The position numbers and the translations under genes are program-made. Shown one piece after another: positions 1 to 64,000 of a DNA stretch of 64,000 nucleotides. The stretch covers positions 62,001 through 126,000 of the forward strand of contig NZ_SGXM01000006.1 in NCBI RefSeq assembly GCF_004217045.1, read 5' to 3'. Position 1 is the first letter of the stretch; the number at the start of each line of letters is the position of its first letter. This DNA is from Cupriavidus agavae (GTDB lineage: Bacteria; Pseudomonadota; Gammaproteobacteria; Burkholderiales; Burkholderiaceae). The notes beneath the pieces were generated by a model. It saw only the letters and a program-made list of their open reading frames with translations, ran no database searches and was not told the DNA's origin.

Positions 1-1
1 A

Positions 2-412
2 GCGCCGGTTGAGTACTGGGAGGGGCGCCAGGAAAAGCATGAGAAGGGTACAAAAGTCATGGGCGGCCTCTCGTTTGGTGCTATGGCTTTGCTGGCGATT
101 GCGATAGGTCTGGTAGCTTCATGGGTGTTGCACAACCTCACACCTGATGGTAAGCCAGAGGTTTGGCGCGTGAGCGTTTTGGTCCTGATTGGTGTCCTAG
201 GCGTATGGGCGACCATCGTCGACTTGGCGGGAGTCCGAATTGCTCTATATTTCCCCGCCGAGCGCTTGGAAGTAGATAAAATCATCCGCGAGAGATTCAC
301 AGTGGCGGAGGTGAAACCGTTCGAGGGGTCAGAGAAGCCTCCCTTCAAGAAGCCCATTTTCCGGGTACTGGGCGACCAATCGTTTGCAGTTACGAGAGAC
401 TTCTCTAACTGA
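2..412 (+). CDS. membrane protein, 5' end outside the window
   Basis: The reading frame is open from the first bases of the window, so the ATG at 59 is probably internal and the gene starts upstream. The visible part begins with a charged stretch (EYWEGRQEKHEKG). Two strongly hydrophobic segments follow, from about codon 20 to 42 and from about codon 55 to 78, and then a hydrophilic tail. A short charged segment before paired membrane helices near the C-terminus recalls DUF6161-type proteins, but this is recall from memory and weak. The tail would lie in the cytoplasm if both helices span. The next sequence downstream is a RelA/SpoT fragment with no gap. No function is assigned. Confidence 0.6.
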   Translation, partial: APVEYWEGRQEKHEKGTKVMGGLSFGAMALLAIAIGLVASWVLHNLTPDGKPEVWRVSVLVLIGVLGVWATIVDLAGVRIALYFPAERLEVDKIIRERFTVAEVKPFEGSEKPPFKKPIFRVLGDQSFAVTRDFSN

Positions 413-423
413 CGCGAGTATGA

Positions 424-740
424 GGTTTGCTGAGGCAAAAGTTGAAGTTCAGGTTGCATCGGTCCTCATGCACGCGTGGTCAGAAGTTGAACATGACCTT
501 GTGTACAAGCCGCTGCAAGGGGCGCTTTCTAAAGACGCGCTCGCTCAGAAGTGCCTGGCCAAGCCGGAGAGGCTGCATTGCGCGACGCGTTCCGCCGCGG
601 ATGGGAGCGAATCAGAAATGTCGCCGCTCGGACTCGCCAAGTCTCCCCCGGCAGTCGAATCGTCCTTCAGTCGAGCGATTTCCAATCGAGATATTTTGCC
701 GACCGAGACAGTTACCGGCGCACAACATCCCACTGTTGAG
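424..740 (+). pseudogene. RelA/SpoT-type (p)ppGpp synthetase remnant
   Basis: Codons from 424 onward read VEVQVASVLMHAWSEVEHDL followed by VYK. This matches the signature at the end of the RelA/SpoT nucleotidyltransferase domain (E-V-Q-x-R-T, then HAW-x-EVEHD-x-YK). The upstream part of the domain, including the ATP and GTP binding residues, is absent: the homology starts abruptly just after the stop of the preceding gene. After about position 540 the frame breaks, and the continuation (AGEAALRDAFRRGWERIRN) is in another frame. What remains is a fragment that cannot be an active synthetase. Its parent was probably a small alarmone synthetase or a toxin-type relative. The family call rests on the motif and was not tested by alignment. 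Confidence 0.6.
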
Positions 741-798
741 GGGAGCCGCCTGAGCCGACATGAGGCAGAGTGGCATATTCATTTCACCTCAATCGAAT

Positions 799-1086
799 AT
801 GCCAAGGCGCCGCCGTCGTCCATCATTGCAGCAACTTCAGTATCGATTCGCCCTTGAGGCTGTACGCTGGTGGCTATTTGCTGTCATAGCTTTCTTGGCG
901 GCCACCGCAGTCAACGAGATTCCTTGCATGGCTGGTAGTAGGCTAGCCAAGGTTCAGTGCGAACCCGCTTTCCCGCTCTTTTACGCCGTATGGCCGGTCT
1001 TGAGTATCGTTGGCATTGTGGCAGGGGTGTGGCGGTACTACCGGGACTATCACTGCGGGGACATGTATCGTGATTTCTATGATTGA
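799..1086 (+). CDS. small two-helix membrane protein
   Basis: The 95-residue product starts with a very basic stretch (MPRRRRRP). A hydrophobic helix follows (WWLFAVIAFLAATAVNEI), then a loop with two cysteines, a second helix (FPLFYAVWPVLSIVGIVAGVW) and a short charged tail. By the positive-inside rule both ends should be cytoplasmic. An in-frame ATG at 760 would add 13 residues; 799 was chosen because the basic stretch makes a natural N-terminus, but neither start has a clear ribosome binding site. The gene lies just before a broken SUKH gene, the sort of place where accessory partners of polymorphic toxins are found. I do not recognise the family. Confidence 0.5.
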   Translation: MPRRRRRPSLQQLQYRFALEAVRWWLFAVIAFLAATAVNEIPCMAGSRLAKVQCEPAFPLFYAVWPVLSIVGIVAGVWRYYRDYHCGDMYRDFYD

Positions 1087-1112
1087 CGTGTCCCGCCTTC
1101 TCTATCTTAGAA

Positions 1113-1640
1113 ATGAATGAGCAGTGGATTCGCATAAAGCGAGCGCTTTCGACCCTGGAGTGCCTCGACCAGTTGCGTTTGCGCCCCGGTGCATCGGCCG
1201 AAAGGATTGCCGAACTCGAGCAGCATCTGGTGTCAGTTTCCCCGGAGGCCTTCGAGCGTTTCTGGGCGTACATGATGGTCAAGACGGAAATGTTGGACTC
1301 GTCGGTGGAGCATTACTCCTGTCGGTCGACGATATACGCAGCGAATGGGAAGTCTGGCGTCCAATTGCTGAAGCTGAAATGAACGCGGACTGTGCAGATT
1401 TCATGCCATCGCGCCCAGAAGGGTATGTAAAGCCGCTGTACACGAATCGGCTGTGGATACCTCTGACTACAGATGGCAGCGGAAACATGTAGGGCGGGCT
1501 GGACTATGACTCTGACACGATGGTAACCGGCGGCCAGGTAATCACGTTCGGGCGGGATGAGGATACGAAGCGAGTAATCGCCAATAGCTTTGAGAGCTTT
1601 GTTTCGCTGCTGGCCACTACGGTTGCTTCGGCCATCCTCG
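1113..1640 (+). pseudogene. SUKH (SMI1/KNR4) family immunity-type protein, broken
   Basis: Three frames join into one SUKH-type protein. The first (from ATG 1113) gives LRLRPGASAERIAELEQHL, then a region where LPEAFERFW is expected. A second frame from about 1265 gives HDGQDGNVGLVGGALLLSVDDI and runs to PLTTDGSGN. A third from about 1500 gives GLDYDSDTMVTGGQVITFGR and ends near SFESFVSLL. The order (helix with LE, LPE-x-F, DG, W-x-PL, D-G-x-G-x-x-x-x-LD-D, G-Q-V) is that of SMI1/KNR4 proteins, many of which neutralise secreted polymorphic toxins. At least two frameshifts separate the pieces, so the gene should be inactive unless the breaks are sequencing errors. Confidence 0.7.
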
Positions 1641-2051
1641 GTTGTAGATACCGTTGTGGAAACCGCCAACTCTGTTGTGGACGTGGCGTCCGACGTGGCG
1701 AGTGGGGCGGTCGATATGGTCGCGGATGGTGTAGGCGCCGTCGCTGACGTCGTTTCCGACAATCCCGGAACCACTGCGCAGCCGAGCTGGGCGCGGTAGC
1801 TACGGGCGGCGCGGCGCTAGCCTTCGCTCCCGCTATCGGGGCTGCAGCTAGCGCCGCAGGCCTCGGAGTCGCAGGCGGAACGCTCTCCGGTGCAGCTGCT
1901 AGTTCGGCTGGTCTCGCGGCACTGGGTGGTCGCAGCCTCGCCGCGGGCGGCATGGGGATGGCCGGCGGTACTGCAGTCGTGCGCTGTCGCTGGTGCGGGC
2001 GTATACGGCGGCGCAGCCATCGCAGCGAATAGGCTTTCTGACCAGGCTTAA
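1641..2051 (+). pseudogene. Ala/Gly-rich hydrophobic protein remnant
   Basis: The first part reads VVDTVVETANSVVDVASDVA and continues as a V/A/D repeat. A frame change near 1790 leads into a long run of small residues (VATGGAALAFAPAIGAAASA, then AGLGVAGGTLSGAAASSAG). A second change near 1985 leads to VAGAGVYGGAAIAANRLSDQ and a stop at 2049. Glycine-zipper-like segments of this kind occur in membrane-inserting parts of polymorphic toxins and type VI effectors, and the preceding gene is a SUKH immunity remnant. The toxin link is inferred from context and composition only. No catalytic domain is visible. Confidence 0.45.
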
Positions 2052-2065
2052 CATCAAGGGCGCGA

Positions 2066-2234
2066 ACCGCTACTAGTCCTCCTCGATGACGGGCACGTCG
2101 AATACTCGATGCGCTTGCGGAAGTATGTCGCTGTTGGTTCGGCAATTTCTCTCAAGCGAACGTAACTGGTATCTCCAGACTGATGGATGGGGACGCTCAG
2201 AGCAGGTCGCGGCGGCAATTCTTCAGTGCCTGTA
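2066..2234 (+). pseudogene. short hypothetical gene remnant
   Basis: Two frames join into a plausible small protein: LLVLLDDGHVEYSMRLRKYV, then after a shift near 2160 RNWYLQTDGWGRSEQVAAAI and a stop at 2232. Residue use is that of a real protein, but no start codon fits and the frame is broken. It follows the Ala/Gly-rich remnant and may belong to the same decayed toxin/immunity locus. The family is not recognised. Confidence 0.3.
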
Positions 2235-2422
2235 GCATCCATCGCGCCGGCCGAACACAGCTCGCGTGCCTTCAATGTGAGCGCCTGTTGCTGCACGCGC
2301 CCCACATGCTCGCAAGTATGGAGAAGCTCAACTGGGGCATGTTTGATAATATTGTTGGCATCAAGCAGGCCAGAGCTTAACCGAGCCGAAGCACTCGACG
2401 GTTCGCCTCCACGACGCAAAGG

Positions 2423-2449
2423 TTGACTTCATCCTGTGGCTGCTATGAT
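2423..2449 (+). promoter_or_regulatory. promoter-like element of cassette copy 1
   Basis: TTGACT at 2423-2428 and TATGAT at 2444-2449 are separated by 15 bases. The same pair, with nearly the same spacer, precedes cassette copy 2 (37140-37166). Conservation between two otherwise diverged loci supports a shared control region. The 15-base spacing is short for a sigma-70 promoter. Confidence 0.5.
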
Positions 2450-2505
2450 TGCTGGGTAACCTCGGAGTCGGTCACTCGGAGGTCAAGAATCCTTTCCTCA
2501 GCCCA

Positions 2506-2808
2506 ATGAAGCGTTTTGATATCCGTCACCCTAGTCCCCGAACGGGTCGACTGGTTTCTCCCCCGGCAAGTAAACGTCGGATTTGCGCTTGTTGTGGTCG
2601 TAAAGTGGCCGAGGGTTGGGTTCTACCAAACGGTGATTCGCTTTGTGGTAGTTGCGAAGACCTGGTCGCCCGGGCAGAACTCTATCGGGCCGAGACGACA
2701 GGAGCGACATTCGCAGGGTACTGCTTGTATATGGAGCGACTAAACGGCTCCGCGGTCGATGCTGTCCCCCGGAAGTACTTGGTGAAGTATTTTGAGGTCA
2801 GTTCGTAA
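2506..2808 (+). CDS. small zinc-ribbon-like protein (cassette gene 1, copy 1)
   Basis: The 100-residue product has a basic N-terminus and then two cysteine pairs, C27-x2-C30 and C47-x2-C50, typical of a zinc knuckle. The C-terminal half (EDLVARAELYRAETTGATFA, then GYCLYMERL and VPRKYLVKYFE) is well conserved in the second copy at 37222-37485. The ATG at 2506 is the first in frame after the promoter-like element; a TTG at 2449 is possible but overlaps the -10. The next gene starts 9 bases after the stop, so the two are probably co-transcribed. I do not recognise the family. Zinc binding and perhaps nucleic-acid or protein contact are inferred from the cysteines. Confidence 0.65.
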   Translation: MKRFDIRHPSPRTGRLVSPPASKRRICACCGRKVAEGWVLPNGDSLCGSCEDLVARAELYRAETTGATFAGYCLYMERLNGSAVDAVPRKYLVKYFEVSS

Positions 2809-2817
2809 GGGTCTCGC

Positions 2818-3081
2818 ATGGAAATGACGCTCGAGCAGGTGAAACAGATCTACCGAGAAGCGATGGATCCCTTGGCGAAGGATGCCGAGGGTTCGGACTG
2901 GTGGGCGTCCGTCTTTGCTAACGTGACGGGCGTGGTGAGAGCCAAGAGTCTGATTGACGCGGCAGAAGTCATACAATGGTGGCATTCGGATTGGGAATGG
3001 AATCAGGTGGCGGACAGTCCGTTGGAAGCCGCCCAGCGAATCCGTGATGCCGCGCATGCCGTTGGATCCCCGACGGCGTAG
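2818..3081 (+). CDS. hypothetical 87-residue protein (cassette gene 2, copy 1)
   Basis: The product begins MEMTLEQVKQIYREAMDPLA, followed by a glutamate/tryptophan-rich segment (WWHSDWEWNQV) and a helical tail. It looks soluble and mostly helical, with no signal peptide or membrane segment. The copy at 37476-37739 is the same length and identical at most positions, including the paired tryptophans, so purifying selection is likely. A ribosome site (GGTCTCGC) is poor, and translation may depend on the gene just upstream. The family is not recognised. The acidic, tryptophan-rich core could be a protein-binding face. Confidence 0.65.
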   Translation: MEMTLEQVKQIYREAMDPLAKDAEGSDWWASVFANVTGVVRAKSLIDAAEVIQWWHSDWEWNQVADSPLEAAQRIRDAAHAVGSPTA

Positions 3082-3160
3082 CATTGGCGACGCAGGATGT
3101 CTTGCCACATGCGGCTCTAGGCGTAGTTGGCAATCCAGAAAAGTTTCGAGAGATACTACG

Positions 3161-3376
3161 GTGAAATCCGACAAGCCCTTGGCCGAAGGCCGATATCGCG
3201 CAAAATGCAAAGAGGCGAATGGCTTGCAGGCCCTGCTTGCGGGTCATTCGCAAGTCTTTCCTGAAGCTGAAGTTGTGGTCAAAGACGGATGGGCCAACTT
3301 TTATCGCGACGGGAAAAAGGTCTGGTCCTGTAACCCTCACTACGCAGCGCTGCAGTTCCTAATCGAATCGAAGTGA
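3161..3376 (+). CDS. small WANFYRDG-type protein (cassette gene 3, copy 1)
   Basis: The 71-residue protein starts at a GTG (reading KSDKPLAEGRYRAKCKEAN), the same start codon as in copy 2 at 37846. Its core is VVVKDGWANFYRDGKKVWSC followed by NPHYAALQF. The pattern DG-W-x-x-F-x-RDG-x-x-VW-x-CN-x-x-YAA-x-x-F recurs in copy 2 and in a third gene at 18313-18561, which defines a small protein family inside this window. The fold is likely a compact beta-sheet with aromatic residues. There is no signal peptide. Function is unknown. It overlaps nothing and lies 79 bases after cassette gene 2. Confidence 0.65.
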   Translation: MKSDKPLAEGRYRAKCKEANGLQALLAGHSQVFPEAEVVVKDGWANFYRDGKKVWSCNPHYAALQFLIESK

Positions 3377-3390
3377 ATCATGCGGACCGC

Positions 3391-3644
3391 ATGACGGCGA
3401 TTATTGTGTCGGCGCCATCTGTCGGCACACATATTGAAGGCGTATCCCGAGTGGCGCACCGACGTGTTTCGTTCTTTTTTAGAACGGAGCAGAGGTTCTG
3501 GTCTACTGGCGGTGCCAGTGCGACGACGATGTTCTGCCACTTCCTGTCGTCTGAAACGCGATTCTCCGGCTGATTGCCGTGAATCTCAAAACGTTGACCC
3601 TCGCATCGAAACGAGGGCTCAAGGTCGTTCATGACTCAGCCTGA
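3391..3644 (+). pseudogene. cassette gene 4, copy 1, frameshifted
   Basis: The DNA aligns with the intact gene at 38058-38339: both follow cassette gene 3 directly, share ATGCGGAC-CGCATGACGG and end in a similar GAAAC-x-GGGCTC-AGGTCGT stretch. Here the reading is split: one frame gives SAPSVGTHI, another LKAYPEWRTDVFRSFLERS, and a third resembles the C-terminus. Copy 2 is one continuous 92-residue frame. Copy 1 has therefore lost its fourth gene through at least two indels while the first three genes remain open. Confidence 0.55.
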
Positions 3645-4123
3645 GGATTATCTACGTCGGCCAATGCTGTGGCCGGCATCGGCCCGCGGCCGGCGACCCC
3701 CCTGACTAGCCCGCGGAACCCGAACTCAAGCAGTGTGCTCCCGCCTGTTAGCGTCCAAGGCCCCCTGGTGTAACGAATCGCACTAGCTATACCTCTAGTG
3801 ACCTCGGCCTCTGAAGCTCGCGCCGGCGAACTACCTCCTGAACATCTCTGCTCGCGCCCCCTCGTAATACGCCCTGTTTGACTGAGGGCTTGCGCGGCAG
3901 GCGAGATGTGCGCAAGGGATGCGCACACGCCATAGCGCTTGGACGGGGATTTCGAGCCACGGTCCAGTGCGAACTAGCCCAATGGCCGGACTTCGTAGGC
4001 CCGTCGCACTCCGAAGGTCTTTCACGCCGCGAAAGATCGTGCAGGACGTCAGACCGCCGCCGACAGTCGAAATTTTCCAGATCGCCTAGCGTTAAAGCAG
4101 GCATTCTCGGGAGGAGACGAAAA
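3645..4123. other. non-coding stretch after cassette copy 1
   Basis: No convincing gene on the plus strand. On the minus strand an open frame contains GGSSPARASEAE near 3800-3840; a matching GGSSPAPAAEAE lies in the equivalent place after cassette copy 2 (38500-38540), and the DNA around GCCGGCGAACTACCTCC is shared. It could be a degraded convergent gene. Confidence 0.35.
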
Positions 4124-4357
4124 ATGGTCAGAAGCGCGTTGCGGGACGCTGTGATGATCAGCCGCTATATTGACGAACTGCAGGCCAAAGTGGCCGCGCA
4201 GCGCCGGGTCATCGCGGAACTGGAATTAAGCGGGCAGGATTCCCATCATGCGTCGGCGATCTTGGTTACGCTCGAAGGCGCCCTGGCCGCCCTCGAGCAA
4301 CGAAGACGGAATGCCGAAATATCGGCGCAATCCGGCGGGTCGCCTTTGCGGCGGTGA
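4124..4357 (+). CDS. small coiled-coil protein
   Basis: The 77-residue product reads SALRDAVMISRYIDELQAKV, followed by two more heptad-like helices with regularly spaced leucine and alanine, and a Ser/Gly-rich end. GGGAGGAGAC lies just upstream of the ATG at 4124 and serves as a strong ribosome site, which is why this start was preferred over the upstream in-frame ATG at 3878. A similar protein is encoded at 54820-55011: RD-x-VM-x-x-RY near the N-terminus and the same leucine spacing. The two define a short helical family, likely a helical hairpin or coiled-coil dimer. The function is not known. Confidence 0.6.
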   Translation: MVRSALRDAVMISRYIDELQAKVAAQRRVIAELELSGQDSHHASAILVTLEGALAALEQRRRNAEISAQSGGSPLRR

Positions 4358-4583
4358 GCCTCGTGCTGATGCGGGCAGCAAAACTCGCGCTGCGTGAGGA
4401 AGTCATCCACTGCGAGCGTGGAGCCTGTGGCACGGATCGTTCGCTCGGCGGCTGCGTTGAGTCATAACGGGTGAGCCGGTAGGCCTAACATCCCCGCGGT
4501 AGTTAAGATGCCTATTAAGCCTCTTATCGGCAGGCATTGGTGCTTTGGCGCACAAACAGGGCAAGGATGTACAAAGGTTAGGA

Positions 4584-4606
4584 AGTTTATGTAAAATTCA
4601 TAAACT
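4584..4606. promoter_or_regulatory. palindromic operator candidate before the ATPase gene
   Basis: AGTTTATG and CATAAACT form perfect 8-base arms around a 7-base AT-rich centre, 20 bases before the ATG of the P-loop ATPase gene. The position suggests a repressor site, possibly autoregulatory since the ATPase appears to end in a winged-helix domain. No matching site was seen elsewhere in the window. Confidence 0.5.
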
Positions 4607-4625
4607 CCCTAATTTCAATAGACAC

Positions 4626-5834
4626 ATGGATCCAGTCCTCAACCCCTACGCTCCAGGTGCTGGGAGCCCGCCGCCGGAACTAGCCGGTCGTGGTGACGTC
4701 CGAGAGTCGGTCCGTGTGTGTATCGAAAGGCTGCGTCGGGGTCGCCATGCCAAAAGCGTGCTGATGGTCGGCCTTCGGGGAGTCGGAAAGACGGTTCTTC
4801 TGGATAAGATGCGACAGGATGCCGAAGCCGCCGGCGCCCATACCATCCGTATCGAGGCCCCGGAGAACAAGTCGCTACCTGCCATGCTTGCTCCCCAGCT
4901 TCGTTTGGCACTACTTCGCCTGAGCAGAGTGGAGGCGGCAAGGGACTATGCGATCCGGGGGCTGCGTGCGCTTGCCGGATTCGCCCGCAAGCTAAAGGTC
5001 ACCTATAACGACATTGAAGTGGGATTGGACTTCGATCCGGAGCCCGGCTTGGCCGACAACGGAGACCTGGAAGGCGATTTGACCGCGCTCCTGGAGCAGG
5101 CAGGGGATGCCGCGAAGCATGCCGATACGGTACTGGTGATTTTCATTGACGAACTGCAATACGTGCAGGAGGATCAAATGGCAGCGCTTATTTCAGCGCT
5201 CCATCGTTGCATTCAACGTCAATTGCCGGTTACCGTCGTCGGCGCTGGACTACCGCAGCTGCGCGGTCGGATGGGAGAAGCAAAATCCTACGCCGAGCGA
5301 CTATTTGATTTTCCCGAAATAGGCCCCTTGGCAACGGCTGACGCTACCCTGGCACTCGTTAAACCGGCCGCCGACGAAGGCGTTGAACTTGAGGCAGAGG
5401 CCGTAGCAAGAATCCTGGCCGAGACGGGCGGCTATCCGTATTTTCTGCAGGAATGGGGCAAACATGCCTGGGATGTTGCGCTCCAAAGCCCGATCACCGG
5501 AGAAGACGTCGTAGGAGCATCGACCGAAGCAATCGCGGCACTCGACGAGAGCTTTTTCCGAGTTCGGTTCGATCGGCTGACGCCTGCGGAGAAGCGGTAC
5601 TTGAGGGCCATGGCCGAACTTGGTGCGGGTCCACACCGCTCAGGAGATATTGCCCAACAACTCGGTCGCAATGTCCAATCTTTCGGTCCCACCCGCAGCA
5701 GCCTCATACTGAAGGGCATGATATGGAGTCCGACTCACGGAGACACCGCGTTCACCGTGCCTCTTTTTGACCAGTTCATGAAGCGGATCATGCCCGGAGA
5801 CGAATGGGCGACCGGCACGGCAGTGGAGCAGTGA
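4626..5834 (+). CDS. P-loop ATPase with C-terminal winged-helix region
   Basis: The 402-residue protein starts DPVLNPYAPGAGSPPPELAG and has Walker A GLRGVGKT near residue 55, Walker B VLVIFIDELQY near residue 175, and a sensor-like VTVVGAGLPQLRG near 205. The C-terminal 110 residues (RLTPAEKRYLRAMAELG, then SGDIAQQLGRNVQSFGPTRS) look like a winged helix. This is the architecture of the AAA/STAND ATPase_2 and Orc1/Cdc6-like group, seen in stand-alone ATP-binding proteins. The ATG at 4626 gives the usual N-P-Y-x-PG-x-G-x-x-P-P-E-L-x-GR start; an earlier in-frame start at 4545 would run across the palindrome. No partner gene is clear: a small unknown gene follows. A role in defence or plasmid maintenance is possible but not shown. 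Confidence 0.85.
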   Translation: MDPVLNPYAPGAGSPPPELAGRGDVRESVRVCIERLRRGRHAKSVLMVGLRGVGKTVLLDKMRQDAEAAGAHTIRIEAPENKSLPAMLAPQLRLALLRLSRVEAARDYAIRGLRALAGFARKLKVTYNDIEVGLDFDPEPGLADNGDLEGDLTALLEQAGDAAKHADTVLVIFIDELQYVQEDQMAALISALHRCIQRQLPVTVVGAGLPQLRGRMGEAKSYAERLFDFPEIGPLATADATLALVKPAADEGVELEAEAVARILAETGGYPYFLQEWGKHAWDVALQSPITGEDVVGASTEAIAALDESFFRVRFDRLTPAEKRYLRAMAELGAGPHRSGDIAQQLGRNVQSFGPTRSSLILKGMIWSPTHGDTAFTVPLFDQFMKRIMPGDEWATGTAVEQ

Positions 5835-5965
5835 GGATTGACGTCGTCGTGTACACCCGATGGCCCTCTGCTGCGGGGTAACGAACGGCGTAGATGCGAC
5901 GGAAGCCGGCCTTTTGCCTAAAGCTGCAGTGTTCTTTGTCCTTTTTTCTCGTCGAACGCGAACCT

Positions 5966-6193
5966 ATGATCATGAAAATCCTCAAACCGGTCGGCCTGAC
6001 CGTGGACGAACTGATCCTCTCTCTTCAGAAAGCCTCCAGCGAGGGATACGGGAATACACTCGCTCACGCCTTGATGGGGCACCACACCGGGCCGGTGCGA
6101 TCTATCGACGTCGTGCCGGGGTGGGGCGGCCATGCGCAACCCGTGGTGCTGTTGATGGCCGACGACTATGTCGAGGAGTCGGAGCCCATCTAG
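5966..6193 (+). CDS. hypothetical 75-residue protein
   Basis: The product reads MIMKILKPVGLTVDELILSL and ends in an acidic tail (DDYVEESEPI). A GHHTGPVRSIDVVPGWGGHA segment in the middle is rich in histidine and glycine and might bind a metal. The start at 5966 avoids an upstream hydrophobic extension from 5894 that has no ribosome site. It follows the ATPase gene by 131 bases in the same direction and precedes a small-RNA-like element with its own terminator. The family is not recognised. Confidence 0.45.
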   Translation: MIMKILKPVGLTVDELILSLQKASSEGYGNTLAHALMGHHTGPVRSIDVVPGWGGHAQPVVLLMADDYVEESEPI

Positions 6194-6302
6194 CACCAGG
6201 CCACAGCCAGACAGTCAACGGTTCGTGGGTTTGCGGGACACCACAACAACTTCCATAGAAGTCAGGGCGCTCACACCTTGGGTCGGCTGTGTGTGAAGCG
6301 AA

Positions 6303-6417
6303 CACCCATTCGGGCGATGCGCCGAACACTGTCCCATGCCATTCTCCTAGCGGCCGAGCACTCGGCCCCTTGTAGTCCATTGCGCCACGACTCACCCCCG
6401 CCGTGGCGATTTTTTTT
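6303..6417 (+). ncRNA. small-RNA-like element, copy A
   Basis: About 115 bases that recur at 58696-58810. Shared parts are a 5' block (CACCC-x-TTCGGGCGATGCGC), a hairpin whose stem GGCCGA/TCGGCC is identical while its loop differs (GCAC here, GAAC there), a C-rich linker CCCCTT, and a terminator: CGCCACG at 6383-6389 pairs with CGTGGCG at 6402-6408 and is followed by eight T (6410-6417). Stem conservation with loop change and a strong rho-independent end are what a trans-acting small RNA would show. No protein reading frame is shared by the copies. No clear promoter was seen. Confidence 0.55.
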
Positions 6418-6510
6418 GGGTGAGTAAGAAGTAAGGGTCTCGCACCAGGTCCACGCAACGTACGTGAAATCGGGAGCATTCTCCAAACATCGGTTGCTCG
6501 TTCTTCAACA

Positions 6511-6540
6511 AAAAAAGAGGCCCGCCACGAAGAGGCGGGC
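6511..6540 (-). terminator. rho-independent terminator for minus-strand transcripts
   Basis: Read on the minus strand, GCCCGCC (6540-6534) pairs with GGCGGGC (6526-6520) around a 7-base loop and is followed within a few bases by a run of T (complement of A at 6511-6516). It lies about 300 bases after the stop of the lipoprotein gene at 6836 and probably ends that transcript. Confidence 0.6.
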
Positions 6541-6835
6541 GGGCCGGAACCTCCGCGCAGTCGGCCACGACCGCCTACTGCACTGGAGCACGACAGATTC
6601 ATGCGTTGCGAAAACTGTATGGCTTCCTCAAGCAGTATTCAAACCAGCGTCGAGGTTCTTCTGGCGAGACGTCCAAGGCGACTCTGATGGCCAAGCGCGC
6701 TGGCTTTCCTCGCGGCTGCCCGGCGTCTACGGGACATGGCATTTGCACTATGCGTCAACGCGCCTGTTTTACCGGGTGCGCTTGAGCAGGCCATTTCCTG
6801 ATGAGCCGCCTGCAAGGTGGGGGTACCCCAGAACG
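6541..6835. other. stretch without a supported gene
   Basis: No gene recognised. A plus-strand frame here (containing LYGFLKQYSNQRRGSSGETS) has reasonable composition but no start or end that fits. Confidence 0.3.
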
Positions 6836-7600
6836 TTATGGATGTTTGGATCCGCCCGCCTGCGGAGGTATCTGTACGACGCGTCCATGCTGCCAGGCGT
6901 CGGCGCCTGGGTCGACCAGCGGCGCCGGGATAGGTTCGCGCTCCTCGCGCTTTTGTCGAGAGTCGATTCCTAGTCTGTGATCGCGGGCCGTAACCATTCC
7001 GGGGGCGGCCTGACCATCGGCTACGAATCCCATCATCAGTTGTGGCATGCCCAAGGGCAGCGTTTTCTGTTGATCCGTATGCCAGGTGTGCCACGTCTTC
7101 CCATATGTGCCGATGATTTTCTTCATCAGTTCGTGTTCCGCCACATCGGGAATGCCGGGCGCCACGAGTTGGCCCGACTTGACTTCATGTACGTGGCTAT
7201 GCCACAGCGCTTTCTCCGACGCTTCCAAACCGGCGAACAGCTTGGCGCTGATGATGTACTCCACGCCCATGAGCTTCCCATCGCGGGCGTTGCTGTCGTA
7301 AATGACGCATTGGGTGACATCCTCATTCAGGACGCTGCAGAAGTGATGGGCTTCCATCTGGTGATCCATCTGACCGTTGTAGAAGTGAAAGCCATCAAGG
7401 TAAGTATTCAAAGCTTCTATCGGCGGGGTAGTCTGTAGTGCCGACGCGCCGGCCTCCAGCACTCGTGTCTTAGCCGCGGTCGGGGACCCTGGCGCGGTAA
7501 CAGGTGAAGCAGCTTGGCGATCGCCGCACGCAGACAGCAGGAGAGCCGAGCCGAGCATCGCGATGGCTCGCCCGCGGTGTGCAGTTAGCATAAATTTCAT
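6836..7600 (-). CDS. OBAP (DUF1264) family lipoprotein
   Basis: The 254-residue precursor has a lipoprotein signal with lipobox LLSAC (Cys25), so it is likely anchored in the outer or inner membrane facing the periplasm. The mature part has the strongly conserved core of DUF1264, the oil-body-associated-protein family: LDGFHFYNGQMDHQMEAHHF, VIYDSN, LMGVEYIISAKLF, LWHSHVHEVKSGQLVAPGIP, and TYGKTWHTWHTDQQKTLPLG. The many His residues in E-A-H-H and W-H-S-H suggest a metal site. The bacterial role is unknown. The gene is alone, with a terminator about 300 bases downstream at 6511-6540. The start with CGAAAGGCAGGAGAGACG upstream is well supported. Confidence 0.88.
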   Translation of the reverse strand: MKFMLTAHRGRAIAMLGSALLLSACGDRQAASPVTAPGSPTAAKTRVLEAGASALQTTPPIEALNTYLDGFHFYNGQMDHQMEAHHFCSVLNEDVTQCVIYDSNARDGKLMGVEYIISAKLFAGLEASEKALWHSHVHEVKSGQLVAPGIPDVAEHELMKKIIGTYGKTWHTWHTDQQKTLPLGMPQLMMGFVADGQAAPGMVTARDHRLGIDSRQKREEREPIPAPLVDPGADAWQHGRVVQIPPQAGGSKHP

Positions 7601-7704
7601 TCGTCTCTCCTGCCTTTCGAAGGATTTGCGAGCAGCTTGCCGGCCCGCCGAACGCTCCCCTGCCTAGAAGCCGGGTAGGTTTGAGCAACGGACTTTGGTC
7701 CTGT

Positions 7705-8676
7705 TCACCCCACGACAAGATGCAGCCCAGTGCCCGCTTGGGCACTGACGGCATTCACAACTGCGAGCGCATGGCTATGGTGGACCATGTGGCCGGCGCC
7801 GGGCTCGACTGTCAAGGTGCTGTGCGGGATATCGTGATGAAGACGCTCGCTATGGCGGCTCACGTCAACAATCGTGTCGTCGCGCCCCGCAATGATTGCG
7901 ACCGGCATCGTCAACTGGTGATAGCTCTTGCGCAGCTTGCTTACGGCTGGGATCATGGACGTTGCCTCTTCGCTGGCGGCCCGAAGCTGGATCGGGCGAA
8001 GCATCATCTCTCGGGGGACGATATCAAGGAAGTCTGGAGGAACCGGCGCGGGGGCGAACATCGTTCGCACGCCTCGGGCTAGTCCTAGCCGCCATGCCAG
8101 CGGCAATAGGGTGTAGCGTAAGACATCGCCAACCAGAGGAAGAGCACCGGGAATGTTGAACAGAACGTCGGGCCGGGCGGTCGGATAGTAGTAGCCAGAC
8201 ACTAGAACCAGCCCAGATACCTCTTCGGGTTCAGCCAACCCCATCGCAATGGCCGTCAAGGTACCCCACGAATGTCCGACAATGATTGGACGCTCCACGC
8301 CAAGCTGTCTCAGGGCTTGCCATAGCAGTGTCGCTTGGGCTTGTGGAGTCCATATGCGGCGACGCGGACGCTCGGTATAGCCAAAACCTGGGCGGTCAAA
8401 GGCAATTACGCGGTGACGGCGTGCAAGCGAGTCGACTAAGCCACTAGCAGTGAAGTCTTCCAGTTGCACGCCATTGCCGTGCAACAGCACTACCGCCGGG
8501 ACTTCGCCGCGGTCCGTATAGTGCAATCGCACGCCATCGATGTGTAGCATATGCCCAGAGGGCGGGGACTGCCGCTCGGCGTTAGCCGCACGATGTCGAA
8601 CCCACAAGGCAGTGGCGGCGCAGGCGACAAGGATGGCGCCGAGCGGGATGGCAATCGAAGCTTTCGAATCGGACAT
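7705..8676 (-). CDS. alpha/beta hydrolase, membrane-anchored
   Basis: The 323-residue protein opens with a hydrophobic segment (residues 8-25), probably a signal anchor, so the enzyme should face the periplasm. Oxyanion-loop HGNG is at 66-69, the nucleophile elbow GHSWG at 134-138 (Ser136), the acid in AGRDD near 265 and the His in GAGHM near 297. This is the full triad of the alpha/beta hydrolase fold. The cap region resembles epoxide hydrolase and haloperoxidase relatives, so the substrate cannot be named. The gene is transcribed toward the OBAP lipoprotein with a 104-base gap and may share its transcript. Confidence 0.88.
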   Translation of the reverse strand: MSDSKASIAIPLGAILVACAATALWVRHRAANAERQSPPSGHMLHIDGVRLHYTDRGEVPAVVLLHGNGVQLEDFTASGLVDSLARRHRVIAFDRPGFGYTERPRRRIWTPQAQATLLWQALRQLGVERPIIVGHSWGTLTAIAMGLAEPEEVSGLVLVSGYYYPTARPDVLFNIPGALPLVGDVLRYTLLPLAWRLGLARGVRTMFAPAPVPPDFLDIVPREMMLRPIQLRAASEEATSMIPAVSKLRKSYHQLTMPVAIIAGRDDTIVDVSRHSERLHHDIPHSTLTVEPGAGHMVHHSHALAVVNAVSAQAGTGLHLVVG

Positions 8677-8729
8677 GAGGGCGTCGTTTGATGTTGGAAC
8701 CGTGACTTATGCACTGCGTCTTCGCGAAA

Positions 8730-8750
8730 CCGCCCGGCGGGGCCGGGCGG
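8730..8750 (-). terminator. terminator-like hairpin after the broken catalase gene
   Basis: CCGCCCGG (8730-8737) and CCGGGCGG (8743-8750) form a perfect 8-base stem with a 5-base loop, 28 bases past the old stop codon of the catalase. The T-run that follows on the minus strand is only three bases, so termination may be weak. Confidence 0.5.
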
Positions 8751-8777
8751 CTTAACGACGACAGGAGGGATGCTCGC

Positions 8778-9678
8778 TTATCTGCCCTTCACAGGTGCGC
8801 CAACGCCATCGGGATCGTCTTCCAACTTGCCCAAATCGACACCGGTCACGGGATCACTTTCGACATCCGACTGTCCGCGCAATGCGAAGGCATCCACTGC
8901 TTCTTCTTGCTCCGCAGGGAGTGTCACGGTAGCGGTGCCGTCGCCCCCGTCGACGGCGGGAGGCGGATCCTCGACGAAGGCAAATGTGGAATCTGCATTC
9001 TAGGGGCCGCGCAGACTTTCTTCACCCTGGGACATCTTGAAATACACGCTCGCAAACTTCGGATCCACCGGCGCTTTGCCCGGTGGGAAGTTCGGCGTAA
9101 TGGAGTACAACGCTTTCTCGAAGGATTTTTGGTGGGAAACTTCCCGGGTCATCAGGAACCCCAACGCTTCCTGGACGCCCGGGTCATCGGTCACGTTCAT
9201 CAGCCGCTCGTAGATGATCTTGGCCCGCGCTTCGGCCGCGATATTTGAACGCAGATCGGCCGTGGGCTCGCCAATCGTATCGATATAGGCCGCAGTCCAT
9301 GGAACGCCGGCGGAGTTGATCAACGCGGGACCGCCGCCGTAGAGAATCTGCGTCACATGACTGTCGTTGCCGGCGCCCTGCAGGGCGCGATAAAGTTCCG
9401 CCTCAGCTTGCACGCCCTCGGCCAAGTCGCCCTTGGCTCCCCGATTTAGCATGGCAATCAAAGAGCCGATCACCTCCAAGTGGCTTAGCTCTTCTGTAGC
9501 AATGTCGAACAGCATGTCCTTGCGGCCCGGATCCCTCCTCGGACAATGCCTGCGTGAAGTTGGCATCGTCGTCCTTCTCGTCGCTGAACTGCTTGAACAA
9601 TTTCTTCACCGCGCGGTGATCGTCCAGCAAGAGGGATAGGGCCGCCTTTTGCTGTGTAGGTATTTTCGATTTGTCCAT
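8778..9678 (-). pseudogene. hemerythrin-like / manganese catalase chimera, broken
   Basis: The N-terminus from 9678 (DKSKIPTQQKAALSLLLDDH, then RAVKKLFKQFSDEKDDDA) looks like a hemerythrin-type domain. It joins at NFTQAL to a manganese catalase lacking about its first 40 residues, including the first metal-binding Glu. A frameshift near 9530 then leads to the catalase body: KDMLFDIATEELSHLEVIG (the E and H ligands), NIAAEARAKIIYERL, and EVSHQKSF. At 9000 an amber codon replaces the Trp of the conserved G-P-W-N. The frame continues to an original stop at 8778 with ADSTFAFVEDPPPAVDGG and an acidic tail. The fusion, the frameshift and the nonsense codon all point to an inactive gene. Its neighbours (OBAP lipoprotein, SDR, zinc dehydrogenase) form the type of set induced by stress. 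Confidence 0.75.
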
Positions 9679-10048
9679 GGTCTACGCCGGTGGGGTTTAG
9701 TGGTTTGGCGCGGGCGGACAGCGTTGCTCGCACGAACCACACTAGGTCCAGAAAGCCAATATGACTGTAGGTGTGCCTCCGACTGAGCGATGGATTTCGC
9801 CCGATCCCGAGGTGCGGTGCGTTCGTCGCCTCACTTCTTTGAACTGAACGCCTAAGAGCGACGGCGGCAATACGTTTGGCATTCAACGATGGTTGAGCTT
9901 CTTGGATACGAGGCTCGATGTGTTAAGGATGTATAGCCTAACCGTTTCATCATTACGGCTCACCAGCATTGACGCTTATCCACGTCGGATGCTTTCCATC
10001 ATCTTCGTTCGTGTCTGCCGTCCTCTGAAGTCGCGACCCATCGACTCC
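9679..10048. other. intergenic, nothing recognised
   Basis: No gene, repeat or RNA seen. It should hold the promoter of the broken catalase gene. Confidence 0.4.
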
Positions 10049-10903
10049 TCAACTGGTCCCTCGTGAAGGATCCTCCGAGAGGGGCTGAGCCATGTGTCGG
10101 TGTTGCTCGGCCAAAGCATCCGTAGGCGTAAAGTGGGCAATTGCCGCACGCAGTTTGTTCTGCCATCCGGTTACGACGTCGCCTTCCCCCTTCATCATCG
10201 CCTCAAAGCCTTGCTTCGCCACGTCTGCTGGATCATCCTTGTTCCCCTGCGCGACACGGGTATCCAACATGTCGGCACGTTCGAAGAATTCTGTCTCGGT
10301 CGCGCCAGGCATGAGGCATGTCACCGACACGCCCGAGTCGCGCAATTCGTGGCGCAACGCGAACGAAAAGGAGTCGAGGAAAGACTTCGAGGCGTTGTAG
10401 ACCGCTTGATAAGTACCGGGCATCAACCCCGCAATGGACCCCGTTATCAAGATCCTTCCCTGGCCACGCGCGCGCATCGACCGTCCGACGTGGTGCAGCA
10501 GGTACACGGTTCCCGTCACGTTTGTCTCGATCACGCGCGCGATCTCACTAAACTCTTGATCCACGAAGGCGCGCCCCAGGCCGCGCCCTGCGTTCGCGCA
10601 GAGCACGTCAACAGGCCGCCCTCGGAGCGCTGCAAGTAGGCTGTCCACGCCCTCTCGGGTTGAAAGGTCGGCTTGTAACGCTTCTACGGTCACGCCTCCG
10701 CTTCCCAGCGATGTCGCGGCAGCATTGATCTCAGCTTCATCGGCGACGATGAGCACGTCCATGCCTGCGGCTGCACAACATTCCGCGAGGTGATAGCCAA
10801 TTCCTGTCGATGCACCTGTTACCACCGCAAATGGAATAAGCGTCGTCGTGGGGGGCTTGGGTCCCTCAGAGGGACTGGACGAGGGTGGTATGGCTTCGGA
10901 CAT
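10049..10903 (-). CDS. short-chain dehydrogenase/reductase
   Basis: The 284-residue protein starts at MSEAIPPSSSPSEGPKPPTT; the upstream ATG at 10963 adds a Pro/Val-rich extension and was not preferred. The cofactor site TGASTGIG lies near residue 29, the structural CANAG near 106, and the catalytic Ser in TGSIAG, Tyr in YNASK and Lys in the same motif follow in the order of classical SDRs. An Asp/Glu shortly after the second strand (VADEAE) suggests NAD rather than NADP. The pattern of the C-terminal part (CLMPGATETEFFERADMLDT) resembles DltE-like SDRs. The substrate is unknown. Between the broken catalase and the dehydrogenase, it fits a stress or detoxification set. Confidence 0.9.
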   Translation of the reverse strand: MSEAIPPSSSPSEGPKPPTTTLIPFAVVTGASTGIGYHLAECCAAAGMDVLIVADEAEINAAATSLGSGGVTVEALQADLSTREGVDSLLAALRGRPVDVLCANAGRGLGRAFVDQEFSEIARVIETNVTGTVYLLHHVGRSMRARGQGRILITGSIAGLMPGTYQAVYNASKSFLDSFSFALRHELRDSGVSVTCLMPGATETEFFERADMLDTRVAQGNKDDPADVAKQGFEAMMKGEGDVVTGWQNKLRAAIAHFTPTDALAEQHRHMAQPLSEDPSRGTS

Positions 10904-11294
10904 GATGGCTCCAGCGAGAGGGGGAACGACGCGGACAGCGGCAAGCTGCAAACTCCGTTCCATTAGGCTTTCGTGACCGCCGCTACCGACGCTGCCTACT
11001 TGTCGCCGGAAAACCCTGTACCCGAAAGCGCAAAAAGGGCGCCGCCTTAGTCTCCAGAATTACATTACGGTCCCACCAGAACCAAATCCGTAGGGGCTGC
11101 CGGTCACCACCGTGGCCACGCGGCGAAGTGACGAACCTACCGGGTCGCGCGACAGCGGATAGCGACCATGAGCTCTGGCGGAGCGAAGGGTACGCATCCA
11201 TTGTCTGTGCATGCGAATGGGGCGGCTAAATCGCGTTTCTGAAAAGTCCCCGGCACGATCAATGCGGGTGGTCAACTCGACCATGGAGACCGAC

Positions 11295-12464
11295 ATGAAA
11301 GCGCTTTGCTGGCACGGAAAACAGGACATTCGCTGCGATACCGTTCCCGATCCAATAATTGAACATCCTCGAGATGCCATCATCAGGACTACGAGTTGTG
11401 CCATTTGTGGATCTGACCTGCATCTCTATGGTGGCTTTGTCCCCGGCATGGAGAAGGGCGACGTAATGGGCCACGAGTTCATGGGTGAAGTGGTGGAGGT
11501 GGGGGCCGAGAACAAGCGCCTGAGGGTTGGGGACCGCGTCGTCGTACCATTCACGATCATCTGTGGTGAGTGTGACCAATGCCGTCGCGGGAATTTCTCG
11601 GTATGCGAGCGCACCAATCGCAACAAGGCGACCGCAGACAAGATGTTCGGCCACACCACTGCGGGCTTGTTCGGCTATACCCATCTGACTGGTGGTTACG
11701 CGGGCGGGCAGGCTGAATACGTGCGAGTCCCTTACGCCGACGTGGCGCCGGTCAAGATCCCGGAGGGCGTGAGTGACGAATCGGTCCTGTTCCTGGGCGA
11801 CATCCTGCCCACCGGTTGGCAAGCCGCCGCCGCATGCGACATCCAGCCTGAGGACGTGGTCGCAATATGGGGAGCGGGTCCGGTGGGCCAGTTCGCAATC
11901 CTGAGCGCGAAGCTGATGGGCGCCCAGCGCGTTATCGCGATTGACCGAGTGGCCGAGCGGCTAGCCATGGCGGAATCGTTGGGAGCGATCCCATTGAACT
12001 TTGAGAACGTGAACATCGTCGAGGCACTAAACGAGCAGACCAACGGCAAGGGCCCTGACAAGTGCATCGACGCCGTGGGACTGGAGGCGCACGCCACGGC
12101 GTCGCTCGACTCTGTCTACGATCGCATCAAGCAGGCCGTCATGCTGGAATCCGACCGCCCGCATGTGTTGCGAGAAATGATCTACGTCTGCCGGCCGGCC
12201 GGAATTATCTCCGTTCCCGGCGTCTACGGCGGACTGGTTGACAAGATCCCCATGGGGGCGCTGATGAATAAAGGACTGACAGTTCGTACCGGCCAGACCC
12301 ACGTGAACCGGTGGACCGACGATCTGCTGCAACGCATCCTGTCCGGCGAGATTGACCCCACGTTTGTGATCACGCATCGAATTGGCATTGAAGAGGGACC
12401 GGAGATGTACAAGACGTTCCGGGATAAGGCGGATGGCTGCGTGAAGGCAGTGATCAAATTTTGA
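11295..12464 (+). CDS. zinc-dependent alcohol dehydrogenase, formaldehyde-dehydrogenase-like
   Basis: The 389-residue medium-chain dehydrogenase has the catalytic zinc ligands C38 (in CGSDLH), H60 and E61 (GHEFMGEVVEVG). The four structural zinc cysteines are at C90, C93, C96 and C104, and a Rossmann GAGPVG follows near residue 195. The long insert after the structural zinc and the CIDAVGLEAH motif are typical of glutathione-independent formaldehyde dehydrogenase relatives. The start at 11295 was chosen because MKALCWHGKQDIRCD is the family's usual N-terminus; an ATG 12 bases upstream is also possible. It likely oxidises an aldehyde or alcohol with NAD. A small hydrophilic gene follows at 12513. 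Confidence 0.93.
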   Translation: MKALCWHGKQDIRCDTVPDPIIEHPRDAIIRTTSCAICGSDLHLYGGFVPGMEKGDVMGHEFMGEVVEVGAENKRLRVGDRVVVPFTIICGECDQCRRGNFSVCERTNRNKATADKMFGHTTAGLFGYTHLTGGYAGGQAEYVRVPYADVAPVKIPEGVSDESVLFLGDILPTGWQAAAACDIQPEDVVAIWGAGPVGQFAILSAKLMGAQRVIAIDRVAERLAMAESLGAIPLNFENVNIVEALNEQTNGKGPDKCIDAVGLEAHATASLDSVYDRIKQAVMLESDRPHVLREMIYVCRPAGIISVPGVYGGLVDKIPMGALMNKGLTVRTGQTHVNRWTDDLLQRILSGEIDPTFVITHRIGIEEGPEMYKTFRDKADGCVKAVIKF

Positions 12465-12512
12465 CAGTGAGTGGCTTTCTAACGCCAGAAAGCGCGTGAC
12501 GACGGAGCCGAC

Positions 12513-12734
12513 ATGAAACACGAAGAGACCAGCAGTAGAAATCCAGCAAGAAAACCTACGAACTCGGAGCGACAAGACCCCGTACCCGAGGTCGACGCAA
12601 TTCCCCCGAGCGGATCCAATGACGGGGAGAAGGAAATAGGGCAGACGCCGAACGAGATAATGAATGAGCAAGTGTCGCCGCACGACGAGCAGGGTAATCG
12701 AGAGCAATCCGACAAGCCAAATATCAGCGGCTAA
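12513..12734 (+). CDS. small hydrophilic, probably disordered protein
   Basis: The 73-residue protein is almost all polar and charged (KHEETSSRNPARKPTNSERQ, ending EQSDKPNISG) with no hydrophobic core, which predicts disorder. GGAGCC before the ATG could serve as a ribosome site, and the gene starts 48 bases after the dehydrogenase stop, so co-transcription is likely. Short disordered proteins of this sort occur next to stress genes in Burkholderiales and Cupriavidus-like genomes; that comparison is from memory. Confidence 0.5.
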   Translation: MKHEETSSRNPARKPTNSERQDPVPEVDAIPPSGSNDGEKEIGQTPNEIMNEQVSPHDEQGNREQSDKPNISG

Positions 12735-13093
12735 CACTTAAGGTGCTGCGGTGGACATCGGAAGGGGAGATAAGTCTGTGCTCGCCGCACGTGGAAGTCC
12801 GCGCAAACTTCCCGCGAGAGACGCTTCGCGAACCTCGCCCGGATAGCGGGCACAGAACCATGCGTGCGGAGCGCAAATCGCGTTGAAACTCACGAACCGA
12901 TCAAGGGACGGCTTGACTGAGCCTCTTAACTACTTTCCACGGAGGCGCGAGTTCGCAAGCGCGATGCGCCTCAGTGCCGGCACAGCGGATTCTCCGGCTT
13001 ACCTCGCCACACACTCGCGCGGCACGCCGAATAGCTAATCTTGATTATGAAAGCACTCTTAAATCCCCCTTCGGGAATCACCGGCGATGTCCG
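12735..13093. other. intergenic, nothing recognised
   Basis: No gene or clear signal seen between the small hydrophilic gene and the convergent nucleotidase gene. Confidence 0.4.
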
Positions 13094-14068
13094 CTATGCG
13101 CTCTCGATATGGTTAGCGCGCCCCGTTGGCTGCGTCGGAAGGGTTTTCCCGCCAACGTCTGTGGACAGCAGTTGTCCACCCTTGTACGGGACCAAACCGG
13201 CGGGCACCAATCCGGCCGCGCGTTCGACATGCGATTCTTGGTCATCGAAGAACATATGGGCGCCGAATGCTTGTAGCACCAGATCTTTAGGAAGTCCGCC
13301 CAGAAAAAATGCCTCGTCGATAGATACATTCCAAGCGCGCAAAGTGTGGATGACGCGTGTGTGCGCGGGGCTGTTACGCGCCGTGACAATTGCTATCCTG
13401 ACGGGGGAGCGTCCCGCTGGGAAATGGTCTTGAATTTCGGCCAAGCGGAGCAACAGCTTCGCGAATGGTCCCTCCGCCATCGCTTGGTGACGATTTCGGC
13501 GCTCGTGTTCAACGAAGGCGTCAAGGCCCTCAGTCTTGAAAATGTGCTCGGACTCCGGCGAGAACAGGACCGCGTCGCCATCGAACGCGATGCGAATTTG
13601 TTTCCCAGGAGGCTCGTAGATGGCTGGCGCGTCGTACAACTGAGCAGCGGCGACGCCGCCATCCACTGCGGCCTGGACGTCGTCTGCATCGCGAGACAGG
13701 AACAAGTCCACCTTAAAAGCCTGCAAATAGGGGGCGATGGGCGTCCCGCCGGTGAAAGCCGCTCGTGTGATGTCGAGTTGATGGGCTTCGATCGCATTGA
13801 ACGCTCGTAGACCCGTGTCGGGTGAGTTCCGAGAGATGACGACCACTTCCACTAGTCGCCGCCCGGGAATGGATCTGTTAAGTTCCAGCAGAGCTCGGAC
13901 AAGCGGAAACGCAGTGCCGGGGAGCAGTGGCTCGTCCTCATGCCTCCGTTGGTAATCAGAGTACGCCTGGACGCCCTCGTCATTGAAGAGGCGGTTCTCC
14001 AGTTCAAGATTAAATAGTGCGCGGGATGAAATCCCAATGACTAGCTTGTCGGTAAGGTCGTAGGCCAT
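13094..14068 (-). CDS. 5'-nucleotidase, NT5C1-like family
   Basis: The 324-residue protein has the conserved opening LVIGISSRALFNLELENRLF, followed by YSDYQRRHEDEPLLPGTAFP and VRALLELN. The middle and C-terminal parts carry HAD-like motifs: VVVISRNSPDTGLRAFNAI, AFDGDAVLFSPESE and FFLGGLPKDLVLQAFGAHMF followed by FDD. This is the pattern of the bacterial members of the cytosolic 5'-nucleotidase family (PF06189), which remove phosphate from nucleoside monophosphates. The gene stands alone. Catalytic Asp residues in AFDGDAVLF are present, so it should be active. Confidence 0.88.
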   Translation of the reverse strand: MAYDLTDKLVIGISSRALFNLELENRLFNDEGVQAYSDYQRRHEDEPLLPGTAFPLVRALLELNRSIPGRRLVEVVVISRNSPDTGLRAFNAIEAHQLDITRAAFTGGTPIAPYLQAFKVDLFLSRDADDVQAAVDGGVAAAQLYDAPAIYEPPGKQIRIAFDGDAVLFSPESEHIFKTEGLDAFVEHERRNRHQAMAEGPFAKLLLRLAEIQDHFPAGRSPVRIAIVTARNSPAHTRVIHTLRAWNVSIDEAFFLGGLPKDLVLQAFGAHMFFDDQESHVERAAGLVPAGLVPYKGGQLLSTDVGGKTLPTQPTGRANHIESA

Positions 14069-14557
14069 GAGTCAGTATAAGGGACGGCGCCCCAAATGAC
14101 CTCGCTGCCCTGGGCTCGGAACAGTGACACTCAGGCTGTCATGACTGGACAGTTGTTCGGACACAAAGTCGTGCCGGTTGGTGCTGTGCGAGAGGATCCT
14201 CTACCTACTATCGGAGAGGGTGCAGCATATCCGGAGTGAATGCACGACCTCGCATCGGCACAATTGACCGGCGACGTGCAAACGCGTTCAGGTTGCCGAA
14301 GCGCGAGCGGGGCTTTGCCGCTCTGTTTGGCCATTAGTGCTAGAGGAAGGCGCCGTCCGTCTAACGTATCCATCGCTACTCAATGATTCTTAGATCGGAA
14401 CGCTAGTATCGCGTTATGGAATCAACCAGGCAACGTAGAGCAACTGCCGTTTGTTGATTGGCGAGCCGCATAATTAGGCGATCGAGGGCGAACAATCACG
14501 CAAAATATGCAATTAATCGCCAAGAAAGACATTTCGCTATCCGGCCGGTGGAACCGG
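14069..14557. other. intergenic, nothing recognised
   Basis: Nearly 490 bases with lower GC in its second half. No gene, repeat or RNA recognised. Confidence 0.4.
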
Positions 14558-14785
14558 CTAAAGAGCGAGCAAGGTCAGCACTCCTGGACTGGGCTGCTTG
14601 CGACACAGTAAATCGAAATATCTAGGCGGCCCTATCTTTCGCGCCGAATCGATAAACGCCTGGATGTCGGTGGCAGACTTCGGTCCAGGTGGCAAACAGA
14701 TCGCCCTGCTTACCTCGGCATTGGGCAAACCGGGGTAAGTGCCGAATGTTAGGTTGGCGCAGAAAAATTCCGAGAAGACTTTCAA
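14558..14785 (-). CDS. possible hypothetical protein
   Basis: The 75-residue frame (KVFSEFFCANLTFGTYPGLP, then a helical stretch DIQAFIDSARKIGPPRYFDL) has a natural composition and would be soluble. It overlaps the upstream part of the opposing frame at 14739 and has no clear ribosome site. The family is not recognised, and it may be the end of a longer, broken gene. Confidence 0.25.
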   Translation of the reverse strand: MKVFSEFFCANLTFGTYPGLPNAEVSRAICLPPGPKSATDIQAFIDSARKIGPPRYFDLLCRKQPSPGVLTLLAL

Positions 14786-14846
14786 ATGCGCAACGTCGCC
14801 TCTTTTTGGTCGCCATCACCGTAGCTATGGGTGTGCAGGCAGCGAA

Positions 14847-15194
14847 ATGTCGAAGCCAGGGCGAGATCCATCTGACTACACGGATATCACTGCGGGATCG
14901 AACGGATCGGTATCCATCGTCGGTAAGTCAGCCAACGTTAAGCAGCTCGAGCAGCAGTTCCTCGCCAGCAGGCGGAATGAGAGCCGACAGTATCAGGCAC
15001 AGCTCGCCCAGCAACAACAGCCGGGACTGCGCCACGGCGATGGATCTACGCAGCCAGTGTCAGGCAATGGACAGCAAACTCGCTCGATAGAGGGAACCAT
15101 GCGCCGAATCAACGGCTGGCAACAGATGGACGAGCTCAAGCGGAGTTACCGCGTGCTCCCGGACCAGCAGTTTCAACTGGGTTGTCATCGCTAA
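14847..15194 (+). CDS. glutamine-rich hypothetical protein
   Basis: From the ATG at 14847 the 115-residue product reads SKPGRDPSDYTDITAGSNGS, then VSIVGKSANVKQLEQQFLAS and a glutamine-rich helical stretch (QYQAQLAQQQQPG), ending in a basic and polar tail. An earlier in-frame ATG at 14739 gives a poor N-terminus. No signal peptide or membrane segment is visible. Q-rich tails with flanking helices occur in secretion substrates, but nothing here proves that. The family is not recognised. Confidence 0.4.
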   Translation: MSKPGRDPSDYTDITAGSNGSVSIVGKSANVKQLEQQFLASRRNESRQYQAQLAQQQQPGLRHGDGSTQPVSGNGQQTRSIEGTMRRINGWQQMDELKRSYRVLPDQQFQLGCHR

Positions 15195-15302
15195 ATACAC
15201 GTTTTGGGCTTCGTGTTCGCTCAGGCCGGTGGCATGTATTCTGCTCGCCTTGGGCAAACGGCGGAGCAACTGCCGCTGCAACTTGGATGGTAGGAGCAAA
15301 TC

Positions 15303-15476
15303 ATGGTCATCGGCAAAATGCTTCGTCTGGTATTACCGGTAGCTATGTACATCGCGGCGGCGGCACTTGGTGTCGGCTTCGCCGCCTATCAAAATCGGAG
15401 CAAGCGGATGAGGCCTACGCTGCCGCGCGAAGGTGAGGTTATGAAGGCCAGCCATTCTATGGTTTCGGAAAACTGA
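15303..15476 (+). CDS. small membrane protein, 57 residues
   Basis: This short frame starts VIGKMLRLVLPVAMYIAAAA and continues LGVGFAAYQNRSKRMRP, giving one membrane helix with a basic flank after it and a polar tail that ends in MVSEN. GTAGGAGCAAATC just before the ATG is a good ribosome site. By the positive-inside rule the tail should be cytoplasmic, though the N-terminus is also basic. It sits between a Q-rich gene and the TnpB element. The function is unknown. Confidence 0.5.
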   Translation: MVIGKMLRLVLPVAMYIAAAALGVGFAAYQNRSKRMRPTLPREGEVMKASHSMVSEN

Positions 15477-15602
15477 CCCATGGAATGCCCAAGCGGCTTA
15501 CGCCGACTCCCTTACACTGCTCAACTTGCCTATCGGTCGCGCTCAGCAACGCGTGAGTGCTAGTGGTTTGGGCGCAAAAGTCGTCGAGTGTACAATCGTC
15601 CG

Positions 15603-16795
15603 ATGCAGCGTCTTCAAGCCTTCAAGTTCGAGCTTCGCCCTAACGGCAAGCAGCAGCGCGACATGCGCCGCTTCGCTGGGGCGTGCCGATTCGTCTACAA
15701 CAAGGCGCTGGCGTTGCAGAAGGCCCATTACGAAGCGGGCGGCAAGTTCATTGGGTACGTGGCCATGCCCAAGCACTTGACCGAGTGGCGCAGCGGTGCA
15801 GAAACGCCGTGGCTCAAGGATGCGCCCGTTCACCCGCTGCAACACGCCCTCAAGGACATGGAGCAGGCGTACAAGAATTTCTTCGCCAAGCGTGCCGCCT
15901 TCCCGAAGTTCAAGAAGCGGGGCCAGCACGACAGCTTCCGCTACCCCGACCCCAAGCAATTCAAGCTCGAACGAGCGCATCTTCCTGCCCAAGCTGGGCT
16001 GGATGCGTCTGCGCCTGTCGCGCCCGGTCATGGGCGAATTGCGCAATGTCAGCATCAGCTTGTCGGGCAGCAAATGGTTCGTCTCCATCCAGACCGAGCG
16101 CGAGGTGGTGCAGCCGGTGCCGCAAGCGATGAGCGCGGTTGGTATCGACATAGGCATTGCCCGTTTCGCTACGATGAGCGATGGCAGCTTCCTCGCACCG
16201 CTCAACAGCTTCAAGAAACATGAGGCTTGCCTGCGCCGCTACCAACGCGCGATGAGCCGCAAGACCAAGTTCAGCAACAATTGGAAAAAGGCGAAAGCGC
16301 GTCCAGCGCATTCACACCCGCATCGGCAACGCCCGCCGCGACTACCTGCACAAAGCCACGACCACGATCAGCAAAAACCACGCGATGGTGTGTATCGAGG
16401 ACTTGCAGGTGCGGAACATGTCCAGGTCGGCGGCAGGCAGCACCGAGGCACCGGGAAGAAATGTTCGGGCCAAGTCCGGCCTGAACAAGTCCATCCTCGA
16501 TCAGGGCTGGTTCGAGTTCCGTCGCCAGTTGGACTACAAGGTGTCGTGGAGCGGTGGATGGCTGGTGGCCGTGCCATCGGCGAACACAAGCCGGACATGT
16601 CCGGTTTGTGGATGCGTGAGTGCAGAGAACCGGACCACGCAGGCAAAATTTGCCTGCGTCGAATGCGGTTACGAAGAGAACGCCGATGTCGTCGGCGCTC
16701 TCAACATTTTGGCGCGAGGACATCGCGTTGCAGCCTGTGGAGAGCCGGTGCAGTCGGGCCGCTCCGTGAAGCAGGAACCCGCCGAGGCGATCTGA
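15603..16795 (+). pseudogene. tnpB: TnpB (IS200/IS605 OrfB) RNA-guided nuclease, two frameshifts
   Basis: Three frames join into a nearly full-length TnpB. Frame one (15603 to about 15970) has FKFELRPNGKQQRDMRRFAG and RFVYNKALALQK. Frame two (to about 16300) has RIFLPKLGWMRLRLSRP and the first catalytic Asp in VGIDIG (GAC 16147-16149). Frame three has RIHTRIGNARRDYLHKATTT, the catalytic Glu in CIEDL (16397-16399), a zinc ribbon CPVC...CVEC and the last Asp in NADVVGALN (16685-16687). All three RuvC residues are intact, but two single-base indels split the gene. TnpB cleaves DNA guided by an RNA made from the element's 3' end. No TnpA accompanies it here. Confidence 0.9.
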
Positions 16796-16857
16796 GACGG
16801 GCACATCGTTTTAGACGCGGTAGGAATCCTCCGCCTTCAGGCAGGGGAGGATGTCAA
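15603..16857 (+). mobile_element. IS200/IS605-type element, tnpB-only
   Basis: The right end is clear: after the tnpB stop come TTTTAGACGCGG and a hairpin (CCTCCGCC...GGGGAGG) ending at ATGTCAA, position 16857, where a YciI gene begins abruptly on the other strand. The same right end recurs at 61995-62220. The left end was not located; the element must begin somewhere before 15603. No target duplication is expected for this family. Confidence 0.75.
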
Positions 16858-17063
16858 CGCAACAGCTCTTCGACCTCCTCCTTGTGTGCTGCTTGGACGA
16901 TCCATAGGCCTCCAACCGGCGCTGCTTCGGGATCCGATCTCAGCGATCCTGCGGCTAAAATCTTCTCTCGATAGAGTCGCAGCCAATCGATATGCGCATC
17001 GAAATGAGTCGTTCGTAGTGCCGATTGGTTTGGCTTGTCATGAAAACGAACGGCGAATAGCAT
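16854..17063 (-). pseudogene. YciI-like protein, C-terminus cut by the insertion element
   Basis: The frame reads LFAVRFHDKPNQSALRTTHF, then DAHIDWLRLYREKILAAGSL and GGLWIVQAAHKEEVEELL. This is the first two thirds of a YCII-domain protein, including the His and the G-G-L-W-I-V strand; YciI proteins are normally near 95 residues and this one stops at 69. The stop codon is made by the element's last bases (TCAA at 16854-16857 read on the minus strand), so the truncation coincides exactly with the insertion. The missing C-terminus was not found on the other side of the element, suggesting a deletion. YciI relatives are small dehydrogenase-like or hydrolase-like proteins of uncertain role. Confidence 0.75.
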
Positions 17064-17513
17064 GCCCGATGCTCACAGAATATAGTTGAGCACTAGTAAC
17101 GGAATCAGGGTCTTCGTCTGTCTATGCGCAGTCCTCTACTGTACTTGCCAGCAACATTGGCCGAAGCGTTGCGAAAGTTACGTAAAGCCGGAAGTCGCGA
17201 ACTCGGCCCCGAGAGCCTAGGCGGCGACTCGTCGAACCTGATGATTGGATGGATTGGCGCTACGGCCCCGCACGTGGTGCTGATATGCCTTGGGGTTGAG
17301 ATTATCGAGCTCAAGCCGTTGGTCAGGACCGGCGTTGTTGGATGCGCCTTTCCGAAGCGGTTCGAGTAGTGTCTTCATAGGCGAATATGCGACCTATGCT
17401 GGACACTCGGAAAGCAAGCGATGCCACAGAAACTGGCGTCCGGTTGCGAAGACCTACCACTGTCCACTGGCGCTCTGATGGATCTATTGCCAGGCAGGCG
17501 CCATAACCGTTTG
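17064..17513. other. intergenic, no supported gene
   Basis: A plus-strand frame at 17124-17369 (LYLPATLAEALRKLRKAGSR) is open for 81 codons with fair composition but no ribosome site and no known family. Nothing else seen. Confidence 0.3.
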
Positions 17514-17831
17514 CTAAGCGGCTTCTTCGGCGATAAGAAAACGCTTCGGATTCTTCCCCAGCCATGCAGGAGCGCGGCCCCGTCCCGACCAAGTGTTCCC
17601 AGTCTTAGGATCTCTGTATTTAGGCGGCAGTGGAGCCTTCGCGACGCCGTTTGAAGCTTTCGCCGGACGGCCGCGACCACGCTTCTTGGCAATGTCGTCG
17701 ACTGTCAGTCCGTAGTCGGCCATCAGCTCCTGGATTCTCGAGATCACACCGGCAACTTCTTCAGCACGAACTTCATGCAACTTTGCTTCTAAGGCCGCCT
17801 TTTCCGCCATCAGTTGTTTATACGTTGCCAT
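17514..17831 (-). CDS. H-NS family nucleoid-associated protein
   Basis: The 105-residue protein has the two parts of beta-proteobacterial H-NS relatives: an N-terminal helical dimerisation region (ATYKQLMAEKAALEAKLHEV, then RAEEVAGVISRIQELMADYG) and a C-terminal DNA-binding region YRDPKTGNTWSGRGRAPAWL, with an AT-hook-like basic stretch KKRGRGRPAK before it. Such proteins bind AT-rich DNA and silence horizontally acquired genes. A second, more diverged H-NS-like gene lies 97 bases upstream on the same strand, and the window's accessory content gives it plenty of targets. Start and ribosome site (GAGGTAACTCC) are clear. Confidence 0.93.
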   Translation of the reverse strand: MATYKQLMAEKAALEAKLHEVRAEEVAGVISRIQELMADYGLTVDDIAKKRGRGRPAKASNGVAKAPLPPKYRDPKTGNTWSGRGRAPAWLGKNPKRFLIAEEAA

Positions 17832-17928
17832 TTGGAGTTACCTCGGTGATGGATGAATCATTCAATGCTATATCAAATCGCCTAGGCAGGCGAACCGGTA
17901 TTCTTAAGAACTTGGCTGGGCGAGCGTC

Positions 17929-18249
17929 CTAGTCAACCTTGAAATGGTCTACCGTTTGGCCCTTGTGCGTTGCGCGCTGCAGCCATTCTGGCATTTCTCC
18001 CATCCCGTCCCATGTATGACCGGCGGCATCCTTGTATTTCACCTTCGCGTTGGTACGTTGCGAAAACCGATGCGCCTCAAAACACCCCGTCTCGAGGAGT
18101 TGGGCGAAAGTTATTCCGTTGCGGGCCATTGTGGTCCTAATCCACAGGATCGCGTCTGCCTTAGCTCGCCCAAATACCAGTTCTTGTGACGAAGACAGCG
18201 GATCCTTGAGCAGCGCCTGCGGCGCGCCAATTGATTTCGCGGAGTGCAT
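17929..18249 (-). CDS. H-NS-like DNA-binding protein, diverged
   Basis: The C-terminal part KYKDAAGHTWDGMGEMPEWL keeps the H-NS family's G-x-TW-x-G-x-G-x-x-P-x-WL pattern, but two basic residues that contact the minor groove in the usual R-G-R/Q-G-R loop are replaced (DGMGEM). The N-terminal part (AILWIRTTMARNGITFAQLL) is unlike the usual coiled-coil dimerisation helix and contains GITFAQL, similar to the 'G-L-T-x-x-D-L' segment. The 106-residue protein may bind DNA weakly or act as a modulator of the neighbouring H-NS. A third small gene of another family (18313-18561) lies just upstream on the same strand. Confidence 0.8.
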   Translation of the reverse strand: MHSAKSIGAPQALLKDPLSSSQELVFGRAKADAILWIRTTMARNGITFAQLLETGCFEAHRFSQRTNAKVKYKDAAGHTWDGMGEMPEWLQRATHKGQTVDHFKVD

Positions 18250-18312
18250 GGTTGCTTTGGTGATGACGTGACCGCGGTCACAAAGTGAGAGGTCAGGAGA
18301 CCGTGCGCGAGC

Positions 18313-18561
18313 CTAGCGGATCGTCGGCGGAGACGAAGAAGTCGTGACTTCTTTGCAGTCGAAGTGTGCTGCAGCATATGTCGCGTTACAAGCCCACACC
18401 TCTTCACCATCCCGTACGAAGCTCACCCAGTGGCCGTCGCTAATACATTCCGCTCCCGGATAGACTTCATCATGCCCGTTTGGCCCGTCCAGCGGAAAGG
18501 GGTCATGGGGGATGGCCCAATAGCGCCCGGGAGGGAGGGCTGCAACCTGTTTCCTGCTCAT
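18313..18561 (-). CDS. WVSFVRDG-type small protein, third relative of cassette gene 3
   Basis: The 82-residue product has ALPPGRYWAIPHD at the N-terminus, then VYPGAECISDGHWVSFVRDG and EEVWACNATYAAAHFDC. Aligned with cassette gene 3 (3161-3376 and 37846-38061) it shares V-Y/F-P, DG-x-W-x-x-F-x-RDG-x-x-VW-x-CN-x-x-YAA-x-HF and the GRY near the N-terminus. A 10-residue insertion separates the two halves. It thus belongs to the same unknown family but stands next to H-NS genes instead of in a cassette. There is no signal peptide; the function is unknown. Confidence 0.65.
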   Translation of the reverse strand: MSRKQVAALPPGRYWAIPHDPFPLDGPNGHDEVYPGAECISDGHWVSFVRDGEEVWACNATYAAAHFDCKEVTTSSSPPTIR

Positions 18562-19199
18562 AAACCTCTGATTCGTTTGTTGCGCGACTTTCGCGTCTTC
18601 GATCTCTACTCTACCAGTTCATACCGTAACACCAGAGCGGTCAATCACGAGCGGCTTGTGAGCGGCTACGCACCTTCCGTTCGCAATTCACCGCTGGAGA
18701 TTTTTTTGGTCCGCTCTTCGTGTAACCGCTCGGTCGGCGGCGGTCGCTAGCCTTGCCTGGTTCGTCAGCCCAACAGTGTGGCTCGGGGCGAAACTCCCGT
18801 AAGCGGACGATGAACTGATGCCAGCCATGTCGCCCTCCGATGCAGTGCAAGCCGGAGATCCGTTGGTTACCACCTGTCATTCCTTATGACCCTCGCTTCA
18901 TCTGAGCGTTCCAGCGGCGGCCTCATATCGTGGCGAGGCGTCGAACATTGCGGCTCGGCCGTAGCACGATGTCCTGGCCGATTCCTGGTAGGAGGTTGGC
19001 GCGAGGTGCATGGTCGAGGAAGACTCAAGCGGCCCGGCGCCTTATAGCCGGGCCTAAGGCGCCATGGAGATCACGGCCAATACTTTCAATAACGGCCGCC
19101 AACGTACTTGGCAACTCTCCCCACGATACACATCCGTAACGGGCCGACTCGGCTCGAGCGGTGGTGGCCGCGTCGGATCGCCATTGATTCAAATGTTGT
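18562..19199. other. long stretch without a supported gene
   Basis: About 640 bases. A minus-strand frame near 18641-18880 (GGNQRISGLHCIGGRHGWHQ) is open but has no start or family. No repeat or RNA recognised. Confidence 0.35.
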
Positions 19200-19583
19200 C
19201 TATTGGAGCGGAGGTACGGCACCTAGCTTCTCGGCCAACATCCGTTCATACACGCCGAAGTGCAGATCCACCTCCGACTGGTCAACCACGGTCACGTCGA
19301 TGTCCATCCTGTTTTGCGGTAGCCCGAACAGTATGGCAAGCGCCGGTCCCAGATGGTATGCAGCTTCCTTGTCTCTTGAGAACGTCGTACCGATTTTGAT
19401 CAGATAGCTCTCTTCCCGTTGCGCGACAATCTCAACTAACCGTGCATGCGCGCTGAGATTGCACTCGATCCCAATTCTCGCAACTTCGGCCAGTTGGCGG
19501 AGACGCTCTGTCGGGAACCCTCGCTCGCAACGTAGTCGAGTTCTATGTCTGCCCAAGGTCAGCCATTCAGCTTGAAATTCCAT
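19200..19583 (-). CDS. hypothetical protein downstream of the Hsp20 pair
   Basis: The 127-residue protein starts at EFQAEWLTLGRHRTRLRCER (ATG at 19583), only 59 bases after the second Hsp20 gene, so it is probably the third gene of that operon. It contains a long mixed helix/sheet body (HARLVEIVAQREESYLIKIG) and an acidic segment NRMDIDVTVVDQSEVDLHFG. It is soluble, with no signal peptide. The family is not recognised; by position it could be a heat-stress protein. Confidence 0.55.
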   Translation of the reverse strand: MEFQAEWLTLGRHRTRLRCERGFPTERLRQLAEVARIGIECNLSAHARLVEIVAQREESYLIKIGTTFSRDKEAAYHLGPALAILFGLPQNRMDIDVTVVDQSEVDLHFGVYERMLAEKLGAVPPLQ

Positions 19584-19641
19584 GATGTCTTGCCTCAATG
19601 AAGCCGGCGAGCCCTGGTTGGGCCCGTCGGCATATCGATAC

Positions 19642-20058
19642 TTAACCCGAGGTGACTGTGATCCGGCGGGGCTTTGCTTCTTCCCGGCGCGGAATGGACA
19701 GACGCAGTACACCGTTCTCAAGGCTCGCCGTGATTTTGCTTGTATCGAGATCCAGGCTTACCAAGAAGGTCCGCGCGAAACGCGGCTGTTGCACTTCCAT
19801 ATGCTGGACGCGGATTGTGGGGGGGACGTCAATCGTCACTTCGCCTTCTATTGAAAGATGGCCATCGTGGATCTTCACATCGAGAGTGTCTCTCGAGACG
19901 CCAGGCAAATCGGCGTACACCGTAATGCCTGAGTTGTCCTCGACGATATCGACCGGAGGGATCACGGTCCGCTGACGGGGCGCTGAACTGTCGCGTCCAA
20001 GTGGGCCTGAAGGACTCTGCCTTTTGGTCGCGACCTGAGTATGTTGTATTTCACTCAT
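19642..20058 (-). CDS. Hsp20 small heat-shock protein (second of pair)
   Basis: The 138-residue protein has a disordered N-terminus and an alpha-crystallin domain from about residue 35: VDIVEDNSGITVYADLPGVS, then VKIHDGHLSIEGEV and ARTFLVSLDLDTSKITASLE ending NGVLRLSIPRRE. The A-x-x-x-N-G-V-L motif that marks the family is present. GGAGACCATC before the ATG at 20058 is a good ribosome site. The protein keeps unfolding proteins soluble until DnaK/ClpB can refold them. It lies 22 bases after the first Hsp20 gene, and paired Hsp20s often form mixed oligomers. Confidence 0.94.
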   Translation of the reverse strand: MSEIQHTQVATKRQSPSGPLGRDSSAPRQRTVIPPVDIVEDNSGITVYADLPGVSRDTLDVKIHDGHLSIEGEVTIDVPPTIRVQHMEVQQPRFARTFLVSLDLDTSKITASLENGVLRLSIPRREEAKPRRITVTSG

Positions 20059-20080
20059 GATGGTCTCCAGTGAGGATGTA

Positions 20081-20536
20081 TCACTGCACAGCAATGGCCT
20101 TAGGCCGCGAGGCCTCTCGTTTGCCAATGATGATTGCAAGGCATCCATTGCTGTAGCGCGCCTTGACGTTGTCGGCGTCGGCGTTGGACGGTAGTTCGAT
20201 GACGCGTCTGAACTTGCCGGCGAAACGCTCCTGCGCATAAACACGCGTCGGTTCGTCGCTTTGACTCACCCCAGCGGCTCCGTGCATTGGCTGTCGTTCG
20301 CCCGCGATGGTCAGCATTCCCTTGTCGATCGACACGTCGAACGCATCCGAGTCGAGGCCGGGCGCAAAAACGACGATCTCAATGGAGTCGTCTGTGGCGC
20401 CGACATTCAGTAGCGGGAACGTGCCTGCGCGTGCGGCGCGAAGGCTCGAAGGCAGGCCACCTGTCAGACTCGACAGCTGCCGCTGCATTCGGTCGAACTC
20501 ACTGAAAAGATCAGTTCCGAAGAAGAAGTCGCTCAT
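20081..20536 (-). CDS. Hsp20 small heat-shock protein (first of pair)
   Basis: The 151-residue protein reads SDFFFGTDLFSEFDRMQRQL, then an alpha-crystallin domain with FPLLNVGATDDSIEIVVFAP, GLDSDAFDVSIDKGMLTIAG and a final strand KARYSNGCLAIIIGKREA. The N-terminal F-x-x-D-R-M-x-R-Q-L is typical of the Hsp18/Hsp20 group in proteobacteria. It heads the operon with a second Hsp20 (19642-20058) and an unknown gene (19200-19583). The ATG at 20536 has GGAGGGTAATC upstream. Heat-shock (sigma-32) control is likely from the family, but no convincing -35/-10 pair was identified. Confidence 0.94.
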   Translation of the reverse strand: MSDFFFGTDLFSEFDRMQRQLSSLTGGLPSSLRAARAGTFPLLNVGATDDSIEIVVFAPGLDSDAFDVSIDKGMLTIAGERQPMHGAAGVSQSDEPTRVYAQERFAGKFRRVIELPSNADADNVKARYSNGCLAIIIGKREASRPKAIAVQ

Positions 20537-21284
20537 GATTACCCTCCATAAGATCGGACGACGAGGGCGAACCGGCTGCGCGCGAAGTTCGCCCGTCGCT
20601 GAGCCGACGAACAAAACGAGACACGGATCACACGGTTAAACGGTGCGATCGCCTGAGCAAGGCCAAATTAGGAACTGGAGAGCAAAATTTCAAGAGAAGT
20701 TTGAGTGGTATTACGACTACACAAAAGTGCTTTATGAGGCATTCAACCTTGCCCGAGCGCTGGTGTGCATAGCGCCTGTGCGACGTCTGTATATTCATAC
20801 AGGTACCGTCATTGCGAATGGGCCGGGTGCGTGGCCAGGGTAGGGATTAGGCGTTGGGCTATTCCGGCGCGCCGGTTATCTGCGCGGCTAACGCCTTTTG
20901 GTATGACATAGCCTCGGGCTGCCATCGGACCTTGATGACTTTCCATCAGAGTCTTACGCCTGCCGAATGCCACTTCTTTTCATGGCGGTGGTGACTTCTA
21001 GCGGCGCCAGAAGAAGTAGGGCAGTGGTGCGCAACTATCTGAGCACGTACGTCGCGCCAGGATTCCAGATAACTATGCCGCCACCCGTCGATGTAAAGAT
21101 ATGGGGCCCCGCTGGCCCCCGGCTCCCTTGTCGACTTCGCGGGACGGATAATATGCGCGACTTGGATGATCGACCGTCCGAGATCTCGATGTCGGCCGAA
21201 CGCTGAGTACGCTATGTTGAGCGTGTACTCCGGAGTTTCAAAGCTACGGCACTACACGCTGTTAGCCACCTAGGAAGTTGCGGA
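20537..21284. other. long intergenic stretch
   Basis: Holds the promoter region of the Hsp20 operon (minus strand). A plus-strand frame at 20643-20843 (RNWRAKFQEKFEWYYDYTKV) and another at 20967-21206 are open but have no recognised family and were not called. Confidence 0.35.
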
Positions 21285-22214
21285 ATGGACAAGTTGCTCG
21301 CCCTGAAGATGTTCGTCGAGACTTGGATGCGAAAGGATTCTCTGCGGCTGCGCGGCGCATGAACCTTGCGACTTCTTCCGTCACACGAGCGCTCGACGGA
21401 TTGGAGAGTTCGCTGGGCTCTGCGCTACTGAATCGCTCCACCCGTCAGGTCACCGTCACTGAGGCCGGAGCAAGCTACTATCAGCAGGCAAGGCAGATAC
21501 TCGAAGCGGTCGAAGAAGCGGACGCATCGATTGCCGATCACGGGGAAGTGCCTGTCGGTCAGCTGCGGGTTTCGCTCCCGGTCGCATTTGGTCGGTGCTG
21601 TGTTTCTCCCTTCCTCGGTGTCTGGATGGCTCGGCATCCTCAACTCGAACTCGAGGTTCAACTCACTGACGAGATCGTTGATCTCATCGACGCGCGTGTT
21701 GACGTCTCGCTCCGGCTGGGCGGCGCTGCGATCTATGACGACGTCATCGCTAAAGAAGTGGGACACTTCCGCCGACTCGTCGTGGCGAGTCCGGAGTATG
21801 TTGACCAGCATGGCGCAGTGGAGGAACCCACTGACTTAATGAATCATCGATGCTTACGATTCAGTTTCAGTTTCGGCTCGCGCGATCAAGTTTGGACCTT
21901 CCACCAGGATGGGGGCAAGGTTGTAGTGCCGGTCAGCGGCAGTCTTCGCAGCAATAATATCGATGTACTAAGAGATGCCGCGATAGCGGGATTGGGTGTT
22001 GGGCTGCTACCGACTGGCTCGTCCAGGACGATATCGCCGCCGGGAGGTTGAAACTGCTGTTCGGGTCTTGGGACGTCACCCCAACCAGTCTTGTTCGAAG
22101 ATCACGGCGTTCTATCTTCCGAATCATCGGGGATCTCGACGTGCAGCTGCATTCCTTGAATTTCTAACATCTCTGCCAGGCCCAACTGGGCAGCGAACGC
22201 TCCGCTCAGAATAA
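21285..22214 (+). pseudogene. LysR-family regulator, several frameshifts
   Basis: Starting at ATG 21285 the first 13 codons read DKLLALKMFVET. A one-base loss near 21322 shifts the frame into KGFSAAARRMNLATSSVTRA and LDGLESSLGSALLNRSTRQV (the helix-turn-helix), then a normal effector domain (GQLRVSLPVAFGRCCVSPFL, GLGVGLLP). After about 22010 the frame changes again (WLVQDDIAAGRLKLLFGSWD) and again to AFYLPNHRGSRRAAAFLEFL. The whole protein is recognisable end to end, which means the gene decayed recently or the indels are sequencing errors. It lies just upstream of an MFS transporter in the same direction and may have controlled it. Confidence 0.85.
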
Positions 22215-22322
22215 GTACTCACCCTTTTGCATGGGGCGCAACGCTGCGTTGCGCAGCATTGCGATTCTCGCTAACGCGAGCGACGACTAACCTTCGGAGC
22301 ATCCCTTTCAGGAACCGAAGCC

Positions 22323-23525
22323 ATGTCTACGCAGTCCTCCCCCGCGCTCCCCGGCAGCACGACAGCGTCACCGATGTCGCCAACGCTTGTTGCATTGTTC
22401 TCGCTGTGCGCGGGCGTTTTGGTGGCGAATCTTTACTATGCCCAGCCGATCATCGAATTGATTGCCCCGGCGATTGGGCTCTCCATCGACCACGCCGGCC
22501 TGATTGTTTCGCTGACGCAAATCGGCTATGCGGTGGGTTTGTTCTTCCTCGTACCGTTGGCTGATCTCCTGGAGAACCGTCGCCTACTCATCATCAGTGG
22601 TGTGGCCGCCGCAGCGAGCCTGGCGGGTGCGGCAGCCTCCTCACAGCCGAGCATCTTTCTGCTCGCTTCGCTATTGCTCGGACTGAGCTCGGTGAGCGTA
22701 CAAATATTGATTCCGCTTGCCGCTCATCTCGCGCCCGAGGCATTGCGCGGGCGTACCGTCGGTACGATCATGGGCGGCTTGCTGTCTGGCATTTTGCTGT
22801 CTCGCCCCATTTCGAGCATGGCATCTCAATGGCTAGGATGGCGCGCTGTATTTGTGATCGCTGCCGCGATGACTTTGCTGACGGTGGCAACTATTGCGAT
22901 GACCCTTCCACGCCGAACGCCCCAGCATCGTGCCAGCTATGGCAGCTTGCTGGCGTCGTTGTGGCACCTGCTTGCCCGACATGCACTGCTGCGTCAACGG
23001 GCACTCTTCCAAGGGCTAATGTTCGCCGCGTTCAGTTTGTTTTGGACTGCTGTGTCGTTGGAGCTTGCCGGCAAACATGGCCTTTCGCAATCTCAGATTG
23101 GCTTGTTCGCTCTGGTCGGCGCGTTGGGTGCGGTAGCAGCGCCCGTGGCGGGAAGATTGGCGGATGCAGGCCACACTCGCGTTGCGTCCTTTGGGGCGAT
23201 GGTTGTGGCGGCATTGAGTTTTCTTCCAGGCTTGATGAGCGGGGATGTCGCCGTTATCGGCTTGGCGCTTACCGGCGTTTTGTTGGACTTTGCGGTGCAG
23301 ATGAACATGGTCCTTGGACAACGAGCTATCTACGCTCTGGACGCTGCCAGCCGTGGACGACTGAATGCGCTTTACATGACGGCGATATTCGTTGGCGGCG
23401 CGGCTGGCTCCGCTCTAGCCAGCTCGCTTTACACCGCCTTCGGTTGGCATGGTGTCGTTCTGGCGGGGGGCAGCATGGCATTGCTATCGCTTGCGTCGTT
23501 CGCTGTGACTTCACGTAATGGATGA
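22323..23525 (+). CDS. MFS transporter, probable drug or sugar efflux
   Basis: The 400-residue protein has twelve hydrophobic segments. The MFS signature between helices 2 and 3 reads FLVPLADLLENRRLLIISGV, and helix 1 holds the LVANLYYAQPIIELIAPAIG motif that marks the YgaY/YnfM-like exporter branch. A conserved Arg lies in EALRGRTVGTIMGGLLSGIL at helix 4-5. It sits in the inner membrane and is probably a proton-driven exporter; the substrate is unknown. Upstream is a broken LysR gene in the same direction, 108 bases away, so transcription control may have been lost. Confidence 0.92.
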   Translation: MSTQSSPALPGSTTASPMSPTLVALFSLCAGVLVANLYYAQPIIELIAPAIGLSIDHAGLIVSLTQIGYAVGLFFLVPLADLLENRRLLIISGVAAAASLAGAAASSQPSIFLLASLLLGLSSVSVQILIPLAAHLAPEALRGRTVGTIMGGLLSGILLSRPISSMASQWLGWRAVFVIAAAMTLLTVATIAMTLPRRTPQHRASYGSLLASLWHLLARHALLRQRALFQGLMFAAFSLFWTAVSLELAGKHGLSQSQIGLFALVGALGAVAAPVAGRLADAGHTRVASFGAMVVAALSFLPGLMSGDVAVIGLALTGVLLDFAVQMNMVLGQRAIYALDAASRGRLNALYMTAIFVGGAAGSALASSLYTAFGWHGVVLAGGSMALLSLASFAVTSRNG

Positions 23526-23686
23526 GATGTAGAAGTGGGGGCATCCTTGCTGCTCCTGAGCGGCCCGGCTCCAACCAGCTGGCGTGATTAGATCCGAGAC
23601 TAAATGGGTCGCGCTCAAGACGAAGCGGGACTGCGAGAAGCCAGCCCATCTCACTACCTCGGAGCGTTGGCACTCTTTAGCTTCCG

Positions 23687-23878
23687 CTAATCCCATTCGT
23701 GCTCGGAAACAAGTTCTGCCGAGACAACCCCTTCCACACTCATCTGGTACAGCTTTCTGTAGCACAGTGGGCAGGGGGCCCAGTCGCGAGGCTGGTCACT
23801 GCCCACCTCAAAATGTAGCTCACGGATCCGGACCGGCGCCCCGCATTTGCAAACTAGAATTTGGGTATGGTCGTCCAT
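23687..23878 (-). CDS. small zinc-ribbon protein
   Basis: The 63-residue product reads DDHTQILVCKCGAPVRIREL, then SDQPRDWAPCPLCYRKLYQM, with C-x-C near the start and C-x2-C at the middle as a likely zinc site. An acidic tail follows. The ATG at 23878 is preferred over that at 23944, which would add a cysteine-poor extension. It has no neighbours on the same strand. The family is not recognised; ribbon proteins of this size often bind nucleic acid. Confidence 0.5.
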   Translation of the reverse strand: MDDHTQILVCKCGAPVRIRELHFEVGSDQPRDWAPCPLCYRKLYQMSVEGVVSAELVSEHEWD

Positions 23879-24373
23879 CGTACCTCCCGATTGGGCCTGT
23901 CTTGCAGCATGCGAGGAAAGGCATAGCCATGGATTTGTGGCCACTTCTCACCTGCGCACCTCTTGTGGCATGGAGGTGAGGGGTCGAGCATACTTGCTGG
24001 ATTTGTGATTGGGTGCAGTATCGGACCAAGTCGATTCTCCTTAGCGACCACGAATGGAAGCGGTGGTAGAGGTCTGAGCTCCGCCGGATCCTGTCCGTGC
24101 TAGGAGCGTTCGCATGTGTCGTGGGAGATCCCGGGTGCGACAAACCGTTGTGGGGAATCTGAGGTAGGGAGGAGGGTGGCGCAGAGCGGTGTTTAGTATG
24201 TCCAGGACGCGGCGTGCAGCAACGAACGTCATGCCCCGGGCAATCCCGGACTTCCCGCCGGGGGCGTCAAAGAGATCTGTTTCGGTAACGACTGGAGACT
24301 GTACTGCTGGAGTGAAGCTGCGGACGAGTGGATCGAGCAACGCCGTTTTCCCAAAAAGGCGGCGTTATAAATA
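23879..24373. other. intergenic, nothing recognised
   Basis: About 500 bases without a convincing frame on either strand. Confidence 0.4.
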
Positions 24374-24544
24374 GTGTTTGTTATCGGTATAGAAGCGTTA
24401 TATGAAGCGAAACTTCGCTCGCTGACACACCTAAAGTTGTGTCTCGTAAACCGCGGCGGGCAAGTAGGCAAAGACTTTCTCTCTGCCGGAATAGGTGCCG
24501 ACACTATCGGCATCGGTATTCCTGCGTCGAGCATATTGCCTTAA
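24374..24544 (+). CDS. possible 56-residue hypothetical protein
   Basis: From a GTG at 24374 the frame reads FVIGIEALYEAKLRSLTHLK, then LCLVNRGGQVGKDFLSAGIG and ADTIGIGIPASSILP. Composition is natural and the Gly-rich C-terminal half is unusual for a chance frame, but there is no strong ribosome site and no known family. It could be the start of a longer broken gene. Confidence 0.3.
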   Translation: MFVIGIEALYEAKLRSLTHLKLCLVNRGGQVGKDFLSAGIGADTIGIGIPASSILP

Positions 24545-24848
24545 CGCGAATTTTTGGACCAGTTTTTCGATTCAGTTTAGTTTATGTCGCGCGCACTGCT
24601 GATGCCCGGGTGCAAGGCGGAGCGGGCTTAGCTCTGCTCCTCTGCGCCTCTGCGCCGCCGGCACAATTTGCTCGGAATGCTCGGTGCTACTCAGCAGCGG
24701 ACGCCTCGAAGAGCCGCCTCTCTGCGATAAACCTGTCAAGACATAGTCCGTGTCGCCATCAAGGCTGGAGCGGTCGTGCATTTCTAGGTGCTAACCCATT
24801 AGGGGTAATCATAAGTAGTGACGCCGGTAGCCGAGTACTTGAAGGCTT

Positions 24849-25085
24849 TTGCGCGCACGTGCTTTCGCCGTCCTCTTGGCCCTGATAAGTGCACGCCTGT
24901 GCGACAATCTATCTAGGGGGATCCGGGACCCCGCCATTATAGGTACCGGTAAGACAAACGAGCCGTCCGAGTTGAATACACCCGTTCCCGAACTGCCAAC
25001 ATCGCGTTTCTCATACTCCGCGAAGGTCTTGCACCGCAGTCCGGTAACGGTAACGGGTACGAGATCTTCCGACACGAAGACGTAG
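24849..25085 (+). CDS. possible exported small protein
   Basis: The frame starts RARAFAVLLALISARLCDNL, a signal-peptide-like stretch (basic start, hydrophobic core), and then becomes polar (TGKTNEPSELNTPVPELPTS). The 78-residue product would be exported. No ribosome site is clear and the region around is otherwise empty, so the call is weak. Confidence 0.25.
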   Translation: MRARAFAVLLALISARLCDNLSRGIRDPAIIGTGKTNEPSELNTPVPELPTSRFSYSAKVLHRSPVTVTGTRSSDTKT

Positions 25086-25369
25086 CGGCTTAGCTGCGCT
25101 TCTCAGCGCTTATGGTGCACAGCTGCCGATCCCGTTCCAAGCTTGCTCACGAAGCCTGTGAACGGTCCATAAACTGGCAGATGACGTTGCCGTCGGGAGT
25201 GACGGTGCCCTTGGCCAAAGCTGCCCCAAAATTTGGGTCCGGAATGGAGAGCACGTATGCACGCTCCTCTGGCATAGACGAGATGCGGACCCAACTTCAG
25301 AGGGGATATGCCCGTGGTGCGACCGTAAATCTTGTTCAGGCTTAACCCGTAATTCTTTGCGAGCGACAC

Positions 25370-26662
25370 GTGGAAGATGATCCAAACGGTAAAATTATCG
25401 ACAATCCCACCGCCAAAGAGATGCGAACCTGGCTGCCGATCGTTCGGGTCGTGGGATCGGTGGCGGGAGTCGCTGCGCAATTTGGGTTCAGGCGCAAAGC
25501 CATGACGAACCTGAAGCGGGCTGCGGATAAATTCTTGGCAAGCGCGGCTATTCTCGAGTTCCCGGACCGCTTCAATGAAGCTTTTGCGGGGCGGGGTTGG
25601 ATTGCAACGGGCTCTTTCTCGCTGGACGCCATGCGGAAGGCGGTCGATCTGCACGAGGAGGGAAAGCTAGAGGAGGCGGAGGACGCCATACTCGAATGGT
25701 TCACAGAGGACAATATCCGGCTGTTTGCCATCACTCGTGCGTATCGTTTCCATGTGGCCAAGCTGCGCGATGCGCAACTTGAGGAAGCACTGCGTCTCTA
25801 TCTTGAGGGCAGATACATCGCGGCTGTTCCCCTGATCCTGATTGCGTGCGACGGGTTTGCATCGGACGTATGTGGAATCAGTCCGTTCGAGAAGAATGCG
25901 GACCTAAACTGTTTCGATTCGATAACGGGTCATCGTACTTCGCTGCCCGCGTTGATGAAGCTGTTTGTCCAGGGCGTCCGGAAATCCACGGACGAAGAAC
26001 TGAGTATTCCAAAGCGGCACGGCATCTTGCATGGCCGATCGCTCGGATACGCCAACAGATTGGTGTGTGCGAAGGCATGGCTACTGATGGTAGCCCTGGT
26101 CGACTGGGCAATTGACAAGTCGTCGGAAGCCGCCAGGATGGAGGAACGCGAGCGCAAGGAAAAAGCTAGTTGGCGTAACTCGATGGATCAATACTCGCGC
26201 GTGCTTGAGGACAAAAAGAAGATCTGTGAATTTCGCCCAACCGAGACAAGCGGCCCATTGGCAGGGTCGCACGAATCTGATAGTGCCGAGCACGCTGCGC
26301 AGGAATTTCTGGAGGGCTGGAGTGCTCGCAACTTCGGGCGCATGGCAAAGTACGCCGTCAATCTGACCAAGAAACCCTTCAAGGCGATGGCGGGTGAGAT
26401 GCGCGACATGGCCGAGTTCGTTGTGTTGAATACGTGCGAGGTGGTTGCAATTCGCCATTCCACCGTTGCGCGGTGCGACATGCGCGTCCGTATTCAGGCC
26501 ACCGTCCGGGAAAAATTGGTTATCGGCGAGTTCAATGTGATTCTCTTCCGCAACAACGCGGAAGGCAATATTGCGATGCCGACCGACCAGGATTGCACCT
26601 GGGCAGTGCAGCAGCGAATTATCTACGATGTCATGCACGAGAGATTCGCCGAGGAGGCATAA
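25370..26662 (+). CDS. large hypothetical protein with HEPN-like motif
   Basis: The 430-residue protein probably starts at GTG 25370; an ATG 17 codons later is possible. A hydrophobic segment lies near residues 22-37 (PIVRVVGSVAGVAAQF), and helical segments follow. At residues 216-221 the sequence RHGILH sits in a helix-like context followed by GRSLGYANRLVCAKAWLLMV. R-x4-H with a following tyrosine/asparagine helix is the catalytic motif of HEPN-fold ribonucleases in many defence and toxin proteins. The C-terminal 130 residues form a separate mixed domain (VVAIRHSTVARCDMRVRIQA). The next gene is a truncated SIR2-like protein. A defence role is inferred from the motif and neighbour only. Confidence 0.75.
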   Translation: MEDDPNGKIIDNPTAKEMRTWLPIVRVVGSVAGVAAQFGFRRKAMTNLKRAADKFLASAAILEFPDRFNEAFAGRGWIATGSFSLDAMRKAVDLHEEGKLEEAEDAILEWFTEDNIRLFAITRAYRFHVAKLRDAQLEEALRLYLEGRYIAAVPLILIACDGFASDVCGISPFEKNADLNCFDSITGHRTSLPALMKLFVQGVRKSTDEELSIPKRHGILHGRSLGYANRLVCAKAWLLMVALVDWAIDKSSEAARMEERERKEKASWRNSMDQYSRVLEDKKKICEFRPTETSGPLAGSHESDSAEHAAQEFLEGWSARNFGRMAKYAVNLTKKPFKAMAGEMRDMAEFVVLNTCEVVAIRHSTVARCDMRVRIQATVREKLVIGEFNVILFRNNAEGNIAMPTDQDCTWAVQQRIIYDVMHERFAEEA

Positions 26663-27297
26663 CTCGAGTGACCGCGAGATCGAGATGCCAGAGGGGCGGC
26701 AGGGATTCGGCGAGAGGGTTTGCAAGACGCGTGCGCGAGATCTTTGCGCAAAGTCGCGTTTATACCGCTCTCGCCCGAATACGAAATGAAGCCGGCAATC
26801 GGACTCAGCTTCTTGTTCCGCCGCGAGCGCGACACTAGTCTGCTGGCGCCCGCCGCGGTCTGCGAATGCTTGCGAATATCGACGGCAAGTAATGCTTACG
26901 CTAGACCGTCAGCCGCCGCCAAACGAGTTGGACGACGATGCCCAGTTGGTCGCAGGCTGGTCGTTGGCTGAATACAGCGATGAAGTATGAAAGCGAGAAG
27001 GTCGCCGCTTTTGTGGACATGATTGTGACCATGGGTTCCGAGGTTCGGTTGAGTTTACTTCTTGTCACGCCGGAGGATCAGCATGGGTCCACGCTTCGAC
27101 TTTGTGCTTCATGTGAAGAGCGGAGCAGTCGAAGTCCATAATGAGTAGAAAGAATACCTTGTGACGACGACGCTACGTTTAGCAGTTGAAGAGAGTACGG
27201 AATCACAGATCCGACGAATAAATTAAGCTCGGTTCGCGGCAATCTCACGCACGTTCGAGCTAAGGAAGCTAATCTCGACGAGACGGATGATTAGAAG
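26663..27297. other. stretch without a supported gene
   Basis: Two short plus-strand frames (26720 and 26938) have no family. The region before 27298 is AT-richer, as expected of a promoter, and precedes the SIR2-like fragment. Confidence 0.35.
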
Positions 27298-27651
27298 ATG
27301 AACGATGATTTGAAGACGCTCCCGGATTATCCGGCACTGCAACAACTTGGGCGGGCACTGTGGAGAGATGGTTCAGCCAGAGGCGCTGCGCTGATGGTAG
27401 GAGCAGGCTTTAGCCGAAACGCAATTCGCGCTGGGTTAGATACTAAAGAACCGCCACTGTGGTCCAATTTGATTGACGAGATGGTCGCGCAGCTGCATGG
27501 TCGTAGCGACAATAAGCTCTTGAACCCATTGCGGGTCGCGGAAGAATATAGAACCTATTTTGGACAGGCAGCGCTGGATGAATTTACCATATCGCCATTT
27601 TCCGAGGCGACCAAGATTGGCAGCGATGTCTGTCCGGAAGCTTTACTCTAG
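27298..27651 (+). pseudogene. SIR2-like protein, N-terminal fragment
   Basis: The first 97 residues read PDYPALQQLGRALWRDGSAR, then GAALMVGAGFSRNAIRAGLD, LWSNLIDEMVAQLHG and RVAEEYRTYFGQAALDEF. G-A-G-F-S is the NAD-binding loop of the SIR2_2-type domain found in many anti-phage proteins that deplete NAD. The catalytic Asn and His that follow further along in the family are absent: after 27590 the sequence becomes unrelated (SPFSEATKIGSDVCPEALL) and stops. An IS3 remnant begins about 110 bases later and may have removed the rest. The fragment cannot act as an NADase. Confidence 0.7.
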
Positions 27652-27756
27652 CGTATCGCTGGTGGCCGTCGCCAAGTAGTGGCTCAGTTTTCTCGGTAGG
27701 ACGCGATTTTACCAGCGATGGGTTCATGGGATAGCCCCTAACTATATAGGCGATGA

Positions 27757-28415
27757 CTCGAGCGAGTTTTGCGCGAAACCCAAGCTGGCGAGCGCGTTTT
27801 TTGCCCAAGTTGAGCGCGACCGCCGTTTGAAGTCATGAAGGCCCCTGTCGATCTGCATCGCGATACCTTGGGAGTCGAGCCGATCTGCAAGGGCTTGCGG
27901 ATTGTTTGGTCTGGCTATCTGCGCCATGCCGCTGCTTCGTGACCTGTTCGGCGCTCTGGGAGAGCCAAGCTCGACGAGTAGCTCGATCCGAGATCAAACG
28001 GGTCTGGCAAACCAACATGCAGGTCTACGGCGCCGACAACCATTGACCAGATCCGGCGGAGGCACTGCTCCGTATCTGGCGTCGTGATGCGAATCCGTCC
28101 GCCGCGAACGACACCGCGTACTTCGCTGCTTCATCAACGGCGCAACGGTGCAGTGTGCGACCGCGTCCGCTTCACGGTTCATCTGCTTCCAAGCTCCGTT
28201 CCGTGCTCAACGGTCCGAATTGCATCTAGGTTTCGGACTTCACCTACGTTTCGATATGGCAGGGAGGGTTGTACGTTGCGTTTGTGATCGACGTGTTCGC
28301 CCGGTGTATCGTTGGCTGGTGGGTCAGTTCGTCGATGACCACGGATTTCGTTCTGGACGCACTCGACCAGAGGCAAACTACTATCGGCAGCTTGAGGAGA
28401 CTGGTGCAGAACCAG
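27757..28415 (+). mobile_element. IS3-family transposase remnant
   Basis: Pieces of the IS3 OrfA end and OrfB can be read across several frames: PKLASAFFAQVERDRRLK, then APVDLHRDTLGVEPICKGLR (the usual D-x-H-R-x-x-x-GVEPICK), VWQTNMQVYGAD, and DFTYVSIWQGGLYVAFVIDV followed by FARCIVGWWVSSSMTTDFVL DALDQRQ. The last segment is the DDE integrase core with the first two Asp residues. Frames change many times and the third catalytic residue is not found, so the element is long dead. It ends the SIR2-like gene fragment on its left. Confidence 0.8.
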
Positions 28416-28824
28416 CGCTAATCTAACGCAGTTAGCCTCCACGATTGCCGGTGCGACTGAGTGAGATGCGCGCGTAGCAATCGTGGTGGAATGATCGGCC
28501 GCTCCCGGCTGCGGATTCAGCCGGGCGACACTAAGGGGTGGAGCGATCAGGGAGGGCCGGAAGCCAGAGCCAGTCTGGACTTCGAAACACAATTCCGATC
28601 TACGCACCGTATTCAATATAAATTGTGATCGACCCGGTTGAGTTACGGTTCGTCGGACCGATCCGCAATCGCTAAAAGCAGAAGAATCAAGGGTCATCGC
28701 GACTCCGGAATACACTACTCGGTCGGCGTTTATCACAGTTGTGAAGCACGAAAAATGCACCCGTTTCGCTATAGTCGGTCAGCGCGAACCTTAGGTTCTC
28801 GAGAACACCAGAAGCCAAGTTGCA
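28416..28824. other. intergenic with an inverted repeat
   Basis: CCACGATTGC at 28439-28448 and GCAATCGTGG at 28477-28486 form 10-base perfect arms around a 28-base loop, just after the IS3 remnant; it may be a hairpin or a leftover element end. No gene recognised. Confidence 0.4.
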
Positions 28825-29433
28825 TCAGGCGTGTGGCATGGCGCGGAATGGCGGAAAATCTTCGACCAGCTTCGTGTATGCATGCAATCTCGGATGATTT
28901 GCTGGATTTATCTTTCCCGGTAGCATCGCTTGGGCAAAGGTCCAAACAACCGCCGCAGTGAGACCAGCCTGATCGAGGCGGGCTTCGTCGATCGGCATAG
29001 ATTGGCGTGAAATCTCCTCCTCGAGCATCGCAAAAGCGCTAGCGCACTGCTCATTCACGCGGTCGAGCCACGGCTGATGAATTTTCTCGGCCGGCCGGAT
29101 GTTGTGTTCATAAACGTTCTGTACAGCCTTTTCGCAGGCGGCAAGCGCTAACCCAATAGTGCGCAATGCGCGTTGCCTGACTTCCAGGGCCGTTGGCATC
29201 AAGCTACGCCCGGCCAATGCCTCGGCATAGTCAACGATGAGAGTCGAGTCCATCAGAACCACTCCGTTGTCACAGATCAGCGTTGGCGCCTTCACCGCCG
29301 GATTGATCGAACGAAATTGTTCGTAAGTGCGAAAAACCGACACCGGCTCATGCTCAAAATCAAGGCCCAGCAAGCGCATAGAAATCGCTGCGCGCCGTAC
29401 GTAGGGCGAATCCAGCATTCCGATCAGTCTCAT
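28825..29433 (-). CDS. glutathione S-transferase
   Basis: The 202-residue protein has a thioredoxin-like N-terminal domain (RLIGMLDSPYVRRAAISMRL, then PAVKAPTLICDNGVVLMDST) with Ser9 at the usual catalytic position and the cis-Pro in APTL and the D-S glutathione contact in LMDST. A helical C-terminal domain follows, ending in LPGKINPANHPRLHAYTKLV. GSTs conjugate glutathione to electrophiles or act as isomerases and dehalogenases. It is adjacent to the catabolic island's first LysR gene but in its own transcription unit. Start ATG and a plausible ribosome site (GAGAAAGC) are present. Confidence 0.92.
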   Translation of the reverse strand: MRLIGMLDSPYVRRAAISMRLLGLDFEHEPVSVFRTYEQFRSINPAVKAPTLICDNGVVLMDSTLIVDYAEALAGRSLMPTALEVRQRALRTIGLALAACEKAVQNVYEHNIRPAEKIHQPWLDRVNEQCASAFAMLEEEISRQSMPIDEARLDQAGLTAAVVWTFAQAMLPGKINPANHPRLHAYTKLVEDFPPFRAMPHA

Positions 29434-29641
29434 AAGCTTTCTCTTTCAAACAGTTTCGTTGGTCGGCAGCGCCGCCGGTTTGCGAGGTCCGAGCCGCGGT
29501 TAACAGGGACTATCAAGCGTCAGGGTACCAAAGCCGGGTGGCGGATGTGAGCGTATGGCGGTGGCCAGAAGCCATCGCGCGGGGACGGACCGACCGCAGC
29601 CGAGCTATGTCCAGCCCCGGTCTCGATAAATACACTCGTTC

Positions 29642-30568
29642 TTATTGGCGCTTGTTGCTTCCGCTCCAGTCAGGTTGCGTCATAGGAGGGATCAGCTCAT
29701 GCAGCCGGGAAAGCACGAGGCGCGCCGCGCGCGACAGCGGATGATGCTGGGTGAGCCCGAGGCTGATTGAGCGAGGAAGCTGGGGATTGATAATCTCCGC
29801 TGCGACCAGTCGCCCGGCGCTGACTTCATCGTCAACTGCCAACTGAGGCAGGATTATCAGGGCATGGCCGGACAGTGCCACCTCCTTCATGGCATTCAGG
29901 GATTCGACCTCGAGCGCCACATCCAGCGTGACGCCTTGCTGGCGCGCATGCTGGTCCAGGATCAATCGCAACCCGTTGGGCGCCGGCGGCAGCACAAGCG
30001 GGATCCCAGCCAAGCACTTGAAGTCCACGGCCGGCTGGTTGGCGATTGGATGCCCAGCTTTGCCGATCAGATAGTTCGCCACCGTGGCGAGCACGTCCTC
30101 GTTCTGACGGGGACTGGGCCCGTACCGGTTGATGACCGCGAGATCGAGGTGTCCAGCGTCGAGTTGTTCGTCAAGCTGTCCGCTGAACCCTTCGATCACC
30201 CGCAAGCGTACGCCGGGCGCCGTCTTTCGCAGGTCAGCGAATAGGGTAGGAATCAAGCGCCGGGTCATGGACGGCAGAACGCCAATCCTGACCGTCCCCG
30301 CGGGCACGCCCGCAGCATTGCGGATTTCGTCGTGCAGACGCGTCGATTGGGCGAGCAACAGCTCGATTTCCGGGAAGATCCGCTTGCCGAATTCGGACAG
30401 CACCATGCCTCGGCCGGTGCGCTCGAAAAGCCGATCTCCCCATTCGGACTCAAGGTTTGCGACGGTCCGGCTCACCAGCGACTGCGCAATGCCAAGCGCG
30501 CGCGCCGCCCGCGAGAGCGAGCCGAGTTCCGCCACCAAGGCGACCGTTTCCAGTTGCTTCAAGTTCAC
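29642..30568 (-). CDS. LysR-family regulator of the first catabolic operon
   Basis: The likely start is GTG at 30568, giving NLKQLETVALVAELGSLSRA, the standard LysR N-terminus; the open frame extends further upstream but without family similarity. The winged helix holds AARALGIAQSLVSRTVANLE. The effector domain runs from GTVRIGVLPSMTRRLIPTLF to SISLGLTQHHPLSRAARLVL. It is divergent from the Bug receptor gene at 30695 with a 126-base gap that contains an inverted repeat GTAT-N8-ATAC at 30599-30614. Regulators in this position usually bind a pathway intermediate and switch on the divergent operon, so it likely controls genes 30695-36845. Confidence 0.92.
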   Translation of the reverse strand: MNLKQLETVALVAELGSLSRAARALGIAQSLVSRTVANLESEWGDRLFERTGRGMVLSEFGKRIFPEIELLLAQSTRLHDEIRNAAGVPAGTVRIGVLPSMTRRLIPTLFADLRKTAPGVRLRVIEGFSGQLDEQLDAGHLDLAVINRYGPSPRQNEDVLATVANYLIGKAGHPIANQPAVDFKCLAGIPLVLPPAPNGLRLILDQHARQQGVTLDVALEVESLNAMKEVALSGHALIILPQLAVDDEVSAGRLVAAEIINPQLPRSISLGLTQHHPLSRAARLVLSRLHELIPPMTQPDWSGSNKRQ

Positions 30569-30598
30569 TTTACCAGCTATCCAAAAAGTCGAAATCAG

Positions 30599-30614
30599 GT
30601 ATCGCAGAATATAC
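30599..30614. promoter_or_regulatory. LysR-type binding site candidate
   Basis: GTAT (30599-30602) and ATAC (30611-30614) form an inverted repeat with an 8-base spacer in the 126-base divergent gap between a LysR gene and the operon it probably controls. LysR sites usually have the T-N11-A form with dyad symmetry; this fits within a base. Confidence 0.4.
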
Positions 30615-30694
30615 ACTTTTGCGGTAGCCAAAGTCTCCATACACTGCTGGACATCCTTCCATGTAGAGAAGGCACGCAAACGAATGGAGACAAC

Positions 30695-31735
30695 ATGCGA
30701 AGTTCCTCTACGCGCTGGCCCTCGCTGGCATATGTCCTGAGCGGCAAATCTGGAGCGCCGATTCATCTCGTGCTTGCCGGCATGTTGCTGTGCATGGCCG
30801 TTCTCATGCACGGGGGCGTCGCCCGCGCAGCGGCGAGCTACCCGACCAAGCCGATCCGACTGATCGTGCCGTTCCCGGCGGGCGGGCCGACTGACGGCAT
30901 GGCGCGCCTGATCGGGCAGCACCTGTCACAACAGCTTGGCCAGCCCGTAGTGGTCGACAACCGTGGCGGCGCGGGCGGCACGATCGCAACCGAGGCTGCG
31001 GCCGCCGCGTCGCCCGATGGCTACACGCTGTTCTTCTCCACGACGGGCACGTTGGCTATCAACCCGTCGCTCTACCGTTCGCTAAAGGTAGACCCAGTCA
31101 AGGCTTTCGATGCAGTAGGCTCGGTTGCCTCAACGACCAACGTGCTTGTGGTGCCGAATAGCCTGCCGGCGGGCAACATCAAGGAACTCGTCGCCCTGGC
31201 TAAGCAGAAGCCTGGTTCGCTGACGTTCGGGTCCGCTGGCAACGGCAGCTCCAACCATCTGTCGGGTGAGCTTTTCAAATCGATGGCGGGGATCGACATC
31301 GTTCACGTGCCCTATAAGGGCTCCGCCGCTGCGTTCACCGATCTCCTGGGCGGACGCATTTCAATGATGTTCGACACCGTTTCGAGTCAGGTGCAATACA
31401 TCGCAGGTGGGAAGGTCAAGGCGCTGGGCGTTACGGGCCCGCTCCGCTCCGAGGCTTTGCCGAAGGTGCCGACGGTTGCCGAGTCCGGCCTGCCAGGCTA
31501 TGACGTGACGATCTGGTTTGGCCTCTCCGCGCCCAAGGGCACGCCGCCGGAGGCGGTGCATCGCCTCAATGCCGAACTGCAAAAGGTATTGGCCCAAGCA
31601 GACGTCAAAAAGCAGCTTGCCATCCTGGGCGCGAACCCATTGCCCGGCACGCCCGCCGATTTCGAGAAATTGATTCAGCACGATGCGGCCAAGTGGGCTC
31701 CGGTGGTGAAGACGTCGGGAGCGACCCTTGACTGA
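30695..31735 (+). CDS. Bug/TctC-type tripartite tricarboxylate transporter receptor
   Basis: The 346-residue precursor has a long signal region ending GGVARAAA near residue 50; the mature protein is periplasmic. It has the family hallmarks YPTKPIRLIVPFPAGGPTDG, VDNRGGAGGTIATEAAAAAS, FGSAGNGSSNHLSGELFKSM, HVPYKGSAAAFTDLLGGRIS and PTVAESGLPGYDVTIWFGLS. These receptors bind carboxylates with high affinity and feed TctAB-type permeases, often encoded elsewhere, as no TctAB gene is seen here. It is the first gene of the operon under the divergent LysR gene. Its stop overlaps the start of the acyl-CoA ligase by 8 bases. Confidence 0.94.
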   Translation: MRSSSTRWPSLAYVLSGKSGAPIHLVLAGMLLCMAVLMHGGVARAAASYPTKPIRLIVPFPAGGPTDGMARLIGQHLSQQLGQPVVVDNRGGAGGTIATEAAAAASPDGYTLFFSTTGTLAINPSLYRSLKVDPVKAFDAVGSVASTTNVLVVPNSLPAGNIKELVALAKQKPGSLTFGSAGNGSSNHLSGELFKSMAGIDIVHVPYKGSAAAFTDLLGGRISMMFDTVSSQVQYIAGGKVKALGVTGPLRSEALPKVPTVAESGLPGYDVTIWFGLSAPKGTPPEAVHRLNAELQKVLAQADVKKQLAILGANPLPGTPADFEKLIQHDAAKWAPVVKTSGATLD

Positions 31736-33812
31736 AACGTTCAATGCGCTGTTCTCGCCGGGCTCGGTGGCCATCATCGGGGCATCGGACAACCCGAACA
31801 AGGTCGGTGGTCGGCCTATCCACTACATGCGCAAGTTCGGCTATGCGGGGGAAGTGTTTCCCGTGAATCCGGGGCGCACGACAATCCAGGGTTACCGCGC
31901 GTACCCTACGCTGGGCGATATCGGTAAGACGCCCGACGCCGTGGTGATCGCGGTATCGGGCGACGCGACGATGGAGCAGGTGCGCGCCTGTGCCGACGCC
32001 GGGGTGAAGGCTGCGGTAATCATGGCCTCCGGTTTCGCCGAGACGGGCCAGGAGGGTCGGACGCGCCAGCAGGAAATGGTGGATGTTGCCAGGGCGGGCG
32101 GCATGCGCCTCGTGGGGCCTAACGCGCAGGGAACGGCCAATTTCGCCAAGGGAGCCGTGCTGAACTTCTCGACCATGTTCATGGAGGTCGCCCCCGCGGA
32201 TGGACCGATTGCGATCATCAGCCAGAGCGGAGCCGCCAGCGTCATGCCGTACGCGCTATTGCGGCAAGCCGGACTGGGCGTGCGCTACCTGGTGGCGACG
32301 GGTAACGATGCCGATCTTGATGCCTGCGCCATGACGGCGGCCGTGGCCGAGGATCCAGCGATCAAGTTGATCCTACTCTACCTGGAGTCCGTGTCAGATC
32401 CGGCGGCGCTCGCGCGGGCCGCAGCGATCGCCCGTAGCCGTGGTGCCAGCATCGTCGCGATCAAGGCAGGTAGAAGCCAGCACGGCGCACGCGCGGCGGC
32501 ATCCCACACCGGGGCATTGGTGGGAAACGACGCAGCCATCGATGCGTTTTTCGCTCGCATTGGCATATGGCGCGCCGCCGATATTGGTGAACTCGTGCGC
32601 GCCGTGCCGTTGTACCTGCAGGGACGCGCACCCGGGCAGGGGCGTACCGTGGTGATGAGCCATAGCGGCGCCGTGGGCGTGATGGCGGCCGACCTGGCAG
32701 AGCGGCATGATCTATCGCTCACGGAACTGGAGTCTGCGACGCTCGAGAGCCTCGGTGCGATCCTTCCCGATTTTGGTACTGCCAGTAACCCGCTCGATAT
32801 GACGGCGGCGCTCATGGGAAAGGGCGATATGTTCCCGCGTGTCCTCGATGCGCTCGGTGGGGATCCGCAAGCGGACATGGTCATGATTGGGATTCCGGTC
32901 GCGGGCCCAGGCTACGACGTAGAAGCACTCGCCCGCGATGCTGCAGCGTCCAGCAGCCGGTTTGGCAAGCCGCTGGTGGTCAGCGCCCCTCAGCAAGCCG
33001 TTCGAGACGTCTTCGTACAACATGGCGTTCCGACGTTCGTCACGGAAGGCGATGCGATCGCTGCGCTGGCTCAGTACGCAGCCCACGCGCGCCTCGAGGC
33101 GTCGGCGCAAACGCCAGAATTCTCGAACAACCCCTTGTCACTAGAGGGGAGCGGTCTACAGGACGAGGCCCGCAGCCTGGCCCTGCTTGCACAGGCAGGC
33201 GTCCCCGCAGTGCCTAACCGTATCTGTGCGACTGCAGATGAGGCGGTCGCGGCCTTCTCGGCGCTGGGCTGTGGCTCTGTCGTGGTCAAGGGTTGCGCGG
33301 CAGAGGTGCCGCACAAGAGCGAACATGGTCTCGTCCATCTCAGGCTGGCCGACCCTACGGCTGTCGAACAAGCCGCGAGAGACTGTCTGCACAAACTGCG
33401 AGAACTTGGAGTCCAGAGCCCAAGGGTGGTGGTGGCGGCGATGGTGGCAGGGCGGCACGAGTTTGCGCTGGGCGTATCGGTCGACCCCGTGCTCGGCCCG
33501 CTTGTGATGATCGGAGAAGGCGGCACGCTACTCGAGTTGCGCAAAGACATCGTCTCTTTGCTTGCGCCGTTTAGCCAGGCGGATGTCAGAGCAGCCTGCG
33601 GCCGGCTTCGTATTGCACCGCTCTTTCAGGGGTATCGGGACATGCCGGCGCTCGATCTCGACGCGTTGGCCGCGGCAGCCGTGGCGCTGGGAGACTGGGC
33701 GGTGCAACACCGCGAAACTCTGAAGTCGGTGGACATTAACCCATTGATGGTGCAGGCGGCCGGGGAGGGCGTTGTTGCCGTGGATGCCGTGGTGGAACTG
33801 GCTGGAGCCTGA
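31728..33812 (+). CDS. acyl-CoA synthetase, NDP-forming type
   Basis: The 694-residue protein starts at TTG 31728, within the receptor's last codons, giving TETFNALFSPGSVAIIGASD, the usual CoA-binding N-terminus (residues 1-130). A ligase-CoA domain follows with the phosphohistidine loop SHTGALVGND (His260). An ATP-grasp domain occupies the last 220 residues (VVKGCAAEVPHKSEHGLVHL, ending VDINPLMV). This domain order is that of acetate--CoA ligase family proteins that make acyl-CoA with ATP and release ADP. In this operon it probably activates the imported acid. Close spacing (2 bases to the next gene) indicates translational coupling. Confidence 0.93.
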   Translation: MTETFNALFSPGSVAIIGASDNPNKVGGRPIHYMRKFGYAGEVFPVNPGRTTIQGYRAYPTLGDIGKTPDAVVIAVSGDATMEQVRACADAGVKAAVIMASGFAETGQEGRTRQQEMVDVARAGGMRLVGPNAQGTANFAKGAVLNFSTMFMEVAPADGPIAIISQSGAASVMPYALLRQAGLGVRYLVATGNDADLDACAMTAAVAEDPAIKLILLYLESVSDPAALARAAAIARSRGASIVAIKAGRSQHGARAAASHTGALVGNDAAIDAFFARIGIWRAADIGELVRAVPLYLQGRAPGQGRTVVMSHSGAVGVMAADLAERHDLSLTELESATLESLGAILPDFGTASNPLDMTAALMGKGDMFPRVLDALGGDPQADMVMIGIPVAGPGYDVEALARDAAASSSRFGKPLVVSAPQQAVRDVFVQHGVPTFVTEGDAIAALAQYAAHARLEASAQTPEFSNNPLSLEGSGLQDEARSLALLAQAGVPAVPNRICATADEAVAAFSALGCGSVVVKGCAAEVPHKSEHGLVHLRLADPTAVEQAARDCLHKLRELGVQSPRVVVAAMVAGRHEFALGVSVDPVLGPLVMIGEGGTLLELRKDIVSLLAPFSQADVRAACGRLRIAPLFQGYRDMPALDLDALAAAAVALGDWAVQHRETLKSVDINPLMVQAAGEGVVAVDAVVELAGA

Positions 33813-33813
33813 A

Positions 33814-34584
33814 ATGGAACCTGTACTTGTGGAACGTGAAGGCAGCGTGGCCATCGTGACGTTGCACCGCCCGGAGCGGATGAATGCGGTCAATGACGCG
33901 CTGCGGGGCGCCCTGATTGACACGCTGGGTCGTCTCAATGCTGAGCCCTTGGTTGGCGCGGTGGTGTTGGTGGGCGCTGGCGGCCGAGCCTTCTGCGCGG
34001 GCCAGGATCTAGATGAAGCGGCATCGGTGACGTGGCAACAGATCGTACCGTGGCTGAACCGTCAACGAGCGATGTACCAGGCCGTCCGAGACTTGGATAA
34101 GCCATGCGTGGCCGCAGTGCATGGCGTGGCAGCCGGAGCAGGCTTCCAGCTCGCGCTGTGTGCGGACTGGCGTCTGACTACGCCAGAGAGCCGTTGGGGC
34201 CAGCCCGAAGTCAAGGCAGGACTGGCAAGCATCGTCGGGTCGTACCTGATGACACTGCATGTCGGGCACACCCACAACGTCCAGATGTCGCTGTCAGGCG
34301 AACTTGTGTCAGGGCAGCGCGCCTATGAGATTGGCCTGGTGACCGCCCTGCATACCGAAGAAGACTTGCTCGACGCGGCGCTGGCTCGGGCCCGGACATT
34401 GGCAGCGTTGCCGGCGACCTCCGTTCGGTTGTCAAAGCAGCGGCTGCGCGCCATGACGCAGCCAGGGTTTGACGAAGCCTGTGTGGCGGGCATCCGGGCG
34501 CAGCTCGAATGCTATGCCGACGGGGAGCCACAACGTGTGATGGGCGAGTTTTTAAGAAAAAGGCAGCAAAGGGAAATGCAATGA
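33814..34584 (+). CDS. enoyl-CoA hydratase/isomerase family protein (1)
   Basis: The 256-residue crotonase-fold protein starts at ATG 33814, one base after the ligase stop. The two oxyanion-hole regions are visible: RAFCAGQDLDE and VHGVAAGAGFQLALCADWRL. The PEVKAGLASIVGSYLMTLHV stretch replaces the usual G-x-x-P-D-x-G-G, so the acidic catalytic residues differ from a plain hydratase and the chemistry may be isomerisation, hydration or ring/thioester cleavage. It acts on the acyl-CoA made by the ligase just upstream. The stop overlaps the aldehyde dehydrogenase start by four bases (ATGA). Confidence 0.92.
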   Translation: MEPVLVEREGSVAIVTLHRPERMNAVNDALRGALIDTLGRLNAEPLVGAVVLVGAGGRAFCAGQDLDEAASVTWQQIVPWLNRQRAMYQAVRDLDKPCVAAVHGVAAGAGFQLALCADWRLTTPESRWGQPEVKAGLASIVGSYLMTLHVGHTHNVQMSLSGELVSGQRAYEIGLVTALHTEEDLLDAALARARTLAALPATSVRLSKQRLRAMTQPGFDEACVAGIRAQLECYADGEPQRVMGEFLRKRQQREMQ

Positions 34585-35999
34585 TCCAATGGGACGAACA
34601 CTTTATCGACGGCGCACGATGTCAGGTAGGAGGCGGGCGCACCGTACCAATCCATGATTCTGCGACGGAAGCAATCCTGGGCGACGTCCACCTGGGTAGC
34701 GCCAGCGATGTCCAACGTGCCGTAGATGCTGCCCGGCGGGCGCTCCCGGACTGGCAGCGGATTGGCGTGCAGGCGCGTGCCTCGATGCTGTACCGCGTGG
34801 CCGACGCGCTGGAAAGCCTGGGCCAATCGCTTGCGGGTGATATCTCGCGCGAGGTTGGGATGCCGCTAAAACTGTCGCAGCGCATCCAGGTTGACGCGCC
34901 GATCGCAGTATGGCGAGCCACCGCAGCGCTAGCGGATACTCACTCGTTTGTCAGCGAGGCGGCTAACTCAAGGATAACGATGGTACCGGTGGGTGTCGTT
35001 GCCGCGATTACACCGTGGAACTATCCGCTGCACCAGATCACTGGAAAGGTTGCGCCAGCATTGCTGGCAGGCTGCACCGTCATTCTCAAGCCCTCAGAAC
35101 TCGCACCGGCGGCTTCGGCATGTCTGATGACAGCGTGCGAGCAGGCAGGCCTGCCGTCGGGCGTGCTGAACATCGTGCAAGGCGACGCGGAGGTGGGCGA
35201 GGCGTTAGTGACGCATCCCGATGTTCAGATGGTGTCGTTCACAGGTTCGACGCCCGTCGGCCGGAAGGTAGCAGCGCTGGCGGCGGGCGATATGAAGCGG
35301 ATATCCATGGAGCTCGGCGGGAAGTCGGCCGCCGTCGTCCTGCCTGGCGCAGACCTTGGAAAAGCTGTGAAGGCCACGGTCGCCTCCTGCTTTCTCAATT
35401 CCGGGCAGACGTGCAGTGCTATCACACGGATGATCGTATCACGCGCGGACTATCCGAAATGTCGCGAGCTTCTTGCTGAGGCGGTTGGGAAGATGGTCAT
35501 GGGTGATCCGGCCCATGAATCGACACGGATTGGCCCGCTACTGTCCGCGTTGCAGCGCGAGCGCGTTCAGGCCCACCTGACAGACGCGGAGCAGGCTGGA
35601 TTCGATCGCATTGCCGGCGGCCCCGATGCAGCTGTGCCAGGCCAGGGCTACTTCGTCGCGCCCACCATCTACGGCGATGTGTCACCCACGAGTCGGCTCG
35701 CCACGGAGGAAGTCTTTGGTCCCGTGCTGGCGATACTTTGCTACGACACGGTAGAGGAAGCCGTTGCACTGGCAAATGGCACCCGCTATGGGCTGGCAGC
35801 CGCCGTATGGGCCGCGGAGGATGGTGACGCTGAAAAGGTAGCCAACTTGCTACGCGCCGGTCAGGTTGACATCAACGGCGCCAGGTTCAACCCTCGCGCG
35901 CCCTTTGGCGGCTTCGGGATGTCCGGCGTAGGGCGCGAAGGCGGGGTCTATGGGCTTGAGGAGTTCTTGGAGCCGCGGGCCGTTCAGTTCCCTGGCTAA
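34581..35999 (+). CDS. aldehyde dehydrogenase
   Basis: The 472-residue protein starts at ATG 34581, overlapping the previous stop. Motifs are in the usual order: PWNYPLHQITGKVAPALLAG, the NAD-binding FTGSTPVGRKV, catalytic Glu244 in MELGGKSAAVV and catalytic Cys278 in NSGQTCSA. The end (APFGGFGMSGVGREGGVYGL) is standard for the family. It oxidises an aldehyde to an acid with NAD(P). Within this operon it likely handles an aldehyde formed after or before the CoA steps, though the order of reactions cannot be read from the sequence. Confidence 0.94.
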   Translation: MIQWDEHFIDGARCQVGGGRTVPIHDSATEAILGDVHLGSASDVQRAVDAARRALPDWQRIGVQARASMLYRVADALESLGQSLAGDISREVGMPLKLSQRIQVDAPIAVWRATAALADTHSFVSEAANSRITMVPVGVVAAITPWNYPLHQITGKVAPALLAGCTVILKPSELAPAASACLMTACEQAGLPSGVLNIVQGDAEVGEALVTHPDVQMVSFTGSTPVGRKVAALAAGDMKRISMELGGKSAAVVLPGADLGKAVKATVASCFLNSGQTCSAITRMIVSRADYPKCRELLAEAVGKMVMGDPAHESTRIGPLLSALQRERVQAHLTDAEQAGFDRIAGGPDAAVPGQGYFVAPTIYGDVSPTSRLATEEVFGPVLAILCYDTVEEAVALANGTRYGLAAAVWAAEDGDAEKVANLLRAGQVDINGARFNPRAPFGGFGMSGVGREGGVYGLEEFLEPRAVQFPG

Positions 36000-36026
36000 A
36001 CACTCATGGCTATTTAGGATCTCAGC

Positions 36027-36845
36027 ATGTATAGAGAAATTTCAGTTGCGCGGTCGGACAGCAGCGCACACGTTGCCGTCGTGACGATGAATCGACCAGA
36101 CAAGCTCAATGCTCTCACCAAGGTGATGGAAGCCGAGCTGCGCGACGCGATGGAAGCCGCCGATTGCGACGAGAGCGTCCGGGTCATTGTGCTCACGGGC
36201 GCCGGGAAAGGATTCTGCGCAGGCATGGACATCAATGAGCTCGAGATTCTGCCTCCGGGAGATATCCGCGCCGCTCAGTGGATGCGTCCCTACGATATGA
36301 ACCGCCGGGCCGACTTCCAGAGCCGCTACGGATACTTCCCGGCAGTGCGCAAGCCCGTCATCTCCGCCATCAATGGAGCCGCAGCCGGCTTGGGGTTGGT
36401 CTTTGCACTCTACAGTGACATGCGCTTTGCCAGCAGGAGGGCTGCGTTCAGCACAGCCTTCGCCAGACGCGGGCTGATCGCCGAGCATGGCATCTCATGG
36501 CTGCTCCCACGCGTCGTAGGGCCAGGGCATGCTGCGGATCTGCTGCTTTCCGCTCGCAAAGTCTCTGCCGAGGAGGCCTTAGAAATGAGGCTCGTCGACC
36601 GCCTATGCGAACCGGACGAATTAATGACACATACGCTGGAATACGCCGCTGATCTTGCGGAGAACGTGTCGCCTCGTTCAGTTCGCGTCATCAAGCGCCA
36701 GCTGTGGGAGCAGCAGTTTCAGACGCTGGGGGAGGCCACCCAGATGGCCAATGCCGAGATGTTCGATAGCATCCAGAGCGAGGACTTTACGGAAGGCGTT
36801 GCCCATTTCATCGAGCGTCGTCAGGCGCGATTCAGTGGACGGTAG
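36027..36845 (+). CDS. enoyl-CoA hydratase/isomerase family protein (2)
   Basis: The 272-residue crotonase-fold protein starts at ATG 36027, 27 bases after the dehydrogenase. Oxyanion-hole regions are GKGFCAGMDINELEILPPGD and INGAAAGLGLVFALYSDMRF. The following AFARRGLIAEHGISWLLPRV keeps an acidic residue (GLIAEHG) as in the E-H-G-x-S-W subgroup of hydratases. It is the last gene of the plus-strand operon; a second, different crotonase two genes upstream implies two distinct steps. No terminator was seen after it, but the next 290 bases are empty. Confidence 0.93.
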   Translation: MYREISVARSDSSAHVAVVTMNRPDKLNALTKVMEAELRDAMEAADCDESVRVIVLTGAGKGFCAGMDINELEILPPGDIRAAQWMRPYDMNRRADFQSRYGYFPAVRKPVISAINGAAAGLGLVFALYSDMRFASRRAAFSTAFARRGLIAEHGISWLLPRVVGPGHAADLLLSARKVSAEEALEMRLVDRLCEPDELMTHTLEYAADLAENVSPRSVRVIKRQLWEQQFQTLGEATQMANAEMFDSIQSEDFTEGVAHFIERRQARFSGR

Positions 36846-37139
36846 TCGATCTTATGGATGAAATGCCCATGAGGGCGTCTAAAAGAACCGCGGCATGCTG
36901 ATCCGTGCGAGCCGGCAATTTCTGTTGAGTTTGGTGCTGCCGCCAGCGCTGCATCGCACTGGCCGCATCGAGCCCGTATGCCACTCAAGCAGAATATGGG
37001 CAGCCTGCTGCGCACGCGCCCCCAAGCTGGCAATCGCGAATCGGCTCAATTTGACCAGTGGTTAATACTATAATCGGTGCCAAATCGAACACAGTCGACC
37101 GCGCTGAAGCGCGGGTTGATGTGCAGCCGCCCCCGAGGG
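36846..37139. other. intergenic before cassette copy 2
   Basis: About 290 bases with no gene recognised; it marks the switch from the catabolic operon to the four-gene cassette. Confidence 0.4.
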
Positions 37140-37166
37140 TTGACGTCATCTTGCGGCTGCTATGAT
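37140..37166 (+). promoter_or_regulatory. promoter-like element of cassette copy 2
   Basis: TTGACG at 37140-37145 and TATGAT at 37161-37166 with a 15-base spacer (TCATCTTGCGGCTGC) match the element before copy 1 at 2423-2449, which differs by a few bases in the spacer. Confidence 0.5.
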
Positions 37167-37221
37167 GACTGTGTCACCTTGAAGTCGCCATTCTGGGGTC
37201 AAGAATCCTTTAGTGAGGCCA

Positions 37222-37485
37222 ATGACCAAGTGCCCGTCGAACCTGTTCGTGTTGCGGTCGCAAAGTGGCGAAGGTTGGGTTCTCCCAAACGGTGATTCGT
37301 TCTGTGCGAGCTGCGAAGACCTGGTTGCTTGGGCAGAACTGTATCGAGCCGAGACGACAGGGGCGACATTCGGCGGATACTGCTTGTACATGGAGCGACT
37401 AGGCGGCTCCGCGGTTGATGATGTACCGCGAAAGTATTTGGTGAAGTATTTTGATGTCCGTCAGCAAGGGACCATATGGAAATGA
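37222..37485 (+). CDS. zinc-ribbon-like protein with altered N-terminus (cassette gene 1, copy 2)
   Basis: The C-terminal 70 residues (SGEGWVLPNGDSFCASCEDL, then VAWAELYRAETTGATFGGYC and VPRKYLVKYFDV) match copy 1. The N-terminal cysteine pair is out of frame: RTCSCCGRKVA can be read in another frame, and one base is missing in the GTGGCGAAGG where copy 1 has GTGGCCGAGG. Translation from the ATG at 37222 gives a protein that keeps only the second C-x2-C, so zinc binding is doubtful. The stop overlaps the next gene's start by ten bases, unlike copy 1. It is probably damaged, or the missing base is a sequencing error. Confidence 0.55.
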   Translation: MTKCPSNLFVLRSQSGEGWVLPNGDSFCASCEDLVAWAELYRAETTGATFGGYCLYMERLGGSAVDDVPRKYLVKYFDVRQQGTIWK

Positions 37486-37739
37486 CGCTCGAGCAGGTAA
37501 AGCAGATCTACCGAGAATCGATCGACCCCTTGGCAAAGGATGCCGAGGGTGCGGAATGGTGGGGGTCCGTCGCTGCTAACGTGAGGGGCGTGGTGAGAGC
37601 TCCCAGTCTGAGCGAAGCAGCAGGAATTATCCAATGGTGGCATTCGGGATGGGAGTGGAGTCAGGTTCGCCACAGTGCGTCCGATGCCGCCCAGCGAGTC
37701 CGTGACGCCGCTCAAGCCCTAGGCTGGTCAGCCGCGTAG
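37476..37739 (+). CDS. hypothetical 87-residue protein (cassette gene 2, copy 2)
   Basis: The product begins MEMTLEQVKQIYRESIDPLA and contains the same IIQWWHSGWEWSQV core as copy 1 at 2818-3081. The two proteins have equal length and differ mainly in the loops and the last helix. The start lies inside the end of cassette gene 1. No signal peptide, no membrane segment, no recognised family. Same length and a preserved tryptophan core in both copies argue that the protein is functional. Confidence 0.65.
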   Translation: MEMTLEQVKQIYRESIDPLAKDAEGAEWWGSVAANVRGVVRAPSLSEAAGIIQWWHSGWEWSQVRHSASDAAQRVRDAAQALGWSAA

Positions 37740-37845
37740 AGAACGAGACAAGAGACGGTTCGACCTCAGCCCACTGCTCGCAACCAGCTATATAACTAGC
37801 GCAACAGCTGTCATCGATACTCTGCTTAATTTGTGAGGTACTCCC

Positions 37846-38061
37846 GTGAAGTCCGACAAGCCCTTGGCAGATGGCCGCTATCGCGCAAGATGCAAGGAGG
37901 CGAATGCCATCCAGGCGCTGCTTGCCGGTCATTCGGCAGTCTTTCCTGACGCTGACGTTGTGGTCAAAGACGGCTGGGCGAATTTTTACCGTGATGGGAA
38001 GAAAGTCTGGTCGTGCAACCCGCAATACGCGGCGCTGCACTTCCTGATCGAGCCGAAATGA
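37846..38061 (+). CDS. small WANFYRDG-type protein (cassette gene 3, copy 2)
   Basis: The 71-residue protein starts with GTG, as in copy 1, and reads KSDKPLADGRYRARCKEANA, then VVVKDGWANFYRDGKKVWSC and NPQYAALHFLIEPK. It is about 85 percent identical to the copy at 3161-3376 by eye and shares a core pattern with 18313-18561. Its stop overlaps the start of gene 4 (ATGA at 38058), so the last two genes are translationally coupled. The function is unknown. Confidence 0.7.
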   Translation: MKSDKPLADGRYRARCKEANAIQALLAGHSAVFPDADVVVKDGWANFYRDGKKVWSCNPQYAALHFLIEPK

Positions 38062-38339
38062 CCCATGCGGACTGCATGACGGAGACTAGAGTGCTGACCC
38101 CCTATCAATCCGCACACATATCGAAGGTCTATCCTGAGTGTCGCGCCGACATGCGCCACTATTTTGAAACGGGAGCGCAGGTCGTGGTATACAGGCAGCA
38201 CGAGTGCGGCGACGACGTTCTGCCGTTTGCACTCGCCGTGTCAGGGACCGATTTTTGGATCGATTGCTGTGAGTCGCCGCGAGCAGCGTTGACCCTCGCA
38301 TCGAAACTCGGACTCGAGGTCGTCAAGGTCTCAGTTTGA
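38058..38339 (+). CDS. hypothetical protein (cassette gene 4, copy 2)
   Basis: The 93-residue protein starts at ATG 38058 inside the previous stop codon; a second ATG at 38076 is also possible. The sequence YQSAHISKVYPECRADMRHY, then FETGAQVVVYRQHECGDDVL and FALAVSGTDFWIDCCESPRA suggests a small mixed alpha/beta fold with several cysteines and histidines. Copy 1 (3391-3644) is frameshifted, so this is the only intact version in the window. No signal peptide. The family is not recognised. Confidence 0.6.
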   Translation: MTHADCMTETRVLTPYQSAHISKVYPECRADMRHYFETGAQVVVYRQHECGDDVLPFALAVSGTDFWIDCCESPRAALTLASKLGLEVVKVSV

Positions 38340-38613
38340 GAATTGCCAGCAGTGGACAACGCCGTGTACGGGATCGGCGCGCACCTGGCCGGCTCGCGCG
38401 GCCGATCTCCGGCATCTTGAACTCACGCACTTCGCTGCCATCTATTGGCGTTCGCTTCGCCTCCGTGCAGTAAGACGCTAGATGTACAAATGGCGCCCGC
38501 TCGGCTTCTGCAGCAGGCGCCGGCGAACTACCTCCCCAAACGTGCTGACGCTGCGATGCTCGCGTCCTTTGTTGGGGCGCAGCCCTTACCGTTTGCCGGC
38601 CCCTCAATCGCAT

Positions 38614-39210
38614 TTACTCTTGAGATAGCTGCAGCACGTTGGCACCGATCCGGGGATCTATCGCGCGGTCGAGGCGTTGCCCGTGCACGGAGACCGTCAC
38701 TTCAAGCGAGCCTGTCCCAACCTCCATCGCTAGAATGTGGCCGCCGTACGTATCGAATTTGCTATCACCGGCCACGCCATGGATATGGATCGAAGGCTTT
38801 CCTTCCTTCCACGCCAAGCTGCCGACCACGCTGGCCATTTCCACGTCACGATAGGTCTTGGGGTTGAACTGCTGCTTACCCGCGTCCCAGAATCCAAAGG
38901 TCACGTGGGCGAAGCCGATTGCGGACAGGCTGGCGCTTGGAATCTTCTCGCACGCCGCGAAAACGGCTAGCCGCTCCAGTACGTTGTCTCCCATGCGTAG
39001 CACGAGAAGGTAACCGGTTGGCGTCTGGATATATCGCTTGACGTTCGCATAGTTACCGTTCTCGGATGGCACCCGCAACATCCCGTTGCACCCACCCGAC
39101 GTTGTCTGCTGGGATTGAGCACGAGCCGGTTGCATGGCGACGAATGCGGTCATGGCTGTCATCGTGAGTACGGTCGCAGCTCGACGGGACCAGGCTAATC
39201 CTTGGTTCAT
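38614..39210 (-). CDS. exported PPC/DUF296-domain protein
   Basis: The 198-residue precursor has a signal peptide (TMTAMTAFVAMQPARAQ) with a cleavage site after ARA near residue 32, so the mature protein is periplasmic. The body is a PPC (DUF296) domain: VLRMGDNVLERLAVFAACEK, SAIGFAHVTFGFWD, EMASVVGSLAWKEGKPSIHI followed by HGVAGD and GGHILAMEVGTGSLEVTV. The His residues in IHIHG and GGH may bind metal. In bacteria the domain's role is poorly known; some relatives accompany TRAP or TTT transport genes. It is the last gene of the minus-strand operon, 40 bases after the TRAP large permease. Confidence 0.88.
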   Translation of the reverse strand: MNQGLAWSRRAATVLTMTAMTAFVAMQPARAQSQQTTSGGCNGMLRVPSENGNYANVKRYIQTPTGYLLVLRMGDNVLERLAVFAACEKIPSASLSAIGFAHVTFGFWDAGKQQFNPKTYRDVEMASVVGSLAWKEGKPSIHIHGVAGDSKFDTYGGHILAMEVGTGSLEVTVSVHGQRLDRAIDPRIGANVLQLSQE

Positions 39211-39250
39211 TTCAATCTCCTTCTCGGTATGGTTGTTGGAAAAGGCGGGT

Positions 39251-40528
39251 TCAGTGCAGCCATGCGGCCGGCACGAGGATCAGCTGTGGGAACAGGACGA
39301 ACAGGAACATGAGTGCGGTCAGGCTGAGCAAGAATGGCCAGACCCCGCCAATGACGCTGTCCAGACTGCAGCGCGACGTACCAGCCACGACGTTCAGCAC
39401 GGTGCCGACCGGAGGGGTGAGTAGCCCAATAGCGTTGTTCAGCACAAACATCACGCCGAAGTAGACCGGATCGATCCCTGCCTTGGTGATGACCGGCATC
39501 AGGATCGGCGTCATGATCAGCACCGTCGGCATCAGGTCCAGCGCCGTGCCCACCACGATCACCAGAAGCATGATGATGAACATGAGAAGGATCTGGTTGC
39601 CGATGAACGGTTCGAGCAATGCAGTCACCTGCGCCGGGATGTTCGCGATGGTGATGAGCCAAGCGGATACCAGAGCGCAAGCCACGAGGAACAGCACTGT
39701 GCTGGATGTCTTGGCGGCTGTGACAATGATCTCAGGGACCTTGCGCATCGAGAGTTCGCCATACACAAGACGGCCCACCACTATCGCGTACACGACAGCC
39801 ACGACGGCGGCCTCGGTAGGGGTGAATGCGCCGATCTTCATGCCGCCGATGATGACTACCGGCAACACCAGTGCCCAAACGCCTTCCCTCAGCGCGCGCA
39901 ACAAGCGGCGAGCCGAAAAAGTTTCGGTCTGAGCGAAGGTCTCCCTGCGTGCGCAGAAGTACCAGGTGGCGGCGAGTGTCAGCGCCATCATGGCGCCCGG
40001 CGCGATGCCGGCGAGAAACAACTTCGTGATCGAGACCTGGGCCACTACGCCGAATACCACAATGGCGATGGAAGGCGGAATGACGGGCGCGATGATGCCG
40101 CCTGCGGCAATCAGGCCTGCGGCACGTGGTACGTTGTACCCGGCACCTCGCATCATCGGTATCAATAGCGCGGCTACCGCAGCGGTATCGGCCACTGCCG
40201 AGCCGGAGATGCTCGCCACGACAGTGGCTGCAATGATTGCAACGTACCCCAGGCCGCCGCGGACATGACCTACCGCGGCTTCTGCCACGCGTACTATCCG
40301 GCGGGAGAGACCCCCGGCGTTCATCAGTTCTCCGGCCAGCATGAAGAATGGCACGGCCATCAGAGGGTAGTTGTTGACGCCCTCCAGCATGGTTTGCGCG
40401 AGGATTTGCGTGTCGAAGTTGCCAAGATGCAGCATCAGCACGACTCCGGAGGCCAGCAAGGCAAAGGCAATGGGCATTCCGATCGCCATCGCTCCCAGTA
40501 GGGAGCCCACGAAGAAGAAGATTGTCAT
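39251..40528 (-). CDS. TRAP transporter large permease (DctM type)
   Basis: The 425-residue protein has about twelve hydrophobic segments and the DctM family pattern GMPIAFALLASGVVLMLHLG near the start, then VPFFMLAGELMNAGGLSRRI, GGIIAPVIPPSIAIVVFGVV and LLTPPVGTVLNVVAGTSR near the end. It forms the channel subunit of a sodium-driven TRAP transporter with the small permease at 40547-41047 and the receptor at 42056-43042. The stop is followed 40 bases later by the PPC-domain gene. The transported solute is unknown but is probably a carboxylate. Confidence 0.94.
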   Translation of the reverse strand: MTIFFFVGSLLGAMAIGMPIAFALLASGVVLMLHLGNFDTQILAQTMLEGVNNYPLMAVPFFMLAGELMNAGGLSRRIVRVAEAAVGHVRGGLGYVAIIAATVVASISGSAVADTAAVAALLIPMMRGAGYNVPRAAGLIAAGGIIAPVIPPSIAIVVFGVVAQVSITKLFLAGIAPGAMMALTLAATWYFCARRETFAQTETFSARRLLRALREGVWALVLPVVIIGGMKIGAFTPTEAAVVAVVYAIVVGRLVYGELSMRKVPEIIVTAAKTSSTVLFLVACALVSAWLITIANIPAQVTALLEPFIGNQILLMFIIMLLVIVVGTALDLMPTVLIMTPILMPVITKAGIDPVYFGVMFVLNNAIGLLTPPVGTVLNVVAGTSRCSLDSVIGGVWPFLLSLTALMFLFVLFPQLILVPAAWLH

Positions 40529-40546
40529 GATTCGTACTCCGTTCGG

Positions 40547-41047
40547 TTATTCCCCGCTGGGGCCCGATTGCGGCGTCAGTTCGCCAAGTGTCATACGCCC
40601 GCTCAGAAGCCGACCCAGCGACCATGCCAACATCGCCGTCATCCCCGCGCCGCAAAGCAGCAGGCAGGCGTAGACGAGTCCGAGCGGAACACCGGTCACG
40701 GGTGCCCGGTCGTCCATGCCGATCTGGACGATTTGCCAGGCGCCATGCGTCAGCAGCAGGCAGCATCCCAGGGCGGCTGCATCGGCCAGCAGCCGACACA
40801 GTCGCTGGCCGCCTGGGCTCAGTCGCGCCACGACGGTGTTCATGCCCAGATGAGCGCGGTCGTGCATGACCAATAGAGCGCCAAGCAACGTGAGCCACAT
40901 GAACAGGAATCGCGATGCCTCCTCAGAGAAGGCGATGCCCGTATTGAACACGTAGCGCAACACCACGTTTCCGAACACGAGTCCGATCATGGCAGTCATG
41001 AGAGCAACCATTACGCCATGGACGATACGAAAGGTGATGCGGTTCAT
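40547..41047 (-). CDS. TRAP transporter small permease (DctQ type)
   Basis: The 166-residue protein has four hydrophobic segments. The signature is FGNVVLRYVFNTGIAFSEEA followed by SRFLFMWLTLLGALLVMHDR and HLGMNTVVARL, which is the standard DctQ pattern. It starts at ATG 41047, whose codon overlaps the stop of the amidohydrolase gene upstream, so the two are coupled. It lies between the amidohydrolase and the large permease, 18 bases before the latter. Confidence 0.93.
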   Translation of the reverse strand: MNRITFRIVHGVMVALMTAMIGLVFGNVVLRYVFNTGIAFSEEASRFLFMWLTLLGALLVMHDRAHLGMNTVVARLSPGGQRLCRLLADAAALGCCLLLTHGAWQIVQIGMDDRAPVTGVPLGLVYACLLLCGAGMTAMLAWSLGRLLSGRMTLGELTPQSGPSGE

Positions 41048-42024
41048 GCTTGTACTCCTGCTGGGCGCCTCGAGGATTTCGTGTCGACTAACGCGTCCAC
41101 CGGCGTCTCGCCGCGAGCGACGCGGTAGAAGTCCAGCGCGTTGTCTCGCCAGATGCCGCGTGACTGCACGGCGTCGAGTCTCGCCATTGCCTCGCTCATG
41201 GTGGCGATGATCTCGGCGGTATTGGCGCGCAACCCTGAAACAGGCAGGTTGCTGGCGAACATGCAACGTTCGGCGCCGAAGACGTCGATCGCATGCCGAA
41301 TCACCCGAACATTGTCGGCGCGGTCCCAAGGCTTGCCGGGTAGGCCAAACTCGGAGAGCTTTACATGTACCTCCGGAATGCTCGCCAGCAAGCGCATGCC
41401 ACGCAGCCATTGCGCGAGGCCAGCCTCGGAGCGGTCCCAGGGAAGCCCGGTGTGCTCCACGGCGACGCGCAGGCCCGGCACCGTGGCGATGAGTTCGGCG
41501 GCTTCCTCCAGATGCCAGAACGGAACGCGCAGATCCCATGCAAGCCCACGTGCGGCCAGTGCTTCGAGGCCGGCCCGCCAGCGCGGGTCTTGCAGGCTTC
41601 CCGCTTGCTGTCGCACGTCACGCGTGGCAGTCGCAGCGATTTGCGGCTTGCACCGTACGCCACGTACAAGCGGATAGGCTGTCTGTTCGCGCAGGCTGGC
41701 GTCGTGCCCCGCGTCCAGCAGGTCCACATGCGCCACGACCGCGCTCGGGAAGCCGTGGCGTGCATGCTGCTCGTGAAGCCAGATCGTTTCGGCCAGCGAC
41801 TCGCTGCGCTCCCGCTCGGCTTCCACATGGACGGTGCCATCGACATGCACGCCCGGCCAATGCGACAGGTAGTCGTCGACGCCAAAGTCGTGACACAGTG
41901 CTTCATACTCGCCCAGGAAGAAGGACTGTGGGTCGTAGCGGTCTTGCAGCCACGGGTAACGACCGGTACCAAGGTGCCAGAGATGGTGATGGGCATCGAC
42001 GATGGCCTCGGGATGGCTTGTCAT
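41044..42024 (-). CDS. amidohydrolase family protein (1), lactonase-like
   Basis: The 326-residue protein starts DAHHHLWHLGTGRYPWLQDR after a short leader (start at ATG 42024), with the metal-binding H-x-H of the amidohydrolase-2 (PF04909) fold. The end has ERCMFASNLPVSGLRAN, equivalent to the strand-8 Asp/Asn region in lactonases such as 2-pyrone-4,6-dicarboxylate lactonase; here the usual Asp is Asn or Pro-flanked, so the metal site may differ. It sits inside the TRAP transporter operon, which suggests that it hydrolyses a lactone or ring product of the imported substrate. A second copy is at 49985-50923. Confidence 0.9.
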   Translation of the reverse strand: MTSHPEAIVDAHHHLWHLGTGRYPWLQDRYDPQSFFLGEYEALCHDFGVDDYLSHWPGVHVDGTVHVEAERERSESLAETIWLHEQHARHGFPSAVVAHVDLLDAGHDASLREQTAYPLVRGVRCKPQIAATATRDVRQQAGSLQDPRWRAGLEALAARGLAWDLRVPFWHLEEAAELIATVPGLRVAVEHTGLPWDRSEAGLAQWLRGMRLLASIPEVHVKLSEFGLPGKPWDRADNVRVIRHAIDVFGAERCMFASNLPVSGLRANTAEIIATMSEAMARLDAVQSRGIWRDNALDFYRVARGETPVDALVDTKSSRRPAGVQA

Positions 42025-42055
42025 GGCGCTACTCCTCTGCAGGTCGCGATGTGGA

Positions 42056-43042
42056 TCAGCGCTGTGTTTCGATGGCGCGCAGTACGGCGCCACCTGCGTC
42101 GCCGTTTTTCTGTACGAAAAGCTGGCGGGTTTCCTCGCGGACAACCTTGCGCATGCTGGCGTTGTCGGGTTGCTCGATGACTTGCACTCCCTTGGCGCGC
42201 AGTTGGGCGATGGCCGCTCGCTCGTTGTCCGCATTGAGCTTGCGTTGATAGGTGGCGGCTGAGGCCGCTTCCTCGAGCAGGACTTTCTGGTACTCGGGCT
42301 TGAGCGATTCGAACTTCGCCTTGTTCATGAGTACGACGAGCGCCGTGTAGGCATGCCGCGTAAGGGAAACGTACTTCTGCACTTCGTAGAGCTTTGCTGA
42401 CACCATCAGAGTGGGTGGGTTCTCCTGGCCGTCGACCGCCCCGGATTCCAGTGCGCCGAATACTTCCGCGAAGGGCATCGGCTGCGGGCTGGCGCCCAGC
42501 AACTGGAAGGCCTTGATATGCGAAGGATTCGGCGTGGTCCGGATCTTCAGGCCACGGATATCCTCAGCGCGCTGGATAGGCCGCTTGTTGTTGCCCAGGC
42601 TGCGAAAGCCGATCTCCCAGAACGCCAGGCCCTTGATGCGGTGTGCGCCCAACTCATCCAGCAGTGAGCGGCCGACGGTGCCGTCCAGCACCCGATAGGC
42701 GCTCGCCCCGTCCTCGAACTGATAGGGAAGGTCCAGAACGTTCAGGCGTGGAGCCAGGCCAGTCACGAATGGGTTGCCTGTCGCGCCGATGTCGATGGTT
42801 CCGCTGCGTACGCCGGTGACAAGCGACGTGTCGTTGCCGAGCTGGCTGTTGGCGAAGACCTGGATCTGGACGGCGCCCCCGGTACGCGCCTTGACCTTCT
42901 CACTGAACGAGAGCGCCGCAAGATGCTGGGAGTCCGTTTCGGGCACGGTGTGGGCAAAGCGAAGCTTGACCGTCTCGGCGCCCGCCGCGGTTGCGACGGC
43001 CAATAGCGTGGCCAGCACGATATGCGAGATAGCGTGTTTCAT
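42056..43042 (-). CDS. TRAP transporter solute-binding protein (DctP type)
   Basis: The 328-residue precursor has a signal peptide (HIVLATLLAVATAAGA) and is periplasmic. The mature start VKLRFAHTVPETDSQHLAAL, the VFANSQLGND motif, GFRSLGNNKRPI and IRTTPNPSHIKAFQLLGASP (with the Arg that holds the substrate's carboxylate), followed by AEVFGALESGAVDGQENP, are all DctP hallmarks. It is followed by the amidohydrolase and both permease genes in the same operon. The conserved Arg predicts a carboxylate ligand. AGGAGACAACC upstream of the ATG is a strong ribosome site. Confidence 0.95.
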   Translation of the reverse strand: MKHAISHIVLATLLAVATAAGAETVKLRFAHTVPETDSQHLAALSFSEKVKARTGGAVQIQVFANSQLGNDTSLVTGVRSGTIDIGATGNPFVTGLAPRLNVLDLPYQFEDGASAYRVLDGTVGRSLLDELGAHRIKGLAFWEIGFRSLGNNKRPIQRAEDIRGLKIRTTPNPSHIKAFQLLGASPQPMPFAEVFGALESGAVDGQENPPTLMVSAKLYEVQKYVSLTRHAYTALVVLMNKAKFESLKPEYQKVLLEEAASAATYQRKLNADNERAAIAQLRAKGVQVIEQPDNASMRKVVREETRQLFVQKNGDAGGAVLRAIETQR

Positions 43043-43144
43043 GAGGTTGTCTCCTGGGATGTTGTTTGGCCGCCGCCAACTGTCGAGGAATGGCCGGGAG
43101 GCGGTCGCCGGTCGCCGGTGGGCTGTCTGAACCCTCTTGGTGCT

Positions 43145-44341
43145 TCAGGGCGGCGGATGCAGCAGACCGCGTTGCGCAAGGTTGTGCATCAACGCGCCGA
43201 TGCCGAATTTCCATGGGGGTAGGGTGGTGCAATCCTGCACCCAGTTCACGAGCCCACCCAAGCGATCGGCGCTTATGCTGACGCGGTCGCCGGGGCGATG
43301 TGTGAAACCCGCGTCGACTTCGTCGCGGTCCTCGATGGGTGCGAACAACGTGCCGCAGAACAGCATCATCCCGTCCGGGTATTGGTGGTGCGCGCCCATG
43401 GCATGGGCGACGAGTTCCTGTGGCGCCCGGCTGATCTCGCGCATGGTGCTGTGCCCGTGCAATACGAAGCCGTCCTCACCTTCCAGGGTCAACGTGATGT
43501 CTGTGGCGGCAATCTGCTCGATGCCGAAATGCGTATCGCATAAGCGGATCCATGGGCCAATGCTGCATGACGCGTTGTTATCTTTGGCTTTGCCAAGCAA
43601 CAAGGCGCTACGACCCTCGAAGTCGCGCAGGTTCACATCGTTTCCCAGCGCTGCCCCAACGATCTCGCCGGTCGGCGACACGGCCAGCACGACTTCAGGC
43701 TCCGGATTGTTCCAGGTGGAAGCGGGATGAATGCCGACGCCAACACCGGTCCCGACCGATGCCAGCGGTGCCGCCTTGGTAAATATCTCGGCATCCGGCC
43801 CCAGGCCAACTTCGAGATACTGTGACCAGAGCCCTTGGGCGAGAAGTACCTGCTTGATACGTTGCGCCTCAAGGGAGCCCGGACGCACGTCCGACAGGCT
43901 GTCGCCAAGAATCTCCACAAGTGAGGCGCGTACGGCCGCCGCTCCTGCCGCATCGCCGCGGGTGCGTTCCTCGATGACGCGCTCGAGCATGCTCGCTGCA
44001 AAGGTGACCCCGGCCGCCTTGACGACTTGCAGGTCATTGGGCGCCAGCAAGTGGCGACGGGCGGCGTCCGATCCATTGGCGCAGGTGTCATCGAGCCATT
44101 CCTGCAGCGGGCCGAGCGAAGCGCCCTTGGCGGCCGCCACCCTCGCCGCGCAATCGGGCTGCGAGAGAAGGTCGGCCATCGTGGGCGCCAGGGCGCTAAT
44201 GTCGATGAGCTCGTTGCCGCGCACCGTGACTAGCGTCGGTCCGCCCAGTCTCCCGGGCACCCAGGCGCGGCCGACCAGTCGCGCGCGTTCGACGTCAGCC
44301 GGCAGCGATTCTTCAGCGGTGACGCGTCGGGATGTGGTCAT
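43145..44341 (-). CDS. fumarylacetoacetate hydrolase family protein
   Basis: The 398-residue protein has an N-terminal domain of about 150 residues, then a fumarylacetoacetase-like C-terminal fold: GVGVGIHPASTWNNPEPEVV, LALGNDVNLRDFEGRSALLL-type strand (ALGNDVNLRDFEGRSALLLG) and KAKDNNASCSIGPWIRL. The E-P-E and D residues that bind metal are present. Members cleave C-C bonds of acylpyruvates, hydrate 2-keto-3-deoxy acids or dehydrate sugar acids; this longer form with an extra N-terminal domain is often annotated only to family level. Start at ATG 44341; it overlaps the upstream Bug gene by four bases. Confidence 0.9.
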   Translation of the reverse strand: MTTSRRVTAEESLPADVERARLVGRAWVPGRLGGPTLVTVRGNELIDISALAPTMADLLSQPDCAARVAAAKGASLGPLQEWLDDTCANGSDAARRHLLAPNDLQVVKAAGVTFAASMLERVIEERTRGDAAGAAAVRASLVEILGDSLSDVRPGSLEAQRIKQVLLAQGLWSQYLEVGLGPDAEIFTKAAPLASVGTGVGVGIHPASTWNNPEPEVVLAVSPTGEIVGAALGNDVNLRDFEGRSALLLGKAKDNNASCSIGPWIRLCDTHFGIEQIAATDITLTLEGEDGFVLHGHSTMREISRAPQELVAHAMGAHHQYPDGMMLFCGTLFAPIEDRDEVDAGFTHRPGDRVSISADRLGGLVNWVQDCTTLPPWKFGIGALMHNLAQRGLLHPPP

Positions 44342-45300
44342 ACCTTCACCTTGGCTTCCTTGACGATGCGGGCCCACTTGACGCATTCGGCGTTGATGAA
44401 TTCGCCGAAATGGGCCGCACTCCCTCCTCCGTCCTCGGCGCCGAAGCTGTCCAATCGCTGGGCGACATCGGGCATCGTCATCACGCGGTTCAGGTCAGCA
44501 TTCATCTTGCCAACCAACGCGGCCGGCATCCGTGCCGGGCCGACGAGGCCATACCAGGTGCCCGCATCGAAGCCCGGAAATCCCGATTCCGCGAGGGTTG
44601 GCACATTGGAGAAGCTGGCCGCCCGGTGCAGGCGTGTCTGAGCGATGGCCACAGCCTTGCCGCCGCGGATTTGTGGCGTCGCGGAGGTCATCGTCTCGAA
44701 GCTAAAGTCAATCTGGCCCCCGACGAGATCGGTCAGCATGGGCGCCGAACCACGATAGGGCACATGGAGAGCGTCTACGCCCGCGCGAAGCTTGAACATC
44801 TCCAGTGCCAGATGCTGCGCCGCCCCTGCGCCGGAGGAGCCGAAGGCGATCTTTCCCGGCTGACTCCGGCACAGTGCGACCACGTCCTGCACGGTGCGTG
44901 CCGGGCCGCCGGCGCGGCAGATCAGCAGGTTGGGGGTCACCCCGACCAGCATGATTGGCGTAAAGTCCTTTTCTACCGAGTAGCCAATCTTCGGATAGAG
45001 GCTTGGCGCGATCGCATGGTTGCTAATGTTGGTCATGAGCAGGGTGCTGCCATCGGCTGGCTGACGCGCCGCGTACTCCGCTGCCACGACGCCTGCGGCG
45101 CCCGGGCGGTTCTCTACGATCACGGATGTGTGCCATACCGCAGACAGCTTCTCGGCCAGCACGCGTGCCATGACGTCGGTGCCACCGCCCGGCGGAAAGC
45201 CGACGATGATACGGATGGGTCCAGCGGGAAGTGTCTGGGCTTGTACCCAGGGCGCGGCCAGCATGGCGGCGCCCGCGCCGATAAACGTACGACGTTGCAT
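44338..45300 (-). CDS. Bug/TctC-type receptor (2)
   Basis: The 320-residue precursor has a twin-arginine-like signal start (QRRTFIGAGAAMLAAPWVQA) with probable cleavage after VQA. Family motifs: GPIRIIVGFPPGGGTDVMAR, ENRPGAAGVVAAEYAAR, FGSSGAGAAQHLALEMFKLR, HVPYRGSAPMLTDLVGGQID and PTLAESGFPGFDAGTWYGLV. It belongs to the same minus-strand operon as a complete TRAP system, so this locus encodes two separate kinds of periplasmic receptor. The stop of this gene overlaps the FAH gene start by four bases. Confidence 0.94.
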   Translation of the reverse strand: MQRRTFIGAGAAMLAAPWVQAQTLPAGPIRIIVGFPPGGGTDVMARVLAEKLSAVWHTSVIVENRPGAAGVVAAEYAARQPADGSTLLMTNISNHAIAPSLYPKIGYSVEKDFTPIMLVGVTPNLLICRAGGPARTVQDVVALCRSQPGKIAFGSSGAGAAQHLALEMFKLRAGVDALHVPYRGSAPMLTDLVGGQIDFSFETMTSATPQIRGGKAVAIAQTRLHRAASFSNVPTLAESGFPGFDAGTWYGLVGPARMPAALVGKMNADLNRVMTMPDVAQRLDSFGAEDGGGSAAHFGEFINAECVKWARIVKEAKVKV

Positions 45301-45375
45301 GGCGGTCTCCTGTCTAGTTCTAGGTGTCGTGTAATGCGAAGGCAGCGACTGCGGCGAGAGCCTGATGCGGCGGCG

Positions 45376-46515
45376 TCAGAGCGATTCCGTGAGCATCGCG
45401 AGGTAGTCCGACGGGCTGGCGATGCGTGGATTGGTTTTGTGGCAGTGATCGGCCATGGCGTAATCGATTACGCGGGGGAACAAAGCCGGGTCGACCCCCA
45501 TCTGCGCAAGTCCGGTCGGCAGACCCAGGCGGCGGCTCTTCTCGACGATGGCCCCCTCGACATCGGCAGCGCTGCCGAGGCCCATCGCCTGCGCCATTCG
45601 CCCCAGCCGGTCCTCATCGCGCACCGAGGGCGACTGGGCGTTGAACCGGATGACGGCAGGCAGCAGCACGGCGTTGAGCGTGCCGTGATGCAGTGTGGGC
45701 ATGAGGCCGCCCAGCGCGTGGCTCAAACTGTGCACGCAGCCAAGTCCCTTCTGGAAGGCCAGCGCGCCCTGGGTCGAAGCGCTCATCATTGCCAGCCTCG
45801 CGTCTCGGTTGTTGGGCTCGCGCTGGGCCAGTTCGATGTGCTGCCAGCCGCGACGCAGGCCGTCCAGCGCGATGCCGTCAGCCGGCGGATTGAAGGCCGG
45901 CGCCATGAACGTCTCCATGCAGTGGGCGATGGCATCCATGCCGGTGGCGGCCGTGAGGCCAGGTGGCAGCCCGAACGTCAGTTCCGGGTCGCAGATGGCT
46001 ACGCGGGGCACGATATGGGGAGACAGCACGCCAACCTTGCGGCCGTCATCGAGAATCAGGACGGCGCCACGCCCCACCTCGCTGCCAGTGCCGGCCGTGG
46101 TGGGAACAGCGATAACCGGGGCCGTTGCTGCGGTGATGCGGGCTACGCCGCCCTCGACGGCAGCAAACTGTCGCAACGGGCCGTCATGGGTCGCGCACAC
46201 CGCGACGCCCTTGGCCAGGTCGATCGGCGAGCCGCCCCCAATAGCGATGATCCCGTCGCAGCGGTAATCACGGTACAGCGCAACAGCCTCGCGCATGGCG
46301 CTTTCGGTCGGGTTCGACGGCGTACCGTCATAGATCACCGCCTCCATGCCGGGAGGGAACTGTTCGAGCGCGCGCTGAGCGATTCCGGCGGCTCTTACGC
46401 CTGCGTCGGTGACTACCAGCGGACGCGTGATGCCGATGCGCTCGCATTCCTGTGCCAACAGTTTGATGGCACCAAAGTCAATCTGGATTTGTGTGATGTA
46501 TTGGATCAGCGGCAT
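45376..46515 (-). CDS. iron-containing alcohol dehydrogenase
   Basis: The 379-residue protein is a group III dehydrogenase. The NAD(P) site GGGSPIDLAKGVAV, the metal ligands in DAIAHCMETF and GCVHSLSHALGGLMPTLHHG TLNAVLLP, and the PTTAGTGSEVG motif are in place. Enzymes of this group reduce or oxidise alcohols, and one branch (maleylacetate reductases) works in aromatic ring degradation. It is the first gene of the minus-strand operon, 75 bases before the Bug receptor. The ATG at 46515 has GGAGACACC upstream. Confidence 0.93.
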   Translation of the reverse strand: MPLIQYITQIQIDFGAIKLLAQECERIGITRPLVVTDAGVRAAGIAQRALEQFPPGMEAVIYDGTPSNPTESAMREAVALYRDYRCDGIIAIGGGSPIDLAKGVAVCATHDGPLRQFAAVEGGVARITAATAPVIAVPTTAGTGSEVGRGAVLILDDGRKVGVLSPHIVPRVAICDPELTFGLPPGLTAATGMDAIAHCMETFMAPAFNPPADGIALDGLRRGWQHIELAQREPNNRDARLAMMSASTQGALAFQKGLGCVHSLSHALGGLMPTLHHGTLNAVLLPAVIRFNAQSPSVRDEDRLGRMAQAMGLGSAADVEGAIVEKSRRLGLPTGLAQMGVDPALFPRVIDYAMADHCHKTNPRIASPSDYLAMLTESL

Positions 46516-46881
46516 GGTGTCTCCTGATGGTTGCCCGCGACCATGGTGCGGTGCGGCAATCCCGGTTTTGAATGGGATTTGGAATCACCGCCGGGAATCA
46601 ATGCTGCGAACCAAGAAGGAGCGTCGAAGCTGAGCGTCGAGGCCAGCCTTCGAAAAGCCGGATTCGGGGCGGGAATGGAGTCGAAGTCTAGGAACAAGGC
46701 GGTGCGCGGACAACGTGGAATTACTTGAAGCCCCTGCAAGAAAAATTCACAACGCCAACGCCTTAGATTTTCTTGAAGGCCGGTCGAGTTTTTCTCGTTT
46801 TGCCGCGTGCCTGCTCGCCCCTAGACTGCTAGCCAGCACGCCATCATGGCTTGCCGGACACCCTTACACCAACGAGACACC
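46516..46881. promoter_or_regulatory. divergent control region of the second and third operons
   Basis: This 366-base gap separates the minus-strand operon (from 46515) and the plus-strand operon (from 46882). It holds an inverted repeat, CAAGAAAA at 46737-46744 and TTTTCTTG at 46768-46775, arms of eight bases with a 23-base centre. A regulator binding there could control both directions. The LysR gene at 51367-52314 is the nearest candidate. Confidence 0.4.
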
Positions 46882-47661
46882 ATGAGACAGCCGATCCTGA
46901 TCGAACGCGATGGCGCAATTGCCACCGTCACGCTGAACAATCCCGAGAAGCTCAACGCGCTGGACCTGTCGATGTGGCAGAACCTGACGGATGCCATGGC
47001 CACGCTTTCAGCCGACGACGACGTGCGTTGCGTCGTCCTGCGCGGTGCGGGCGACAAGGCGTTTGCCGCTGGTGCGGACATCGAAGAGTTCCGCACACGT
47101 CGGTTCACCGCCGAGCAAGCGAGCGAGTATGGGCAGATCACGCATGCCACGATGCGCGCGATTGCCGATTGCAAGCATCCCACTCTGGCGCTGATCCAGG
47201 GGGCATGCGTAGGCGGCGGCCTGGAGATCGCATCCATGTGCGACATGCGAATCTGCGGACAGTCGAGCCGCTTCGGCGTACCTGTCAATCGGCTGGGTCT
47301 GGTGATGTCGTACGGCGAGTTGGGCGGACTGATGGCGCTCGCCGGCCCGGCAGCGGCGTTGGAGATCGTGCTCGAAGGTCGTGTATTTGGCGCGGCTGAA
47401 GCGAAAGAAATGCGGCTGGTGAACCGGGTTGTTCCCGATGCCGATGTGCCCGAGGAAGCCTACGCGACCGCACGTCGTATCGCGCAGGGGGCCCCGCTGG
47501 TGGCCCGCTGGCATAAGCGCTTCGTGCGCAGGCTGCAGGAGCCTACGCCGCTGGAGGCTCATGAGGAAAACGAGGCGTACGCGTGCTTTGACACCGAGGA
47601 CTTTCGCATCGGTTTCGATGCGTTCGTATCGAAGTCGCGCCCGCAGTTCGTCGCGCGATAG
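46882..47661 (+). CDS. enoyl-CoA hydratase/isomerase family protein (3)
   Basis: The 259-residue crotonase-fold protein starts at ATG 46882 (RQPILIERDGAIATVTLNNP). Oxyanion-hole regions are KAFAAGADIEEFRTRRF and IQGACVGGGLEIASMCDMRI. The next conserved stretch FGVPVNRLGLVMSYGELGGL has Glu and Gly-Gly-Leu in place of the usual G-P-D-x-G-G. Its closest class is the hydratase/isomerase group used with CoA-transferases in degradative operons. It is the first gene of the third operon; the CoA-transferase follows 53 bases later. Confidence 0.93.
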   Translation: MRQPILIERDGAIATVTLNNPEKLNALDLSMWQNLTDAMATLSADDDVRCVVLRGAGDKAFAAGADIEEFRTRRFTAEQASEYGQITHATMRAIADCKHPTLALIQGACVGGGLEIASMCDMRICGQSSRFGVPVNRLGLVMSYGELGGLMALAGPAAALEIVLEGRVFGAAEAKEMRLVNRVVPDADVPEEAYATARRIAQGAPLVARWHKRFVRRLQEPTPLEAHEENEAYACFDTEDFRIGFDAFVSKSRPQFVAR

Positions 47662-47714
47662 ACCACGCGCCGCACGCCCCGGTGTGTTCCCCCTCCAATT
47701 TGTAAGGTGCTTCC

Positions 47715-48947
47715 ATGAATTTGCCGTTATCGAACATCAAGGTCCTGGATGTCAGCCAGATCATGGCTGGTCCGTTTTGTTGCATGCTGCTGGGCGACAT
47801 GGGTGCCGACGTCATCAAGGTCGAAACGCCGGGGGTGGGTGATCAGACCCGCAAAGCCATGGGGTTTCGGCTCAAGGGCGATGACAGTGGTGGCTTTCTC
47901 GCACTGAACCGCAACAAGCGTAGCGTCGAGATCGATCTCAAGAATCCGGCCGGGCTGGAAGCCTTTTACGAACTGGTCCGCGGTGCGGATGTCCTCGTCG
48001 AGAACAATCGGCCCGGCGTAGCGGCGCGCCTTAAGATCGACCATGCCACGCTGAGCCCGATTAACCCCCGCCTGGTCTACGCGAGCATTTCGGGGTTCGG
48101 GCAGACCGGGCCGTGGTCGAGCCGCCCGGGCCTGGATCTGATCGCGCAGGCAATGTCCGGCGTGATGAGCGTCATGGGCCATCCCGAGGCGCCGCCGGTG
48201 AAGTCCAGCGTGCCCATCGCAGACCTGGGGGCAGGCTTGTTCACGGCCTACGGCATTCTCAGCGCCTTGATGGGGCGCGCACAAACGGGGCAGGGGCAGT
48301 ACGTCGATGCCTCGCTCTTCGAGACCGCGCTGGGGTTGTCGGTCTGGGAGTCCGCCGAGTATTGGGGAACGGGTGGGGTGCCGGTGCCGATTGGCAGCGC
48401 CAACCGGATGAGTGCGCCATATCAGGCCGTGCGTGCCGCTGACCGCCACTTCGTGATCGGCGCCGCCAACCCCAAGCTATGGAAAGCGCTTTGCGAAGTC
48501 ATCGGGCGCCCCGAGCTGGTGGATGATCCGCGATTTGTCGACAACGCGGCGCGGATACGGCATCGAGACAGCCTGATTCGGGAAATCGAGGTCGAGTTCG
48601 CTCGGCGGCCGGCCGACGAATGGGTAGACGCGCTTCTCGCTGCGGGGGTGCCAGCCGGACCGATTGCCACCTACGACGAAGCACTGGTGAGCGAGCAGGC
48701 CGTCGCGCGTAACATGGTGCTCGAGATCGAACATCCGGTGGAGGGCACGACCAAGGCGCTAGGCTTTCCGGTGAAGCTTTGGGGCACGCCTCAGCAGGTG
48801 CGCTATCCGGCGCCGCTGCTGGGGCAGCACACCGACGAAGTGCTGGCCGAATTCGGCCTTGACGCTGCTTGCGTGGCGCGCCTGCGCGCGGAGGGTGCCT
48901 TTGGTGCGCAGGATGCGGAACAGCCTCCGGTTCGCAAGAGAGCTTGA
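47715..48947 (+). CDS. class III CoA-transferase (CaiB/BaiF type)
   Basis: The 410-residue protein has LPLSNIKVLDVSQIMAGPFC near the start, DMGADVIKVE, RNKRSVEIDLKNPAG, ASISGFGQTGPWSSRPGLDL, and the catalytic Asp170 in SVPIADLGAGLFTAYGILSA. This matches formyl-CoA/succinyl-CoA transferases, which move CoA from a donor acyl-CoA to the substrate acid. In this operon it supplies the CoA thioester that the hydratase and thioesterase then handle. It is an alternative way of activation to the ligase in the first operon. Start and ribosome site (AAGGTGCTTCC) are acceptable. Confidence 0.94.
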   Translation: MNLPLSNIKVLDVSQIMAGPFCCMLLGDMGADVIKVETPGVGDQTRKAMGFRLKGDDSGGFLALNRNKRSVEIDLKNPAGLEAFYELVRGADVLVENNRPGVAARLKIDHATLSPINPRLVYASISGFGQTGPWSSRPGLDLIAQAMSGVMSVMGHPEAPPVKSSVPIADLGAGLFTAYGILSALMGRAQTGQGQYVDASLFETALGLSVWESAEYWGTGGVPVPIGSANRMSAPYQAVRAADRHFVIGAANPKLWKALCEVIGRPELVDDPRFVDNAARIRHRDSLIREIEVEFARRPADEWVDALLAAGVPAGPIATYDEALVSEQAVARNMVLEIEHPVEGTTKALGFPVKLWGTPQQVRYPAPLLGQHTDEVLAEFGLDAACVARLRAEGAFGAQDAEQPPVRKRA

Positions 48948-49001
48948 ACAACGAGCGGGCTCAGACCTGCCGATTCGAAAAAGACCATCAAGGAGACCGG
49001 G

Positions 49002-49988
49002 ATGACCCCCGTACATGCTTCACGCCGGCGACTCGTGTTCGGCACCATGGCACTCGCCGCGCTAGGCTGCAACCTGCCCGCGTTCGCGCAGAGCTATCCT
49101 AACCGGCGTGTCGAGCTGATCGTGCCCTGGCAGGCTGGGGGTGGCGCGGACGTGGTAGCCCGGGCGCTGGCCGCCGCTGCCGCCAAGCATCTGCCGCAAC
49201 CGCTTGTGGTCCTGAACAAGCCAGGCGCCACGGGCGCGGTGGGCTTGGGAGAAGTCGTCAATGCGAAGCCGGACGGCTATAAGCTCGTCCTGTCATCGAG
49301 CGAATTGACGTTCTTGAATGCCCTCGGGTTGGCCAAATTCACCTATCAGGATCTCGTGCCAATAGCTCGTCTTAACGCTGATCCGGCGGCAGTTGTCGTC
49401 CGGGCCGACGCGCCGTGGACCACACTGGAGCAATTCCTGGCCGAGGCCCGCAAGCCTGGCGCCAATATCCGGGTGGGTACGGCGGGGCAGGGTTCGGCAT
49501 GGCACATGGCCTCCGCGGCGCTGGCCGAAAAAACCGGGGCACGCTTTAACGACATCCCGTATGCCGGCGGTGCGCCCGCCACGCTGGCGCTGCTCGGCGG
49601 GCATATCGATGCGGTGACCGTGAGTACGGCAGAGGTAGCGACGCATGTCGAGGCTGGCAAGCTCAAGGTGCTGGCGGTGATGGCCGACCGACGCGTCGCA
49701 GGTTTTGAGAATGTGCCGACGCTCAAGGAGCGCCACATCGATTTGTCGATGGGTATCTGGCGCGGAATCTCGGCACCCAAGGGCACGCCGCCCGAAGTGT
49801 TGGCCGTGCTGAAGACGGCGATCGCGAAGTCGGTCCAGGAGCCGATCATGCGCCAGACGCTGGAGAAGCTGCATTTCAGTACGGACACCTATGCCGACGA
49901 CGCAACCCTTCAGTCGGAAATGGCTCGTGAGGCAGTGCAGTTTCGACCGCTCGCCCAGCGCATCGCCGCCCAGACGGCCGCACGATGA
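49002..49988 (+). CDS. Bug/TctC-type receptor (3)
   Basis: The 328-residue precursor starts TPVHASRRRLVFGTMALAAL with a basic, Tat-like signal and cleavage after FAQS near residue 30. Motifs: YPNRRVELIVPWQAGGGADV, LNKPGATGAVGLGEVVNAKP, VGTAGQGSAWHMASAALAEK, DIPYAGGAPATLALLGGHID and PTLKERHIDLSMGIWRGIS. It differs from the other two by W-Q-A-G-G-G-A-D in place of F-P-A/P-G-G, so a different ligand is likely. It ends four bases inside the start of the amidohydrolase gene (ATGA at 49985). Confidence 0.94.
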   Translation: MTPVHASRRRLVFGTMALAALGCNLPAFAQSYPNRRVELIVPWQAGGGADVVARALAAAAAKHLPQPLVVLNKPGATGAVGLGEVVNAKPDGYKLVLSSSELTFLNALGLAKFTYQDLVPIARLNADPAAVVVRADAPWTTLEQFLAEARKPGANIRVGTAGQGSAWHMASAALAEKTGARFNDIPYAGGAPATLALLGGHIDAVTVSTAEVATHVEAGKLKVLAVMADRRVAGFENVPTLKERHIDLSMGIWRGISAPKGTPPEVLAVLKTAIAKSVQEPIMRQTLEKLHFSTDTYADDATLQSEMAREAVQFRPLAQRIAAQTAAR

Positions 49989-50923
49989 CTAATACCGCTC
50001 CCGAACCCACGGCGTTCGCATTCGATGCGCCGTATATCGACGCTCACCCGCACTTCTGGGACCTGACGCGCAACCCGTATCCGTGGTTGCAAGGCGAAAC
50101 GGTGCCCAACTTCCGGTACGGAGACTACAGCGCGCTGCGTCGAAACTACCTGCCGGCAGACTACGCGCGTGACACCGCAGGCCTCGCACCTGTGAAAACT
50201 GTCCACATCGAAGCCGAATGGGCACGCGGCGACCCCGTCGATGAGACCGCCTGGGTCGACGCCCTGGCGCAGGAACATGGGCGGCCAACGGCAATCGTCG
50301 GACACGCGCAACTTGACCGGGGCGACGTCGACGCAGTACTGGCAGGCCATGCAGCTTACGGCAGGATGCGTGGCATCCGAAACAAGCCGGCCACGTCGGC
50401 ACGCCGCGAGGACGCCCGCCGGGGCCAAGCGGGCTCGATGGATGACGAACGGTGGCGGCGCGGCTATTCCCAGCTGGCTCGCCACGGCATGTCGTTCGAC
50501 CTGCAGGCACCATGGTGGAACCTGGATCAGGCGGCCGACCTCGTGCGGGATTTTCCTGCAACCCAGCTCATCCTCAACCATACCGGGCTACCGGCGGATC
50601 GGAGCCCATCCGGGTTGGCGGGTTGGCGTCGCGCCATGGAGAAGCTGGCGCGCGAGCCCAATGTCGCGGTGAAGGTGTCAGGTCTGGGATTACCCGGCCG
50701 GCCCTGGACCGGGGCCGACAATGTGCCCGTCATTCGCGACACGATTTCGATCTTCGGCGCGGATCGCTGCATGTTCGCCAGCAACTATCCCGTAGACAGC
50801 CTCGTGGCGTCATACGCCACCATCCTGGCAGGGTTCGTTGAGGCCATCTCCATTTATACCCCATCACAGCAGCATGCCTTGCTGCATGACAACGCCGCAC
50901 GTATCTATCGGCTGGCCGACTGA
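49985..50923 (+). CDS. amidohydrolase family protein (2), lactonase-like
   Basis: The 312-residue protein has IDAHPHFWDLTRNPYPWLQG near its start, with H-x-H, and DRCMFASNYPVDSLVASYAT near its end; both match the enzyme at 41044-42024. The catalytic-region residues are similar: LNHTGLPADR in the middle and GADNVPVIRDTISIFGADRC. The two proteins are clearly paralogous, but one is encoded with a TRAP transporter and the other with a Bug receptor. It probably opens a lactone or cleaves a related bond in the degradation route. Overlap with the receptor gene upstream gives coupling. Confidence 0.9.
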   Translation: MTNTAPEPTAFAFDAPYIDAHPHFWDLTRNPYPWLQGETVPNFRYGDYSALRRNYLPADYARDTAGLAPVKTVHIEAEWARGDPVDETAWVDALAQEHGRPTAIVGHAQLDRGDVDAVLAGHAAYGRMRGIRNKPATSARREDARRGQAGSMDDERWRRGYSQLARHGMSFDLQAPWWNLDQAADLVRDFPATQLILNHTGLPADRSPSGLAGWRRAMEKLAREPNVAVKVSGLGLPGRPWTGADNVPVIRDTISIFGADRCMFASNYPVDSLVASYATILAGFVEAISIYTPSQQHALLHDNAARIYRLAD

Positions 50924-50936
50924 AACGAGAGACACC

Positions 50937-51392
50937 ATGGTAAAAAACATCGAATTGGGTGCACGATGCACCCGCACGCTGGCGATCGACCGTGCACGCA
51001 CGATCGATTTCCTCGGAGACGATCTCCGCATCTACGCGACGCCCGAACTTGTACGCGATATTGAGCAGACCTGCCTGGATTTCCTGCAGGGTCACGTCGC
51101 GCCAGGGCAGAGTTCGGTCGGCACTGAGGTATCCGTCGAGCACGCCGGCGCCACGCCCTTAGGCGGCGAGTTGCGCATCGAGGTTGAGGTCATTGCTGTG
51201 GAGGGTCGCAGCGTAACGTTTCGCGTCGCCGCGCACGACGACGTGGAAACAGTATGCACTGGCACGCATCGCCGTTTCGTGGTGGACATCGAGCGGCTCA
51301 AGTCGCGCGTGCGCAAGAAAGCCGATGCTGGCGCTACCGCTTCGGTGGCTACGGCGACATCGGTGGCTACAACTGCACCGGCTCTTCGCTGA
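50937..51392 (+). CDS. FlK-like thioesterase
   Basis: The 151-residue protein has a hotdog-fold pattern: TLAIDRARTIDFLGDDLRIY, VGTEVSVEHAGATPLGGELR, VEVIAVEGRSVTFRVAAHDD and CTGTHRRFVVDIERLKSRVR. V-x-x-E-H-x-x-A-T-P and G-T-H-x-R are the marks of fluoroacetyl-CoA-specific thioesterase relatives (catalytic Thr, Glu and His). It would hydrolyse an acyl-CoA at the end of the pathway or remove a dead-end CoA ester. The tail is Ala/Thr-rich. It starts 14 bases after the amidohydrolase stop and overlaps the convergent LysR gene by 26 bases. Confidence 0.88.
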   Translation: MVKNIELGARCTRTLAIDRARTIDFLGDDLRIYATPELVRDIEQTCLDFLQGHVAPGQSSVGTEVSVEHAGATPLGGELRIEVEVIAVEGRSVTFRVAAHDDVETVCTGTHRRFVVDIERLKSRVRKKADAGATASVATATSVATTAPALR

Positions 51393-52314
51393 ACGGCACC
51401 GCCGGCTCCCGCAGCGCGGCTGTCTCGCCGCAGATCCAGTCGGCGAAGCTGCGTACACGCAGATCATCGAGACGCTCGCGCGGGAAGACGATGAAGTAGG
51501 AGAACTCCACGGGCAGGCGAATTGATTCGAAAAGCCTGACGAGCCGGCCCTCTTCGAGGTCCTGCTCGATCCAGTTCTTCTTGACCAGCGCCACGCCGAG
51601 CCCACTGATCGCAGCATTGATGACTAAATGGCTAGGCCAGAAAGACGGGCCTCGGCTGGCATCCACATTGGTGATGCCGGCGTGTTCGAGCCACATCGCC
51701 CAATCCGGGTTACTCACGTCAGTGTAAGTGCTGTCGTCGTGCAGCAGGGTGTGGTGTTGCAGGTCGGAGGGCTGATTCAGTGGCGCAGTGCCCTGCAGCA
51801 GAAGGGGACTGCAAACCGGGATGACCTCCACGGGCAGGCACAGGCGCGAATACAGGCCAGGATAATCACCCCTGCCATAACGAATAGCCAAGTCGAAGTC
51901 GTCGCGTTCGAAGTCGATACGGTGGTTCGATGTGGAAACCTTGAGGTCGATATCGGGATGCGCCTGCATGAAGCGGTTCATCCGCGGGATCAGCCACTTG
52001 ACCGCAAACGTTGGCGGCATGTTGACCTTGAGCTCAGGACGGTCCTTGCTGTGCAGCCGATGCGTGGCATCCGCCAACTGCTTGAATGCGATCTGTATTG
52101 CGGGCAGATAGGCGGTGCCGGCCGGCGTCAGCACCAGCGCCTTTGCGTCGCGGATGAAAAGCTGCACGCCCAAGTTTTCCTCAAGCGTCTTGACTTGGTG
52201 GCTGACCGCGGAGGGAGTGACAAACAATTCCTCGGCAGCACGGGTGAAGCTGAGGTGCCGCGCGGCCACCTCGAACGCTCGGAGGGGATTCAGGGGAGGG
52301 ATCGATCTGGACAT
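51367..52314 (-). CDS. LysR-family regulator, GcvA-like
   Basis: The 315-residue protein starts SRSIPPLNPLRAFEVAARHL with the helix-turn-helix SFTRAAEELFVTPSAVSHQV and a standard effector domain with PDIDLKVSTSNHRIDFERDD and DDFDLAIRYGRGDYPGLYSR. That pattern is typical of the GcvA branch. It is convergent with the third operon, overlapping its last gene, so it does not share a promoter with it; it may act on the divergent region at 46516-46881. The Ser/Pro-rich start is normal for GcvA types. Confidence 0.92.
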   Translation of the reverse strand: MSRSIPPLNPLRAFEVAARHLSFTRAAEELFVTPSAVSHQVKTLEENLGVQLFIRDAKALVLTPAGTAYLPAIQIAFKQLADATHRLHSKDRPELKVNMPPTFAVKWLIPRMNRFMQAHPDIDLKVSTSNHRIDFERDDFDLAIRYGRGDYPGLYSRLCLPVEVIPVCSPLLLQGTAPLNQPSDLQHHTLLHDDSTYTDVSNPDWAMWLEHAGITNVDASRGPSFWPSHLVINAAISGLGVALVKKNWIEQDLEEGRLVRLFESIRLPVEFSYFIVFPRERLDDLRVRSFADWICGETAALREPAVPFSEEPVQL

Positions 52315-52548
52315 GGTCTCGCGTTCTTGTCGGGTCGCAACACCGCTGCGTCTCCCGCCCGCCGGTCACAGGACGCCTGTCCTCATCCCGACGGAGCTGG
52401 GGATACACCATAGCACCGCAAGCAAGGGGAGGCCATAGGGTCCTTCCCCGCGCAGATCAGCTGGTCGATGGTAACGAGAGCGATCGTCGTCGACTCCCCC
52501 AAGTGTGAAGCAAGCGCCCAACTGAGGCGGGAAAGTCTCCCAGCCCAG

Positions 52549-52895
52549 AGCCGCGACTTCGAGGCCGAACTGGTGGAGTTCGATGGCGAGGAAGACCACG
52601 TCCACCTGCTGGTGAACATTCCACCCAAGGTCTCGGTGTCGTCGCTGGTGAACAGCCTCAAGGGCGTGTCCAGCGCATGATAAGGCAAAAACGTTACCCC
52701 AGTATCCGCAAGAAGCTGTGGGGCGCTGCGCTATGGTCGCCGTCCTACTTTGCCGGAAGCTGTGGCGGGGCACCCCATCGAGATCGTACGCCAGTACATC
52801 GAACAACAGAAAACGCCACATTAACCGCAGCAAAGGACGCCTACGGCGTCCGCGCTACCCTTCCCCGCCCTGAAGGGCGAGGTTTGACGCGCATT
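52549..52895 (+). mobile_element. tnpA: IS200/IS605-type TnpA (Y1 transposase) remnant
   Basis: From 52549 the plus strand reads RDFEAELVEFDGEEDHVHLL followed by VNIPPKVSVSSLVNSLKGVS, where HVH is the HUH metal motif. A frame change near 52677 leads to RYPSIRKKLWGAALWSPSYF then AGSCGGA, and another near 52772 to IEIVRQYIEQQKTPH with the catalytic Tyr. The N-terminal third of the enzyme is missing. A GCCCTGAAGGGC hairpin that resembles the family's right end follows at about 52868-52879. The element abuts a truncated quinone oxidoreductase gene. Confidence 0.8.
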
Positions 52896-53308
52896 CCGAT
52901 CAAAAAGAGGATTACGTGGCCGCAATTCTTCGCGAGACAGCCGGCCAAGGCGTTGATGTTGTGTTCGATACTATTGGTGGTAACACGTTGACCCGCAGTC
53001 CCGAAGCTCTCGGCCAACTTGGGCGCGTCGTATCGATCGTTGATACTGCGCAGCCTCAGAATCTGTTGCACGCATGGGGTAAGAACGCGAGCTATCACTT
53101 CGTGTTCACAGGACAGAACCGAGGCAAGCTCGATGAGCTCAGTGCGTTGGTTGAGCGCGGCCAACTGCGCCCGCACGTCGGTGCTGTCTATTCCCTCGCC
53201 GACATCCCGTTGGCCCACGCGCGGCTTGAGAGTTCGAACAACGGTCTGCAGGGAAAAATCGCGATAGCGGTTGGCCCTTTGGCGCTACTCGGCGTTGGTA
53301 ACGTCTGA
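52892..53308 (+). pseudogene. quinone oxidoreductase-type dehydrogenase, C-terminal fragment
   Basis: The frame is open from about 52892 and reads [20 protein letters not shown], then [20 protein letters not shown] and [20 protein letters not shown] followed by [20 protein letters not shown]. These are the last 135 residues of a zinc-type or zeta-crystallin-type medium-chain reductase. The N-terminal 200 residues with the NADP loop are missing, and an IS200-type remnant lies exactly where they should be. It is open to translation from a GTG at 52916 but cannot bind cofactor. Confidence 0.8.
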
Positions 53309-53460
53309 ACAGACGAGTCACACGAGCGAAAGAGCGGCGGCGATAGCGGCCGGAGCACCCTCACAGTTGGCATTGTTCGCGGTGTTCACCCAAACGGGTA
53401 TTGTCGAAGTAGCCCAATTTGCTATTTTTCTGGACTACAAGAGATTGCCGAGGAGAAGCA

Positions 53461-53742
53461 GTGCCAACACTTATCAAACGGCCGGACAACATCACGGAGC
53501 GCCAAAAGATGATCCTGGCAAGCCTGCAACAAGGGCATAAAGGGACATTGCAGGTATCTCCGCTATCTGGAGGGTTCACCGGCTATGTGCGCGTCTTTAA
53601 TGTTGCACGCAACGTGGATGAGTTGATTCCTTGGGGCAGTGTCTTGGCGATGATCCGTCGGGGTTTTGTCAGATTGGACGGTGACTCCCTCCAGACGTCC
53701 ACTTCGATTGTGCTGTGTGTGAAGCCGGCTGAAGGAGTCTAG
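53461..53742 (+). CDS. hypothetical 93-residue protein
   Basis: The product starts at GTG 53461 (PTLIKRPDNITERQKMILAS) with GGAGAAGCA as ribosome site; an ATG further upstream gives a poor N-terminus. A basic helical N-terminal part is followed by a beta-rich end (GYVRVFNVARNVDELIPWGS, then IRRGFVRLDGDSLQTSTSIV). Soluble; no known family. It sits alone after the broken reductase gene. Confidence 0.5.
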   Translation: MPTLIKRPDNITERQKMILASLQQGHKGTLQVSPLSGGFTGYVRVFNVARNVDELIPWGSVLAMIRRGFVRLDGDSLQTSTSIVLCVKPAEGV

Positions 53743-53929
53743 GCGCTACACTACGGCCTGAAGACGAGAATCCCCTCGAAGATCTTTAGTGCGGAAGCGT
53801 GCCTTCGCACCTACGGTCCGACGTATTTCGACTTCGTGACATTGAGCTCACGACCCGAACCGCCTCGAACAGCGTCGATGGCAGTTCGGGACCGCAGTCC
53901 GGCTCGTATGATGAGGGCCGTGGAGCGAC

Positions 53930-54403
53930 TTAGGCAGTTGCCTTCGGTACCAGCACTGCCTTACAAGCAATCTCAATCAACTGCGGGGGCATTGCAAGCC
54001 GCGAGACACCGATCAGATTGCTGGCGCATTGGGGGCGCTCTGCTCCGTACGCTGCCTTACGGACCTTTCCCGCTACTGCGAAGGCGGCATCGACATCCAG
54101 AACGTAGAGCGTTTCTTCAACGACATTGTCCAGCGTCGCACCGAATCGGCCAAGAAGCGTGGCGAGGTTTTCATAGGTTGCACGCATCTGGGCTTCCATT
54201 GTGGAGAAATCCCTCGGTTTGCCGTTCTGGTCGAGTTCGGCGGGTGCAATCAAGTTGCCATTGCTGTCGTGGCTCAGTTGACCTGACACGTAGATCTCGT
54301 TGCCCACCTGCACCGCTTGCGCATAACCATAAGCCTCTTCCCATGGTACGCCCCAATAGGCCGTATTTTTCTCGAGGGATTTAAAATGCTCAGTCAATTG
54401 CAA
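53930..54403 (-). CDS. RidA/YjgF-family protein
   Basis: The 157-residue protein has YGYAQAVQVGNEIYVSGQLS, then MEAQMRATYENLATLLGRFG and ATLDNVVEETLYVLDVDAAF and ends SRLAMPPQLIEIACKAVLVP. This matches the RidA (YjgF/YER057c/UK114) family, small trimeric proteins that hydrolyse reactive enamine/imine intermediates. The arginine before the C-terminal strand that contacts substrate carboxylate in RidA is not obvious here (RPQCASNLIGVSRLAM), so it may be one of the Rid subfamilies without that activity. It has its own transcription unit. Confidence 0.92.
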   Translation of the reverse strand: MQLTEHFKSLEKNTAYWGVPWEEAYGYAQAVQVGNEIYVSGQLSHDSNGNLIAPAELDQNGKPRDFSTMEAQMRATYENLATLLGRFGATLDNVVEETLYVLDVDAAFAVAGKVRKAAYGAERPQCASNLIGVSRLAMPPQLIEIACKAVLVPKATA

Positions 54404-54819
54404 CTCCTGGGAGTAAATAGCGATCGCAGAGAACTACGTTCGGCTTTTGGAAGGGGTCAAGGCTAACACCTTAAATGCGATCTGCACCCGCAAGTAGCCT
54501 CTTTCATCGCATCTTATCGGCTGATTAGAAAAATAATAGATCGGCGATGGTCTGCTCGCCTTACGACTTCTGTCGTAGACAACTAGGCCTCTGGATCACT
54601 GTGCGTCTGACTCGACGGCCTCCGCTCGTGGGGCAGCACCGGTCGGTATCCTTTTTGCCAACAAGCGCTCACATCGGAGCTAGCTACGCCAATCAGGCGT
54701 CGACGAAACGGTACGGCGCTCACACGTGGCTGTTCAAATGAGGTGCTTTCCGTACGGCCGAACTATCAGGACATCCCTTCGTTCTGGATCTAAGCTGGAA
54801 GGAAGAATAGGAGGCAGTA
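54404..54819. other. intergenic, nothing recognised
   Basis: About 415 bases, AT-rich around 54520-54545, without a supported gene. Confidence 0.4.
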
Positions 54820-55011
54820 ATGGCGCAGCGCCGATTCCGCGATGTAGTGATGCTTAACCGGTACATGCTCGAAACGAGAGCCGAGATCGCGGCAACAGAG
54901 CGTCGTCTTTGCGCGCTGCAAGCAAAGGATGCGGATGCAACCGAAGAGGCTAAAAGGCTCTCCTCATTACAGGCCTCTCTGGCTGGTCTGAAGCTCGCTC
55001 TTTCCAGCTGA
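54820..55011 (+). CDS. small coiled-coil protein, relative of 4124-4357
   Basis: The 63-residue protein reads AQRRFRDVVMLNRYMLETRA, then EIAATERRLCALQAKDADAT and a leucine-rich helix LSSLQASLAGLKLALSS. The N-terminal RD-x-VM-x-x-RY motif and two-helix layout match the protein at 4124-4357. GGAGGCAGTA before the ATG is a strong ribosome site. Probably a helical hairpin or dimer with an unknown role; the pair suggests a family that is common in this genome. Confidence 0.6.
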   Translation: MAQRRFRDVVMLNRYMLETRAEIAATERRLCALQAKDADATEEAKRLSSLQASLAGLKLALSS

Positions 55012-55912
55012 AAACTCTCGCTGAACGTGAAGGGCAGGCGCAAGCGCATCTGAAGTGGTTGTCTCGTCGGTTCACTAGCAGTTTCTCGCCTGGCAGTGTT
55101 AGTTCGGCGAGCGCGATAGCGGATTTACCTTCCCGCTAAGTGCGTGCGATCAGGACAGGCGCGAGAACAGACCGTTCTCACGACCGGTTTGCTGCATCTG
55201 GCCTCAATGCTGCGGCTAATTTTCGGGATGTATGAGTTCGGGTGTAATCGGGCTCAGTTAGAGAAACCGCACGCAGGCGGCTTCTCATAAGCCTGGAAGG
55301 CTAAATTCCGGCGGCGTTACTCCTTACGCTGTTGCTTGCGCCTTGCTGATTCTCCTGGTTCTGCTGCTGATTCCCTTGTTGGCCAGTGCCCTGCTGCTGG
55401 CAACCTCGCTGTTGGCTTCCTTGCCCATCTCATTGCTGCTATCCGTCCTGCTGCACCTGTCAACCTCGACTCCGTCCGGACGGAACAAGCCACTAGGTGG
55501 ACAGACCATTAGGAACAAGATCCGTCATGATCGGAGTCCTTCCGTGGGCTGCAGCACCCGTAGGCTCGACAAGTCGCAACACTTACGTGTGATGTGACAC
55601 GTCCTCGGGTAGTTCAAGCTCCCTTGTACAAATCTCGGGCTTCTTACACCTGAAAGCCAGCCGATCGGATCCATTGCCATATGAGAGCCAGCGCCACTCT
55701 TCGGACTGCCATCGTTTGTGGCTGGGAAGGGTGAACACATTTGGGTCCCACTGCAGCGGAGTATCAGTATTTATTACCGCAAAAGCGAATGTTGCCGAGA
55801 GAAAACCAGATTTTGGCCGCCGTCAGCTTGGGATTGCAATCGAATCCGGGTAACGGCCATAAGTGAAAGGGGAGCCGGGTTCTTAGCCCTTTCGAAGGTT
55901 CGAGCGATCGGT
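55012..55912. other. long stretch with a degraded glutamine-rich frame
   Basis: On the minus strand, about 55310-55425, one frame reads QGSQQRGCQQQGTGQQGNQQ, then QNQENQQGASNS, but it has stop codons upstream and no start, so it is a remnant of a Gln-rich protein. No other gene seen in this 900-base stretch. Confidence 0.4.
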
Positions 55913-56347
55913 TCAAACGCAACCGGGGCCCCGTGCCGCTGCGACGCGCAGCAGGATATCGACCACCTCATGGATGGAGACCGGCTTTACCAAGTAATGG
56001 TCAAAGCCTGCGGCGCGAGCCCGCGCCCGATCAACATCTTTGTCCCACCCTGTTATGGCGATGAGGGTGATAGGGTGCGCGTTTGAAGCTGCCCGCAAAT
56101 CCCGAGCGAGCGAACAACCGTCTATATCGGGCAAATCGATGTCGAGAAGCGCCACCTGTGGCATGAAGTCTGGCGCCTCATGCAGAGCTTGCAAACCGCG
56201 ATAGAACACTCTTGTCTGGCACGACATCGTTTCGAGCAGGAATCCGACGCTGTCCGCCGCATCCCGACTATCATCGACGATCATCACCCTTAGCCCGTCC
56301 AGGTTGATGCCGTCAGAGGGTGTGTGAGATGCGCGTGTCCCTTGCAT
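55913..56347 (-). CDS. receiver-only response regulator (2)
   Basis: The 144-residue protein is a single CheY-like receiver domain after a short leader: LRVMIVDDSRDAADSVGFLL with the acidic pair, phosphoacceptor Asp69 in ALLDIDLPDIDG, the Thr in AITGWDKD and the Lys in HYLVKPVS. There is no output domain. It overlaps by one base the end of the upstream receiver gene, which itself starts three bases after the KaiC-like gene, so the three form one operon. It may relay a phosphate between the KaiC-like ATPase and another partner. Confidence 0.92.
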   Translation of the reverse strand: MQGTRASHTPSDGINLDGLRVMIVDDSRDAADSVGFLLETMSCQTRVFYRGLQALHEAPDFMPQVALLDIDLPDIDGCSLARDLRAASNAHPITLIAITGWDKDVDRARARAAGFDHYLVKPVSIHEVVDILLRVAAARGPGCV

Positions 56348-56721
56348 TAAGGAGTAATCCCTCGAACTCGAGCAAGGCGTAGCACAGCGTGGATTATCTC
56401 CGCAGGCAAGCAGGGCTTCTCGAAGACTTCATCAAAGTATTCCGGATGCTGGCGACCGACGTCAGCCTGTGCAGCAGTCAGCAAAATAAGGGGGATGTGC
56501 TGAAATGCGGTGTTTGACCGCATCGCTTTTGCGAGTTCAAGGCCCGTCATGATCGGCATCATGAAATCTGTAATCACGACAGCCGGTTTTACCTTGGCAA
56601 TCAGCAGCAATCCCGCTGCTCCGTCGGCAGCAGTATGAACATCCAATCCCTCGGCCGCGAGCAGGAACGCCAAAGCATCGGCGTTCATTGTCTCGTCGTC
56701 AATGACGACTACGGTTGCCAT
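56347..56721 (-). CDS. receiver-only response regulator (1)
   Basis: The 124-residue protein is a lone receiver domain: ATVVVIDDETMNADALAFLL, phosphoacceptor Asp52 in VITDFMMPIMTG, Thr in LLTAAQADVG and Lys in VFEKPCLPAEII. It has no output domain. The start is three bases after the stop of the KaiC-like ATPase gene and the end overlaps the second regulator. Paired single-domain regulators behind a KaiC-like protein are a known arrangement in proteobacteria and archaea, where they seem to form signalling modules separate from the clock. Confidence 0.92.
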   Translation of the reverse strand: MATVVVIDDETMNADALAFLLAAEGLDVHTAADGAAGLLLIAKVKPAVVITDFMMPIMTGLELAKAMRSNTAFQHIPLILLTAAQADVGRQHPEYFDEVFEKPCLPAEIIHAVLRLARVRGITP

Positions 56722-56724
56722 GGT

Positions 56725-58191
56725 TCAGGACTCGTGGGATGGTTGCGCACCGGCACTATTCGAAGTCAAGTCGCGCACGCCGCGAGCCTCCGACACATCC
56801 AGGCGGTTAGCGACTCGCAATCCGCCAGATTCGATCACCACGTCGTGGAAGGTGGTATCGAATGCGCTATCACGCATCTTGACTACGCCGATGAACCTTC
56901 GTACTTCGCCGTCTTGGCGCGCGTGGCGAAGATGAACCAGATTATCCATCAGACTACCGTATTCAGGCGGCGGATCCGTGCCCAGAACCCCATCGACTTC
57001 CGGCATCTCCAGCGTTGCGATTGTCGATACACCCAAGGCGCGCAATTCATTAGCCAGCGCGGTATAGAACTCGATGAGCCGTGCTGGTTCAAACGCAGAA
57101 CGCTGGAAGCCCGCAATGCCGTCGACAAAGAGCCTTCGCACACCGCGCTCGCGTACGGCCGCCAGGAGTTGGTGACCGAGATGATCCAGAAAGTTCTCTG
57201 TCATCGGGTTCCAGACGATCGAGACCGCGCCGGTTGCCTCCAGCGCTTCCAGATCCATCCCCAGAGCTCGGCTTTTGGCTTTCAATCTCTGCGGCGATTC
57301 ATAGAAGCCGAAGAAAAGACCCGGGTCCTGCGAAGTTGCGAGCTTCAGGAAGTTGAGTCCAAAGGTCGTTTTACCGCTGCCTGCCGGACCCATCAGTAGG
57401 GTCACTGCCGCCGCCGGGAGGCCGCCTCCGATTAACAACTCCAAGCCATGCACACCTGTCTCAATGCGCTCGACGTCGACCCATCGTTCGTGTGAAGGAG
57501 TGCGATGGAGCGCTTCCAAGCGGGGATAGATCTCAATTCCGGCGGGAAGAATCTGATATTGGTGCAGACCACCCAGCCCCGCGCTACCGCGGGATTTGGA
57601 GACACGAATGCGGCGTACCGTCCGGATGCCGACAAGTTCCTCTTTCAGTTGGATGACGCCGTCGACCATCGTATGCTCGGGGCTGACTTCGTCGATGCTC
57701 GCACTCGTCAGGAACAAAACCGTGCAGCCGGTGAACGCGGCATGGCTCTGCAATTCCGCTACGAATGTTTTGACGTCTAGCGCGGATTCGGCTTTGTCCT
57801 TTGCGATGAGTAGCCCGTCCAAGATTAGGGTCGTACAACTATGTCGCGCAAGTTCAGTGCGCAGTGCCTTGACCAAGGCGGGAAGTCCGTCGTCTCGCAG
57901 CACGTTGAACAGGCTGATGTAGAACACTTCGCGACCGACCGCCGCAGGATCATAGAAGCCGAACGTCGACAGAGCCTGAAAGAGCCGGTCGTGCGACTCG
58001 GCGAGCAAGGTGACGTACAAGATACGCCCGCTATTCCTCGCTTGATGAAAGGCAATCTGGTTGGCAAGGATCGTTTTCCCGGCGCCAGGGCTTCCTTGAA
58101 CGATGTAGGCCGCGCCTTGCACCAGTCCGCCGCAAAGGATGGTATCGAAGCCTGGAACACCGCTTTGAACGCGAACTAGTTCTTTTGTCAT
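56725..58191 (-). CDS. KaiC-like double-domain ATPase
   Basis: The 488-residue protein has two RecA-like domains: Walker A GSPGAGKT at 33-40 with Walker B TTLILDG at 119-125, and Walker A GPAGSGKT at 268-275 with RRLFVDG as the second Walker B. The neat doubling and the start SGVPGFDTILCGGLVQGAAY place it in the KaiC family (RecA-superfamily, circadian-like). The domain-1 sequence LLAESHDRL lacks the paired acidic residues seen in true clock KaiC, and no kaiA or kaiB is present, so it is unlikely to run a 24-hour clock. It is the first gene of an operon with two receiver-only regulators. Confidence 0.94.
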   Translation of the reverse strand: MTKELVRVQSGVPGFDTILCGGLVQGAAYIVQGSPGAGKTILANQIAFHQARNSGRILYVTLLAESHDRLFQALSTFGFYDPAAVGREVFYISLFNVLRDDGLPALVKALRTELARHSCTTLILDGLLIAKDKAESALDVKTFVAELQSHAAFTGCTVLFLTSASIDEVSPEHTMVDGVIQLKEELVGIRTVRRIRVSKSRGSAGLGGLHQYQILPAGIEIYPRLEALHRTPSHERWVDVERIETGVHGLELLIGGGLPAAAVTLLMGPAGSGKTTFGLNFLKLATSQDPGLFFGFYESPQRLKAKSRALGMDLEALEATGAVSIVWNPMTENFLDHLGHQLLAAVRERGVRRLFVDGIAGFQRSAFEPARLIEFYTALANELRALGVSTIATLEMPEVDGVLGTDPPPEYGSLMDNLVHLRHARQDGEVRRFIGVVKMRDSAFDTTFHDVVIESGGLRVANRLDVSEARGVRDLTSNSAGAQPSHES

Positions 58192-58695
58192 GGCGAGATC
58201 AATAGCAAAGGAGCGTAGATGTAGTCGGTGTCAAAAGGAAGTATTTCGACTCGAGACTACATGCCGCAGAGCATTCCATTCTAGCTGAGTCGGCCAGCTG
58301 GTCGCCTTGTCACAGTTTTGGCGGAACCTGCTTCCAGCGAAACCTTGTCGAGCTAACGGTCAGCCTGAGTATTTCGGTCTTATAGTGAGGGACACTCGCG
58401 CACACAACTTAGATAGTTGGGGCCTATACCAAAGGCCGGGCGTACGGGATAGCGTTTTGGACGGCTGAATGCGTTCGGGACATTGCTCGGAAGGGAGCAG
58501 CCCTCGTCTTGAGCCGCGCAGGTGACTGTGCGTTCTAGCGGCTGCGGGGCTGACAAATCGATGAACACGGTCGGTGGACCGCGTAATAACGGTGAACCAC
58601 GCCCGCGACTTCCTGCACGAGAAGCTTTAGATTCCGAGGGAGCGGCAAGCCAAGTTGCAAGATGGAAGAAACGGTCGCCTGTGGTTCCCAAGAAT
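58192..58695. other. intergenic before the small-RNA-like element
   Basis: It should hold the promoter of the KaiC-like operon, read on the minus strand. No gene recognised. Confidence 0.4.
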
Positions 58696-58810
58696 CACCC
58701 GTTCGGGCGATGCGCGGCCGGGTGCATTTTGAGAATGTTTGGTTGGCCGAGAACTCGGCCCCTTTGCAATCCATTTGCGCCACTTCCTACCCCGTCGTGG
58801 CGTTTTTTTT
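58696..58810 (+). ncRNA. small-RNA-like element, copy B
   Basis: This copy matches 6303-6417 in sequence blocks and in structure: the 5' block CACCCGTTCGGGCGATGCGC, the stem GGCCGA (58745-58750) with TCGGCC (58755-58760) and loop GAAC, then CCCC-x-TTGCAATCCATTTG and the terminator CGCCAC (58778-58783) with GTGGCG (58797-58802) and eight T. Compensated loop changes and stem conservation are seen against copy A. It lies upstream of the KaiC-like operon on the opposite strand. Targets are unknown. Confidence 0.55.
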
Positions 58811-58882
58811 CTTCTACCCGTTTGCGGCTCAGCATCACCCGCTACGGACCACATGGATAGGCGCCGAGGGCTGACTAGCCTC

Positions 58883-59242
58883 CTAGAAGCCCACTATCCT
58901 TGGGCACGGAAGAACCATTTCGCCGTCAACTGTTCGGGTCTGGCTGCGCTGCGCTGCGCAGCTTAGTGCGCCGTCGCAGGAGAGCATTCGTTCGTTGAGT
59001 CCAGGAAACGACGAAGCATCCCACTGCGATGCAATCGCTGGAGCTTGCATAGCGGGCGCGCTATAGGCTGCACGAGGTTGGTCGGGCGTTCTTGCGAGAG
59101 CCAAGCGTACGGCCAAGACTTCATCCAAATGCCGGAGTTGAGCTGCAATGCGTCTGCGACGTCGTGGCCTCCGTGCGGCGAAGCACGCCAAAACGAAAAT
59201 AGCGGTACAAACGGTCGCGCAAAGCGGAAGGAAAATCGGCAT
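58883..59242 (-). CDS. possible small membrane protein
   Basis: From ATG 59242 the frame reads PIFLPLCATVCTAIFVLACF, a single membrane helix, then AARRPRRRRRIAAQLRHLDE, a basic cytoplasmic-side stretch. The later part is polar and of ordinary composition. A start further upstream at 59356 is also open. No family is recognised, and the tail may be non-coding. Confidence 0.35.
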   Translation of the reverse strand: MPIFLPLCATVCTAIFVLACFAARRPRRRRRIAAQLRHLDEVLAVRLALARTPDQPRAAYSAPAMQAPAIASQWDASSFPGLNERMLSCDGALSCAAQRSQTRTVDGEMVLPCPRIVGF

Positions 59243-59424
59243 GGCAGCGGAGAGGCCGCAGTTATAGGCATGTCGGTACGCGAGCGATGGAACTTGAGGG
59301 ACCAAGATCCACTGCGCGTTGGCATGGACTTTTATTAGAGCCGAGACAGATTGCACGAATCATGCGCGATTCTGAGCTTCGGCGGACGGGTGCCCGGACT
59401 GTCCCAGCAGTGATATTGCTGGGC

Positions 59425-59697
59425 CTACTCGAATTCCAGCATAACGTTGACGATGCGCCTCCCGAACTGCAACGCTGCCTGTTCTGCAGCCTCACGAGTG
59501 AAGTAGTCGCATTCGTCGTTGCGGTCATCGTCAAAGTCGGTATTGATCGATGGCACGTCGGTCCGCCCGACGCCGACGAAGTAACTCCATTTTGGCCCTG
59601 GGCACGAGGTGGGCAGTCGTCTTTGGAGTTGGTAAGCCAACGCGTAAATGTAGAGGCCACGGTAGAACGTCGTCACCCAGCGTACTCGCTGATCCAT
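59425..59697 (-). CDS. hypothetical 90-residue protein
   Basis: The product reads DQRVRWVTTFYRGLYIYALA, then YQLQRRLPTSCPGPKWSYFV and an acidic stretch SINTDFDDDRNDECDYFTRE and a helix AAEQAALQFGRRIVNVMLEF. Natural composition and a strong ribosome site (AAAAGGAACTCC) support it as real. No signal peptide; family not recognised. Confidence 0.55.
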   Translation of the reverse strand: MDQRVRWVTTFYRGLYIYALAYQLQRRLPTSCPGPKWSYFVGVGRTDVPSINTDFDDDRNDECDYFTREAAEQAALQFGRRIVNVMLEFE

Positions 59698-60426
59698 TTG
59701 GAGTTCCTTTTATCTCTTGCGTGGGACGCTAGCGCAATCGACTCTGCAGGCAGCGGATTCCGTCGAACGCGTGCTGACGAATATATCAACGTGTGACACT
59801 TATCCACATCGTCCAAATGGTGGGGAGCGCACGCCAGTGCATGATGACTTTTCTTGAGATTTGCGGACGCCTATAGCGTCCAGCTCGGTATCAGCCCGCC
59901 GAAAACTTTGCGAGTGAAAGTGATAAATAAAGCACATTTACACAAGGTGGAGCGACTTTCAAGCTTGAAACCTCAGTAGTGGGCATTTACCGTCGCAAGG
60001 TTCCACTGGGCGCATCGGTTGTATGCCTTAAACGGCACTTTTCCCGTTGAAGGTACGGAACCGGTATTACTGGGCCTTTTAAATATCGAGTGGATGCGGT
60101 CGCTCCATCGGAATCGTTCAGCGCCGAATCGGACCGTTTCGGGAAGTTGCCCAATCGAGAGATAGCCACAGAGTGCCAGTCAGATTGTCACCTGCCATCG
60201 CACCAGCGCAGGCCAGAATGTGGCAGGGGCAGCCAGGGCAACCGGCACGCAGAGCCAGTCCGAGACGCCCCCGCAAAGACGCCGTCAACCGCAGAATGCG
60301 AAAACGAAATCTCCTGTTCAGGACCGCAAAAGTTGAAGCCTGATTGTGCTACAAACCTCCACAGGGGAGATGACGCGCCTCTAAGCATCCGGCCACGTCC
60401 CTCGTCTTTAGCAACTTATTTTCGGC
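59698..60426. other. long intergenic stretch
   Basis: About 730 bases with lower GC, especially 59900-60090. No supported gene; it contains the promoter region of the acyltransferase gene at 60427. Confidence 0.4.
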
Positions 60427-61416
60427 ATGCTCACAATATCCATGCCGCGAAACAATTTATTCCAACGGGACACTTTATCTGAGCGGCCGGCAGCGGTAGA
60501 ACCACTGCGCTATATTCGCAAAAGTCACCCCGTTTCCGCTTTGATCTTGGAATCTCAAACTCGCTCTCATTGGCTGCCAACACTTTGCCGCGGGCTGGCG
60601 ATGCTACCCCTGCCCGTGTTGCACGCCATCGGTCGTGCGCTAGGCCGTCTTATCTACGTCTTGCCGGGGCGTTATCGGCAGCGCCTCCAGGAGAATGCCG
60701 CACAAGCCGGTTATCCAGGTGCCAGCTTTGCGCGTCGCTCGGCGGCGGAAGCGGGCGCCATGATCCTCGAGACCTGCCGTATCTGGTTTCGCAATGACGA
60801 CAGCATCGCCCAGGTCATTTGCGACGACTGGGACGTGATCGATACGGCTCGCGCCGAGGGCAAGGGCATTTTGTTCCTCACACCACACCTGGGCAGCTTC
60901 GAGATTACGGCGCGATACGTAGCCAGGCGGATGCCGCTCACTGTGATGTTCCGCACGCCTAGCAAGGAATATCTGAGAGCGTTGATGGACAGCGCTCGCT
61001 CCACCTCTGATTTGACCGCCGTGCCAGCCTCATCGCAAGGCGTGCGTGCCTTCATGCGGACGCTGCGTGAAGGTGGTGCCGTAGGCTTGCTGCCCGACCA
61101 GGCACCCAGTCTTGGCGAGGGCGTATGGGTTCCATTCTTTGGCCGGCAGGCGCTAACTATGACGCTGCCAGGAAAGCTGGCGGCACAGTTCAAAGTGGCC
61201 GTGATACTCGCGTCGGGCGAGCGGCTGCCACGCGGGCGTGGATGGCGGCTGCACCTGATGCGATTGCCTGCCGAGATGCCGGATAACCCCGCCGCCCAGG
61301 CTGCGCTGCTCAACGACGCGATGGAAACGTTGATCCGAAGGTTTCCCGAACAATACCTTTGGAGCTACAACCGTTACAAGACGCCTCCAGGCGCGCCGCC
61401 TCGGCCAGCTGAATAA
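60427..61416 (+). CDS. LpxL/HtrB-like lysophospholipid acyltransferase
   Basis: The 329-residue protein has a hydrophobic segment near residue 55-80 and the catalytic H-x4-E of lipid A acyltransferases in TPHLGSFEITARY (His154, Glu159). Then come MFRTPSKEYLRALMDSARST, a glycine-rich PDQAPSLGEGVWVPFFGRQA and YLWSYNRYKTPPG near the end. It transfers an acyl chain onto a lipid A or lysophospholipid precursor at the inner membrane. The gene stands alone. The start at 60427 includes a short leader of unclear use; an ATG five codons later is possible. Confidence 0.92.
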   Translation: MLTISMPRNNLFQRDTLSERPAAVEPLRYIRKSHPVSALILESQTRSHWLPTLCRGLAMLPLPVLHAIGRALGRLIYVLPGRYRQRLQENAAQAGYPGASFARRSAAEAGAMILETCRIWFRNDDSIAQVICDDWDVIDTARAEGKGILFLTPHLGSFEITARYVARRMPLTVMFRTPSKEYLRALMDSARSTSDLTAVPASSQGVRAFMRTLREGGAVGLLPDQAPSLGEGVWVPFFGRQALTMTLPGKLAAQFKVAVILASGERLPRGRGWRLHLMRLPAEMPDNPAAQAALLNDAMETLIRRFPEQYLWSYNRYKTPPGAPPRPAE

Positions 61417-61537
61417 GCGCGCCGCCGTAACGTCCGCTTGTCCTTCGCCAGCCCAAGGGATGGCCTTCGGCGAAAGAATTGCCTCAGGCCAGATTTGGAA
61501 GCTCCAAGATACACATGACGACTGGCGATTGACGCGA

Positions 61538-61994
61538 TCAAAGTCGGCCCATATAAGGCCTGAGTTTGAATGCTTCAGCAAGTTGAAACGGTGGTACAGG
61601 GCGACTAAATAGGAAGCCTTGCGCTTCCTGACACCCGAGACCGCGCAAACGTTCACGTTGCTCCTCGGTCTCGACCCCCTCGGCGATCGTTTCGAGCCCG
61701 AAGCTGCGCGCCATGTCGATAAGCGCCCGAACGATGGAAGCATCTCGTTCTGACTCGAGCATCCCTTGCACGAAGGAACGGTCGATTTGATCCGGCTTAG
61801 TGGGAAGCGCTTGAGCAAGCCGAGCGAAGCATAGCCCGTCCAGAAGTCATCGAAGGCAATTCCCACACCAAGATTACGCAAGCGCTGGAGCGAATTGAGC
61901 ACCTGCTCGTCGCCATCGATCACGATGTTTTCGGTCACCTCAAGTTCAAGCACGTGGGGTGGCAAGCCATGCCGCTCCAAGGCTGAAAGGACCT
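61538..61994 (-). pseudogene. EAL-domain phosphodiesterase, C-terminal fragment
   Basis: Two frames join: VLSALERHGLPPHVLELEVT, then ENIVIDGDEQVLNSLQRLRN and GVGIAFDDFWTGYASLGLLK, and after a one-base loss near 61787 QGMLESERDASIVRALIDMA, then RSFGLETIAEGVETEEQRER and GCQEAQGFLFSRPVPP. These are the last 150 residues of an EAL domain; the E-A-L signature itself and the first metal ligands are missing. At the left end (61995) the DNA turns into a TnpB 3' end, so an insertion or deletion removed the rest. The fragment cannot hydrolyse cyclic di-GMP. Confidence 0.85.
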
Positions 61995-62220
61995 GACCAC
62001 GCAGGCAAAATTTGCCTGCGTCGAATGCGGTTACGAAGAGAACGCCGATGTCGTCGGCGCTCTCAACATTTTGGCGCGAGGACATCGCGTTGCAGCCTGT
62101 GGAGAGCCGGTGCAGTCGGGCCGCTCCGTGAAGCAGGAACCCGTCGAGGCGATCTGAGACGGGCATCATCGTTTTAGACGCGGTAGGAATCCCCCGCCTT
62201 CAGGCAGGAGAGGATGTCAA
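61995..62220 (+). mobile_element. TnpB 3' end and right end of the IS200/IS605-type element
   Basis: These 226 bases are almost identical to 16633-16857: the last 50 codons of tnpB (with NADVVGALN and the zinc-ribbon end) plus the right end TTTTAGACGCGG and hairpin, finishing at ATGTCAA 62220. Four small differences were seen, including CCGTCGAG for CCGCCGAG and CATCATCG for CACATCG. The rest of the element, and any tnpA, is absent. Because the guide RNA of TnpB systems is made from this 3' region, the fragment could still encode a reRNA scaffold. Confidence 0.85.
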
Positions 62221-62484
62221 TTTGGCGAGATCTCAGGTCCGGTGGATATACATTAGTATGGTCTGCCCGCTAAGAATGTTTAGCCAATACCCTTGATTCT
62301 CCAATCGGACTCCCGGCGATCTTCAAACCGTTTATCTTTACATATTCTTCAGTCTGATTGGCAAGCACGCAGCCCCGTGTTGTCATGGCGCGAAGCGCCG
62401 CACGGTCATCTTCGCAACGCCGTAATTCCCGTGCAGCGCTGTTCGCCGACGCCTAACGGCCGGCTCCAACCAGAAGAGAAGAGG
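62221..62484. other. intergenic before the repeat protein
   Basis: About 260 bases; holds the promoter of the gene at 62485. No other feature recognised. Confidence 0.35.
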
Positions 62485-62820
62485 ATGATGCTTAAAAAGA
62501 CCCTATCGACGCTGACCGTTGTCGCACTCACCGCCGCTGGTGCCGTGCAACTGGCACACGCGCAGAACACTTACAAGAAAGTCGACCCGTACACCGACGG
62601 TGCCAAGACAGGCAAGCCCGATCCGTACCTGGATGGCGCCAAGTCCGACAAGAAGTTTGATCCGTACACCGGCGGCGCGAAGAAATCCACGCGCACCGAC
62701 CTAGCGCCGCGTCAGGTTGATCCGTACACCGATGGCGCTAAGGTCGGCAAGCCCGATCCGTATCTGGACGGTGCCAAGTCCGGTAAGGCTGACCCCTACA
62801 CTGACGGGGCAAAAAAATAA
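62485..62820 (+). CDS. secreted DPYTDGAK-repeat protein
   Basis: The 111-residue precursor has a clear signal peptide (TLSTLTVVALTAAGAVQLAH, cleavage after AHA at residue 26). The mature part is almost only repeats of DPY(T/L)(D/G)GAK: VDPYTDGAK, PDPYLDGAK, FDPYTGGAK, VDPYTDGAK, PDPYLDGAK and ADPYTDGAK, six in all, with short charged linkers (TGK, SDKK, KSTRTDLAPRQ). No globular domain is present. Similar short secreted DGAK-repeat proteins exist in Burkholderiales as far as I recall, with unknown role. GAAGAGAAGAGG before the ATG serves as ribosome site. Confidence 0.75.
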   Translation: MMLKKTLSTLTVVALTAAGAVQLAHAQNTYKKVDPYTDGAKTGKPDPYLDGAKSDKKFDPYTGGAKKSTRTDLAPRQVDPYTDGAKVGKPDPYLDGAKSGKADPYTDGAKK

Positions 62821-63032
62821 ACGATTCCGCCCCTGAGGACGGGCTGGCTTCGTCGCGGATAGCGGCGCCGTCTCACTTTGACCGTTGAACGTTTTCGTGG
62901 CCAGTGCGCTCCGCGTGACGCTGGCACTTCTGCTTAGTGTTCACTAGCTTGAATAACGGTGGAAGAAGCAGCATGAGTGCCGTCCACTGCCTGACTTCAT
63001 GTTCGGGTTGGCTCTCGGCGCAGGACGTCTGC

Positions 63033-63548
63033 TCATTCCACCGAAACGACAATGGCAACACGCCGGTTCTCCGCGCGCCCTGCGGCGGTGCGATTGTCCG
63101 CAATAGGCATGGTCTTGCCGAATCCCTTTACGCGCACTTGATCTTGCGAATATCCAACGCTGTCCAGCACGCGGGCAACGGCCGTCGCCCGGCGGACGGA
63201 TAATCTCTGATTGTAGTCATCGCTGCCTGTATCGTCCGTATGACCATTGATCTGCAAGTCGGAGATGCCAGCGTCTGCCAATAGCCTACCCAGGCGCAAC
63301 AGCGGGGTCTGACGCTCCGGCGTGATGACGTATTCGTCGACGCCGAACAATACCTTTTCAGAAAGTCCCAATTCCCAGCCGTTCTCGGTCAACGTGAAAC
63401 CCTCGTGTTGAAGCAATTCAATCTGAGCGGGAGTGAGCTTGCCGGCGTGAGATTGGTGCATGGCGCATCCAGCCAAGGAAATTGCTGCCAACGAAGAGAG
63501 GGCGAACAGCAGGCGACGGCGGGTTGGGGAGGTAAAACGGAAAGGCAT
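63033..63548 (-). CDS. OmpA-family lipoprotein, YfiB-like
   Basis: The 171-residue precursor has a lipoprotein signal with lipobox LAGC (Cys28). The mature part ends in an OmpA-like peptidoglycan-binding domain: VITPERQTPLLRLGRLLADA, then DLQINGHTDDTGSDDYNQRL followed by SVRRATAVARVLDSVGYSQD and ADNRTAAGRAENRRVAIVVS. YfiB-type proteins pair with the diguanylate cyclase YfiN and its repressor YfiR; here the next gene upstream on the same strand encodes a GGDEF protein 32 bases away, consistent with that pair. No yfiR is visible inside the window. Confidence 0.9.
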   Translation of the reverse strand: MPFRFTSPTRRRLLFALSSLAAISLAGCAMHQSHAGKLTPAQIELLQHEGFTLTENGWELGLSEKVLFGVDEYVITPERQTPLLRLGRLLADAGISDLQINGHTDDTGSDDYNQRLSVRRATAVARVLDSVGYSQDQVRVKGFGKTMPIADNRTAAGRAENRRVAIVVSVE

Positions 63549-63580
63549 GGCTATCCCAGCAGAATCAGTGCGACGCTATT

Positions 63581-64000
63581 TTATCCTCCGGATGACGAAG
63601 CCGCAGCGTCGCGCCAGGTACCCTTGGCGTCGCGCTTTGCCTCGTACATTGCGGCGTCGGCAGCGTCGAGAAGCGCTGAGGCAGACTGTGCATGAATGGG
63701 ATAGATGGCCAGCCCGATGCTGAGCCCCGTATTAAGCGTGTCGGTCTCGGAGATCGGGAACGGCACACACATCGCCGAAATAATGTTCTCGGCCACTTGT
63801 ACTGCATCCTGAGGCTGTCTCAACGTGCGAATCAGCACGGCGAATTCGTCGCCGCCCAGGCGAGCGACGGCATCGCTTTCCCGTACGCAGCCGATGAGCC
63901 GTTGAGCGATGCCAACCAAGACCTTATCGCCTGCAGCATGTCCGAAATGGTCATTGATTGACTTGAACTTGTCGCTGTCCAGGTAGAGCACCGCGGTGAA
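63581..64000 (-). CDS. GGDEF-domain diguanylate cyclase, 5' end outside the window
   Basis: The frame is open through the window end, so the first part of the protein is missing. The visible 140 residues hold a complete GGDEF domain: LYLDSDKFKSINDHFGHAAG, the active-site signature ARLGGDEFAVLI, and SIGLAIYPIHAQSASALLDA, ending in AAASSSGG. G-G-D-E-F is intact, so cyclic di-GMP synthesis is expected. The order GGDEF gene then OmpA-like lipoprotein on the same strand resembles yfiN-yfiB. The upstream part would be expected to hold a CHASE8-like or HAMP sensor. Confidence 0.85.
   Translation of the reverse strand, partial: FTAVLYLDSDKFKSINDHFGHAAGDKVLVGIAQRLIGCVRESDAVARLGGDEFAVLIRTLRQPQDAVQVAENIISAMCVPFPISETDTLNTGLSIGLAIYPIHAQSASALLDAADAAMYEAKRDAKGTWRDAAASSSGG

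Follow-up and report, generated by a model that had tools for sequence, protein, structure and literature searches.

Two diverged copies of a run of unnamed, putatively accessory plasmid genes in Cupriavidus agavae

A 245,136-base contig of C. agavae carries the same run of four small, nameless genes at two places. Both lie in the stretch of 64,000 nucleotides analysed here (contig positions 62001-126000, hereafter the window), and they raise the question of what these genes are, how they came to be present twice and whether they still work. Genes for a Rep3 initiator, adjoining ParA and ParB (ParB_N) proteins, CagE/TrbE/VirB type IV secretion ATPases and a TraG-D coupling protein are located on the same contig, indicating that it is all or part of a plasmid. 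Both cassettes thus lie on a replicon that also encodes replication, partition and transfer functions, as in a plasmid accessory array.

The two copies and the state of their genes

Comparison of the contig with itself (blastn) aligned the two runs, copies A and B, collinearly over 1321 columns with 74% DNA identity (E=0), the promoter region forming a separate block of 89 nt (80% identical). With sensitive settings, the homologous block covered window 2227-3842 and 36938-38539 at 70% identity. The duplication noticed in the preliminary description at 2423-3644 and 37140-38339 was thereby borne out. This likeness is not due to chance, given the E value and the promoter and leader patterns, which were found at copies A and B only across the 245-kb contig. 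The features are as follows (window positions):

2227-3842, + strand: copy A of the duplicated block (blastn, contig against itself)
2423-2449, + strand: promoter-like element in copy A, read from the sequence as TTGACT-N15-TATGAT with a TG ahead of the -10, unique on the contig apart from copy B
2506-2808, + strand: gene 1 of copy A, 100 aa, full length, zinc-ribbon-like (CxCC...CxxC)
2818-3081, + strand: gene 2 of copy A, 87 aa
3161-3376, + strand: gene 3 of copy A, 71 aa, GTG start
3374-3644, + strand: gene 4 of copy A, a pseudogene with frameshifts and stops that has drifted neutrally
36938-38539, + strand: copy B of the duplicated block (blastn, contig against itself)
37140-37166, + strand: promoter-like element of copy B, read from the sequence
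37222-37485, + strand: gene 1 of copy B, shortened at its N-terminal end, frame open (alternative GTG start at 37213)
37476-37739, + strand: gene 2 of copy B, 87 aa
37846-38061, + strand: gene 3 of copy B, 71 aa starting from GTG, a small beta-barrel by prediction
38058-38339, + strand: gene 4 of copy B, intact, its start overlapping the gene 3 stop (ATGA); family start probably at 38076

Protein identities between the copies, estimated by eye at 70 to 85% in the preliminary description, were computed at 86% for gene 1 (65 residues), about 71-73% for gene 2 and about 85-86% for gene 3. The same description had reported one damaged gene per copy, a different one in each, and both defects proved real. 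Gene 4 of copy A displays a 2-nt deletion, more indels and in-frame stops, while gene 1 of copy B has lost about 18 codons at its start and also carries a 1-nt deletion. The frame of the latter is still open over 87-90 aa, without the first cysteine cluster, passes the old stop and overlaps the start of gene 2. As a different gene is damaged in each copy, every gene is still present on the plasmid in at least one intact version, namely gene 1 in copy A, gene 4 in copy B, and genes 2 and 3 in both.

The distribution of changes between the copies over codon positions 1/2/3 was 5/5/19 for gene 1, 12/11/27 for gene 2 and 3/3/27 for gene 3 (20/19/73 when pooled), with a pooled dN/dS of about 0.2-0.3. 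This third-position excess implies that the proteins of genes 1-3 were still being maintained in both copies long after these had separated. Judged by this codon pattern, all three are genuine coding genes, subject to purifying selection in A and B alike. Gene 4 displayed a flat distribution (25/26/28), as in neutral drift, suggesting its release from constraint in copy A.

The element preceding each run had been described as TTGAC-N15-TATGAT. Its presence was confirmed and its spacing had to be amended to TTGAC-N16-TATGAT, N15 being valid only after the six-base first hexamer. It is of the extended -10 type, since TG precedes it, and it receives no score in a consensus scan with spacers of 16-18 nt. 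In line with a shared control, the leader is conserved between the copies at 80% identity, while likeness in the intergenic gap between genes 2 and 3 was no better than that of shuffled sequence. Each run would be transcribed as a single operon from this conserved extended -10 promoter, and translation may be coupled where only 9 nt separate gene 1 from gene 2, as in copy A, and through the ATGA overlap of genes 3 and 4 in copy B.

In agreement with the preliminary assumption that none of the four belongs to a recognised family, no match above cut-off was obtained for any of the proteins in Pfam, NCBIfam, PHROGs, PADLOC or PDB. Scattered weak matches to adenylate kinase, DgaE, Gin and Microvir_H remained below cut-off and were ignored. 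A confident AlphaFold2 model of gene 4 (pLDDT 92.5) showed a helix-helix-three strands-helix-strand arrangement, for which Foldseek returned no match below E 0.1. Resemblances to NDUFS4-type proteins (Z 5-6) and AcrIF5 (Z 2.7) were not used, as such scores may reflect a common arrangement only.

Origin of the copies and a second duplicated module

The clusters probably represent a short series of plasmid accessory genes, all read in one direction, that is present in two old and diverged copies. Among all sequences retrieved, copies A and B were each other's closest relatives, the nearest other relatives of gene 2 (57%) and gene 3 (60%) both falling below the identity between the copies, and no DNA-level relative of copy A was found among 72,556 plasmids. 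Either a duplication or the fusion of two related plasmids could have given rise to the copies, after which different genes would have been lost from each, the other copy covering for them. Such a complementary loss is deduced from two copies only.

Self-comparison of the contig also revealed a second duplicated module (contig 52434-53613 against 79481-80548, the latter being window 17481-18548; 71% identity over 1.2 kb). It consists of a gene-3 paralogue, g3', followed by two H-NS family genes (g3'-X-HNS):

Window 17514-17837, - strand: H-NS family gene (PF00816, E 2.5e-12), sister copy at contig 52470-52793
Window 17929-18228, - strand: H-NS-like ORF adjoining g3' (PF00816, E 1.5e-7)
Window 18346-18549, - strand: gene-3 paralogue g3'; its sister, at contig 53412-53606, lies outside the window

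This module is located upstream of its cassette in both regions, with equal order and orientation, and the sister H-NS copies, like the sister g3' copies, are mutually closest. Synonymous divergence amounted to 0.54 for the cassette and 0.89 for the g3'-H-NS module; owing to this difference, the two modules may not stem from one event, although a common event for both is possible. These values bear on another explanation, according to which the same module was acquired twice independently from related plasmids, with no duplication on this plasmid. The high divergence between the cassette copies, their unrelated flanks and the different divergence of the second module are all in its favor. However, no sequence retrieved was closer to either copy than the other copy, and cassette and g3'-H-NS module have the same relative order and orientation in both regions, which makes a twofold acquisition somewhat unlikely and argues for the ancient diverged copies proposed above.

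A larger segmental duplication was considered and rejected, since the two further blocks on which it would rest were set aside, one as an apparent remnant of an IS3-type transposase and the other as an apparent LysR-type C-terminus. The former, a homologous block between the two regions, is uninformative on duplication for this reason. Once both had been set aside, the cassette and the g3'-H-NS module were the duplicated units. The IS3-type remnant, as read from the sequence, occupies window 27771-28464 and has an inverted partner at contig 44761-45776.

Distribution and gene order of the four families

The four families are unnamed, yet they recur in Cupriavidus, Burkholderia-type genera and Pseudomonas, where large plasmids carry them. 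Matches among plasmid records numbered 175 for gene 2, 133 for gene 3, 128 for gene 1 and 25 for gene 4, and came mainly from Pseudomonas, Burkholderia and Cupriavidus. Those of gene 1 were weak (29% identity, E about 1e-5) and restricted to Pseudomonas and Stutzerimonas plasmids. Of 299 genomes of the bacterial family, 27 contained gene 2, 45 gene 3 (E below 1e-15), 10 gene 4 and five gene 1; a first scan of genome contigs with gene 2 alone as query had returned no match. Viral contigs yielded gene 3 in three cases, gene 4 in one and gene 2 in none, and these low numbers do not favor a phage origin.

In annotated records, family members were surrounded by long one-strand strings of small hypothetical genes. 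The arrays of, for example, C. basilensis pRK1-1, P. putida p12969-DIM, pQBR55 and B. vietnamiensis pBVIE05 carry members of families 1-4 in this manner, on one strand and as hypothetical or unannotated genes. They differ from the present cassettes by another order and company, neither the succession 1-2-3-4 nor a duplicated cassette being seen in them.

No other locus with the order 1-2-3-4 was encountered, whether in the 60 genus and 299 family genomes, in plasmid records or at the genome loci examined. Other loci displayed differing orders with other genes interposed, and each family also occurred without the rest. Paraburkholderia silviterrae and P. tagetis carry gene 3, gene 2, a HEAGH gene, a DUF6283-like gene and gene 4 within 2.3 kb, while P. 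unamae displays gene 2, a HEAGH fragment, gene 3, an H-NS gene and two successive gene 4 members. In C. basilensis KF708, a recombinase gene is followed by gene 2, gene 4, an ATP-grasp gene, an oxygenase-like gene (2OG) and gene 3; the oxygenase label is a reading of the sequence, the protein having no Pfam match. The order was Xre, RES, gene 2, HEAGH and gene 3 in one genome (G269), and genes 1 and 3 were spaced by 1.5 kb in another. The DUF6283-like label rests on likeness to a gene annotated so in a plasmid record, and no paper on DUF6283 on plasmids was found in a literature search.

The HEAGH protein (HExxH-type, unnamed, about 190 aa, no Pfam match) was present in seven of the 299 genomes, five of which also carried gene 2 (Fisher p 8e-5, a statistic that ignores genome kinship), and in four of these five pairs both genes lay within 1.5 kb on the same strand. 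Its loci include L166 9272-9900, L167 8988-9545, L191 7489-8052 and L026 6660-7262. Co-occurrence was likewise observed for genes 3 and 4 (p 0.001) and for genes 2 and 3 (p 0.0006), again irrespective of kinship among genomes.

The preliminary description had taken conserved order, coupling and control as signs of a working unit, and had proposed a synteny search in related genomes in which unrelated places and orders would speak against it. The genes are indeed real, selected and unnamed, and their leader is conserved, but the cassette as a conserved unit was not supported, no other locus examined having 1-2-3-4. Half of the contrary outcome was obtained, in that the orders differed, whereas the places were related, being small-gene arrays of one kind on large plasmids. 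Rather than a new system, the cassette represents a local and rearranged stretch of plasmid families that are unnamed but widespread.

An integron or recombinase-driven array headed by the tyrosine recombinase was rejected, as this recombinase is common on plasmids (509 records) and no recurring sites were detected. Among five arrays, recurrent intergenic repeats were absent, the exception being a short AGGAAAAC motif that precedes start codons in a single array. In a Burkholderia anthina plasmid array (L090), ATAGGAAAACAnnATG is repeated before several small genes (3352-3370, 3720-3738, 4208-4225 and 5245-5263), which suggests a shared ribosome-binding site or regulatory leader.

Putative functions

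Large plasmids carry hundreds of small nameless genes, some of which, according to the codon statistics reported here, are truly selected. The four genes could be grouped into families across many plasmids, linked to one another, to a HExxH-type protein and, for one of them, to H-NS. Our best reading is that genes 1-4 are plasmid accessory genes with putative roles in silencing, establishment or host interaction, which were duplicated and are decaying in a complementary manner. Their products are possibly small soluble proteins acting separately on plasmid-host interaction, a tentative proposal in which gene 1 would encode a zinc-ribbon protein and genes 2 and 4 would be part of a wider kit comprising the HExxH-type (HEAGH) protein, the DUF6283-like protein and the RES-Xre pairs near gene 2, whereas gene 3 would act on H-NS silencing.

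H-NS genes were located within 1.5 kb at 16 of 52 non-redundant gene-3 loci, compared with 4 of 35 loci of genes 2 and 4 (p=0.03). At six gene-3 loci (L146, L147, L150, L153, L154, L160), only about 32-35 nt separated both genes, on the same strand; no H-NS gene adjoins the cassette of copy A or copy B. The AlphaFold2 model of gene 3 is a confident small barrel (pLDDT 91.7) that weakly resembles SH3-like domains, FeoA and the C-terminus of DtxR among them (best Z 4.2), without a Foldseek match with E below 0.001. Plasmid H-NS has been reported to act as a stealth factor (PMC12826799, PMC2686267). Gene 3, a predicted small SH3-like barrel often adjoining H-NS genes, would adjust H-NS silencing and can be compared with the H-NS/Hha and Sfh stealth function of R27 (PMC2686267; for stealth plasmids, PMC12826799), with which it shares a small protein encoded beside a plasmid H-NS gene. 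Unlike Hha-type helpers, it is a predicted beta-barrel, and no Pfam or NCBIfam match places it in the Hha/YmoA family; it is a candidate by likeness of working. That the gene-3 family is a widespread small-barrel H-NS partner with a Hha-like role on Burkholderiales and Pseudomonas plasmids, the cassettes holding extra unlinked versions that tune plasmid silencing, has a slim chance of being correct. Since helpers of the Hha kind have been described as restricted to Enterobacteriaceae (PMC2686267), an H-NS partner outside this group would be of interest, and the link makes a concrete and cheap question of whether gene 3 binds or alters H-NS.

It is also conceivable, though unlikely, that these are leading-region establishment genes, encoding early-expressed counter-defence or anti-SOS proteins that guard the plasmid on entry. 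Such a role has been described for many uncharacterised families near oriT (PMC11541004), and leading regions likewise hold small uncharacterised genes with toxin-antitoxin and SOS-related neighbors. It would be in keeping with co-directional rows of small uncharacterised genes on plasmids that are large and often conjugative, and with the SOS-response-associated peptidase, ImuA, Abi and toxin-antitoxin genes found nearby. No PF03432-type relaxase was found on the contig, and no defence-related match was obtained in the PADLOC defence set or Pfam; the cassettes are, however, tens of kilobases away from the transfer genes.

A toxin-antitoxin-like system, one of the options raised in the preliminary description, would be a small addiction module with a toxin among the four genes and its antidote next to it. 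Small coupled genes on a plasmid fit this picture, and gene 2 is found directly downstream of a RES-Xre pair (PF08808, PF20432, PF09722) in two genomes, G269 and G289 (L167 9578-10775; L171 9690-11107), in which it could be a third component. On plasmid p1 of C. metallidurans BS1, the distance between gene 2 and such a pair is about 2.5 kb. In contrast to these neighborhoods, no such gene lies near either cassette, the plasmid's own RES gene being about 74 kb from copy B. In addition, no obligate neighboring pair was apparent, as each family also occurs alone and in varied order, copy A lost gene 4 with selection on genes 1-3 persisting (gene 3 remaining constrained), and neither PADLOC nor known toxin families gave a match, all of which makes this option very unlikely. 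Least probable of all is that both copies are dead relics with a gene-like look, for although each includes a damaged gene and other broken genes lie around them, the third-position excess and low dN/dS of genes 1-3 stand against the flat drift of gene 4 in copy A.

Elsewhere in the window, a TnpB-type (RNA-guided endonuclease) insertion sequence occupies 15590-16860 and is about 75-81% identical to copies on other plasmids. Upstream of copy A, a weak SMI1_KNR4 (SUKH-1 immunity-type) match (E 9e-5, just below cut-off) beside an alanine- and glycine-rich broken frame, at 1124-1489 and 1590-2050, looks like debris of a secreted-toxin immunity locus.
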